NCBI GenBank assembly: GCA_023954855.1
Contig: JAGSGY010000048.1
Coordinates: 1-42,586 of the forward strand
Length of the DNA stretch: 42,586 nt
Direction: 5' to 3'
From: Pseudomonadota bacterium
GTDB taxonomy: Bacteria > Myxococcota_A > UBA796 > GCA-2862545
The position numbers and the translations under genes were made by a program. Under the pieces are notes generated by a model. It searched no databases and was not told the origin of the DNA. It worked only from the letters and a program-made list of their open reading frames with translations. Shown piece after piece: positions 1 through 42,586 of this stretch (its first letter is position 1; every line of letters begins with the position of its first letter).

Positions 1-1
1 A

Positions 2-1251
2 GACGCGGGACGCGTGAAGCTGCACCGCAGCCGCACCGACCGTGAGTATGTGCGCATGGTTCGCGGGGACTCCGAGATCTACGGGCCGCTTCGCGAGATC
101 TTCCGTGCCGTCGAGCGGGTGCGCTGGGGAGGGGCCAGACGTCCGTCGACCGACAAGGTCCGCGCCGTGTTCGAGGCGGCCAGCCGCATTCTCAAGGTCG
201 CCGGCGTGGTGGTGCTGGTCGCAGTGCTCACCGCAGCGAACGGCGACGATCGCTACGCACCCCACGGGGATGCGGCCCTGCACGACCTGTTCAGCGACTA
301 CGGCTACGACGCCCATTGGAGGCTGCGGCCGATCGCGAAGCTCGACGAGTCCACCGACGTCCTCGTGCTCGACCTGACCCAGGTGGACCTGCTCGACGGC
401 GACGACGCGGTCCTGCGGAGCTGGGTTGGGGACGGCGGCATTCTGGTGGTCGCCGGTGATGCGAGCGAGGCGTTCTCCGAGCTGGGTGACCTCGAGAGGC
501 TGGCTCCCGTCGACGATGGTGTGGCACCAGGAGTCGATGCATGGGTTGATGCGGTCCGCCTTCCCGGAAACGTGATGGCGTGGAAGGGCGGGTCTGGACG
601 AGCCTGGTCCTGGATCTCCGAGCCGACGGGAGGCACGCTGTTTGTGCCCGTCGGGGACCGTCCTGCGACCGTTCAGGCGATGCCCTGGGGAGCGGGAGGA
701 ATCGTCGCTCTGGGCGATGGGCGACTGCTCTCGAACGTGGCACTACTGCACCCCGCGAATGAGCGCATGGTCGGGCTGGCGCCGATGCTCGGGCAGTTCA
801 CGTCGATGTGGTACCTCGACCGTGTTCCGAGGCTTGAGATTGCCACGCTGAATGCCGCGAGTGCGGGCTCTCCGATGGAGTCGATCGCCAACGCGGCCCT
901 GCTTCCGGCCGTGCTCCAGCTGTTGCTGCTCGCGTTGGTCGCGGCGGCTTGGAAGGGCATTCCTTTCCGCCCGCTACGCGACCCGCCCGAAGAGGGCCGG
1001 CTCTCCTTCGCAGAGCACGTCCGCGCCTTGGGCACGCACTACAGCCGACGTGGTGGCTCGCGCCGAGCCGCATCCGCCTATGCGAACCTGCTGCTGACCG
1101 TGAGCGGTAAGCGCGCACTCGAGGAGGCCGCTCGCCGAGCGGGCCTCACCGATGAAGCTGCTCGAGACCTCGTCACCCGTGCCGAGGCCGCAGCGCACAA
1201 TCCCGATGACGCGGCTTCGCCGCACCTGGACCTGAAGCTCATGGAGGAGCT

Positions 1252-1276
<25 letters not shown>
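2..1276 (+). CDS. DUF4129-like tail fused to DUF4350-like membrane protein (5' partial)
   Basis: The reading frame is open to the left edge of the window, so the true start is probably outside; the first start codon inside is GTG at 14. Residues 1-60 from that GTG (TDREYVR, then FRAVERVRWGG) resemble the conserved C-terminal tail of DUF4129 proteins. A hydrophobic segment (about 62-75) is followed by a DUF4350-like extracytoplasmic domain (VLVLDL, then GGILVVAGD near 140-150), a second membrane segment near 297-315 and a charged cytoplasmic tail. It is followed by MoxR and DUF58 genes, the usual neighbours of DUF4129/DUF4350 proteins in envelope-associated clusters. Overlap with the next gene suggests coupled translation. 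Function is unknown at the biochemical level. The in-frame joining of what are usually two proteins is unusual. Confidence 0.75.
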
Positions 1277-2246
<970 letters not shown>

Positions 2247-2250
<4 letters not shown>

Positions 2251-3542
2251 TCCCCACTCGCCGGCTGGTGCTGCTCGTCGCCGCACCTCTTGTTCTCGCA
2301 GTGGTCGCGTACTTCGTGCGTGGCTTGCTCGTGCTCGTGCTCGCGGTCGACCTCGTGTTGCTGCTGATCGCGGCGGTGGACTTGGTGCTGAACCGCGGAA
2401 CCGTCGAGGCCAAGCGAACCGTCAAGCGCGTGCAGGGCGTGGGACGGCCGTTCGATGTGGTGGTGGAGCTCTCCAATCCCGGGCGACGCGACCTTCATCT
2501 CGAGGTCGAGGACGATGCACCCGGCGAGCGCGAGGGGCTTCCGGTACCGGTCGTACTTCCGAGCGGACGCCGGGCCGAGGTGACCTACAGCAATCGCATC
2601 GACCGGCGCGGAGAACACAGCTTCGGCGCCGTCATCGTGCGCTTCATGTCTCCGCTTGGGCTCTGGCAGAGGCAGAAGCACATCCCGACCGAAGACTCGG
2701 TTCGCGTATACCCGGACTTCGCGGCGCTTCGGCAGTACGGACTAAGCGCACCGACCGGTGACCGCCGAGCGCCCGTCCGGGCTCGCCGCCGGCCGGGTGG
2801 TGAGAATGAGTTCGAGCGGCTCAGGCCCTACGTTCCTGGCGACCCCTACAAGCACATCGACTGGAAGGCCACGGCTCGGCGGCGACAGTTCATCTCCCGC
2901 GAGTTCGGGCAAGAGAGCAACCAGAACATCGTGTTCTTGCTCGATGCGGGCCGCTTGATGACGGGGACCAGCGATGGCCTCACCCTCTTCGATCGCGCCT
3001 TGAACAGCGCGCTGATGATGGCCCACGTGGCGCTCAAGCACGGTGACCGGGTCGGCATGCTCGTGTTCGACTCCGAGGTGCGGGCCTGGCTGCCGCCGGC
3101 CTCCGGATCACGCAGCGCCCATCGACTGATTCGCGGCACCTACGATGTCTTCGCTCGTGATGAGGAGCCCGACTACGCCATGGCTTTTCGCCACCTGGCT
3201 CAGCGGGTCCGGTCGCGAAGCCTGGTGGTGCTGCTCACCACCGTCGTCGACGACGTGAATGCGGGCCTCGCGGAGGCGGTGGTTTCGGGGCTTGGAAGGC
3301 GCCACTTGCCGCTAGTCGTGTGGCTTCGCGACCAGGATGTCGACGCGCTTGTCCGGCAGCCTGCCGAGGCCCCGGTCGATCACTACACCCGCGGGGCCGC
3401 CGCTGAGCTTCTTGGCTGGCGTGAGGCCGCGCTCTCACGACTTCGACGGCGTGGCGCGCTGGTGCTCGACGCCGATCCGGGGGACCTGACGCCCAAGCTT
3501 CTTGGCCGATACCTGGAAATCAAGGCCCGCCGACTACTCTGA
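2247..3542 (+). CDS. DUF58 domain membrane protein
   Basis: A 431-residue protein with two adjacent N-terminal membrane segments (about residues 5-46), then an extracytoplasmic or beta-rich region, then the DUF58 signature: ERLRPYVPGDPYKHIDWKATAR around 190-211, which is nearly invariant in this family. A vWA-like fold follows, with FLLDAGRLM in the place of the DxSxS metal site; the usual D-x-S is changed to DAGRLM, so a metal-ion site may be absent. The GTG start at 2247 overlaps the moxR stop as GTGA, implying translational coupling. DUF58 proteins are the commonest partners of MoxR ATPases. The exact role is not known. Confidence 0.92.
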
Positions 3543-3603
3543 AGTCGTGAATTTCATAGGGTCTTCGGACCATATGGATGTGCGCGGTCTTGCTGGGGGC
3601 GGG

Positions 3604-3636
3604 TTGACAGTGCCTTGACCTGTCGTGAGGTAGGTT
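3604..3636 (+). promoter_or_regulatory. Possible promoter of the Ig/barrel protein
   Basis: A perfect TTGACA lies at 3604-3609 in the 128-base gap before the gene at 3671. The best -10-like hexamer, TAGGTT at 3631-3636, is 21 bases away, longer than optimal, so the assignment is weak. A good ribosome binding site (GGAG, 3661-3664) sits 6 bases before the ATG. Confidence 0.3.
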
Positions 3637-3670
3637 TCTGGCTTCTGGGTCGCTGTAAACGGAGCCTTCC

Positions 3671-6600
3671 ATGCCCTTCGCTCGTTCTCTTCTTCTCGCG
3701 CTCGCCCTGTCGGGAAGCGCCGCTCTCGTCCTCGCCGGAGAGCCCGCGCACGCCGCAGACACGCTTCCTGCCGATGGCTTGGTGGCGTTCCTACCGGGTG
3801 GCGAGATTGTGGGTGACGGCTCCACTTCGGTGGACCTCTGGATCCTCGCCCTAAATGCCGATGGCACGCCGATGCGCGGGCTCAAGGCCAAGATGTCGAG
3901 CTCCGAGGGTGACGTAGGCTCTGCCTCGGACCAGGGCGGCGGCCTGTACAAGGTCAGCTTCACCGCTCCAGCAGTCGATGCCGCGTCCACCGTCACGGTG
4001 ACCCTGAAGGGCAAGACTCCAGCGAAGAAGGCTGTGCTCGTGAGCCAGGGCTTCTCGGTTCGCCCGGCGATGGGGTCGAGCTTGGCGGTGTCGGCGAACC
4101 CCGAGCGCATCACGCTGGGCACGGGCACCAACGGCACCCTGACGGTGCAGCTTTCCGGGAACACCGATGGCGCTGATGTCATCGCTCGTTCCAGCGCGGG
4201 CTCGCTGGCGTCGGTGGTCGGACTCGGTGGCGGCAAGTTCACGGCGGCCTTCACCGCCGACACGGTCAACTACCCGCACCTCGCGCTCGTTGGCGTCGCG
4301 GACAAGCGCGCCCCGGGTGCGGCGTACGGCTTCACGGCCCTGCCCATGGACGGCAAGACCGACTTTCCGGTCACCTCGAAGCCGAACGCTTCGGTGATGA
4401 TGCGCATTGGCGATGCCGAGTTCGGACCGGTCCAGGCCGACGCCGCCGGTAAGGCCAAGGTGCCGATCATCGTGCCTCCCGGTGCCACGACGGCGACGGT
4501 GGTCACGGTCGAGGATGGCTCGACGAGTGAGAGCAGCATCGACCTGCGCATTCCCGAGACGCGGCGCATGCTGCTACTTCCCGTGCAGGCAGGCTTCGTG
4601 GCGTCCGAGGGCGCAAGCTACCCGGTGCGCGTGGCGGTAGCCCAGCCCCAGGGTGGCGCCGATAGCGGAGCGAAGGTCACGCTCACGGCGACCACGGGCA
4701 AGTTCTCGGCGGCCAAGCACGAAGGCAGCGGTGTCTATGCGGCCACCTACACACCGGGCACGGCGGATACGCGCACCATCGCGACGATCACCGCGCAAGT
4801 CGGTGACTCGCCGACCCAGGTCGACACCATGGACGTCACGCTGATTCCGGGCCTTCCCGGTGGTGTCGCTATCTCAACCTCGCCCGAGCACATCGGCAAG
4901 GGTGAGGTGGCCGTCACGGCGACCGTCACCCGTGCCAATGGCACCGGTATTGCCGGCCGTCAGGTCCTGATTGAGACCACGGGTGGCCGCGTGACCGAGG
5001 CGGCCTCCGACGGTGGAGACGGACTCTACAAGGCCAAGGTCGACGGAGGATCCTCCGATCGCGTCGAGGTCTTTGCGACCGTCCGTACCGAGCCTTCTGG
5101 CAACGGTGCCGCCCACATTCTCGTGATTCCCGGCTCGGAGCAGCTGTCCAACGACGGTGCGTCCAAGACTTCGGTGACTATTGTCGCCACCGACGCCGAA
5201 GGCCATCCCGTGGCGGGCGTCCCGGTTGGACTGCAGCTCGAGGGGACCGACGGCTCCTTGCCGAGCTCGGTGACGACGGGGCCGAACGGCTTCGCCCGTG
5301 TCAGCTACACCGCGGGCCGAGATATTGGCATCGCCCACCTCATCGCCACCGCCGCCGGTCACACCGGCGCGGCTTCGGTCTTCCAGGCGCCGGCCTTGAT
5401 CTCGCCTGTCGACCTTCCAGAGCCGGTCAGCGGCGAGGCCAAAGCGATTCGCGACGCCTGGGCCGCTCGCATGCCCACCGTGGTGTTGAGCAAGAAGGCG
5501 GGTTCCACAGTCGCCGCCGCCACCCCTGAAGGCGCGATGACCCGGGACGACGGGACCGCCGATGCTACGCCCGAGCCCGCCGAGCCGGTTGCGAAGCCCG
5601 AGCCCGTCGCCGAGCCGAAGCCCGAGCCCGCCCCTGAGCCCGAGCCGGTCGTCGAGAAGCCCGAGCCGGCGCCCGAGCCCGAGGTCGTGCCCGAGCCCGT
5701 CGTTCCCGATCGTGCGGAGGCGCCAGAGGGCGCCGCGGTGACGTCCATCTCCCTCGCGGCGAACCCCGCCGAGGTCGCTCCCGGTGGAACCACCACCATC
5801 ACGATTAGTGCGACCGACTCGAACGGCGCTGGCGTTACTGGTCACAGCTTTGAGCTGATCACCGCCGACGGCAAGCTCGCGAACGTGGAAGAGGTCGGAA
5901 ACGGCGACTACACGGTCGTGTTCACCGCCAGCAAGAAGGCATCGGGCGAGGTTCGCCTCTCTGTGGCCTCCGACGACGGTCCCGCAGCCTTCAAGAAGGT
6001 GCCGGTCGGTGGCGAGGCCGTCGCGACGGCGAAGGAGCCCAAGGCGCCGAAGGAGCCCAAGGCCGCGAAGGAGCCGAAGACTCCCTCCGAGCCGATGGAA
6101 GAGAAGTGGCTGCGCGTGCGCGGTGGCTTTGCGCTTTCGTCCTACTGGTACCAGCAGGAGCCCAGTGACACGAACACCGTGCTTCTCCCCGATCGCTTCT
6201 CGGTCGGAGCCTCGTCCGGGCCCAACGCCATGTCGCTCGGCTTTGATGTCGACGCGCGCGCCTGGTTCATCAAGTACATCGGTGCCGAAGTGCACGTGCG
6301 CTCGACCTTCCATGGTGTGCAGGCCGCGGTCTTCGGCGACCAGGTTGCCCCCGACACGCTGATGCTGGTCGAGGCTCACGGTCTCGCCCGCTACCCGTTC
6401 CAGGCGGGGTCGAACAGCTTCCACATCGGCGCTCGTGCCGGTGTCGGTGTGTCCGACTTCATCTACTACTCAGGTGATGCTGACGGCGGCGTTGTGGACT
6501 ACGCGAACTTCGTGGTCCCGTCGCTCGATCTCGGTGCCGAGATTGGTGCGCAGATCGGGGATCTTGGGTTGCTGGCCGGCTTCACCGAGGGACTCGCCTA

Positions 6601-6793
6601 CTTCTCGGTTCCGTCGCGCACCTCGATCGACATTGGTGCGACCTACGACATCACCGACCCGATCTTCATCCACGCTGGCTTCGGCGTGCAGAGCCGCAAG
6701 CTGCCCGTCATCGGAAACAACACCGGCGACGAGCAAGGCGTGATCACCGATGGCCAGCTGCAGGGCACCATCGGCGCGGGCATCGCGTTCTAG
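3671..6793 (+). CDS. Large exported Ig-like repeat protein with C-terminal beta-barrel
   Basis: A 1040-residue protein with a Sec signal peptide (cleavage likely after AHA, residue 28). Residues about 30-575 form a series of beta-rich Ig-like modules: repeated GxYxAxxT/GLYKVSFT motifs and, near 489-570, a Big_1/invasin-like unit with SVTIVATDAEGHPVAGVPV-type sequence. A Pro/Glu-rich linker (632-680) is followed by another Ig-like unit (686-775), a KEPK-repeat linker (788-806), and a C-terminal region (810-1040) of alternating short beta strands ending GAGIAF. The terminal Phe is typical of an outer-membrane barrel recognised by BAM. I infer an outer-membrane protein with a long periplasmic or surface Ig stalk; the sequence alone does not decide on which side the stalk lies. 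Monocistronic, between a weak promoter and a strong terminator. Confidence 0.85.
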   Translation: MPFARSLLLALALSGSAALVLAGEPAHAADTLPADGLVAFLPGGEIVGDGSTSVDLWILALNADGTPMRGLKAKMSSSEGDVGSASDQGGGLYKVSFTAPAVDAASTVTVTLKGKTPAKKAVLVSQGFSVRPAMGSSLAVSANPERITLGTGTNGTLTVQLSGNTDGADVIARSSAGSLASVVGLGGGKFTAAFTADTVNYPHLALVGVADKRAPGAAYGFTALPMDGKTDFPVTSKPNASVMMRIGDAEFGPVQADAAGKAKVPIIVPPGATTATVVTVEDGSTSESSIDLRIPETRRMLLLPVQAGFVASEGASYPVRVAVAQPQGGADSGAKVTLTATTGKFSAAKHEGSGVYAATYTPGTADTRTIATITAQVGDSPTQVDTMDVTLIPGLPGGVAISTSPEHIGKGEVAVTATVTRANGTGIAGRQVLIETTGGRVTEAASDGGDGLYKAKVDGGSSDRVEVFATVRTEPSGNGAAHILVIPGSEQLSNDGASKTSVTIVATDAEGHPVAGVPVGLQLEGTDGSLPSSVTTGPNGFARVSYTAGRDIGIAHLIATAAGHTGAASVFQAPALISPVDLPEPVSGEAKAIRDAWAARMPTVVLSKKAGSTVAAATPEGAMTRDDGTADATPEPAEPVAKPEPVAEPKPEPAPEPEPVVEKPEPAPEPEVVPEPVVPDRAEAPEGAAVTSISLAANPAEVAPGGTTTITISATDSNGAGVTGHSFELITADGKLANVEEVGNGDYTVVFTASKKASGEVRLSVASDDGPAAFKKVPVGGEAVATAKEPKAPKEPKAAKEPKTPSEPMEEKWLRVRGGFALSSYWYQQEPSDTNTVLLPDRFSVGASSGPNAMSLGFDVDARAWFIKYIGAEVHVRSTFHGVQAAVFGDQVAPDTLMLVEAHGLARYPFQAGSNSFHIGARAGVGVSDFIYYSGDADGGVVDYANFVVPSLDLGAEIGAQIGDLGLLAGFTEGLAYFSVPSRTSIDIGATYDITDPIFIHAGFGVQSRKLPVIGNNTGDEQGVITDGQLQGTIGAGIAF

Positions 6794-6810
6794 TCAGGAC
6801 CTGAAACGAC

Positions 6811-6842
6811 AAGAGCCGCCACTGCATGCAGTGGCGGCTCTT
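6811..6842. terminator. Bidirectional terminator, perfect 32-bp palindrome
   Basis: Two perfectly complementary 16-base arms (6811-6826 and 6827-6842) contain AGAGCCGCCACTGCA and its exact complement. The ends carry AA on the left and TT on the right, giving short U-runs for either direction. It lies between the convergent Ig/barrel gene and cysS, and should end transcription from both sides. Confidence 0.85.
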
Positions 6843-6862
6843 TGCGTTTGAAGGCGTGGCGT

Positions 6863-8356
6863 CTACTCGGCGGTGGCCAGGCGGATCTTCCACTGCACGC
6901 CGTCGGTGCGGTCCATCACCACGATCGACTTGGCCTCGAGCTCGTCGCGAATGGCGTCGGCGCGTGCCCAGTCTTTGGTGGAGCGAGCGGTGGCCCGGTC
7001 GGCAAGCAGGGCCTCGATGTCGCTGCGTTCGACGCCCATGGCACCGAGGCGCTTGACCTTGACCTCCTCGAGGAAGTCGTCGCATGCCTGGTCGAGTAGG
7101 CCGAGGCTCGGCCCGAGCAGCTTGAAGCCGGCGAGAGCCGGAGCGACGACGGGGCCGCCGCGCTTCTTGGCCTTCTTGTGATTGGCGAAGCGGTTCAGCG
7201 CACGTGCGAGCTCAAAGGCGAGTCCGAGGGCTTGCGCGGTGTTGAAGTCGTCGTCCATCGCCGCGAGGAAGCGGGACTCAAACTCGTTGCCGAGCTCCCA
7301 GAGGCGACGGGCATCGTCACCCAGCGACGCGACAACATCGGCTGCGGGCTCCTTTCCGCCCATCTCTTCGGCGACTTCACGGGCTTCGTACAGACGCGCG
7401 AGCATGGCCAGCGCTTCGTCCATCTGCACACCGGTGGCCGGGTCCCACGGAAGGGGCGAGCGGTAGTGGCTCTGCAGGTAGTAGAGGCGCAGGGCTTCGT
7501 GCGGGTACTCGGCCAGTAGGTCGCGAATCAGGTGCACATTGCCCAGGCTCTTGCCCATCTTCTGGCCGCTCGGCATCGTGAGCAGGCCGTTGTGCATCCA
7601 GTAGCGAGCCATCGGCGTCTGGCCGGTCGCGCACTCGGACTGGGCGACTTCGTTTTCGTGGTGGGGGAAGACGAGGTCGAGGCCGCCACCGTGGATGTCG
7701 AAGGTGTTGCCGAGGTGCTCCTTGGACATGGCCGAGCACTCGATGTGCCAGCCAGGACGGCCTTCTCCCCAAGGGGAGGGCCAGCTGGGCTCGCCGGGCT
7801 TTGCGGCCTTCCAGAGCGCGAAGTCCGCCGGGTTGCGCTTGCTGCCCACGTCGGCGGAGCGAAGCTCGCTCACCTTCTGGCCAGAGAGCTTGCCGTAGTC
7901 GTCCTTGCTGTCGACGGCGAACCAGACGGTGCCGTCGTTCTCGTAGGCGTGGCCGCGCTCGACTAGGGCAGCCACCATCGCGATGATGCCGTCGATGGTC
8001 TCGCTGACCTTGGGCTCGACGGTGGGCTCGACGAGTCCGAGAGCCGCCGCGTCTTCGCGGTAGCGCTCGATGTACTTGGCCGACAGCGCCAGCGGATCGA
8101 CGTCCTGCTTTGCAGCAGCGGCGATGATCTTGTCGTCAACGTCCGTGAAGTTCCGGACGAAGGTCACATCCCAGCCGCGGGCCTTGAGGTGACGAACCAC
8201 CATGTCGAAGACGATCATGGCGCGGCCGTGGCCGATGTGGGCATCGGAGTAGACCGTGTTGCCGCAGACGTACAGGCCGACCTTGCCCTCCTCGATGGGC
8301 TCGAAGGCCTCGGGCTGGCGGGTCAGGGTGTTGTACAGGCGGAACGGATGGGGCAT
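6863..8356 (-). CDS. cysS: Cysteine--tRNA ligase
   Basis: Class I aminoacyl-tRNA synthetase that charges tRNA-Cys with cysteine in the cytoplasm. Numbered from ATG 8356 (497 residues): HIGH at 40-43, KMGKS at 266-270 (the KMSKS loop), and zinc ligands C31, C207 (in HIECSAM), H232 (in FPHHENE) and E236. The conserved NFTDVDDKI and the DIHGGGLDL substrate-site segment are intact. An in-frame GTG at 8371 would add five residues; I prefer the ATG because TGAG lies 6 bases before it and the family usually starts close to the RLYNTLT sequence. It lies downstream of cdnL on the same strand, 81 bases away, so co-transcription is possible. Confidence 0.97.
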   Translation of the reverse strand: MPHPFRLYNTLTRQPEAFEPIEEGKVGLYVCGNTVYSDAHIGHGRAMIVFDMVVRHLKARGWDVTFVRNFTDVDDKIIAAAAKQDVDPLALSAKYIERYREDAAALGLVEPTVEPKVSETIDGIIAMVAALVERGHAYENDGTVWFAVDSKDDYGKLSGQKVSELRSADVGSKRNPADFALWKAAKPGEPSWPSPWGEGRPGWHIECSAMSKEHLGNTFDIHGGGLDLVFPHHENEVAQSECATGQTPMARYWMHNGLLTMPSGQKMGKSLGNVHLIRDLLAEYPHEALRLYYLQSHYRSPLPWDPATGVQMDEALAMLARLYEAREVAEEMGGKEPAADVVASLGDDARRLWELGNEFESRFLAAMDDDFNTAQALGLAFELARALNRFANHKKAKKRGGPVVAPALAGFKLLGPSLGLLDQACDDFLEEVKVKRLGAMGVERSDIEALLADRATARSTKDWARADAIRDELEAKSIVVMDRTDGVQWKIRLATAE

Positions 8357-8437
8357 CACGAACTCACTCACGCCACGGGGCGTGCTTCAGGCGGACCGCT
8401 GGCATGCGGTGGCGGGGGTTCAGGCGCGGGCTGAGGC

Positions 8438-8929
8438 TCAGCTGGGCGCGGCGAAGATCTCTTCGAGCAGGGCGCGGATGGTGTCCTCGTCGCTGTCGCG
8501 GGCGACGGCGAGCTCCTGCATGACCAGGTCGAAGGCGCGGTCGTACATCTTGCGCTCGCCGAACGAGAGGGTCTTCTCGGACTTGAGCAGCGCCAGGTCG
8601 CGAAGCACGGCGGCGACCTCGAGCGGGTCTCCGGTGCCGATCTTCTGCGTGTACTCGCGGTAGCGGCGGTTCCAGGTCTGCTTGTCGGCGGGCTGCGAGC
8701 GGTCCTTCAGGACCTCGATGACGCGCTCGACGGCCTCGGGGGGAATGGTGTGACGCATGCCTTCGGCGACGGCCGTGTCGACGTTCTGACGGATGATCGA
8801 GCCATCGTTGAGGATCTTGAGCACGTAGAACTTGTAGACCGTGCCTTCCATCTCCATCTGCTCGATCTCGCGGATGACTCCGACGCCGTGAGCGGGAAAT
8901 ACGGCCTTCTGTCCAATCTCGAAATCCAT
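8438..8929 (-). CDS. cdnL: CdnL/CarD-type RNA polymerase-binding transcription factor
   Basis: A 163-residue CarD/CdnL protein, the length of the myxobacterial CdnL. The N-terminal Tudor-like RNAP-interaction domain begins MDFEIGQKAVFPAHGVG. The C-terminal DNA-binding domain contains TWNRRYREY (with the conserved Trp), VLRDLALLK and LSFGERKMYDRA, all close to the family consensus. In this family the protein binds the RNAP beta subunit and stabilises open promoter complexes, notably at rRNA promoters. The frame extends upstream, but ATG 8929 has a strong GGAG Shine-Dalgarno 5-8 bases upstream and matches family N-termini. It lacks the HMGA-like tail of CarD itself, so CdnL is the better name. 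Confidence 0.95.
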   Translation of the reverse strand: MDFEIGQKAVFPAHGVGVIREIEQMEMEGTVYKFYVLKILNDGSIIRQNVDTAVAEGMRHTIPPEAVERVIEVLKDRSQPADKQTWNRRYREYTQKIGTGDPLEVAAVLRDLALLKSEKTLSFGERKMYDRAFDLVMQELAVARDSDEDTIRALLEEIFAAPS

Positions 8930-9026
8930 CGACTCTCCTCGGGGGGCAGACGCGAACAACGCCGCGGGCTCCAAAAGCTTGGTGAGCGCGCGGCGTTGGC
9001 TAGTGGGGAAACCCCGTTGTAGACGG

Positions 9027-9055
9027 GCTCTAACGCGTTTTTGCGCAGATTTCAA
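9027..9055 (-). promoter_or_regulatory. Possible cdnL promoter
   Basis: Reading minus, TTGAAA (9055-9050) is followed after 17 bases by TAGAGC (9032-9027), about 98 bases before the cdnL ATG. The -35 is good and the spacing is ideal, but the -10 is poor. It begins just after the stop of the upstream lipoprotein gene, so cdnL probably has its own transcript. Confidence 0.35.
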
Positions 9056-9061
9056 CCCGCA

Positions 9062-9796
9062 TTACTCGACCTTGAGTAGGTACCCGCCGTAGTGAACCTG
9101 ACGGGCTTCCACGCTCTTGTCGGGGCGGAAGAAGCCCTGTCCCCATTCGGCGAGGAAGTACTCCCCGGGCTCGAGCGTGATCGACGCGAGTCGTCGGTCG
9201 CTGCCGACGTCTTGAATGGAGGCGTCGAGCTTGTCGCCGAAGGTCTGCTCCCACTCTCCACGGCCGACGCGGCGCTTCTTATAGACGCAGCCGTCGTCGC
9301 CGACGATCCAGATGCGCCAGCCCTCGTGGGCTTTGTCGAACAGGACGACCTCCCCGGCAGGCACGGGATTCACGGGGGTCTCTTCGCGCTTGATGCAGAA
9401 GCTCGAGACCGTCTCCGGGCGCTCGACCACCGACTTCATCATTAGGCCGCGTTCAGGCTGCGCATAGGTCGCGCCGGTGCGCAGAAACAGTCCTTCGCCC
9501 TCGGGTACGCCGACGAGGGTCAGCACACCCGTGGCGTAGGCCTTCGCATCGGTCACCTTGGTGTGGTGATCGGCTGAGAGGTACCCCGACTGGCCCACAG
9601 AGACGGTGACGTCGTCTCGCGCGCTCTTGCAGCCAAGGTCGAAGTGGCCAGCCGCGTCGGTGCGGGTCTGGCAGAGGGTACCGACCACGGTGACGAGTGC
9701 GTCGGGTACGGGCGCGCCGACCTGGTCGACGACGTCGCCGGTGAACGAGGTGCCCCCGCACGCCGTGAGGCAGAGCAGGGTAGCCGCCGCGCGCAT
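9062..9796 (-). CDS. Predicted lipoprotein with carboxypeptidase-regulatory-like domain
   Basis: A 244-residue exported protein. The N-terminus MRAAATLLCLTACGG contains a lipobox (LTAC), so the mature protein starts at Cys13. Residues about 16-90 (FTGDVVDQVGAPVPDALVTVVG, then TRTDAAGHFDLGC) match the pattern of a carboxypeptidase-regulatory-like or Cna_B-type beta-sandwich, commonly found on surface proteins. The C-terminal half (KAHEGWRIWIVGDDGCVYKKRRVG) is unrecognised. The start ATG 9796 is chosen because of the lipobox and a GGGGGA purine run 3 bases upstream. It shares one base with the stop of the upstream 78-codon gene (TGATG), so the two are translationally coupled. Role unknown. Confidence 0.8.
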   Translation of the reverse strand: MRAAATLLCLTACGGTSFTGDVVDQVGAPVPDALVTVVGTLCQTRTDAAGHFDLGCKSARDDVTVSVGQSGYLSADHHTKVTDAKAYATGVLTLVGVPEGEGLFLRTGATYAQPERGLMMKSVVERPETVSSFCIKREETPVNPVPAGEVVLFDKAHEGWRIWIVGDDGCVYKKRRVGRGEWEQTFGDKLDASIQDVGSDRRLASITLEPGEYFLAEWGQGFFRPDKSVEARQVHYGGYLLKVE

Positions 9797-10032
9797 CAGT
9801 CCCCCAACACCAAGATGTGGTCGACCTTGGCCCAAGGGAGCTCGAGGATGAGCACGTCGTCGGACAGCTCGCGAGCGCGGAGATCGAGCATCAGGTCGGT
9901 CTCGATTTTCACGCCGCCGGAGAGGCGCTCGAGCACCTTTCCTTCGATGACCATCACGCCGTTGGGCAGGTGGGCATCGGCATTGCCATACGAGAACAGC
10001 GCTGTGCGCAGAAAGACAGTGACTCGCTCCAT
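9796..10032 (-). CDS. Small conserved-looking protein, function unknown
   Basis: A 78-residue open frame starting ATG 10032 (MERVTVFLRTALFSYGNADAH) and ending with TGA that shares its last base with the ATG of the downstream lipoprotein gene. No signal peptide or membrane segment; the sequence is beta-rich (GVMVIEGKVLERL, then VLILELPWAKVDHILVL) and suggests a small soluble domain. The exact stop/start coupling supports it being a real gene. It is divergent from the cyclophilin gene with 69 bases between them. I do not recognise the family. Confidence 0.65.
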   Translation of the reverse strand: MERVTVFLRTALFSYGNADAHLPNGVMVIEGKVLERLSGGVKIETDLMLDLRARELSDDVLILELPWAKVDHILVLGD

Positions 10033-10101
10033 GAACCCCTCCGTTCCATCGTTGCCCTCGGGGCACGCCGCGATAGCATACCCCGCGGCTCTGGAGGTTC
10101 C
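10033..10101. promoter_or_regulatory. Divergent intergenic region
   Basis: Sixty-nine bases separate the divergent starts at 10032 (minus) and 10102 (plus), so promoters for both directions should lie here or overlap the coding starts. I see no convincing -35/-10 pair. The plus-strand ribosome site GGAGG is at 10093-10097. Confidence 0.4.
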
Positions 10102-10869
10102 TTGCGACTGCTCGTGCTTTCCCTCGTCCTGACAGGTTGTGTGTCCACTTCGGTGCACGAAGAGGTGGTCAAGGAACGCGACATCCTCGCGTCTCGGCTC
10201 GCCGATAGCGAAGCGAAGATCAAGTCGATGGAGACCGACGTCGTGCGTACCCAGCGCGAGCTCGAGAAGTACCGGGGTGTCGAGGAGACGCGGCGCAAGC
10301 GAGCAGTCAAGGCCAAGGCGCTGCGCGAGAAGCTCGGGATCGGACCTGAGGCCGAGCTCGGCGCCGTCTTCCACACCAGCGTCGGAGACATCCGTTGTGA
10401 GCTGTGGCCCGACGTTGCTCCCGTCACCGTCGAGAACTTCACGGGCCTTGCCGAGGGCACGAAGGAGTGGACCGACCCGCGGACCGAGGCGACGCGCACC
10501 GACCCGCTCTACAACGGCACGATCTTCCATCGGATCATTCGCGACTTCATGATTCAGGGCGGCGATCCGCTCGGCAACGGTCGCGGTGGCCCCGGCTACC
10601 GCTTCGAGGATGAGTTCGATCCCGACGTGCGTTTCGATCGGGTGGGTCTGCTTGCGATGGCGAACTCGGGTCCGGGCACGAATGGGTCGCAGTTCTTCAT
10701 CACCGACTCGAAGCCCGCGCATCTGAACAACAAGCACACCATCTTCGGAAGCTGTGACATGCCCGTCGTGAAGGCGATTATCACGGCTCCCGTGAAGGGA
10801 GAGGGGCGGAGTGCTTCCGTGCCGGTGGAGCCGGTTGTGCTGAACTCAATCGAGCTTCAGCGAGGCTAG
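10102..10869 (+). CDS. Lipoprotein cyclophilin-type peptidyl-prolyl isomerase
   Basis: A 255-residue PPIase predicted to catalyse prolyl cis-trans isomerisation in the cell envelope. From the TTG start at 10102 the N-terminus reads RLLVLSLVLTGCVST, giving a lipobox (LTGC) with Cys13 as the lipidation site. A coiled-coil-like segment (about 18-75, HEEVVKERDILASRLADSEAKI) tethers the cyclophilin domain (about 86-255). The active-site signature FHRIIRDFMIQGGDP holds the catalytic Arg plus the Phe and Gln of the substrate pocket, and NGSQFFIT is intact. TTG was chosen because GGAGG lies 4 bases upstream and it gives a proper signal peptide; longer starts read into the divergent gene. The membrane-tethered helical spacer suggests a periplasmic folding factor for envelope proteins. 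Confidence 0.9.
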   Translation: MRLLVLSLVLTGCVSTSVHEEVVKERDILASRLADSEAKIKSMETDVVRTQRELEKYRGVEETRRKRAVKAKALREKLGIGPEAELGAVFHTSVGDIRCELWPDVAPVTVENFTGLAEGTKEWTDPRTEATRTDPLYNGTIFHRIIRDFMIQGGDPLGNGRGGPGYRFEDEFDPDVRFDRVGLLAMANSGPGTNGSQFFITDSKPAHLNNKHTIFGSCDMPVVKAIITAPVKGEGRSASVPVEPVVLNSIELQRG

Positions 10870-10942
10870 GGCAGATAGCCTGGACTTGGGCGTCGTTTGC
10901 GGGTTCTCTCGTGATAGCCTCGCGGCCTCTTGGAGGTCGCAT

Positions 10943-12031
10943 ATGCGCCACTCGCTACCCTTTCTCGCTCTACTCGTTGCCTGCGGCGGTCCCGCCGAGC
11001 CCGAGACGCCCGCTTGCACCCTCAGCCTCGATGGTCTCGACGGAACCACCTGGGTCATGGACGACCCGCAGGCGGATGGCACGTCCAAGCCAAACCTTCA
11101 GGCCCGCATGCAGTTCCGGACCGAAGACGGTCAGCTGCGCATGGACTACACGGTCAAGGATCCGGTCAACTCCTACGACTTCGACTGCGTGCAGAAGGGT
11201 GAGGGCGACGACGCCGAGCTCGAGTGCTTCGAGCCCCCGCGCATCAAGGACTGGTGTCTTGCGCTCGAGGCTTGGGAAGAGGGGGCCTGTACGCCGCCGG
11301 CGCTTCGCGACTACGGCATTCCTGACTCCACCGCCAAGGGCGAGATCGTCAAGGCCATCAAGGAGGCCAAGGCGCAGATCAAGGAGCTCAAGGAGAACGA
11401 GGCCTGGGAGAAGCGCAAGATCGCCTTCAACAACCTGGGCAACCCGCTTCAGGGTCGGGTCTATGTGGCGGTGAACTCGCGTACCTGCACGCTGAAGATC
11501 ACCGACAACTACATGACCATCTTCAACGGCGACCAGAAGGAAGACTCCAACCCAGTCGGCACCAACCCGTTCGTCCAGTACGAGGACGGTGAGCTGATGT
11601 TCGAGAGCTGTGGGCCGGGCCGCATCGTCGCTGACCTCGAGACCGAGGAGCTCCCCGAGAAGCTCTCGGCGCCCGGAAAGCACGAGTTCGGCACGGAGAT
11701 CTGGTACCACTACGTCGGTGGCGACCACGTGAAGGCCGAAGAGGGCTGCACGTACTCGATGGACACCTACGCGCAGTGGAAGCCGAAGGACCAGGGCATC
11801 GAGCAGGAGATCATCGACGGGAAGGTCCACTGGAAGGCGAGCCACACATTCGGCGACGCCGACAAGGATGCGCTGCACCAGATCAACCCCGTCGGCCCCA
11901 TGGGCATCTTCTCGATGGTCCGGTACAAGGAATGCGCCGGTAAGAAGGAGAAGGTCGACACGGTATGCGGTGTGGCCGCGTATCTGGCGGACCCGGCGTT
12001 CCTGCCGCCTCCGCCGAAGCCGCGCGAGTAG
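10943..12031 (+). CDS. Predicted lipoprotein, function unknown
   Basis: A 362-residue protein starting at ATG 10943 with GGAGG six bases upstream. MRHSLPFLALLVACGGP gives a short signal and lipobox (LVAC; Cys14). The mature protein has paired cysteines (ACTL, FDCV, LECF, DWCLAL, RTCTL, ESCGPG, GCTYS, KECAG, TVCGV) that suggest disulphides, and a charged helix around residues 130-155 (EIVKAIKEAKAQIKELKENE). No recognised domain. It lies 73 bases after the cyclophilin gene on the same strand and could be co-expressed with it. Confidence 0.75.
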   Translation: MRHSLPFLALLVACGGPAEPETPACTLSLDGLDGTTWVMDDPQADGTSKPNLQARMQFRTEDGQLRMDYTVKDPVNSYDFDCVQKGEGDDAELECFEPPRIKDWCLALEAWEEGACTPPALRDYGIPDSTAKGEIVKAIKEAKAQIKELKENEAWEKRKIAFNNLGNPLQGRVYVAVNSRTCTLKITDNYMTIFNGDQKEDSNPVGTNPFVQYEDGELMFESCGPGRIVADLETEELPEKLSAPGKHEFGTEIWYHYVGGDHVKAEEGCTYSMDTYAQWKPKDQGIEQEIIDGKVHWKASHTFGDADKDALHQINPVGPMGIFSMVRYKECAGKKEKVDTVCGVAAYLADPAFLPPPPKPRE

Positions 12032-12057
12032 GTGAGGCGAAACTTTGGGCGAAGAGG

Positions 12058-12087
12058 TTGCGTGAATCGCGGGCCTGAACATATGTT
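12058..12087 (+). promoter_or_regulatory. Predicted dnaE2 promoter (leaderless)
   Basis: TTGCGT (12058-12063), then 18 bases, then TATGTT (12082-12087). The -10 lies inside the palindromic operator, and a start site 6-9 bases downstream would fall at or next to the ATG at 12093, giving a leaderless mRNA. There is no Shine-Dalgarno in the 20 bases before the ATG because that space is the palindrome. Confidence 0.5.
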
Positions 12088-12092
12088 CAGGC
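12073..12092. promoter_or_regulatory. SOS box (LexA operator) of dnaE2
   Basis: A perfect 20-base palindrome, GCCTGAACATATGTTCAGGC, ends one base before the dnaE2 ATG. Its core GAAC-ATAT-GTTC is the GAAC-N4-GTTC form of LexA site known from Gram-positives, and the CTGAAC...GTTCAGG flanks agree closely with the operator reported for Myxococcus xanthus LexA. dnaE2 is a classic SOS gene, so target and site support each other. Binding here would cover the predicted -10 and start site. Confidence 0.8.
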
Positions 12093-15000
12093 ATGGCCTA
12101 CGCTGAACTCTCTGCCCGAACTGCCTTCTCGCTCCTCGAAGGTGCGTCTCTTCCCGAAGAGATGGTCGAGGCTGCAGCGGTTGTCGGGGCGAAGCATCTC
12201 GCGCTCGTCGACCGCGATGCGGTCTATGGTTTGGTGCGGGCCCACCGGGTCGCAAAGCAGCGAGACGTGCACCTGGTCAGCGGTTCGACGATCACGCTGG
12301 TCGCGCATCCGTCGCTGGTGGTGTTGGTTCAGAACCGGCAGGGCTGGGCGAACCTCTGCCGTCTGCTCACCGAGGCGCGATCGACCCTCGAGAAGGGCAG
12401 GGCGCAGCTCGATCTGCCCCGTCTGCTCGAGCGAAACGAGGGGCTGATTGCCGTGCTCCGGCACGGATGGCAGGTCGATGAGGCCCAGCGCTTGGCCGAG
12501 GCCTTCGGTGACCGGCTGGCGGTGGGCTGGTCGCGTCGGCTGTTGCCTTCAGATCGCCTGCGCAAACGACAGACACTGGCCTTGGCCAACGCGATCGGCG
12601 CTCCGGTGGTGGCCACGAACGAGGCGCTGTTCCATGGCGAAGAGCGCAAGCCGCTCGCCGATGCGCTGACCTGCATTCGTCGCCGAACGACGCTGCGTGC
12701 GGCAGGTCGGTGGCTCCATGCGAGTGGGGCGCGTCACTTGCTCGACGAACGCAGCTTCCGCACGCGCTACGCCGAGATCCCAGGAGCTGTCGACGAGGCG
12801 ATTCTGCTCGCTGAGCGGTGCACCTTCTCGCTTGATGAGCTGCGCTACGGCTACCCCCAAGAGGTGGTCCCCGAGGGGTTCACGCCGATCCAATGGCTCG
12901 CCCACCTCGTCGAGGAAGGGCTCACTGAGCGCTACCCAGACAAGATCCCCGCCAAGGTGCGCGCGGCTGTGGAGTACGAGCTTCGCGTGATCGATGAGCT
13001 CGCCTTCCCGGCGTACTTCCTGACGGTCTACGACATTGTTCGCTTCGCGCGTTCGCGAGGCATTCTCTGCCAGGGACGGGGTTCGGCGGCGAACTCGGCG
13101 TGCTGCTATGCACTGGGCATCACCTCGGTCGATCCGGCCCTTCATGAGCTGCTGTTCGAGCGCTTCATCTCTGCCGAGCGAGGCGAGCCGCCCGACATCG
13201 ACGTCGACTTTGAACACGAGCGGCGTGAAGAGGTGATTCAGTACATCTACGAGCGCTATGGCCGCGAGCGTGCTGCCCTAGTCAACGAGGTGATCAGCTA
13301 TCGCCGCCGCTCGGCGATTCGCGACATCGGCAAGGTGATGGGCCTCTCTCTCGATCAAGTCGACCGTCTGGCGAAGTCGACGGACCGCTGGTCGGCGGGC
13401 CACCTGGCTCAGATCGATGATCTGGTGTCCGAGTCGGGCCTCGACCCGAAAGAGGCGGCGGTGCGCAACACACTTCAGATGGCCGATGAGCTGGTGGGCT
13501 TTCCTCGGCATCTGTCGCAGCACGTGGGGGGCTTCACGATCACACAGACGCCGTTGGTGGAGCTTGTTCCCGTCGAGGCGGCCGCCATGGAGGCACGCAC
13601 CGTCATTCAGTGGGACAAGGACGACATCGACATGCTCGGCTTCGTGAAGGTCGATGTGCTGGGCCTTGGCATGCTCACCGCGATCCGAAAGTGCTTTGAG
13701 CTGATTCAGGGGGCCTACGGCCTCAGCTATGACCTAGCGACCGTCCCGAAAGAGGACCCGGCGGTCTACGACATGTTCTGTCGTGCCGACACTGTGGGCG
13801 TGTTCCAGATCGAGAGCCGGGCCCAGATGTCCATGCTTCCGCGACTGCGGCCCCGGTGCTTCTACGACCTCGTGATTGAGGTAGCGCTCGTTCGGCCTGG
13901 CCCGATTCAGGGCGGCATGGTGCACCCATTTCTACGCCGCCGAAATGGCGAGGAGCCGGTCGAGTACCCACACCCCGATGTCGAGTCTATTCTCGCGCGA
14001 ACCATGGGCGTGCCCCTGTTCCAGGAGCAGGTGATGGCGATGGCGATGGCGGTCGGCGGCTTCTCGCCGGGCGAAGCCGACGAGCTGCGTCGCGCCATGG
14101 GGGCCTGGCGTAAGACGGGAGACCTCGGATCCGTAGGCAGACGGCTGGTCGACCGCATGGTCGCTCGCGGGATCGCCCCGGACTACGCCGAGCAGATCTT
14201 CGAGCAGATCAAGGGCTTTGGCGAGTACGGCTTTCCCGAGTCGCACTCGGCGAGCTTTGCGCTGCTCGTGTACGTCTCGGGATGGCTGAAGTGCCACTAC
14301 CCAGAGGCGTTTGCTGCTGGCCTCATCAACAGCCAGCCAATGGGCTTCTACTCCCCGAGAAGTATCGTCGCCGACGCGCAGCGACACGCGGTCGAGGCGC
14401 GACCGGTCTGTGTGGTGGCGAGCCAATGGGACTGCACCCTCGAGGACCGCGGCGAGCAGAAGGCCGCGCTTCGATTGGGTTTGCGCTTGGTTCGAGGCTT
14501 TGGTGACGAGGACGGTGCGGCCGTACTCGCGGCCCGCTCCGATGGAGCTTTTCGCGACCTGGCCGACTTCGCGCGTCGAACCTGCCTGAATCAGGCCAAG
14601 CTCCAGGCCCTCGCCGACGCCGATGCCTTTGCCTCCTTTGGCGTGGATCGACGCCGAGCCGCATGGGTGCTGCAAGGGCTATGGACAGGTGCACCGCTGT
14701 TCGCAGGACTGATGCGACGGGAACCCGAGGCGCCGCTGCCTCCCGAAGGCCGACTCGACGCCATTCGTGCGGACTACCGATCGGTCGGGTTGTCGGTCGA
14801 CAAACACCCCATCGACGTGTTTCGCCCCGAGCTCGAGGCGCGAGGTACCCGGCTAGCGGCCGAGCTGGTCAAGCTCGTCCACGGCGTCCATGTGAAGGTG
14901 GCGGGCCTCGTGGCCAATCGCCAGCGCCCCGGCACAGCCAACGGCGTGGTCTTCATGACCCTTGAAGATGAGACCGGCATGATCAACCTGGTGGTCTGGC

Positions 15001-15164
15001 CAAAGGTCTGGGATCGGTACCGCCGGATTGCGCGAAGGGCGACCGTGATCGGGGTCGATGGCACGCTTCAGCGCGACGGAGATGCCGTCAGCGTGTTGGT
15101 GAAGCACTTCTGGCTTCTGCAAGTTGATCCTGTGGTCTCGGCGCGCTCACGCGATTTCAGATGA
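12093..15164 (+). CDS. dnaE2: Error-prone DNA polymerase DnaE2 (ImuC)
   Basis: A 1023-residue C-family polymerase of the DnaE2 type, used for damage-induced translesion synthesis and mutagenesis. The N-terminal PHP domain is degenerate: the family YAELHCLSNFSFL segment reads YAELSARTAFSLL, so the usual metal-binding His is lost. Palm residues are intact: GRGSAANS (328-335), PDIDVDF (367-373, catalytic D369 and D371) and KVDVLGL (519-525, third Asp D521). A C-terminal OB domain lies near 930-1005, and the protein ends SRDFR, like other DnaE2 proteins. No QADMF-type clamp motif is seen. An SOS operator touches the ATG. The usual partners imuA and imuB are not adjacent and not in the window. Near full length for the family. 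Confidence 0.95.
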   Translation: MAYAELSARTAFSLLEGASLPEEMVEAAAVVGAKHLALVDRDAVYGLVRAHRVAKQRDVHLVSGSTITLVAHPSLVVLVQNRQGWANLCRLLTEARSTLEKGRAQLDLPRLLERNEGLIAVLRHGWQVDEAQRLAEAFGDRLAVGWSRRLLPSDRLRKRQTLALANAIGAPVVATNEALFHGEERKPLADALTCIRRRTTLRAAGRWLHASGARHLLDERSFRTRYAEIPGAVDEAILLAERCTFSLDELRYGYPQEVVPEGFTPIQWLAHLVEEGLTERYPDKIPAKVRAAVEYELRVIDELAFPAYFLTVYDIVRFARSRGILCQGRGSAANSACCYALGITSVDPALHELLFERFISAERGEPPDIDVDFEHERREEVIQYIYERYGRERAALVNEVISYRRRSAIRDIGKVMGLSLDQVDRLAKSTDRWSAGHLAQIDDLVSESGLDPKEAAVRNTLQMADELVGFPRHLSQHVGGFTITQTPLVELVPVEAAAMEARTVIQWDKDDIDMLGFVKVDVLGLGMLTAIRKCFELIQGAYGLSYDLATVPKEDPAVYDMFCRADTVGVFQIESRAQMSMLPRLRPRCFYDLVIEVALVRPGPIQGGMVHPFLRRRNGEEPVEYPHPDVESILARTMGVPLFQEQVMAMAMAVGGFSPGEADELRRAMGAWRKTGDLGSVGRRLVDRMVARGIAPDYAEQIFEQIKGFGEYGFPESHSASFALLVYVSGWLKCHYPEAFAAGLINSQPMGFYSPRSIVADAQRHAVEARPVCVVASQWDCTLEDRGEQKAALRLGLRLVRGFGDEDGAAVLAARSDGAFRDLADFARRTCLNQAKLQALADADAFASFGVDRRRAAWVLQGLWTGAPLFAGLMRREPEAPLPPEGRLDAIRADYRSVGLSVDKHPIDVFRPELEARGTRLAAELVKLVHGVHVKVAGLVANRQRPGTANGVVFMTLEDETGMINLVVWPKVWDRYRRIARRATVIGVDGTLQRDGDAVSVLVKHFWLLQVDPVVSARSRDFR

Positions 15165-15226
15165 CCCGTTTGCAGACCGTGGACACAGATCACCATGAAC
15201 TCGTTCGCCAATCCCAAGTACCGCGC

Positions 15227-15232
15227 TATAGT
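15227..15232 (+). promoter_or_regulatory. Possible -10 element for the small lipoprotein gene
   Basis: TATAGT, one mismatch from consensus, lies 50 bases before the ATG at 15282. Seventeen bases upstream is only a weak -35-like hexamer (TTCGCC, 15204-15209). Confidence 0.3.
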
Positions 15233-15281
15233 GCCCCGGTCTGGTCATCAAGACCCAACGACTCACCCTGGAGCAGGGCGC

Positions 15282-15566
15282 ATGTCCCGCCTCTTCCCAA
15301 TTCTCGCGATTCTCACCCTCAGCGCCTGTACCGACGATTTCGGTGACACGGCTTCGAGTCCGACGGACCCGACCGCAGAATTTGCGATCGAGATTCCTGG
15401 CGACGAGATCGACAACGATGGTGACGGCATCATCGATGAGGGCATCATTGATACGGGCTGGCCGTCCTACAGCGGCTCGCGTCGTCGTAGCGCCGAGTCG
15501 GGATGGCGTACCATTCCGTCTGACCCCGTGGATCTCGGCTCTGACCCGGTCGAATACGACCAGTAA
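15282..15566 (+). CDS. Small predicted lipoprotein with Asp-rich Ca-binding-like motif
   Basis: A 94-residue protein. MSRLFPILAILTLSACTDD is a signal peptide with lipobox LSAC (Cys16). GDEIDNDGDGIIDEG (about 48-62) resembles the DxDxDGxxDE repeat found in MopE-like and thrombospondin-3-like calcium-binding proteins; only one copy is present. The remainder is Ser/Arg-rich and probably disordered. ATG 15282 is chosen because it opens the lipoprotein signal, with GGAG 8 bases upstream. Followed at once by a terminator, so it is probably monocistronic. Role unknown. Confidence 0.75.
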   Translation: MSRLFPILAILTLSACTDDFGDTASSPTDPTAEFAIEIPGDEIDNDGDGIIDEGIIDTGWPSYSGSRRRSAESGWRTIPSDPVDLGSDPVEYDQ

Positions 15567-15586
15567 GTCGTCTCTCGACATCGAAG

Positions 15587-15625
15587 TCCCGCGGCACCCT
15601 CTGGGTCCCGCGGGATTTCTGCTTT
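15587..15625 (+). terminator. Rho-independent terminator after small lipoprotein gene
   Basis: Arms TCCCGCGG (15587-15594) and CCGCGGGA (15608-15615) pair perfectly, and the loop can form a further ACCC/GGGT stem. T-rich sequence follows (TTTCTGCTTTT). Confidence 0.8.
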
Positions 15626-16262
15626 TGGAGTGGTCATTCGCGCCATTTGGGTCAGTCCAAAGGACTTGGGTGGGTGATTGGTGCGCGGATAGGTGTGTGC
15701 ACGAAAGATAGCTAGCTATGGGGCATATCAGGCGCTCGGTCGTGTTCGGGTACGCCTCGAGATCGTCCACAGGCGATTCCTCCAAAAAAACATCCCGTGC
15801 AGCGCAAAGGGCATCGTAGCGAGGCCTTGGCGTGGACCGATCGACCTGATCCACAGGGGCTGAGATCCACGGACCCGGATCCGATCCGGTTCTGCGGGCT
15901 TGGGGTCAGAGTTTTCCACAGGCATTGTGGATGCGATGATCCGCCTGGGGACGGGGCTATCGGGGCGGCTAGGGCGCTTGACCGCCCTGGATCGGCGCGG
16001 TACCACAATGCCGCCGGTACCCCTCCGGCACAACCCCCCCAACCGGACACGATCCCCCGTCGTGTCCACCCCTGAACGTCACGGGGGAGCGTGCTCCCCC
16101 GTGTGTTCTCCTCCCCTCGTTCGGATGGGCAGACGCGCCTCCCGGATCCGCACCTCGCGTGGATCCACCGCGCGCTTTCCTGCGGCTCTCGTAGTCTGTC
16201 TTCCGAACGCCAACTTGTGGGTGGGGTTGCGGTGGTCACGAGAGTGACGCTACGCAGAGAGT
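15626..16262. other. 640-bp gene-free region with DnaA-box-like sites
   Basis: I find no credible gene here. It holds a perfect 12-base palindrome ATAGCTAGCTAT (15708-15719) and several TCCACA-containing nonamers resembling the DnaA box TTATCCACA: TCGTCCACA (15763-15771), TGATCCACA (15847-15855), TTTTCCACA (15912-15920) and, on minus, GCATCCACA (15934-15926), plus a weaker AGATCCACG (15863-15871). The downstream half probably contains the promoter of the gene at 16263. There is no dnaA, dnaN or parAB near, so a chromosomal origin is not claimed. Confidence 0.4.
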
Positions 16263-17384
16263 ATGCGTCGTCTTGTTCTAGGTGTGGTTGCGTTCGGGGT
16301 CAGTGCGGCGGGCGCGTGGGCGGCGTCGGCCACCAGTGCCGTGGCGGAGTGGCGTGCGGACATCAGCAATCGGTCGCCTCTCACAGCTGCTGAGCGGCTG
16401 GACCTCGTTCAGTGCCAGAATCCGGGTGCCGACGCTCTCGGTCGGGTCATCGCGCAGGACATGCGGGTGGACTGCGACGCGGCCTCGTTGCTCGACTGGT
16501 TCGTGGCCCATCGCGCCTCCGATCGTGTACAGAGGGCGTTGCTTGTGCCGACTGTGCATCCACGACACGAGGTTTGGCGGGCGGGACCGACTGCGATCGA
16601 CGGCGACGGGAGGCTGCTCTCCACGGCTCTAGAGCATCCCGACCTAATGGCCGACGAGCGCAACGCACTGCTGATTTGGGTCTCGCTGCAGCCGGACCTC
16701 CCTGTGTTGCATCCGCGCACTGCGGAACAGGTCGCTCGTCTGCGATTCGAGCGAGAGGGCTGGCTTCCGCATCCGCATGTGCTCCTCCGTGGAGCGGAAC
16801 GGGCTGAAGGTGTGGACTGGGAGCAATGGCGGACGCTTCTTGAGCGGGAACACGACGTGGCATTGGCGTGCACGTCGTCCTGCCGGGATGCCGTACTGAA
16901 GGAACTCGAAAGGGTGTCTGAACTTCCCGTCGTCGATATTCCTCCGGCATTGGCAGGCTGGACCTCTGCGCGCGTAGCGGAGGAGACGGCAGAGATGTTG
17001 GACGAGGCCGCTCTATGGGTCCGTGAGGACCCCGCTCGCTCGCAGAGGCTCGTGAGAAGGGGCAATGGGCATGACTCGGCTAGCGCGCTGCGAGATGGAG
17101 GCTCCGAGGCGCTCGCGGCGTGGACTGCACTTGAGGTGAGCCGTCGGGCCGGGGCTGCCGCGGGCGCCATACGTTCATCGACGGGTGTGGACGTGGGCGA
17201 GGTCCATTTCGATGTGTGTGCGGGATCGGGCCATGCGGCTGTGGAGGATCTTGCCGAGCTGGTCCGTCCCCGCCAACCGGCGCACGAACGGGCAGGGACG
17301 GCCGTCGAGGCCGCTGGACGCCTGCTGAGCGATCTCTCGCGGCAGACGACGGGAGTCTGTACCCGGCAAGACTCAGAAATCTGA
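16263..17384 (+). CDS. Exported protein, function unknown
   Basis: A 373-residue protein with an N-terminal Sec-type signal or membrane anchor (MRRLVLGVVAFGVSAAGAWA, possible cleavage after AWA). Several cysteines (LVQCQN, VDCDAA, ACTSSCRD, FDVCAG, GVCTR) would be free to form disulphides outside the cytoplasm. The region 250-372 is rich in Ala/Glu/Arg and probably helical. No family recognised. The upstream AGAGAG is only a weak ribosome site. It precedes the clamp-motif gene by 89 bases, but an inverted repeat and a probable promoter lie between, so they need not be one operon. A long open frame on the opposite strand was discounted. Confidence 0.6.
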   Translation: MRRLVLGVVAFGVSAAGAWAASATSAVAEWRADISNRSPLTAAERLDLVQCQNPGADALGRVIAQDMRVDCDAASLLDWFVAHRASDRVQRALLVPTVHPRHEVWRAGPTAIDGDGRLLSTALEHPDLMADERNALLIWVSLQPDLPVLHPRTAEQVARLRFEREGWLPHPHVLLRGAERAEGVDWEQWRTLLEREHDVALACTSSCRDAVLKELERVSELPVVDIPPALAGWTSARVAEETAEMLDEAALWVREDPARSQRLVRRGNGHDSASALRDGGSEALAAWTALEVSRRAGAAAGAIRSSTGVDVGEVHFDVCAGSGHAAVEDLAELVRPRQPAHERAGTAVEAAGRLLSDLSRQTTGVCTRQDSEI

Positions 17385-17391
17385 ACCGAAG

Positions 17392-17408
17392 CGGACAGAA
17401 TATGTCCG
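17392..17408. repeat. Inverted repeat CGGACA-N5-TGTCCG
   Basis: A perfect 6-base inverted repeat with a 5-base spacer, seven bases after the stop of the upstream gene and 66 bases before the clamp-motif gene. It has the size of an operator for a dimeric regulator; there is no T-run, so it is not an intrinsic terminator. Confidence 0.4.
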
Positions 17409-17425
17409 GCAGACCACTGAGCGGG

Positions 17426-17457
17426 TTGCGGGCGGTTCAGGTGTTCAGTATGTTCAG
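17426..17457 (+). promoter_or_regulatory. Predicted promoter with GTTCAG repeats, resembling the dnaE2 promoter
   Basis: TTGCGG (17426-17431), 17 bases, TATGTT (17449-17454). GTTCAG, half of the dnaE2 operator, occurs three times in direct orientation at 17435, 17443 and 17452. The arrangement GGTTGCG ... TATGTTCAG is the same as at dnaE2 (spacing 17 versus 18). The inverted CTGAAC half-site is missing, so LexA control is suggested but not shown. Confidence 0.45.
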
Positions 17458-17473
17458 TGTGTAGGGAGAAGCC

Positions 17474-17914
17474 ATGAGCGCACCACGCCTCACCCGATAC
17501 CAAGACCTGAACGACCGCGGTCAGCGTGTACCTGCCATCTGGCAGGGCGCTGCAGACCAGGTGTTCGTGGTCATGTCCCCCGGACGTTTCGCGGGTCAAC
17601 GGTACAATGTCGGTGACGTCCTCATCTGCCGCGGTGACGTGGTCGAGGACGAAGCGATGGTGCTCATGGCCCGGGGACACGGCCGCCCGCGAATGGGATC
17701 ATTGCGGGGTGACGCGCTCTATGGCGAGGTTGGGGAACCTTGCAGCGCGGCTCGCTGGCGTGCCGCGGGACGTATCGTCGCAGTGCTGCGGGGGGAAAGC
17801 AGCAGCCTGTCGGTGGTACGTTCCGCACCCCAGGTCGTGAAGGTGTCGCGCGAGCCGCGTCGTCCTCGTCGTGTCCGTACGCCGCAGCTCTCGTTGTTCT
17901 CGCGGGCGGCGTAG
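17474..17914 (+). CDS. Small LexA/UmuD-fold-like protein with C-terminal clamp-binding motif
   Basis: A 146-residue protein with GGGAG five bases before its ATG. Residues about 29-106 follow the order of the S24 (LexA/UmuD) C-terminal fold: a VFVVMSPGRF strand, GDVLICRGD, AMVLMARG, then GRIVAVLRG near the end like the GVVxxVxR strand of LexA. The catalytic Ser (SGMSM in LexA) and Lys are not seen, so it should be proteolytically inactive if the fold is right. A basic linker (about 126-136) leads to QLSLF (138-142), a close match to the QL(S/D)LF motif that binds the DNA polymerase sliding clamp, four residues from the C-terminus. The promoter resembles that of dnaE2. I infer a damage-response accessory factor; the fold assignment is by eye and tentative, the clamp motif is clear. 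Confidence 0.6.
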   Translation: MSAPRLTRYQDLNDRGQRVPAIWQGAADQVFVVMSPGRFAGQRYNVGDVLICRGDVVEDEAMVLMARGHGRPRMGSLRGDALYGEVGEPCSAARWRAAGRIVAVLRGESSSLSVVRSAPQVVKVSREPRRPRRVRTPQLSLFSRAA

Positions 17915-17935
17915 GTCCGGCGGCTCGGAGCGTCG

Positions 17936-18748
17936 CTACTCGACGAGTACTTCGAGCAGGGCCTCAACGCGCTCGGCTTGCACGGGTAGCTCCAGGTCCG
18001 ACTTCTCGTGAAGCCATGTGCCGACGATCATCGCGTCCACGAATTGTCGCGCTCCGGATGCGAGCGAAGGGGTCATCCCAGATCCGGCCCAGATAGGCGC
18101 CTGCGGAACCACTCGGTGTACGCGCTCGAGTTCTTTGAGGTCGAGTGGCTGGCCGGTGCCCGAGCCGGTCACGATCAGGGCGTCGGCGCCGCCGCGGTTG
18201 AAGGTGTCGCGGGCGACGTCGCGGAGGTTGGGCGAGCCGAGAGGTACCGCGTGCTTTACCAACACGTCCGCGGCGATCTTGATGTCGGCTCCAAGGCGGT
18301 TCCGGTCTAGAAGCAGGTCGCGAGCCTCGCCCTGAATGACCCCTTGGTCGGTGACCATGACGCCCGTGAGAACGTTGACGCGGATGAATGAGGCGTCCGT
18401 GGCGACGGCGATGGCCATTGCTGCTCGCGCATCGTTGCGCAGGACGTTGATGCCGAGGGGGAGGTCCGGCGCCGCTTCGCGAATGGCCATGGCTGCGCGG
18501 GTGAGAGAAGCCACCGTAAAGTGGTCGACCTGACCTGCGGCGAAGGGCGCGTCCCCGATGTTCTCGACAATGATGGCATCGGCACCGCCGGCCGCGATCG
18601 CGCGGGCATCCTCCGCAGCTCGCTTCAACACCGCGGCCATTCCCGGCCCACGCGAGGGCGAGCCCGGCATGGGCAGAAGATGAACCATCCCGATCAGCGC
18701 CGGCCTTTCTGCGTTCTTCTGGGTGAATGGGTTCCTCAGATCAGCCAA
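17936..18748 (-). CDS. BtpA family protein
   Basis: A 270-residue TIM-barrel protein of the BtpA/SgcQ family. Signature stretches are IGMVHLLPMPGSP at the N-terminus, GGADAIIVENIGDAPF, PLGINVLRNDA, FIRVNVLTG and ALIVTGSGTG (phosphate-binding-like loop). BtpA was named for a cyanobacterial protein needed for photosystem I accumulation; in non-photosynthetic bacteria the reaction is unknown, possibly sugar- or nucleotide-related. The start is uncertain: TTG 18748 overlaps the nhaD-type gene by 13 bases and keeps the family's residues before IGMVH; ATG 18688 would cut into the first beta strand. Coupled to the antiporter gene, which is an odd pairing. Convergent with the clamp-motif gene, 21 bases apart. 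Confidence 0.88.
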   Translation of the reverse strand: MADLRNPFTQKNAERPALIGMVHLLPMPGSPSRGPGMAAVLKRAAEDARAIAAGGADAIIVENIGDAPFAAGQVDHFTVASLTRAAMAIREAAPDLPLGINVLRNDARAAMAIAVATDASFIRVNVLTGVMVTDQGVIQGEARDLLLDRNRLGADIKIAADVLVKHAVPLGSPNLRDVARDTFNRGGADALIVTGSGTGQPLDLKELERVHRVVPQAPIWAGSGMTPSLASGARQFVDAMIVGTWLHEKSDLELPVQAERVEALLEVLVE

Positions 18749-20166
18749 ATCACCGTCACCAGAATGAAGGGCGGAATGAGGAAGACAGCGGCGTAACCGG
18801 AGTATCCGAAGAAGCTCGGCATCTTGTAGCCGCTCTGCTCCGCGATCGCGCGCACCATGAAGTTGGGGCCGTTGCCGATGTAGGAGCCCGCTCCGCAGAA
18901 CACGGCGCCAAGCGAGATGGCTTGAAGGACGGGGCTGAACTCGCCCACGGAGAGCGGCGCGAGGTTCTCGGCGGTCATGCACGTGGGATCGGTGCCGCAG
19001 GCCATGGCCGCGAAGGTCACGTAGGTCGGCGCATTGTCGAGGAAGGCGGACAGTCCACCCGTTGCCCAGAAGTATTGCCAGGGCTCGGTCACGCCGAGGG
19101 CATCACCATTGGCTTGAAGTAGGGCAGTCGCCGGAATCATGGCGACGAAGATGCCGACGAAGAGTGCTGCGACCTCGAGGATCGGGTCCCAAGTGAATCC
19201 GTTTCGGGTTCGGATGGACTGCGACGTCAGCACCATCGAGGCCCCGGCGAGGCCGAACATGACGGCTTCGCGTGCGTAGTAGTGACGGAAGTCGACCACT
19301 TCGGGATTAGGGTTGAGGGCCAGCACGGCGACGATCACGCCACCGAGAAGCAGGAAGTTGACCTGGCCTTCGAAGCCGAGGGGCTCGATGATCTGCTCGT
19401 CGGCAATGCGGTGCGCCTTGTCCTCTTTGCGGAACATCATCGAGTCGAGGGCGAAGAACATCACCAGGAGTAGGCCGACGGTCGGGAGCCAGATGTACCA
19501 GAGGTTGTACAAGGTCCAGAAGAAGTCGATTCCACGCAGGTAGCCGAGGAACAGCGGGGGATCGCCGATCGGGGTGAGCGCGCCGCCGATGTTCGACACC
19601 AGGAAGATGAAGAAGATCGGGATGTGCCAGACATGCTCTCGCTGCGAGTTGGTGCGCAGCAATGGGCGGATCAGCAGCATCGATGCGCCGGTCGTGCCGA
19701 TCACATTGGCGAGAACTGCGCCGATGGCCAAAAAGGTCGTGTTGGTGGTCGGGGTGCCTTCGAGATCACCACGCAGCAGGATGCCACCGCTGATCACGTA
19801 GAGGGAGCCGAGGAGTGCGATGAAGCCGAGGTACTCGGCGATCGCGTGCTTCAGACCGTGCGATGCGTCATGACCCAGGCCATGAAAGTCGGTGACCGTG
19901 CAATAGACGAGAAAGGCCGCGACGGGTGCGGCCCAGCCGACTGCCACAAGGAGCTGGTTTCGGTTGTGATGCCACCAGTGGCCGGCCACCATCGGAACGA
20001 GGGCAATCGACAGCAACAGCCCGGCAAAGGGAACGACCGACCACAGCGGCAGGAATTCGCCGAGGGTCATGTGGTGGACTGCTTCGGCCCCATGCCCGCC
20101 GTCCTCGGAGGCCCAGGCCAGGCTTGGAACAAGGAGAAACAGGGACGTAAGCGCGCGAGCAAGCAC
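18736..20166 (-). CDS. nhaD: NhaD-type sodium/proton antiporter
   Basis: A 476-residue inner-membrane transporter of the ion transporter superfamily (NhaD/citrate-transporter fold), expected to exchange Na+ for H+ and control pH and sodium. About a dozen hydrophobic segments are visible, with characteristic re-entrant sequences NVIGTTGASMLL, NIGGALTPIGDPPLFLGY and FLDNAPTYVTF, plus GAVFCGAGSYIGNGPNFMV near the C-terminus. The frame is open far upstream, but GTG 20166 has GGAG at 5 bases and gives a signal-peptide-like N-terminus (LARALTSLFLLVPSLAWAS), as in other NhaD proteins. The BtpA gene overlaps its 3' end. Confidence 0.92.
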   Translation of the reverse strand: MLARALTSLFLLVPSLAWASEDGGHGAEAVHHMTLGEFLPLWSVVPFAGLLLSIALVPMVAGHWWHHNRNQLLVAVGWAAPVAAFLVYCTVTDFHGLGHDASHGLKHAIAEYLGFIALLGSLYVISGGILLRGDLEGTPTTNTTFLAIGAVLANVIGTTGASMLLIRPLLRTNSQREHVWHIPIFFIFLVSNIGGALTPIGDPPLFLGYLRGIDFFWTLYNLWYIWLPTVGLLLVMFFALDSMMFRKEDKAHRIADEQIIEPLGFEGQVNFLLLGGVIVAVLALNPNPEVVDFRHYYAREAVMFGLAGASMVLTSQSIRTRNGFTWDPILEVAALFVGIFVAMIPATALLQANGDALGVTEPWQYFWATGGLSAFLDNAPTYVTFAAMACGTDPTCMTAENLAPLSVGEFSPVLQAISLGAVFCGAGSYIGNGPNFMVRAIAEQSGYKMPSFFGYSGYAAVFLIPPFILVTVIWLI

Positions 20167-20312
20167 CAGGACTCCGAACCGAAGGGATGGTGACGCTATC
20201 ACCTGTGGCGGGCGCCGCGTTGGGCGTGCCGTCGAAAGCCTGCGAAAACCGCGAGGACCGCGTTGTCGCGCCGCTTCGATCGATGTGCGGCAGGGGAGCA
20301 AAACCCGTGTGG

Positions 20313-20963
20313 TTAGGGCATTGCGATCAGATGCAGGGCATCTAGAGTGTACGAACCGTCGGGTAGAGGCCCGACGAGGACCGGGCTCTCGTCGCCGTCG
20401 TAGGAACCCTGGGTGCCAGCGACACCGTAGACCCACAGCGGAGTCTGTTCGTCGATGGGGTCTTCCCAGCTGACCTGGATGTAGAGGCCGTACAGCATCG
20501 ATGTGTCGGTCTCGAGCGAGGCGGCGCTCATCGCCGGGTAGAGCTGAGGGCTCAGGGCGCCCACCCCGACGCGTAGCTCTGCGGGTCGGGCCTTCGCGCA
20601 GGCGGTATCGTCCACAGACGGGTCAGTGGTCACCGTCCACCAAGCCACGATCGGTTCGTCGATGGGGGGCGTAGTCTCGACCAGCTCGGTGAGTGGCGTA
20701 TCGATGGAACAGATGGGGGCCAGCTTCGGGTCGTAGAAGGTCCAGCTCATCGAGGAGCCCGTGGCGTCGGCAACCCCAGAGGCGATGGCCAGGGCTCCCG
20801 AAATCTTGACCCAGTCCGCGCGAACCGTTTCGCCAGCCGTGTCGTTCGTCGAATCGCTCGCGGTGTCGAACTCCTGCGAACTGGTGTCACGCACGCCCAT
20901 GTCGAATTCCGAGCAGCCTGCGGTGAGGCTGATGGCTGCGAATAGGGCGAGAGTGGGGCGCAT
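20313..20963 (-). CDS. Predicted lipoprotein, function unknown
   Basis: A 216-residue protein starting at ATG 20963. MRPTLALFAAISLTAGCSE gives a signal and lipobox (TAGC; Cys17). A Ser/Thr/Asp-rich linker (about 25-50, DTSSQEFDTASDSTNDTAGE) precedes a beta-rich domain with three cysteines. The C-terminus (GPLPDGSYTLDALHL) resembles the end of a small beta-sandwich. GGAGG occurs 12 bases upstream, rather far. One of three consecutive unrelated-looking lipoproteins on this strand. No family recognised. Confidence 0.72.
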   Translation of the reverse strand: MRPTLALFAAISLTAGCSEFDMGVRDTSSQEFDTASDSTNDTAGETVRADWVKISGALAIASGVADATGSSMSWTFYDPKLAPICSIDTPLTELVETTPPIDEPIVAWWTVTTDPSVDDTACAKARPAELRVGVGALSPQLYPAMSAASLETDTSMLYGLYIQVSWEDPIDEQTPLWVYGVAGTQGSYDGDESPVLVGPLPDGSYTLDALHLIAMP

Positions 20964-21090
20964 GCGAATCAGTAACCTCCGCCGACAGAGTTGCACGGAT
21001 CGTGCCATGCGCAGGATGCCGCGTTGACGGGGATCGGGCCGCACGGAGGACTGTACCTTCGGCGCGATCGAGACATCGGTGTCGTTCTGG

Positions 21091-21618
21091 CTAGAGGGGC
21101 CACGCGGCGTCGGGCCACACGGTGAAGATCTCTTCGTCGTTCCACTCCACGGAGGCGGGACTCCCGCTGAAGTCGAGGCTCTCCGGATACGCCCACCCCT
21201 GTGGCAGCCACTCGCTGCCGTCGATCTGGACCCATGCGCCGATGCTTACGCCTGGGTGGGGGTCCTCGTTGGTCAGCGTCCCTGCCACGGATCCGAGACC
21301 CACGGCGGTGACTCTGAGGAACGCCTCTTCGATCACGCCTTCACAGTCGGTCTCGCGCAGCGTGCCTTCGGTGCTCCAAGCGACCAGGCAGTCGGGGCAG
21401 TCTGCGTCGCGCTCCGAAGCCTGGAGCACCACGACGGCCCCGCAGACGTGGTCACGCTTCGAGGCCGAGCCCATCCAGTCTTCGTCGAAGACATCCCACC
21501 GCTGGATCGGCACGAGACCGTCGGCGATGGGCTCGAGGGTGAGCGTGTCGACGCCCCAGGCGGGGTCGGTCGCCTGGCCGCAGCCAACGGCGAAGATCAG
21601 AAGGGCACAGAGACGCAC
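21091..21618 (-). CDS. Predicted lipoprotein, function unknown
   Basis: A 175-residue protein. GTG 21618 is preferred because GGAG lies 5 bases upstream and it opens a short lipoprotein signal, RLCALLIFAVGCGQ (lipobox AVGC). The mature part has four further cysteines (HVCGAV, ADCPDC, TDCEG), including a CPDC pair typical of disulphide-bonded or metal-binding loops, and ends SVEWNDEEIFTVWPDAAWPL. The C-terminal region has a beta-sandwich-like pattern. It lies 73 bases after the stop of the next lipoprotein gene, separated from it by a stable hairpin. Unknown role. Confidence 0.7.
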   Translation of the reverse strand: MRLCALLIFAVGCGQATDPAWGVDTLTLEPIADGLVPIQRWDVFDEDWMGSASKRDHVCGAVVVLQASERDADCPDCLVAWSTEGTLRETDCEGVIEEAFLRVTAVGLGSVAGTLTNEDPHPGVSIGAWVQIDGSEWLPQGWAYPESLDFSGSPASVEWNDEEIFTVWPDAAWPL

Positions 21619-21638
21619 GACCACTCCAGATGCACGAA

Positions 21639-21658
21639 GGGCGCCCCGAAGGGCGCCC
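21639..21658 (-). terminator. Stable UUCG-tetraloop hairpin between lipoprotein genes
   Basis: On the minus strand the RNA reads GGGCGCCC-UUCG-GGGCGCCC: a perfect 8-bp GC stem closed by a UUCG tetraloop, 21 bases after the stop at 21680. There is no long U-run, so it may act as a weak terminator or a 3'-end stabiliser and set the ratio between the two lipoproteins. Confidence 0.6.
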
Positions 21659-21679
21659 GAGAGCCACACAAAGGCGCTG

Positions 21680-22519
21680 CTACTGACCGAGGATCTGGGC
21701 CTTGTCAGCCGAGGTGAACGGCATGGTCAGCGACTGCATGTTGAATGCACCGCTGGTCGTCAGGGCATCGGCCTTGGCGACGTACGTGGCCGTACCCAGG
21801 TCACCGACGTCAGTGCCGGTGGCGAAGGCGTAGGAGCGGCCGAGACCGATCTCGGTCGGGCTTCCGCCAGCCGTGACGAGACCCATCTGAACGCCGCTGG
21901 CCTCGATGTAGGAGCTGCCGGAGAGGATGTAGGGATCCCACTCGGTGCCGAAGTTCGTCAGGCCGCCGGAGACGGTGCCCCACAGCGCGTGGCTGCTGTA
22001 CATGGGGCCGGTCACGACGAAGCCGAAGTCCTGGCCGCCGGCGTTGACGGCCGCCGCGATGTCCGCGCCCCAGACTTCCGGGTCGAGGTTGCTACAGGCC
22101 GTGAGGCCGAGGGCGCCGCCGTCGGAGACGGTTGCCGTGCCCGCGTCGATGACGAGGCCCATGGGGGTCGTGACGTCACCGGGGAGGGTGGTGGTGTTGG
22201 CGATCGGGCTGGTGCCCTGGATGTAGACGTCGCAGATGGCGGTCGGCGTGGCATCCGAGAGACGGAGGATGATGGCGGGGGCCTGGCTGGCCGACTGTCC
22301 CTGCGAGGTGAGGGTGTAGTCGACGAACTGGTCGTTCGGCTGGTCGTAGCCGAACGTCGCGATCATGGTGATGTAGGCGACCGTGTCGTAGGACACGGTG
22401 CCGGTGTCGGTACCGGTGTCGGTGTCGCCGGTCTCGACGCCGGAGTCGGTGACGGTGGCGCTCTCGCCGTTGCAGGCTGCGAGGGCCAAGAGGGCCACGC
22501 CGAGCATAAGCTTGTTCAT
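21680..22519 (-). CDS. Predicted lipoprotein with Asp/Thr-rich linker
   Basis: A 279-residue protein. MNKLMLGVALLALAACNGE gives a clear signal and lipobox (LAAC; Cys16); GAGGAG lies about 6 bases before ATG 22519. A low-complexity linker (about 25-42, VETGDTDTGTDTGT) connects to a Gly/Thr-rich beta domain of about 235 residues with only two more cysteines (AICDVY, TACSNL), which may form one disulphide. The TDTG linker style recurs in the lipoprotein at the right end of the window. No enzymatic motif. Likely surface-facing or periplasmic. Confidence 0.78.
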   Translation of the reverse strand: MNKLMLGVALLALAACNGESATVTDSGVETGDTDTGTDTGTVSYDTVAYITMIATFGYDQPNDQFVDYTLTSQGQSASQAPAIILRLSDATPTAICDVYIQGTSPIANTTTLPGDVTTPMGLVIDAGTATVSDGGALGLTACSNLDPEVWGADIAAAVNAGGQDFGFVVTGPMYSSHALWGTVSGGLTNFGTEWDPYILSGSSYIEASGVQMGLVTAGGSPTEIGLGRSYAFATGTDVGDLGTATYVAKADALTTSGAFNMQSLTMPFTSADKAQILGQ

Positions 22520-22681
22520 AAATCACTCCTCTTCCGGGCGGACTCGCCCAAGATTCGGCGCAACTTAGCTTCGCATCCTCGCCATGCGCAATTCCTCAGC
22601 GCTGAATCCTGTCAGGACGAGGAAAGAACTGTGCTTCTTCGCCGTCGAGTGAGTTGGCGCGGGGGTTTAGGGCGCTTGGTC

Positions 22682-24073
22682 TCAGCCCGAGAACAGGCGG
22701 ACTCCGATCGCGAACACGAGAACGAAGATCGCCAGCAGCAACGCGACGACGATGGCGGCAATCCATCCCGCGTTGCGGGCCACAAAGTCGGCCTGGGTAC
22801 GCTTCTTTTGACGCGGTTCGCTTGGGGGAGCGGCCGTCTTGACCGTGATCTCCTCGGTCATCGCCCGCCGCTCGAGCTCCGCCATGGCGCGGGCTCTTGC
22901 CATGAACTCCTTGTCGGCCGATGCGCGGGCCTCCTCCGAGAGGAATCGGCGGGCATCGGGGTGGGACATGGTGTCTTCAGACGGGTCTGGTTCGAGTCCC
23001 TGAATACTGTCCGTGAACTCACGCTGCGTGAACACGATCACGTCGTTGTCTTCGGTCTCGAGGGGCTCGAGGTCTGAGCCCGGATGGCTCGGCTTCTCGT
23101 CGAGAACCCCCATCTCACGGCGGTAGGCATCTAGATCGAAGTCCATCTCGGGTGCGTCGTGAGAGCCGACGTGCACCTGGCCGTCGGCCCGCGCAAGCTC
23201 TGGACCCGTGCTCTTCTCGATCACCCGCAGGATCTGTGTGTCGCCTCCGGCCATTTCCCGGGGGACCTCCATTGGGTCTTCGAGCATCTGGCTTGTGGAG
23301 GCCATCAGTCGTGTCTGGGTGACCTCGGCGCCGTCGTCGTATTCCTCGGTGACGGGGTCGCCTTCTTCACGGAAGAGCACCGGGAAGTGGGCATCTTCAC
23401 CGGTGTCGTCCTCGAACTCTTCCGCGGTAATGGACTGCGTGTGTTCGACGTCGTCGGACAGCTCGGCGAGCTCGGCGACGCTGGGACCCAGCCTCTCGCA
23501 GAGCTCGTGCAGAGTGCCGCCGAGATGGAAGTCACCTTCGAGGGCCCACAGCAAGTCCGCGGCGCGCCGGTTGTCTGGCTGTTCCCGAAGCACCGCCTCG
23601 ATGAGGCGCTGTGCACGAAGAAACCCGCCTTGGGAGAGTCGGGCCTCCGCACGCTCCAGCGAAGCGTCGACGCCCTCTGGTGGTGTGTCTGGAATCGGCG
23701 TGGGGGGCCGGGAGGCCCGCTCCCAGAGGTCGTTGAGGTGCTTGTCCTCGGGCGCCTCGGTGAGTGCGGCCTGCAGCGCCGTGCGTGCCCGCTTCGGCCA
23801 CCCTCGGAGAATGAACATCTCGGCGGTGACGCGATGACCCTCGACTGCGAAGTGCGGGTTGTCGGTGACCTCTCGAAGCGCCACCCAGGCTCTGTCCATC
23901 AGCCGTAGATCGACCAGTGCCTTGGCTTGGGCCAGTCGAGACCGCGGCGTGGGCGTGTCTTGCTCCGACCATTGCTCGACGAGACCCACGACTCCGCGTA
24001 CCTGGCCGGTGGCCTGGAGATGGAGCACCGTCCGCTCGAGTCTCGAAGGCGGAGGAAGGCTGTTGCCGTCCAC
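22682..24073 (-). CDS. TPR-like protein with C-terminal membrane anchor
   Basis: A 463-residue cytoplasmic protein with helical repeats in its N-terminal half: paired helices such as RLAQAKALVDLRLMDRAWVAL, RTALQAALTEAPEDKHLNDLW and FLRAQRLIEAVLREQPDNRRAADLLW follow the TPR spacing. A long acidic, probably disordered middle (about 200-390) follows. A single membrane helix (about 435-458, WIAAIVVALLLAIFVLVFAIGV) lies at the extreme C-terminus, making it tail-anchored. The GTG start at 24073 has only a poor ribosome site. Likely a scaffold or adaptor at the inner membrane; the partner is unknown. Confidence 0.72.
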   Translation of the reverse strand: MDGNSLPPPSRLERTVLHLQATGQVRGVVGLVEQWSEQDTPTPRSRLAQAKALVDLRLMDRAWVALREVTDNPHFAVEGHRVTAEMFILRGWPKRARTALQAALTEAPEDKHLNDLWERASRPPTPIPDTPPEGVDASLERAEARLSQGGFLRAQRLIEAVLREQPDNRRAADLLWALEGDFHLGGTLHELCERLGPSVAELAELSDDVEHTQSITAEEFEDDTGEDAHFPVLFREEGDPVTEEYDDGAEVTQTRLMASTSQMLEDPMEVPREMAGGDTQILRVIEKSTGPELARADGQVHVGSHDAPEMDFDLDAYRREMGVLDEKPSHPGSDLEPLETEDNDVIVFTQREFTDSIQGLEPDPSEDTMSHPDARRFLSEEARASADKEFMARARAMAELERRAMTEEITVKTAAPPSEPRQKKRTQADFVARNAGWIAAIVVALLLAIFVLVFAIGVRLFSG

Positions 24074-24113
24074 AGGCGTGAGAATGGGGGACCTCCGACG
24101 TCCAGCGACGAGC

Positions 24114-24554
24114 CTACCATCGCGCAGAGCTGTTCGGTGGCTGCTCCTCGGGATCGGATAGGGCGGCGGAGCACGGCAGGTGAAAGACGATCACGCCTGT
24201 GACGCTCTCGTCCGTGGTCTCCAGAACCAGGCACCCGTAGGTGACGGGCCATCCTGACCGGTCGTTCACATGAAGTGCCGGGGGCCCGAGCCGACGTCGT
24301 ACGGTGCGGGAGGTCTCTCCTCGTAGCTCGGGCACGACCTGACCCGACCAGGTGTGATCGACTCGGACCGAAGCGGAGGTAAGCTCGGCCGTCGACTCCT
24401 GCTCCTCCCACTGCTCCGGCCTCATCCCATCCAGGGTCCCTTCGAAGGCGTCGAGCACCTGAGCGGCCAACGGTGGCGCGTCCTCGCAAGTCGCGTGGTC
24501 GTCATACGCGGACGCGAGGGAGATCAGCCATGGCAGGAGTGCTTGCACGTACAC
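24114..24554 (-). CDS. Small exported protein, function unknown
   Basis: A 146-residue protein with a short Sec signal (VQALLPWLISLASA, cleavage before YDD). GTG 24554 or GTG 24548 could start it. The mature protein has three cysteines (ATCEDA, YGCLVL, LPCSAA) and a beta-rich middle (GWPVTYGCLVLETTDESVTGVIVFHL). It lies 40 bases upstream of the tail-anchored protein gene and may share its transcript. No family recognised. Confidence 0.55.
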   Translation of the reverse strand: MYVQALLPWLISLASAYDDHATCEDAPPLAAQVLDAFEGTLDGMRPEQWEEQESTAELTSASVRVDHTWSGQVVPELRGETSRTVRRRLGPPALHVNDRSGWPVTYGCLVLETTDESVTGVIVFHLPCSAALSDPEEQPPNSSARW

Positions 24555-24645
24555 CCCATACGACCGCCTCTGTCCGGGTAGTCGTCAGGACTGCCTGCAT
24601 TTGGGCGGCGGGTGTCTCGCGCTGTCTCGTCCTGTCACCCGAAAC

Positions 24646-24680
24646 AAAAAAGGCGCCTGCTCACGGTGGAGCAGACGCCT
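24646..24680 (-). terminator. Rho-independent terminator of the etf operon
   Basis: On minus, AGGCGTCTGCTC (24680-24669) pairs with GAGCAGGCGCCT (24662-24651) with one mismatch around a 6-base loop, followed by a run of T (24651-24646). It lies 18 bases after the etfA stop and should insulate etfA from the genes downstream. Confidence 0.85.
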
Positions 24681-24698
24681 CTCTCGTAGCCGTGTTGG

Positions 24699-25658
24699 CT
24701 AGTCGAGCGCTTCGAACGCAGCAGTCAGCTCGGGGACGACGTCAAAGAGGTCGGCCACGATGCCGTAGGTGGCATGCTGGAAGATCGGCGCGTCGGGATC
24801 CTTGTTGATCGCGACGATGACCTTCGAGGTCCGCATGCCGGCGAGGTGCTGGATCGCACCGCTGATTCCGCAGGCGATGTACAGGCTCGGGTTGACGGTC
24901 TGACCGGTCTGGCCGACCTGCTCGTTGTGCGGCGCGTAGCCGGCATCGGTGGCGGCGCGCGAGGCACCCACACCGGCTGCAATGGCAGCGCCGAGCGGAC
25001 GGATGACACTGTCGAAGCTCTCCTTCGACTTCAGCGAGCGACCACCGGCCACGACGCGTCCGGCCGACCCGAGGTCGATGCCAGTGCTGTCGGGGGCGAG
25101 CGTCTCGACCACCGTCACCGTGGGAGTGCTGGCTTCCCAGCTTACGGCGACGACCTCAGCGGTCGAGCCATTGGACTCGGCGCGCGGAAAGGTGTTCGGG
25201 CGCACGGCGAAAATCGCCGGGCTCGAGTCGATGGTGACGTCGGCGTATGCGCGACCTGCGTACATCGGGCGGCGAGCGACGAGCTTGCCACCGTCGGCGC
25301 GCAGACCTGTGCAGTCCGAGGCCATCGCGGTGTCGAAGCGGGCAGCGATACGCGGAATCGCGTCGCGACCTGCGTAGGACGCCGGGGCGAGGACCACATC
25401 GGGCTTGGCTTCGCGGATGATCGCGGCCAGAGCGTCAGTGATCGCGCCGGTGTTGTAGTCGTTGAAGTCACCGGAGGCCTGGTAGACCTTGGACGCGCCG
25501 AAGCCGCCGAGGTCTGCCGCAGGGGCATCGCCGAGCACGGCCGCCGAGACGGTGGTGCCCAGGGCTGCGGCCAGATCAGTGGCCGTTCCGAGGAGTTCCG
25601 CAGCTGTGGCCTTGAACGTGCCACCACTCTGCTCTGCAAAGACGAGAATTCCACTCAT
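24699..25658 (-). CDS. etfA: Electron transfer flavoprotein alpha subunit
   Basis: A 319-residue ETF alpha subunit that, with EtfB, carries electrons from acyl-CoA dehydrogenases (or other flavoprotein dehydrogenases) to ETF:quinone oxidoreductase. The N-terminal alpha/beta domain starts [10 protein letters not shown]. The C-terminal FAD-binding domain has [58 protein letters not shown] and the near-invariant [15 protein letters not shown] 25658 has GGGAG 7 bases upstream and is 11 bases from the etfB stop. Terminal gene of the fadR-like/etfB/etfA operon. Confidence 0.97.
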
Positions 25659-25669
25659 GACGGTACTCC

Positions 25670-26446
25670 CTAGATGACCTTGGCTTCTTCGCGAAGAAGA
25701 CGGACGAGTTCCTGGGCAGCTGAAGCAGCGTCGCCCTCGATGATACGGCTGGCCGGACGCGGCGGCGGCGGCGCGAAGTTGGACTCGGAAGACGTCGCAG
25801 CGACGTCGGCGAGGCCGAGGTCGCCGGCACCAATCTTGGAGAGCGGCTTGCGCTTGGCCTTCATGATGTCGGGAAGCTTCGGGTAGCGAGGGTCGTTCAG
25901 ACCGTCTTCGCAGGTGATCACGACCGGCAGGCTGCCGCTCACGATCTGGAGCACACCGGCATCCATGGCGCGGGTCGCCGTGAAGGAGGTGCCTTCGATA
26001 GCGAACTTGGTGACCTGTGAGACCTGGGCCCAACCGAGCAGCTCGGCGATCATGGCCGAGACCTGCGAGTTGCCGTCATCCGTCGCGGCCTTGCCGGTGA
26101 AGACGATCTCGCAGCCCGCTTCCTTGATGGCGGCGGCGAGAAGCTTGGCGGTTCCGAGAGGTCCGGCGTTCACGGCAGCGTCGTCGCTGATGAGAACGGC
26201 CTTGTCCACGCCGAGCGCGAGGGCTCCGCTGCGGACGAGCTTTTCGTCGGAGGTCGCACCCACGGTGAACGCGGTAACCGCGCCCTTGTGGGCTTCCTTC
26301 GTACGGATGGCCTCTTCGACGGCGTACTCGTCGTAGTCTCCGACCACGAGCTTCTCGCCCTTCGTATCCACTCCCGACCCATCGGACTTGATCTTGATCC
26401 GGGCGTCGGCGTGGGGCGAAATCTTGGCGCACACTCCGATGTTCAC
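25670..26446 (-). CDS. etfB: Electron transfer flavoprotein beta subunit
   Basis: A 258-residue ETF beta subunit, partner of EtfA. Visible are the N-terminal NIGVCAKI, the DEYAVEEAIRTKE helix, the GKAATDDGNSQV motif (AMP-binding region in ETF beta) and the C-terminal anchor that embraces the alpha subunit (NDPRYPKLPDIMKAKRKPL, with Leu recognition-loop character). GTG 26446 has GGAGG 4 bases upstream. It follows the TetR-type gene by 16 bases, so the three genes form one operon. Confidence 0.97.
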   Translation of the reverse strand: MNIGVCAKISPHADARIKIKSDGSGVDTKGEKLVVGDYDEYAVEEAIRTKEAHKGAVTAFTVGATSDEKLVRSGALALGVDKAVLISDDAAVNAGPLGTAKLLAAAIKEAGCEIVFTGKAATDDGNSQVSAMIAELLGWAQVSQVTKFAIEGTSFTATRAMDAGVLQIVSGSLPVVITCEDGLNDPRYPKLPDIMKAKRKPLSKIGAGDLGLADVAATSSESNFAPPPPRPASRIIEGDAASAAQELVRLLREEAKVI

Positions 26447-26462
26447 GGTGCCTCCAGTTTGG

Positions 26463-27083
26463 CTAGTTGTTGGTGGCGGCGGCTGGATTGGCCAGCATGC
26501 CGCGGATGAACATTTCGGCCACCTGGTCGGCGGCCTCTTCCAGTGAGAAGCGGTCGGCTTTGCGCGACAGCACCCACTGCATGGCAATCTCGTCGAGTCC
26601 GCCGAAGAACGCCCACATGGTGGTGAACGGATCGAGCTCGGCACGGAACAGCCCAGCGGACTGGCCTTCTCGGACGATCTGGCCGAATACTCCGAGGTAG
26701 GCCCAGAGCTTCTCGGGGCGGTAGTCCTTGAGGAACTTGTTCGAGAGGCGGAGCTCGATCTGCAGCACTTCTGCAGCTGAGCGGTTGTCGCGCACCTGGC
26801 GGAAGTGGAACTTCGCGAAGACGCGGATGCGCTCGATCGGGTCGTTGATTCCGTCGAGGGCTTCGCCAAGTCCGGTGAGCAGCTCGTCCATCTTCTCCTC
26901 GAAGATCGAGAGGAGCAGGTCCTCTTTGTTCTTGAAGTACAGGTAGATGGTGCCGTCAGCGACCCCGGCACGGCGGGCGATGTCGCTCACGCGTGCTTGA
27001 TGGAAACCCTTTTCAGCGAAGACCTCAACGGCGGCTTCGGTGATCAGGCTTCGCTTGTCAGAACGGGTGTTGGTGGACGTCAT
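26463..27083 (-). CDS. fadR: TetR-family regulator, FadR (YsiA)-like
   Basis: A 206-residue TetR-family repressor. The helix-turn-helix domain (about 10-60) reads ITEAAVEVFAEKGFHQARVSDIARRAGVADGTIYLYFKNKEDLL, split here by position: ITEAAVEVFAEKGFHQ, then VSDIARRAGVADGTIYLYF. It is strikingly like Bacillus subtilis FadR, which represses fatty-acid degradation genes including an etfB-etfA pair and is released by long-chain acyl-CoA. Its place directly before etfB-etfA supports the same role. ATG 27083 is preferred over TTG 27101 because AGGGG lies 4 bases upstream. No clear operator palindrome was found in the 320 bases upstream. Confidence 0.85.
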   Translation of the reverse strand: MTSTNTRSDKRSLITEAAVEVFAEKGFHQARVSDIARRAGVADGTIYLYFKNKEDLLLSIFEEKMDELLTGLGEALDGINDPIERIRVFAKFHFRQVRDNRSAAEVLQIELRLSNKFLKDYRPEKLWAYLGVFGQIVREGQSAGLFRAELDPFTTMWAFFGGLDEIAMQWVLSRKADRFSLEEAADQVAEMFIRGMLANPAAATNN

Positions 27084-27404
27084 CGAACCCCTGTTGTCCA
27101 AGTCGTCGTGCGGGGGTGGACCGGGCCGGAGCCTTCGGATCCACGACTGAGCCGCGGTTCACCGGCTTATCCCATACGCGCGTGCGAGCAAGGTTTCCGT
27201 TTTGCGCGAGCGTCGGGACTTCTTGGCCCGGAGATCGGCCAGGGATGGTGGTTGGCGGGGATGTGTCGGCCCGCCTGACGACCGGATGACGCCGTTCCAA
27301 GAGGCTGGCCTGTCGAGGCGCATCGCAACTAGTAGGTGCGAAGCCGCGTTTCCGCGTAGCATCGGGTAGGGTCCTCTGAACGCAAAGACCTTGTAGGGTC
27401 CTCG
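27084..27404. other. Intergenic region upstream of fadR-etfBA
   Basis: No credible gene. It should hold the promoter of the fadR/etf operon. An 11-base perfect direct repeat, GTAGGGTCCTC, occurs at 27366-27376 and 27393-27403, the second copy ending one base before the folK stop codon. No clear terminator for folK is seen. Confidence 0.4.
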
Positions 27405-27914
27405 CTAGCGCCGGTGCAGATACCGCGTCAGCAGGCCGTCCCGAACGGGTCGTGGGCGTCCGTCACGGGGAAGATCGGCGAAGAGCACTCCGGTAGTCGG
27501 GTGCTTTGCTTCTGGCCAGACCTCGATCAACGGGTCGAGAACGAAGGGTCGACCGGCGATACCGGGGTGAGGGAGGATGAGCCAAGGGTCGTCATACGTC
27601 ACGCCGTCGACGACGAGGAGGTCGAGATCGAGTGTGCGATCGCCCCAGTGGCCCTTTCGGCGGCGGGCAGCATCGTCTTCGAGCGCGCGACAGGCGTGAA
27701 GTAGGGCTTCGGGGGTCGCCGTGGTCTCGATCAACACGACGCCATTCAGAAACCACCCGCGCGCCGTGCCGCCACGCATTGGGGGGGTGCGAACCCAGCG
27801 TGAGGTGCGCAGAACGGTGCAGTCTGGGCGGGCGTCGAGCTTGCGTACCGCGAGCTCCAGCCAGGCGTGGCGATCACCGAGTGAGCTTCCGAGTCCGATG
27901 GCGGCGAGGGTCAT
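27405..27914 (-). CDS. folK: Hydroxymethyldihydropteridine pyrophosphokinase
   Basis: A 169-residue HPPK, which transfers pyrophosphate from ATP to 6-hydroxymethyl-7,8-dihydropterin in folate synthesis. Motifs: GLGSSLGDR at the N-terminus, FLNGVVLIET, the signature RRRKGHWGDRTLDLDLL with the Mg-binding DxD and catalytic Arg/His cluster, and LPHPGIAGRPFVLDPL. ATG 27914 overlaps the stop of the upstream gene as ATGA. It is last in a chain of coupled genes with an exported protein and a pilin-like protein, so it seems to be carried by a non-metabolic operon. Confidence 0.96.
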   Translation of the reverse strand: MTLAAIGLGSSLGDRHAWLELAVRKLDARPDCTVLRTSRWVRTPPMRGGTARGWFLNGVVLIETTATPEALLHACRALEDDAARRRKGHWGDRTLDLDLLVVDGVTYDDPWLILPHPGIAGRPFVLDPLIEVWPEAKHPTTGVLFADLPRDGRPRPVRDGLLTRYLHRR

Positions 27915-28423
27915 GGGGCGCCCCTTAGCCGATCCGCGGCGCGGGCATAAATGGCGTCACCGCCTTCGAGGGTCGAGGCGAGCTCGAGCCACGCCGCTGC
28001 GTCGCGCGGATCGTCGGAGTGAAGCAGGCGGCTCATGCCCAGTGCGACGGGAAACCACGGGTCTTCGGGATGTGCGGCCACGCCGGTTCGCAGAATGCGC
28101 TCGTGCCCTTCGATGTCGCCGATCGAGGCGAGCATGAGGGCGCCGTATGCGTGGGGCGGAATCCAGGTCGGATCGAGCTCCGTCGAAGCGGTGATCCATT
28201 CCGAGAGGGCCTCCGGAGCGACGTCTCCGCGGTGTCCATAGGCGAGCACAGCCCGCATCCAGGCGAAGCTGGCGGCTGTCGAGCGGCTCCCGAGGGCCAC
28301 GATCTGGAGCGCCGCGGGGCCCGGGGGGGGCTCTGCGGCGCGGGATGCGCGTTGGGCGCGAATCTGGGTGTGGGTGGCCATGGACGTCAGAGCGAGTCCG
28401 AGAGCCAGCAGACGCCAGATCAG
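27911..28423 (-). CDS. Exported TPR-like protein, probable CTG start
   Basis: A 170-residue protein if read from CTG 28423. The first ATG is at 28381, but no ribosome site precedes it, and the codons just upstream (IWRLLALGLALTS) form a signal-peptide core in frame, with an upstream stop and no ATG/GTG/TTG between. CTG 28423 overlaps the TGA of the pilin-like gene as CTGA, the geometry of a coupled start. The mature part has TPR-like helix pairs (ALSEWITASTELDPTWIPPHAYGALM, then HERILRTGVAAHPEDPWFPVALGMSRLL, given in pieces: ERILRTGVAAHPEDP). Function unknown; coupling to the pilin-like gene suggests a pilus- or envelope-related role. Confidence 0.65.
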   Translation of the reverse strand: MIWRLLALGLALTSMATHTQIRAQRASRAAEPPPGPAALQIVALGSRSTAASFAWMRAVLAYGHRGDVAPEALSEWITASTELDPTWIPPHAYGALMLASIGDIEGHERILRTGVAAHPEDPWFPVALGMSRLLHSDDPRDAAAWLELASTLEGGDAIYARAADRLRGAP

Positions 28424-28869
28424 TAGACGTTCTCGCCGGTCGTGGCCTTAGCGTTCGCGTCTTGGTCGGCCTTGAAGATGGCGCGCTCACCGTCGCCGTC
28501 AATGTCGGCGACACCGGTCACTTCGAAGCCCGTCTCACTTGCGACGACCTGGTAGCTGCCGTAGACCTTGTCCTTGACCTTGGGGGCCCAGGAGAGCTTC
28601 TTGAAGCCTGCGGACGGGGTCCAAGCGACGGGTTCTGCGTTGACGGCCGTTGCAGGACGGGGCGAGGCTTCGGCGCTCACGAAGTCGCCAAAGGCGCCCT
28701 GGAGCGTAATCTCAGCCGTACGAATGGAGTCGACGTTGAGCGGAAGCTCGGTGCGCTCCGACTTCCCCGACGAGCCTGAAGTCATGATCAGTGCAAGGGC
28801 GATGACGAGCACGACGGCTCCGACGCCAATTGCGATCTCGGTACGGCCGATTCCACGACGGTCGAGCAT
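28420..28869 (-). CDS. Type IV pilin-like protein
   Basis: A 149-residue protein with a pattern fitting a class III (prepilin) signal: a short basic leader MLDRRG, cleavage after Gly6, then IGRTE with Glu at +5, then a hydrophobic helix (EIAIGVGAVVLVIALALIM). Residue +1 would be Ile instead of the usual Phe/Met. The C-terminal domain (SYQVVASETGFEVTGVADIDGDGERAIF) resembles pilin-like proteins of deltaproteobacteria, which often end in a beta sheet with a DxDGDG loop. GGAGG lies 6 bases before the ATG. No other pilus genes are in the window, so the assembly machine would have to be elsewhere. It could instead be a simple bitopic membrane protein. Confidence 0.65.
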   Translation of the reverse strand: MLDRRGIGRTEIAIGVGAVVLVIALALIMTSGSSGKSERTELPLNVDSIRTAEITLQGAFGDFVSAEASPRPATAVNAEPVAWTPSAGFKKLSWAPKVKDKVYGSYQVVASETGFEVTGVADIDGDGERAIFKADQDANAKATTGENVY

Positions 28870-28924
28870 GTGTGTCCTCCAGGCGGCAGACTAGTCCGTT
28901 GGGGGGACTCAGGAAAGCGGAGAG

Positions 28925-30034
28925 TCATCCGCGGTGCGAAAGCCGCCTGCGCACGAGGCTGACAAGGTCCTCAACGGGGCGCGTGGACGTGGTGACATGC
29001 ACAGTGCCGTTGATGGCGTAGGCCACAATTGACACGTCGCCTTCCTGCCCGAAGCTGAGCGGAACACCCCCGACCGTGGCGCGCCCGGAATAGGTCGGCG
29101 CGACGGCGCCCTGCCACCGCTGCAGGGTGTAGAGGTTGGCGCGCTCGTCCTCGTAGATGATCGCGGTGCCCGCATCGGGAAGCAGCACCACCCCAACATC
29201 GCGAAGACCGATGTGCATGAGTGACGGCGTCTCCCACAGGGTCCGCGGAACGTCGTTGTCGGCATACGCGGCCTCAAGCTGCGCCGTGTCGGACGGGTCG
29301 AACCAGGCACCGGGCGAGGACACCAACTCGTGGGTGTCGGTGTAGGAGGCCGAAGGGGTCGCCCAGAACGCCACGCCGACGATGAGTGCGGTGGGCACGA
29401 AGAGCGCGAGCACAATCAGTGCGATCCAGACACGCTTCGGGCGAGGACGCGGAACACGCGGGATGGGGGCCTTGACCAGGTCGAGCAAGCCCTCGGGCGC
29501 CGCGACTGAGAGGGTGCGCCTGAGCCCTGGCTCCCACTGTGCGAGTGCGGTGGATGCGGCGCTCCGGTGGCCCTCTGCTTCCACTGGCGTATGGCCGGCG
29601 AGGGCCGCCAGGTGTGAAATCGGCAGACCGACCACCGCGTCGAAGGTGTAGGTCAGCCCCACGACGTGTGGCAGGGCTTGCAGTGTTCGGTGTGCATCGC
29701 TGTCGGCGTCGCTCGGGCTTTGTGAGCCCAGCCGGTGCGCCAACGTGCTCCAGAGGCCTTGGTAGAGCTGGAGGGCAAACGACTGGTCGAGCACGAAGCC
29801 TATGACGTCGCTGCGGAGGTGCTCTTGAAAGGACCCGACCGTCGCCAGCGCATCGGTCTCGTTCATCAACGCGGTGCAGATGGACCAGACACTGTCGACG
29901 TGCGGCTCGAGGAGCGTGCGAAGTGCGCCGTCATCGCCGCTTTGGGCCTCGCGCAGTAGGCGAACCTCAGCGAGGGCAATCTGGTCTATGGCAAGTGCGT
30001 CAGACAGCGGCTTTGTGACTCCGATCATGCGCAT
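28925..30034 (-). CDS. Membrane-anchored protein with degenerate ECF sigma-like domains
   Basis: A 369-residue protein. Residues about 20-105 (RLLREAQSGDDGALRTLLEPHVDSVW, in pieces LREAQSGDDGALRTLLEPHV) match the start of sigma region 2 of ECF factors, but the -10-recognition part is poorly conserved. Residues about 115-170 (LPHVVGLTYTFDAVVGLPISHLAALAG) look like region 4 with its helix-turn-helix. One membrane helix (202-224) then leads to an extracytoplasmic domain of about 145 residues. This suggests a membrane-tethered sigma-like or anti-sigma-like sensor. It lies 55 bases upstream of the pilin-like gene on the same strand. The sigma relationship is by eye; an unrelated helical domain remains possible. 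Confidence 0.55.
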   Translation of the reverse strand: MRMIGVTKPLSDALAIDQIALAEVRLLREAQSGDDGALRTLLEPHVDSVWSICTALMNETDALATVGSFQEHLRSDVIGFVLDQSFALQLYQGLWSTLAHRLGSQSPSDADSDAHRTLQALPHVVGLTYTFDAVVGLPISHLAALAGHTPVEAEGHRSAASTALAQWEPGLRRTLSVAAPEGLLDLVKAPIPRVPRPRPKRVWIALIVLALFVPTALIVGVAFWATPSASYTDTHELVSSPGAWFDPSDTAQLEAAYADNDVPRTLWETPSLMHIGLRDVGVVLLPDAGTAIIYEDERANLYTLQRWQGAVAPTYSGRATVGGVPLSFGQEGDVSIVAYAINGTVHVTTSTRPVEDLVSLVRRRLSHRG

Positions 30035-30077
30035 GGTAGCGCGCTGATCGCAGAATGCACGTCAAGCTTGGGTGCGG

Positions 30078-30356
30078 CTAGATGCCGGCGTTCTCGACGG
30101 CGGGCAGCCCGTCGATCTTGTCGGACTCTTCCTTGGTCGAGTCGTCGCGAATCACGAGGTCCTCGCCGACTTCGAGAAGCAGCAGGGCAGGGGCGGTCGA
30201 GCCGTTCGTGGTCGGAAGCAGCGTGTGGCCGTCCTTCATCCAGGCCACGGCCGTGTCGCGGTCGATCGTGCGCGGCGGGAGATTGTGCATACGCACGCGG
30301 AGAGCGGCGATCTTGCCATCGTTGAGATCGGCACCGTGCACTGCGATTCTGGCCAT
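30078..30356 (-). CDS. Small protein, function unknown
   Basis: A 92-residue soluble protein with an excellent ribosome site (GGAGGA, 4 bases before ATG 30356). MARIAVHGADLNDGKIAALRV begins a beta-alpha pattern; LLLLEVGEDLVIRDDSTKEESDKI forms the C-terminal half. No cysteines, no signal. It lies 34 bases after the ABC transporter gene and 43 bases before the sigma-like gene on the same strand. Family not recognised. Confidence 0.7.
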   Translation of the reverse strand: MARIAVHGADLNDGKIAALRVRMHNLPPRTIDRDTAVAWMKDGHTLLPTTNGSTAPALLLLEVGEDLVIRDDSTKEESDKIDGLPAVENAGI

Positions 30357-30390
30357 TCATTCCTCCGAGCGGAGGGGCCGGATAACGCGG

Positions 30391-32982
30391 CTAGTCGCGG
30401 CCGGCCCGCGCGGTGAGCCAGGTGGCGGTCGTGAGGAACGCGACGAAGAACGCCGCGAGCACGCCCATCAGCGCGTACAGCGGAAGTCCCAGGTCGCTTC
30501 CGTCGGGGGGTGCTGCGAATCCGAGGTCTTGCATGCGCAGCCCGAGGTCGCGCATGAAGGTGCGCAATCCCGTCGACTGACCGCGGTCGATACGCGGCAC
30601 AGGCTCGTACATTCGGCTTCCGGTCTTCATGGCCGCGTCAAAGCTGTACCGGGTGATCATCAGCCAGGTCAGCCCCTTGGCTGCGAGCCCCATGTCCTTC
30701 AGGTAGACGATGAGTCCGCCGAAGGTGATCTGCGGAATCAAGGTCAGCGGTAGGGCTGCAACGGCCGCCTCGGAGCTCGCGAAGGCGCTTGAGAGCATCA
30801 AGCCCATGGCCATTCCGACGAGGCCGGTGAGCGCGGTCACAGCGTAGAGCGCCATGTACGAGAATTCGTAGGGGTCGTTGGGAACGCCGTCACCATCGAG
30901 GGGTGGCGAATCGAAGGGCCCGCCCATGCCGATGCCGACGTAGCAGATCGAGACCAGCATGAAGCACTGGAGAAGCACGATGGCGCCCAGCACCGTCACC
31001 TTCGAGCCCATGTAGGGAATCAGTCCCAGGCCGATGCGTCGCTCACGCTTCCAGATGGCCCGCTCGGCGATGAGCTCACGAACCGAGGTCGAGGCGCCGA
31101 ACCACAACGCGGAGAGCACCAGCATGAACAGGGCTGCGGGATTGGCGCCCGGGAAGACGAGCACCATGGCCACGGCCAAGAGGGGGGCCTGAGCGAGCAG
31201 GACGCTCATGCCGCCCACGTCGCGCATCTTCGTCTTTGCGTACCGCCGAACGAGGGTTCGGTATTGTCGCCAGGTCGACCCACCCGCAGCGGCGACCTCT
31301 TCTCCGCTCGAGATGTCGACGCCGTCCAATCCGAGCAAGTGCTCGCGGGTGCCGACGTACTTCTTGCGCGCTGAGCCGTCGCGATAGTCCTGACCCCATT
31401 GTTCTGGGGTCTTCTCGGCGAGGCGAGCGAAGACTTCGTCTGGACTCTCGACGCCAAAGTAGGCGCAGGCGTCGTCCGGCGGGCCGAACCAGGCCAATCG
31501 CCCGCCTGGAGCGAGCACGAGCAGGTGGTCCACCATCGACATGACGGATGGGGTCACATCATGGGTGACGAGGAAGACGATGCGTCCGTCGTCCGCGAGC
31601 TGGCGGGCCTGGCCGACGATGTCCTGTGCAGTCTGCGGATCGAGGCCCGAGGTGGGCTCGTCGAGGAACAACACGCGTGTGGACTTGGTGATCAGCTCCT
31701 GACCGAGAGACACGCGCTTGCGCTGACCACCCGAGATGCCGCGCTTGAGGGCGTCGCCGATACGGGACCCGCGCACATGAGCGATACCGAGTTCGTCGAG
31801 GACCCGGTCGACTTCGCCGTCGATGACGGCCTTGTCGGTGTCGGGGGCGAAGCGCAGGCGACCCGAGTAGTACAGCGCCTCTTCGACGGTGAGCTCGCCG
31901 TGCACGACGTCGTCCTGCGGCACGATTCCGACGATGCTGCGGTCGGTCGCGAGCAGCCGGTGGAAGGGTTGCCCGTCCATCAGCACGTCGCCGGTGTCGG
32001 CGGGGGCGATGCCTGCGATGGCCGTCAGTAGCGTGGTCTTGCCAGCGCCGGAGGGGCCCACCATGGCGATGACTTCGCCCGAGAACACGGTGAACGAGAC
32101 ATCGTCGAGCAGGCTGATGTCGCCGATCTGCCGTTTCAGGTTCCGGCAGGACAGTGCCGAGAACGACTGCATGCCGAACGCGGTGAGGGTCTTGGCCTCG
32201 GGGTCGAGCGTCAGGGTGTAGGGCCCGACGCGGAGGGTGTCGCCCGGACCAAACGGTGCCGAGGACTTGGGACTGCCGTTGAGAATGGTCGGCCGACCGC
32301 TCTGCAAGTCGAGCAAGCGCCAGCCATTGCCGCTGCGCACCAGCTCGGCGTGGCGGTTGGCGACTTGGGGGTCGGGGAGCACGATCTCGGCGGCCCGACT
32401 GCGGCCAATCAGGTACCGGTCTTCGGTGAGCTCGAACTTGAAGTCGCCGGTCGCATGCCGCACGTCGTGCTTTCTGAACAGAGCGCCCACGAGCATCTGG
32501 TCGATGCCCAAGGCTTCGGCGGCGTTCTCGAGGCGGGCGATCTCGATCTTGTCGATGACGCCGTCTTCGGCGCAGACCGCAAAGTACGAGTCGAGCAGAA
32601 GCAGGGCCTCGCTCGTGCCGTACTTGTCGGAGAAGCCGTGGAGATCGAGCTCTTCCTCGACCGAAACGCGAAGCGCCTCTTCTTCGGCGCGACCGAAGCG
32701 GGCGCCAAACACTCGGAGCTCCGACTCGCTGATCGCGGTGAAGTTCTCTGGCGCAAGCGCGAGGGTCAGCAGGCTGCTGCACTGGCCTTCATCGAGGCTC
32801 GTGCGTGCCTGGAGCGCCGCCTTCATGGCCGCCGCGGACCCCGCGTCTACATCGTCGGGGACGATGCGGAGCAGGAGCCGGACGAAGTCCACCGCGAAGC
32901 GGACTTCCTCCTCGCCGAGCGACGAGGAGGCGTCTTGGCCCAGTGTGTCCTGGAACCGGTCATAGAGCTGGGTTCCAAGCAC
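30391..32982 (-). CDS. TerB-like/FHA/ABC ATPase/ABC-2 permease fusion transporter
   Basis: An 863-residue ABCG-type half transporter. N-terminal helical region with a TerB-like segment (about 125-165, DSYFAVCAEDGVIDKIEIARLE in pieces: VCAEDGVIDKIEIARLE). FHA domain (about 182-258) with YLIGRS (190-195) and NRH (209-211), the phosphothreonine-binding residues. ABC ATPase: Walker A GPSGAGKTT (309-317), signature ISGGQRKR (416-423), Walker B LFLDEP (438-443), H-loop THD (473-475). C-terminal ABC-2 permease with about six membrane helices (590-860). Resembles Mycobacterium Rv1747, an FHA-regulated exporter controlled by Ser/Thr kinases. The GTG start at 32982 lacks a good ribosome site, but it lies 6 bases after the previous stop, suggesting coupling. 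Substrate unknown. Confidence 0.9.
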   Translation of the reverse strand: MLGTQLYDRFQDTLGQDASSSLGEEEVRFAVDFVRLLLRIVPDDVDAGSAAAMKAALQARTSLDEGQCSSLLTLALAPENFTAISESELRVFGARFGRAEEEALRVSVEEELDLHGFSDKYGTSEALLLLDSYFAVCAEDGVIDKIEIARLENAAEALGIDQMLVGALFRKHDVRHATGDFKFELTEDRYLIGRSRAAEIVLPDPQVANRHAELVRSGNGWRLLDLQSGRPTILNGSPKSSAPFGPGDTLRVGPYTLTLDPEAKTLTAFGMQSFSALSCRNLKRQIGDISLLDDVSFTVFSGEVIAMVGPSGAGKTTLLTAIAGIAPADTGDVLMDGQPFHRLLATDRSIVGIVPQDDVVHGELTVEEALYYSGRLRFAPDTDKAVIDGEVDRVLDELGIAHVRGSRIGDALKRGISGGQRKRVSLGQELITKSTRVLFLDEPTSGLDPQTAQDIVGQARQLADDGRIVFLVTHDVTPSVMSMVDHLLVLAPGGRLAWFGPPDDACAYFGVESPDEVFARLAEKTPEQWGQDYRDGSARKKYVGTREHLLGLDGVDISSGEEVAAAGGSTWRQYRTLVRRYAKTKMRDVGGMSVLLAQAPLLAVAMVLVFPGANPAALFMLVLSALWFGASTSVRELIAERAIWKRERRIGLGLIPYMGSKVTVLGAIVLLQCFMLVSICYVGIGMGGPFDSPPLDGDGVPNDPYEFSYMALYAVTALTGLVGMAMGLMLSSAFASSEAAVAALPLTLIPQITFGGLIVYLKDMGLAAKGLTWLMITRYSFDAAMKTGSRMYEPVPRIDRGQSTGLRTFMRDLGLRMQDLGFAAPPDGSDLGLPLYALMGVLAAFFVAFLTTATWLTARAGRD

Positions 32983-32988
32983 GAGCGG

Positions 32989-33405
32989 CTAGCGGTAGGT
33001 GACCGCGACGCCGACGCCACCATCACCCGTGGTCTCGCGTGCGTAGACCACCAGGTAGTAGGTCGTCGTCGACTCGGGCGTCAGAGACAACTCGGGCTGA
33101 GCGTTCTCGGTCGCATCGCGATGCACGACGTTGCCGTCGAGATCGTAGAGCAAGACGTCGAGGTTCTTGACGCTGTCATCGCCACACGCCTGGAACTTGT
33201 ACTCGTTGCCCTGGTAGACGGTCACGAGGTAGCTGTTCGTCGCGCCGTTCGCGAGGGTCGTGCTGGTCAACGTGCGAATGTGCCAGCCATCTCCGTACGC
33301 ATCCCAGACCTTGGTCCGGACGCAGTCCTCGCCGTCCTTTTCGGAGGCGAGGGCGGGGGTGGCGAGCAGGCTCGCGCCGATCAGCGCGGTGGCAAGACGG
33401 ATCAT
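32989..33405 (-). CDS. Small exported protein with PPC-like beta domain
   Basis: A 138-residue protein. MIRLATALIGASLLATPALA is a Sec signal (cleavage before SEK); AGGAGA lies 5 bases before the ATG. The mature domain has the strand order of a bacterial pre-peptidase C-terminal (PPC)-like sandwich: YLVTVYQGNEYKFQACGDD, LDVLLYDLDGNVV and TYYLVVYARETTGDGGVGVAV. Two cysteines (EDCVRT, QACGDD) may form a disulphide. It lies between the FHA/ABC transporter and a lipoprotein gene, with gaps of 6 and 9 bases, so all three are likely co-translated. Could be an exported substrate or a periplasmic partner of the transporter. Confidence 0.75.
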   Translation of the reverse strand: MIRLATALIGASLLATPALASEKDGEDCVRTKVWDAYGDGWHIRTLTSTTLANGATNSYLVTVYQGNEYKFQACGDDSVKNLDVLLYDLDGNVVHRDATENAQPELSLTPESTTTYYLVVYARETTGDGGVGVAVTYR

Positions 33406-33414
33406 GAAGATCTC

Positions 33415-34260
33415 CTAGAGCAGGGCGAGCACGGCATCGGTGATCTCAATGACCTTGTCGATGTCTTCGTTGGTGAAGGGCTCGCTCTTCTGGGACAGAC
33501 CCTTGAGCTCGGTGAGTGCTTCCTCGAGCTTCTTGGTCACGCCCTCGGGAGCGTGCTCAGCGCCCTCGGTAGCGACATACTTGAGGAAGTAGTCGACGAC
33601 GGGCGGCTGCTTGAGCAGGCCATCGGCCGCGGACGGCTTCTCGGCGCTCTTACACGCCTTGGCGAGAAGGTTCGCACCCTCGAGCCAGGAGCCAGCCTGG
33701 ATGAGCGGAACGATGCGGTTCTGGCCGTTGAACTCGAGCTCGGGGATGATCGCCTGGGAGAGCTCGTCGAGCTCGAGAACCAGTGCGTCGCGGTCGACAC
33801 TGTCGTCCTTGACGCGGGCGACGATGTCGGCGAGCACGGCGTCGACGTCGGAGCCGCCGTCGAGCTTGGACATGCCCTCGCGGACCCAGCCGAGCTGCTC
33901 GATGAGCTTCGCGTTGTCGATGCTGCCGACGGTCAGGAGCATGTCCGAGACCACAACACCGGTACGAACGGCGATGTTGTCGGTGTCGGGCGTCTCGAAG
34001 TTGTAGGTCTTGTCGGTGACAAGGCTACCGATGGTGGTCTCGATCCCGGAGGACTCGAGCGCCTTCTGAGTCTCGAGCGGCGAGGGGACCAAGGTCTCCT
34101 TCACAGCCGCATCGGCCTCAAGCGTCGCCTTGTCGAGCTCAGGCGTCTCGGGCGTCGCGGGTGCAGCCTCGGGAGCCTCGGGGGCTTCGGGGGTCTCAGC
34201 ACCGCCACAGGCGGCCAAAGTGGCGAGCATCGCCAGGGTTCCAACGCGCAGGAACTGCAT
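33415..34260 (-). CDS. Predicted helical lipoprotein
   Basis: A 281-residue protein. MQFLRVGTLAMLATLAACGGAE gives signal and lipobox (LAAC; Cys18); GGAGAAG lies before ATG 34260. A Pro/Glu/Ala linker (about 20-45) precedes an all-helical domain of about 230 residues (AVRTGVVVSDMLLTVG, LIEQLGWVREGMSKL, LDELSQAIIPELEF). Only one further cysteine. Part of a close-set group with the exported PPC-like protein and the FHA/ABC transporter. Function unknown. Confidence 0.8.
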   Translation of the reverse strand: MQFLRVGTLAMLATLAACGGAETPEAPEAPEAAPATPETPELDKATLEADAAVKETLVPSPLETQKALESSGIETTIGSLVTDKTYNFETPDTDNIAVRTGVVVSDMLLTVGSIDNAKLIEQLGWVREGMSKLDGGSDVDAVLADIVARVKDDSVDRDALVLELDELSQAIIPELEFNGQNRIVPLIQAGSWLEGANLLAKACKSAEKPSAADGLLKQPPVVDYFLKYVATEGAEHAPEGVTKKLEEALTELKGLSQKSEPFTNEDIDKVIEITDAVLALL

Positions 34261-34294
34261 TAGGTCTTCTCCAAGGGAAGAGTGGACGCGGAGG

Positions 34295-35767
34295 TTACAG
34301 CGCTGCTCGCCTCGCTGCAAGGCGCTCGCGGCGAGTCTGAGTGTGCTCGACTTCGGCGGGTCGGCGTCCAAGCAGGAGTACGGCGGGACGCTCAATCTCC
34401 TCGGTGGGCTCGATCTCGAAGCCCGCGGCGAGAAGCAGGCGCCCGAGCGCGTCGGGCGTGCGGCGGATAGTGGGCCAGGAAAGAACGCGATCGAGGAGCG
34501 GCCCATCGTCGCTTTCGCTGAGGGCGGAGACGATGACGACACCTCCCGGCGCGAGCGCATGCCGAGTGGACTGCAGCAGCGAGACCACCATTCGGTCTGG
34601 CATGTACTCGAGTAAGCCGTGGATGATGACGACATCTTGGCGAGGGAAGGAGTGGCGAGTGCGGCCTACCGCAAAGGCAACGAAGCGCTCTTGGGTGGTC
34701 TGCAGGATGACGCCTGAAGCCAGGTCCTCGACCGCGGCGTCGTGGTAGGCGAGCGCGTCGCGAGACTGGTCGACGATCGTGAGCACCGTCGGTCGCTCGC
34801 CCATCTTCGACGCGAGATGTGCGACGAGGCTGCCGGTGCCGGCGTTTAGGAGGAGCACACGGCGATTCCGGTGTCCGGGCAGCTCGCTGACCACAGTGCG
34901 GACGGTGGGATCACGCAGGGTTCGAAGGGCCTTGACGGTCGGCAGGTCGAGTAGCCAGGCATCGAGGAGCTCGCCGAGCTGGCCGTCGCCGCTCGGGCGT
35001 CCGACGAGGGCGTGCGAGAGGATGTCGGCCGTGCCCGCGACGCCCTGGTGGCGTCGGATACAGCGATCCGCGAGACTGGAGCGAACCAGGTAGGGGTGCA
35101 GCTCGCCGGCGAGCACCGACGAGGCCTCAGCGGCTGCCTCGGGCGCAGAGTGGGCGATGAAGAGGGAAGCCACCTGTCGGCGCAGGTCCTCGAGAGCGTC
35201 GCGCATGTCTTGTTTGGCGGCTTCGCTCGAGGGGTCGGCGCGGAGCTGGGTCTCCGCAGCTCGGAGGCGGCGCTTGGCTTCGTCTGCCAGTCTGCGGGCG
35301 TCCTCCATGGCGCGGACGGTCGAGGCGCCGGCCGTAGAGGCGGCTTTGGCGATGCCGGTCGCGACGACCGTGTTCGTCACTTCGCGCGTGCGCCGCACCG
35401 CCGTGGTGGCGATGGACTTGTAGACGAGCGATGCGAGCATCGGCTCGCGCCCGAGCAACGTGTGCAGGTCCTCGCGGGTCCAGTGGTGCACGCGGCAGCG
35501 GTCGGCAGCGCGCACATCGGCCGAGCGTGGCGCGTAGTCCACAAACGACATCTCGCCGACGACCATGCCGGCCTTGAGCACCGCGAGGACAACCTCGGGG
35601 GTGGGGCGGCGGTCGACGACCTCGAGGCTTCCGCTCTCGATCCAGAACATGTCGCCGCCCGGCTCCCCCCGCTGAAGCAGCTGGGCGCCCTTGGGTAGAT
35701 CGATGACCTCGGCGGCCGAGAGGAAGGTCGCGCGCTGATCGGCATTGAACTCGTCGAGAAAGCTCAT
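34295..35767 (-). CDS. cNMP-binding domain fused to PhcB-like methyltransferase
   Basis: A 490-residue two-domain cytoplasmic protein. Residues about 1-115 form a CRP-type cyclic-nucleotide-binding domain: the phosphate-binding cassette GEMSFVDYAPRSADVRA (71-87) keeps the Gly-Glu (71-72) and Arg81 needed to hold the cNMP phosphate. A helical linker (125-215) with heptad character follows. Residues about 222-470 resemble PhcB, the Ralstonia methyltransferase that makes 3-hydroxy fatty acid methyl ester signals: HPYLVRSSLADRCIRRHQG, LLDAWLLDLPTVKALRTLRD, SAM loop VLLLNAGTGSL (304-314), GLLEYMPDR (384-392) and ALAPGGVVIV. The SAM loop has Asn-Ala for the usual acidic-x-Gly, so activity needs testing. 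No DNA-binding domain is present. Start ATG 35767, divergent from the PE-repeat gene. Confidence 0.85.
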   Translation of the reverse strand: MSFLDEFNADQRATFLSAAEVIDLPKGAQLLQRGEPGGDMFWIESGSLEVVDRRPTPEVVLAVLKAGMVVGEMSFVDYAPRSADVRAADRCRVHHWTREDLHTLLGREPMLASLVYKSIATTAVRRTREVTNTVVATGIAKAASTAGASTVRAMEDARRLADEAKRRLRAAETQLRADPSSEAAKQDMRDALEDLRRQVASLFIAHSAPEAAAEASSVLAGELHPYLVRSSLADRCIRRHQGVAGTADILSHALVGRPSGDGQLGELLDAWLLDLPTVKALRTLRDPTVRTVVSELPGHRNRRVLLLNAGTGSLVAHLASKMGERPTVLTIVDQSRDALAYHDAAVEDLASGVILQTTQERFVAFAVGRTRHSFPRQDVVIIHGLLEYMPDRMVVSLLQSTRHALAPGGVVIVSALSESDDGPLLDRVLSWPTIRRTPDALGRLLLAAGFEIEPTEEIERPAVLLLGRRPAEVEHTQTRRERLAARRAAL

Positions 35768-35845
35768 GGGTGGGCGGACACTACCTCATCCGAATCGTGA
35801 CGGGGACCCCCTTCCCGGATACTGCGTCGTTTCAGTGGAGGACGG

Positions 35846-36315
<470 letters not shown>

Positions 36316-36319
<4 letters not shown>

Positions 36320-37128
36320 TGCGCCTTGCACCGTTGCTCGTGCTGCTCGCATGCGGTGAGAGCGAGCCGCTCTGCCCCTCTGATGAGGCGGTGCTCGCAA
36401 CGGTGGGTTCTGAGTCGTTGACCTGCGCAGATGCGGGAGCTGCCCGATCCTACATCGAGGTTCTCGCGGCTCGCGATGTGCCGAAGGGCGATCGCGAGCG
36501 CTTGTTCGAGGCGGTGAAGCTGCGCTTCGAGGCCGACGCTGCGGGGACACGCGCTGATCTGGATGCCGCGCGCACGGCTGCGGCAGAGCTGTCTTCGGGG
36601 ACGGGTCTGGCGGTCGCTGAGAAACGCTCTCGGGCCGTGTACGCGGCGCACAAGCGTAAGGGTCCGCTCATGGGTGTCGATGACGTCGTACTCTCGACGA
36701 TGTCGCGCACGACCCAGAAGTGGAGCAAAGACGACACTACCGAGCTTGCGATGACCGAGCTCGATGTCGAAGGATGGCTCTTCTACGCGTCGCTCTGTCG
36801 CGAAGTGCAGGGGGGAACGCCCCTCAAGCTCTCGATCGCCGATCGCGTACCGGCGTACCAAGTCGTGGGCGATCTCTTCGAGGGCGGCACCGCTGAGGAA
36901 CAGATTGCCCTCGCCGCCATGGGGCCGTTCTGGGCCGATGTGAAGGGACGCTGGGCGGGGGCCTCGTACGAGCAGCAGCAGGCTTGGATTTCGGCCGCGC
37001 CGCTACCGCCGCCGATGACGGGCTCTTCGCTGGGCTATTTCGAGGCCGTCATGGCGCAGCCGCCGAGCAAGCATGCGGCCGCACTGCACGACAAGCTCGG
37101 CCCGCTCTCGATCAAGGGCGCACAGTGA
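36316..37128 (+). CDS. Predicted lipoprotein, function unknown
   Basis: A 270-residue protein starting MMRLAPLLVLLACGESE, with a very short signal and lipobox LLAC (Cys13). The mature protein is mainly helical, begins with a cysteine-bearing segment (PLCPSDEAVLATVGSESLTC) and has a charged Lys-rich stretch near 110-140. The N-terminal VLATVGSESLTCADA followed by long helices is reminiscent of a SurA/PrsA-type parvulin chaperone N-domain, but no PPIase domain is seen, so this is only a resemblance. It overlaps both neighbours (ATGA with the upstream gene, GTGA with the downstream gene). Confidence 0.75.
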
Positions 37129-38126
37129 CCGACCCGTTCGCCCCTCCCGAGGATGTGCGGACGGGCGCGGGAGCCTCGGGAGTTGCGGCGGGCTGGATGC
37201 TGGCTTTCGGCGCGCTCGGTTCAGCGGTGGGGTCGGTACTCGTGATCACTGGAGTGGCCGGCCACATTGCCGTGGCGGCGCTCCCACTGGCTGCCCTGGG
37301 TGCCGTGGCTGGATTGGTTGCGCACCAGGTGGAGCACGCGCGAGCGCTCACGCGAACACCCGTGGTGGATGCGCGCGGACGCTCCGTGCAGCCGCTGGGC
37401 ACCTGGCTCGTTGCCGTGCCTCTGCTGATTGGCGCGGTGTCGCTGCTGGCATTGGTGGTCGTGGGGTCCGTGTACTCGCAGAGCCGCGGCATCGGCGCCG
37501 GCTTCTTGCTGCTCTCCGTGGGGTTGGCCGCGTTGTTTCGGCCGCTGTACGCGACCAGTCGTTTGCGGGGCGCGATCGAGACGGCATCGAGAGGGGAGCG
37601 GGCAGAGGCGGAACTCACGACCTTGGCGACGGCATGGTGGTCGCCCAAGAGCGTGCGCGGGCAGGCCTCACTGAACCTTGGGCTCCTCGCCCTGCGGAAC
37701 GGGGACTTCGACCGTGCTGCGCAGTGGTACGCGATGGTCCAGTCCGGGCGCGCCGCAGGCTTTGCTGCGACGGGGCTTGCCCTTGTGTTTGTGGGGCTCG
37801 AGCGTTTCGAAGAGGCGGAAGGTGCCCTTCGCGACGCGGCAACGTCGGCAGCCGGGCGTCATGTACAGGGGGAGCTCGATGGGGTGCGCTTGCTCCTCGT
37901 GTTGCGACGGGACGGTTCTGCCGATGCCCTCGACCTTGCAGGGCGGCTGCATCCGCCGGCTCCAGGGGCGCTCTACACGGGCGCACTCGCGGCGGCCTTG
38001 ATGGCTGCGGGGCGCGAGGTCGAGGCCATGGCGATGATGGAGGACGGCGGTACAGATGCGCTGCAGGCATCGGGGCTGGGTCACCTTCTTCCGGAGCTGG
38101 CCGGCGCGATCGGTTCGCGCGTGTAA
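37125..38126 (+). CDS. Multi-spanning membrane protein with TPR-like domain
   Basis: A 333-residue protein from GTG 37125, overlapping the upstream stop as GTGA. Four hydrophobic segments (about 20-45, 47-65, 88-113 and 118-138) are followed by a cytoplasmic or periplasmic helical-repeat region (about 175-325) with TPR-like units such as LNLGLLALRNGDFDRAAQWYA and GLALVFVGLERFEEAEGALRDA. No catalytic motif. Last gene of the three-gene coupled operon; the TRAP genes start only 9 bases later and may be co-transcribed. Confidence 0.78.
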   Translation: MTDPFAPPEDVRTGAGASGVAAGWMLAFGALGSAVGSVLVITGVAGHIAVAALPLAALGAVAGLVAHQVEHARALTRTPVVDARGRSVQPLGTWLVAVPLLIGAVSLLALVVVGSVYSQSRGIGAGFLLLSVGLAALFRPLYATSRLRGAIETASRGERAEAELTTLATAWWSPKSVRGQASLNLGLLALRNGDFDRAAQWYAMVQSGRAAGFAATGLALVFVGLERFEEAEGALRDAATSAAGRHVQGELDGVRLLLVLRRDGSADALDLAGRLHPPAPGALYTGALAAALMAAGREVEAMAMMEDGGTDALQASGLGHLLPELAGAIGSRV

Positions 38127-38135
38127 GGTGGCGGC

Positions 38136-38675
38136 GTGACCACGCTTCTACAGATTTCAGCGGCCATCGATCGCCTCACCGCAAAGCTCGGCAGCGCCGT
38201 GTCCTGGGCGGTGCTCGCCATGGTGATGCTCGGCGCGTTCAACGCGCTCGCCCGGTACTCGAGCCGCTTTCTGGGCGTGAATCTCTCGAGCAACGCGTTT
38301 CTCGAGGGCCAGTGGTACTTGTTCAGCCTGGTCTTCTTATTCGGCGCGGCAGAGGCCCTTCGCGCGGACAAGCATGTGCGTGTCGATGTGCTCTACGGCC
38401 GCCTCTCGAAGCGAGGGAAGGCGGGTATCAACCTGGTCGGAACGGTTCTTTTCCTCGTTCCGTTCTGCATCTTTGGACTGATCACCACCTTCCCTTGGGT
38501 CGCTGAGTCGTGGGCCGTCTGGGAGGTCTCGCCAGACCCCGGTGGCCTGCCCAGGTACCCGATCAAGAGCGCCCTGCTCGTGGCCTTCGCGTGGGTTCTC
38601 ATTCAGGGACTGTCGGAGATTGTGAAGGCGCTGGCCATCGTGCTCGAGCCGGCGCCGGAGCCGTCCGATGGGTGA
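38136..38675 (+). CDS. dctQ: TRAP transporter small permease (DctQ)
   Basis: A 179-residue small membrane subunit of a tripartite ATP-independent periplasmic transporter. Four hydrophobic helices are visible, with the family segment FLEGQWYLFSLVFLFGAAEALRADKHVRVDV (in pieces: EGQWYLFSLVFLFG and RADKHVRVDVLY). The GTG start at 38136 is preceded by AGGTGG. It overlaps dctM by 8 bases. Resembles the subunits annotated for mannitol/chloroaromatic or 2-oxoacid TRAP systems, but substrate cannot be read from this subunit. Confidence 0.92.
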   Translation: MTTLLQISAAIDRLTAKLGSAVSWAVLAMVMLGAFNALARYSSRFLGVNLSSNAFLEGQWYLFSLVFLFGAAEALRADKHVRVDVLYGRLSKRGKAGINLVGTVLFLVPFCIFGLITTFPWVAESWAVWEVSPDPGGLPRYPIKSALLVAFAWVLIQGLSEIVKALAIVLEPAPEPSDG

Positions 38676-39993
38676 GGAGCTGCTCGGACCCCTGATGTTC
38701 GTCATGGCATTCACGCTGATCTTCAGCGGCTATCCGGTGGCGTTCTCGCTTGGTGGCACCGCCCTGGTCTTCGCGGGCATCGGCATCTGGCAGGGATTGT
38801 TCGAATTCAACCTGCTGTACGCCTTTCCGCAGCGCACCTTCGGCATCATGTCGAACTACGTGCTGCTCGCGGTGCCCTTCTTCATCTTCATGGGGACGAT
38901 GCTCGAGAAGAGCCGCCTCGCCGAAGACCTGCTCACCACCATCGGCGCGTTGTTCGGTCAGCTTCGCGGCGGTCTCGCGCTTGCCGTCGTGTTCGTCGGA
39001 GGCCTTCTCGCGGCGGCAACGGGCGTCGTCGGCGCGTCGGTCGTCGCGATGGGCCTGATCTCGTTGCCGGTCATGCTTCGCTACGGGTACAGCAAGTCGC
39101 TGTCTGCGGGCGTGATCTGTGCGTCTGGAACCCTCGGTCAGATCATCCCACCCTCGGTGGTGCTCATCGTGCTCGCCGATCAACTCGGCGTCTCGGTCGG
39201 GGACCTGTTCCTCGGCTCGGTCATCCCCGGCGTGATGCTGGCCTGCATGTACGCCCTCTACGTCGTCGGCGTCGCCTTCTTCTCGGCCGACGCCGCTCCT
39301 GCGCTGCCCCCCGAGGCGCGTCCCGAGAACGTGAGCGCTCTCGCCTTGCAGGTCGTCAAGGTGATGATCCCACCGCTGGTGCTGATCTTCCTCGTTCTCG
39401 GAAGCATCTTCATGGGCGTTGCCACGCCGACCGAAGCGGGCGCTCTCGGTGGCGTCGGTGCCATGCTCCTCGCCGCTGCGAATCGACGGCTCACGCTCGA
39501 GGCGGTTCGTGGTGCCATGGAGGAGACGACCAAGCTCACCGCGATGGTGGTGTTTCTGCTGATCGGTTCGACGCTGTTCTCGCTGGTCTTCCGCGGGCTC
39601 TATGGCGACATCTGGATTGAGGACCTGCTCACCAACTTGCCCGGTGGGACGGTGGGGTTGCTCATCGTCGCGAACATCACCGTGTTCATCCTCGGTTTCT
39701 TCATCGACTTCTTCGAAATCGCGTTCATCATCTTGCCGCTGCTGGTGCCGGCGGCCTCGGTTCTCGGCATCGACCTGGTCTGGTTCGGCGTCGTGCTCGG
39801 CATGAACCTGCAGACGAGCTTTCTGACGCCGCCGTTCGGCTTCTCGCTGTTCTATCTGCGAGGCGTGGCGCCCGAAGAGGTGACCACCGGCGACATCTAC
39901 CGGGGTGTGCTGCCGTTCATCGCGATTCAGGTGGTCGCGCTCGCGCTCGTGATTCAGTTCCCGATCTTGGTGCGCTTCCTCATTCCCGCCTGA
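38668..39993 (+). CDS. dctM: TRAP transporter large permease (DctM)
   Basis: A 441-residue inner-membrane subunit that carries the Na+-coupled substrate path of a TRAP transporter. About 12 hydrophobic helices; characteristic stretches are FSGYPVAFSLGGTALVFAG, GIMSNYVLLAVPFFIFMGTMLEKS (in pieces), CASGTLGQIIPPSVVLIVLAD and FLTPPFGFSLFYLRGVAPE. The twin helical hairpins with the SGTLG and TPPFG motifs mark the transport core. Its stop is only 3 bases from the convergent stop of the binding-protein gene, so transcripts of the two strands must overlap. Confidence 0.95.
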   Translation: MGEELLGPLMFVMAFTLIFSGYPVAFSLGGTALVFAGIGIWQGLFEFNLLYAFPQRTFGIMSNYVLLAVPFFIFMGTMLEKSRLAEDLLTTIGALFGQLRGGLALAVVFVGGLLAAATGVVGASVVAMGLISLPVMLRYGYSKSLSAGVICASGTLGQIIPPSVVLIVLADQLGVSVGDLFLGSVIPGVMLACMYALYVVGVAFFSADAAPALPPEARPENVSALALQVVKVMIPPLVLIFLVLGSIFMGVATPTEAGALGGVGAMLLAAANRRLTLEAVRGAMEETTKLTAMVVFLLIGSTLFSLVFRGLYGDIWIEDLLTNLPGGTVGLLIVANITVFILGFFIDFFEIAFIILPLLVPAASVLGIDLVWFGVVLGMNLQTSFLTPPFGFSLFYLRGVAPEEVTTGDIYRGVLPFIAIQVVALALVIQFPILVRFLIPA

Positions 39994-39996
39994 GTC

Positions 39997-41085
39997 CTAC
40001 TTGAAGCTCGCCTCGGCGTAGGCGCGCTCTGCGAGAGCAAACCAGGCAAAGCTCTCGTCGCGGAAACTCTTGAAGCTGTCGTAGATCTTCTTGTACCCAG
40101 CGTCGGCGGCGGCGCCCTCGGCGAGCATCTGATCCGACGCCTCGCGGGCCGCTGCCATCAGGTCGTCCGAGAACTTGCGGGTGGTGACGCCCGCCTCGAG
40201 CAAGCGCTTGAGGGCAGCCGGGTTCTTCGCGTCGTACCGCGTCTGCATAGCGAGTCCGCCCTCGTGGCACGCGACCTTGAGAATGGCCTGGTACTCGGCG
40301 GGAAGGGCCGCGAGCTGCTCTTGGTTGACGAAGAACGAGAGGCTTGGTCCGGGCTCCCACCAGCCTGGGTAGTAGTAGTTCTTGGCGACCTTGTGAAAGC
40401 CGAGCTTCTCGTCGTCGTAGGGGCCCACCCAGTCGGTAGCGTCGATGGCTCCTCGCTCGAGGGCGGGGAAGATCTCTCCGCCAGCGATGGTCTGAGTCGC
40501 GACGCCGAGGGCCTCCATGACTTTGCCGCCCATGCCGGGGATGCGCATCTTTAGGCCGCTGAGGGCCGCGAGATCGGGAACCTCAGGCACAAACCAGCCG
40601 CCCATCTGCACGCCGGTGTTGCCGCCGGGAATGCTGTGTACGCCGAAGTCTGCGTAGAGCTCGTTCACTAGCTCGATGCCGCCACCCTCGAGCAGCCATG
40701 CGTTCTGCTGGCGAGCCGTCATGCCAAACGGAACGCAGGTGTCGAAGGCGAGCGCGGGGTTCTTGCCGATGTAGTAGTACGACGCGCTCTGGCCGATCGG
40801 GACGGTGCCCTGCTGGACCGCATCCAGGACCTCGAGTCCCGGCACGAGCTCGCCGGCGGGGTAGCAGCGAATGTCGAAGTTGCCGTCGGTCATCGCTTTG
40901 ACGCGCTCCGCCATGACTTCGGCGGCGCCGTAGATGGTGTCGAGGCTGCGGGGGAAAGAGGAGGCCAGCCGCCAGCGGATCTTCTTGCGCGTGTGCACTG
41001 CAGGGCCGGCACCTTCGCCTCCTCCACTGCAGGCAGCCAGCACTCCGCCCGCTAGGGCACCCGTCAGCAGGTCGCGTCGCTTCAT
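39997..41085 (-). CDS. dctP: TRAP transporter substrate-binding protein (TakP-like), Tat lipoprotein
   Basis: A 362-residue periplasmic binding protein. MKRRDLLTGALAGGVLAACSGG combines a twin-arginine motif (RRDLL) with a lipobox (LAAC; Cys19), so it should be exported folded by Tat and anchored to the membrane. The mature fold is DctP type (RWRLASSFPRSLDTIYGAAE); residues ATDWVGPYDDEKLGF and YYYPGWWEPGP match the TakP/FcbT1 group, known to bind 2-oxoacids or similar carboxylates, often with a metal ion. GGAGG lies 4 bases before ATG 41085. Unusually, it is convergent to dctQM instead of leading or ending their operon, so it has its own promoter. Confidence 0.93.
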   Translation of the reverse strand: MKRRDLLTGALAGGVLAACSGGGEGAGPAVHTRKKIRWRLASSFPRSLDTIYGAAEVMAERVKAMTDGNFDIRCYPAGELVPGLEVLDAVQQGTVPIGQSASYYYIGKNPALAFDTCVPFGMTARQQNAWLLEGGGIELVNELYADFGVHSIPGGNTGVQMGGWFVPEVPDLAALSGLKMRIPGMGGKVMEALGVATQTIAGGEIFPALERGAIDATDWVGPYDDEKLGFHKVAKNYYYPGWWEPGPSLSFFVNQEQLAALPAEYQAILKVACHEGGLAMQTRYDAKNPAALKRLLEAGVTTRKFSDDLMAAAREASDQMLAEGAAADAGYKKIYDSFKSFRDESFAWFALAERAYAEASFK

Positions 41086-41163
41086 CCGTCCTCCAAGGCG
41101 GCGGAGCGTACACCAGCCCGTGCTGAGGTGCGAGCGCGCGGATGGACCGCAGCGAGCGCAGTG

Positions 41164-41769
41164 TCACCTTTCGATGTCGTATGTCACCGGTCGGATACGC
41201 GTCCTCCAACGCTGTCGGGAGACGACGGGCAGGCGTGGCCACTCCTCGATCTCGCCGTCGGGCATTGAGATGGTGGCAAATGCGGTCAGCGAGTCCTCTC
41301 CGGAGACGACTTCGGTTGCCGACCACTCGAGGTAGCCATCCAGGAAGACTGCGATCGACACCTCGTTGTCGGCGTACTCGGTCTCATCCTGGAACCGCGG
41401 AAGGTCATGCGCGACGATGGTGTAGTGCCCGCTGTCGGCCGATGGCAGGACGGTGTACTCGGGACCGCGGTGAATGTTGTCATCGGACAACTGGGGCTGT
41501 AGGCCATCTTCGCTCCACAGCTGGGTATTGCCCTGACAATTCCAGTAGTAGCAATCGTCGGAGCCGAACAGGCTGCCGCCGGCTCGGACCAGGTGCAGGT
41601 CCATGTCCTCTTCGAGGCTCCAAGTCATGCGCACCTCGAGTGCGTAGTCCTCGGAGAGGCCGCGGCGGGGTTGGCGCTCCCACTCTTGCTCGCCTTGGCA
41701 GCCGGTTGAGGAGAGCAACAGAAGGGCGGGTAGGGCGTAGCGCGTCGTGACCTCAGGGGTTGAAGCCAT
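41164..41769 (-). CDS. Predicted lipoprotein with DUF2135-like beta domain
   Basis: A 201-residue protein. From ATG 41769 the N-terminus ASTPEVTTRYALPALLLLSSTGCQGEQ gives a signal and lipobox (STGC). The mature domain has DMDLHLVRAGGSLFGSDDCYYWNC, in pieces MDLHLVRAGGSLF and DDCYYWNC, a pattern frequent in deltaproteobacterial surface proteins related to DUF2135 (usually DxDLHLxxPGG...DCYxxN). GPEYTVLPSADSGHYTIVAHDL continues the sandwich. No good ribosome site is visible. It lies 78 bases upstream of the dctP gene on the same strand. Confidence 0.75.
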   Translation of the reverse strand: MASTPEVTTRYALPALLLLSSTGCQGEQEWERQPRRGLSEDYALEVRMTWSLEEDMDLHLVRAGGSLFGSDDCYYWNCQGNTQLWSEDGLQPQLSDDNIHRGPEYTVLPSADSGHYTIVAHDLPRFQDETEYADNEVSIAVFLDGYLEWSATEVVSGEDSLTAFATISMPDGEIEEWPRLPVVSRQRWRTRIRPVTYDIER

Positions 41770-41810
41770 GCGATGCAGCCTGCGTGCCAAGGCCGAGGAT
41801 TTGATCCACG

Positions 41811-41842
41811 AAAAAACCCGCCCGTCTTGCGACGATCGGGCT
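41811..41842 (-). terminator. Rho-independent terminator with no obvious upstream gene
   Basis: On minus: outer stem AGCCCG/CGGGTT, a 2x2 internal loop, inner stem CGTC/GACG, GCAA (GNRA) tetraloop, then six T (41816-41811). It is a good intrinsic terminator for minus-strand RNA coming from 41.85-42.3 kb, where I see no credible minus-strand CDS. Confidence 0.75.
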
Positions 41843-42333
41843 CTTCGGGCTTCTTCCCGCTTCGGTGGTTCAGCTTCTGCGAGTGAAAGTCAATCGGGTC
41901 GCCATGTGCCGTTCTACTGGTATTCGTGGGCGTTCATACGGAAGCGAACGGAAGCGAAGGGCGTTTGATAGCGGAGGTTGTAGGGTGTGGTCTGTCCCTG
42001 GCGTGTCCCGTGCGCTCTTGGCGTGGCGCCTTGGCCGCGGCCCAAGGGGACGCTGCGAACCCCGCTGCGGTGAGTGAACCATTCCAAGGATCTCCGCGGA
42101 GAGGGGCCGCAGTGCTCACGCTCACGGCCGGCTGACGTGAGACCGGACCGCCCGCATTGAACATTAAATGAATAGGTTTGCTCTGGCTTGTTGTTTCGAT
42201 CCCTCGTGCGCCATGTCGGACGGAGCACACCCTCACAAGTCCCTGCATGGCGCATCAACAAAATGAGACAACCTGCTCCTTGTCCTTCGCCGTCCCCAGT
42301 CCAATAGTTAGTTGGATTACTAATGGAGAAGTT
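41843..42333. other. 490-bp region without a convincing gene; possible non-coding RNA on minus
   Basis: Short open frames on minus (for example 42082-41870) are Arg-rich and lack a ribosome site or recognisable domain, so I do not call them. The region has a 10-base tandem repeat (CGGAAGCGAA, twice, about 41939-41958), a CTCCGCGGAG palindrome near 42090, a CTCACG/CGTGAG inverted repeat near 42120-42142, and an AT-richer right part (42155-42333) likely to hold the promoter of the lipoprotein at 42334. I looked for tmRNA, RNase P RNA, SRP RNA and tRNA signatures and saw none. Confidence 0.4.
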
Positions 42334-42586
42334 ATGAGTAGGTATCATTTTCCCTTACTGCTTCTGCTTTCGGCCTGCGCCGAAGGGGTAGACGGTGACT
42401 CCGGGATGGTGACGGACTCCGCCGAGACCGACACCGATACGGACACCGACGCAGACACCGACGCAGACACCGACGCGGACACCGACGCGGACACCGACGC
42501 GGACACCGACGCGGACACCGACGCGGACACGGACACAGACCCGGTCACTCCGGCCGAGGTTCGGGTGATCCACCTGTCCCCCGATG
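42334..42586 (+). CDS. Lipoprotein with DTDA-repeat linker and DUF4397 start (3' partial)
   Basis: The gene runs off the right end. MSRYHFPLLLLLSACAEG gives a signal and lipobox (LSAC; Cys15), with GGAGAAG before ATG 42334. Residues about 31-68 are an Asp/Thr/Ala linker encoded by 12-base tandem repeats. The last residues, AEVRVIHLSPD, match the first strand of DUF4397 domains (usually VRVVHASPDAP), found on surface proteins. Likely an outer-membrane, surface-exposed lipoprotein with a flexible stalk. Confidence 0.85.
   Translation, partial: MSRYHFPLLLLLSACAEGVDGDSGMVTDSAETDTDTDTDADTDADTDADTDADTDADTDADTDADTDTDPVTPAEVRVIHLSPD
42430..42540 (+). repeat. 12-bp tandem repeat (gacaccgacgcg units) inside lipoprotein gene
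   Basis: Near-identical copies of GACACCGACGC(A/G) run in frame and encode alternating Asp-Thr-Asp-Ala. Repeat length is a multiple of three, so slippage would change linker length without a frameshift. Confidence 0.8.

Follow-up and report, generated by a model that had tools for sequence, protein, structure and literature searches.

The P0001 locus

The window (the whole stretch of DNA that was analysed, 42,586 nucleotides) carries the gene for an error-prone DNA polymerase, dnaE2, and, 2.3 kb from it, a small gene whose product we refer to as P0001. The initial annotation had described a 146-residue protein with QLSLF near its C-terminus, and this is borne out: the reading frame runs from 17474 to 17914, and the motif is followed by the residues SRAA. 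In what follows, f1 is the window's own family and f2-f6 are sister families. The features of the locus are:

12075-12090, no strand, CTGAACATATGTTCAG palindrome beside the dnaE2 ATG
12093-15164, + strand, dnaE2, error-prone DNA polymerase of 1023 amino acids (NCBIfam PRK05672, 1395 bits), the presumed partner of P0001
17392-17408, no strand, CGGACA-N5-TGTCCG palindrome upstream of the P0001 gene, the sole copy in the window
17435-17440, 17443-17448 and 17452-17457, + strand, three GTTCAG half-sites, 16-38 bases upstream of the P0001 ATG
17474-17914, + strand, P0001 gene, 146 amino acids, ATG start (ORF reading)
17558-17794, + strand, S24 (LexA/UmuD')-like beta domain, residues 29-107, without the Ser/Lys dyad
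17885-17899, + strand, QLSLF, consensus sliding-clamp-binding pentapeptide, residues 138-142
17939-18982, - strand, btpA-family gene, convergent neighbour of the P0001 gene and synteny marker across f1-f5

P0001 is laid out as an N-terminal segment (residues 1-28), the S24-like beta domain (approximately 29-108), a variable basic linker (approximately 109-137), the clamp motif and a four-residue tail. No Pfam family was found for it at E ≤ 1, scans with Pfam, NCBIfam, PHROGs and PADLOC gave no match, and its profile returned two matches among the sequences of solved structures, both at chance level. A 373-residue protein without a Pfam match is encoded between dnaE2 and the P0001 gene (16263-17384); a diverged copy occupies the same place in genome G068 (35%) and a weak one in G024.

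An S24-like fold lacking the protease dyad

The AlphaFold2 model of P0001 (50-sequence alignment) has a mean pLDDT of 84.8, which rises to around 95 over residues 29-105, and a disordered tail (pLDDT 53-66). The initial annotation had recognised the strand order of the S24 (LexA/UmuD) domain in the sequence and proposed a fold search against LexA and UmuD; in our structural comparison, all 30 of the best PDB structure matches are C-domains of LexA, UmuD' or the CI/186 repressors (Z 8.1 to 5.3, over alignments of 80-101 residues), headed by 6a2t (Z 8.1) and including UmuD' (1umu, Z 6.8; 1ay9, Z 6.7), and the next fold follows at Z 4.7. Foldseek also places the S24 superfamily on top, yet with an E of only 0.07. 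The P0001 family aligns co-linearly with the LexA S24 profile of the window's order (hhalign, 20% probability, E 0.0012), and the Pfam PF00717/S24 profile matches none of the 50 family members at E ≤ 1. As Z scores below 8 can mean a common arrangement, the claim is carried by the fact that the list is uniform and by the co-linear LexA alignment. With Z scores that are middling, P0001 would belong to the S24 superfamily by fold only.

Within the S24-like domain of the family, W95 is invariant and G68, G70, R94 and G99 are nearly so. The positions of the protease Ser and Lys were placed by gapless register with GD48 and by hhalign. Residue 38, in register with the Ser, is variable across the family (R, E, S, A and others), as is residue 73, in register with the Lys (M, R, L or V), while the LexA of the same order retains both GDSM and TVKR. 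What is left is an S24-like fold minus the protease; the Ser and Lys whose absence had been read from the single sequence are not conserved in the family. Without the dyad, self-cleavage of an N-terminal arm in the manner of UmuD is not expected in P0001.

The C-terminal clamp motif

The pattern Q[LVIM]xL[FWL] is found within the last 30 residues of 34 of the 48 complete homologues, against an expectation of 0.175 (mean; maximum 2) from 2000 tail shuffles, so that the sliding-clamp motif first noticed in one protein can now be regarded as a property of its family. The stricter Q[LVI]xLF is present in 20/48. The motif takes the forms QLSLF, QLALF, QLGLF, QLRLF, QLPLF, QLDLF, QLGLW, QVALW, QVSLW and QLPLL, is followed by 0-10 residues, and is preceded by a linker that is otherwise variable; complete homologues that lack it include L014, L015, L017 and L020. 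P0001 itself has what is expected of a clamp ligand, a flexible tail with a consensus peptide of the QL(S/D)LF type.

Distribution and synteny of the family

By searches with the protein and then with a profile, 52 of the order's 63 genomes have a member of the family; the 314 other genomes of the phylum sample have none. There is one homologue per genome, and one genome has an additional weak match. Weak matches beyond the order, given by the first search with the protein, were gone with the profile and are attributed to chance. A single-protein search of the genome contigs with P0001 matched the sister genome alone; the sister-genus record is labelled Deltaproteobacteria, and the taxonomy places it under Myxococcota.

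Homologues are mostly around 110-190 residues long in f1 and mostly 225-490 residues in f2-f6. At 14 of 17 f1 loci a btpA-family gene stands no more than approximately 105 bases from the homologue, and in most f1 loci it is convergent. Where a btpA-family gene was detected in f2-f5, the distance is at most 90 bases; there the two genes are co-directional, with gaps of 10-90 bases. Since the short and long forms have this neighbour in common, we take them, by synteny, to be orthologues. The btpA-family gene is a constant neighbour of the P0001 family in five bacterial families. The link to DnaE2 that had been proposed is supported within f1, where dnaE2 is 0.9-4.4 kb from the homologue in 10/17 loci; in the f2-f5 loci, the flanks of some of which are short, dnaE2 was not found nearby.

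Long orthologues with a Y-family remnant

The f4 orthologues consist of a P0001-type N-terminal domain, a Y-family remnant and the same C-terminal clamp motif, the Q and L of which are nearly invariant. Pfam IMS matches 12 of the 16 f4 members (best 6.8e-10). The AlphaFold2 model of one long form (L077, pLDDT 88.6) matches Y-family polymerases (Foldseek 6.6e-9, Z 14.6), and its profile aligns with ImuB (96.7%) and DinB (95.7%) of the window's order. The palm/fingers and little finger fold of a Y-family polymerase is present, palm and little finger follow each other without an intervening thumb segment, and no catalytic acidic motif of DxD or SxDE type was found at the aligned positions. UmuD is the partner of a Y-family protein; the f4 forms carry a Y-family remnant in the same chain. 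The long architecture is therefore a dead S24 domain, a dead Y-family module and a clamp motif; take away the Y-family part and the f1 form remains. Judged by the wider spread of the long forms (and not from a tree), this part appears to have been lost in f1 and not gained elsewhere.

Adjoining the f4 fusion gene is a gene for a protein that by eye resembles a PD-(D/E)XK nuclease and has a C-terminal cysteine cluster:

L077 9062-9985, - strand, PD-(D/E)XK-like protein (by eye)
L076 2186-3862, - strand, PD-(D/E)XK-like protein (by eye)
L078 4670-6745, + strand, PD-(D/E)XK-like protein (by eye)

ImuA-ImuB and DnaE2 in the order

The initial annotation had remarked that dnaE2 stood without a visible imuB. 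This is correct for the window contig, where no imuB was found, but not for the genome, which has an intact imuA-imuB pair on another contig (C30; imuA, L065 4707-5318; imuB, L065 5312-6826) and so cannot be said to lack imuB; the imuA matches the ImuA_translesion model at 8.9e-20, below that model's cut-off. One outcome named in advance as telling against the proposal was an imuA-imuB pair elsewhere together with a P0001 gene unlinked in occurrence; the first half is what we find, but the gene is linked. In the sister genome, imuAB, dnaE2 and the P0001 homologue lie within approximately 15 kb (approximately 17 kb with btpA). The window genome also has a DinB-like gene.

None of the 39 ImuB sequences examined from the order has Q[LVIM]x[LM][FW] anywhere, and the canonical clamp site is degenerate throughout (QPGLLD, QPGLVD, QRDLLD, QSGLFD and similar). 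Among 20 outgroup ImuBs from other families of the phylum, 13 have a consensus sequence at the canonical site (QLDLF, QLALF, QLGLF, QIRLF); the other seven fail the pattern, one reading QLDFF and one QAGLF. The DnaE2 of the window genome has no motif of the Q[LVIM]x[LM][FW] type. In the loss of the ImuB motif, the order as a whole counts as one evolutionary event. Several outgroup ImuBs (L208-L210, L214, L219 and L227) are without the consensus motif in genomes that are also without a P0001-family protein, so the motif can weaken where there is no P0001 gene and the exchange is not one-to-one. At the clamp site the ImuBs of the order do retain Q and L (QPGLLD, QRDLLD), and three f4 members read QxGLF; weak clamp binding by these proteins may therefore remain.

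In f4, ImuB (N-terminal) and DnaE2 (C-terminal) form a single reading frame of 1668-1755 amino acids in all five loci examined:

L131 4521-9785, - strand, ImuB-DnaE2 fusion
L132 2573-7636, - strand, ImuB-DnaE2 fusion
L133 6511-11571, + strand, ImuB-DnaE2 fusion
L162 673-5817, - strand, ImuB-DnaE2 fusion
L163 4738-9741, + strand, ImuB-DnaE2 fusion

Our literature search found neither an ImuB-DnaE2 nor a UmuD-UmuC fusion.

Control regions

The CGGACA-N5-TGTCCG palindrome occurs six times in the 6.1 Mb window genome. Two of the six copies are upstream of imuA and of the P0001 gene, and the remaining four lie within or close to genes that have no obvious part in repair. In genome G038 the element again stands upstream of both imuA and the P0001 homologue, which accounts for two of its three copies there. 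The sites noted for the element at imuA and P0001 promoters are 17392-17408 in the window, L065 4619-4635 and L141 4031-4047. In several genomes it lies 42-53 bases upstream of an SOS-box-like element. A literature search on the CGGACA/TGTCCG element returned unrelated papers only.

Exact CTGAAC-N4-GTTCAG is present in two copies in the 6.1 Mb genome, close upstream of the dnaE2 and imuA starts; the P0001 promoter has GTTCAG half-sites and not the full palindrome. The published Myxococcus xanthus SOS box is CTRHAMRYBYGTTCAGS, of which GTTCAG is the 3' half (PMC9705874). With up to two mismatches allowed, 16 of the 37 loci have the pair of elements upstream of imuB; among random windows drawn from these loci the number is 24 of 2000. 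This enrichment, together with the palindrome common to imuA and P0001, supports co-regulation, and on the promoter sequences the P0001 gene is probably co-regulated with imuA; it may also be induced by DNA damage. The genome's own lexA promoter (L181) holds CTGCACACACGTTCAT, which is near the M. xanthus SOS box and is not the perfect palindrome of imuA and dnaE2.

Discussion

The closest comparison is with UmuD' of E. coli Pol V (UmuD'2C-RecA), which, like P0001, is an S24-like beta domain. UmuD' acts as small partner to a Y-family protein, a role that P0001 may share, and UmuD also makes contact with the clamp. In contrast to UmuD', P0001 has no Ser/Lys dyad, carries its clamp motif at the C-terminus and presumably has the ImuB-DnaE2 system as its partner, and its long orthologues hold a dead Y-family part in the same chain. 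The C-terminal domains of LexA and CI repressors are the best structural matches, but P0001 has neither their DNA-binding domain nor their protease dyad. With ImuB, the family shares the consensus clamp pentapeptide, the dead Y-family module (in the long orthologues) and an SOS-type genomic setting. P0001 itself, however, has no Y-family palm or little finger, RecA-NT or ImuB-C, ending after the S24-like domain and tail, and the genome has a separate, real ImuB, which is without the consensus motif. Small subunits known in Y-family and DnaE2 systems include UmuD', YqjX/YolD, ImuB-C and SRAP-like proteins, and ImuB groups vary in their clamp motif, according to the parts consulted of PMC6511836 and PMC12926913. 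YqjX/YolD and standalone ImuB-C are likewise small and rich in beta structure, and their genes accompany those of Y-family polymerases, inactive or active, or of DnaE2; the same parts of the two papers (PMC6511836, PMC12926913) describe for them no S24 fold or terminal clamp motif, and they describe neither an inactive S24 protein that ends in a clamp motif nor an ImuB-DnaE2 fusion.

In mycobacteria, the clamp motif of ImuB anchors the mutasome and is essential, its loss being equal to loss of imuB (PMC10421592). An order whose ImuB has no consensus motif should therefore need another anchor. As ImuB and DnaE2 both lack the motif, and an order-specific protein whose gene is linked to dnaE2 has it, supply in trans is the simplest reading. 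We suggest, giving it an even chance, that P0001 is a UmuD'-like subunit through which ImuA-ImuB-DnaE2 receives its clamp contact in trans. Its dead S24 domain would dock on the mutasome, with ImuB or DnaE2 as the likeliest partner, and the QLSLF at the end of its flexible basic tail would bind the beta sliding clamp in its hydrophobic cleft, thereby giving in trans the contact that ImuB gives in cis elsewhere. When it arose within the order, the family may have joined an S24 domain to a dead Y-family remnant of ImuB/DinB-like type and already ended in this C-terminal motif; f1 would then have lost the Y-family part. The initial annotation had thought of an accessory regulator; in the light of the loss of the ImuB motif and the Y-family fusions, P0001 is probably a relocated clamp anchor instead.

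Four other explanations have to be weighed. P0001 could manage polymerases, as is thought for UmuD, by binding the clamp alone or with DinB or Pol III and competing for the cleft, so as to slow replication or switch polymerases, and would then be no structural part of the DnaE2 complex. A clamp motif joined to a UmuD-like domain would suit such a role, as would the DinB-like gene of the window genome and the failure to find dnaE2 near the gene in f2-f5. We nevertheless consider it unlikely, as the order-wide loss of the ImuB consensus motif, the linkage to dnaE2 in f1 and the promoter element in common with imuA all point to the DnaE2 system. Less likely again is a clamp-bound adaptor for an activity other than translesion synthesis, such as BtpA or the PD-(D/E)XK-like neighbour in f4. 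The btpA gene is adjacent in most clades and, in f2-f5, co-directional at 10-90 bases, but its convergent orientation in most f1 loci means that it is not co-transcribed there with the P0001 gene, and the long forms, with their Y-family remnant, connect the family with translesion synthesis. To our knowledge, BtpA has no link to replication, which also speaks against this role. We regard as very improbable a ligand of the RecA filament or LexA, that is, an S24 decoy that cannot be cleaved, adjusts the SOS response and binds the clamp only secondarily: the absence of a cleavage dyad and the position of the clamp motif as the most constant distal feature weigh against it, even though the nearest folds are the C-domains of CI, UmuD and LexA and the list includes their RecA-filament complexes. 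That P0001 is an unrelated small beta protein whose tail reads QLSLF by chance is hardly credible, for the weak Foldseek E (0.07) and the silence of Pfam are set against a motif in 34/48 homologues where shuffling gives 0.175, a conservation that contradicts chance, and against 30/30 top folds in one superfamily.

Returning to the clamp anchor in trans, we propose more tentatively, at somewhat less than even chances, that the order has a new mutasome architecture. The clamp peptide of the DnaE2 system would have moved from ImuB to a separate, dead UmuD'-like subunit that was born as a fusion of UmuD'-like and Y-polymerase-like parts, with some members also fusing ImuB and DnaE2. If this is true, a mutasome's anchor is movable to a protein that acts in trans, and one family connects Pol V (UmuD'-UmuC) with ImuA-ImuB-DnaE2, the two error-prone systems that are known. 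The natural ImuB-DnaE2 fusions of f4 also offer single-chain material for structural work on the complex. Beyond the five loci listed above, about a dozen further f4 genomes have an IMS match in a frame of 1250-1830 amino acids.
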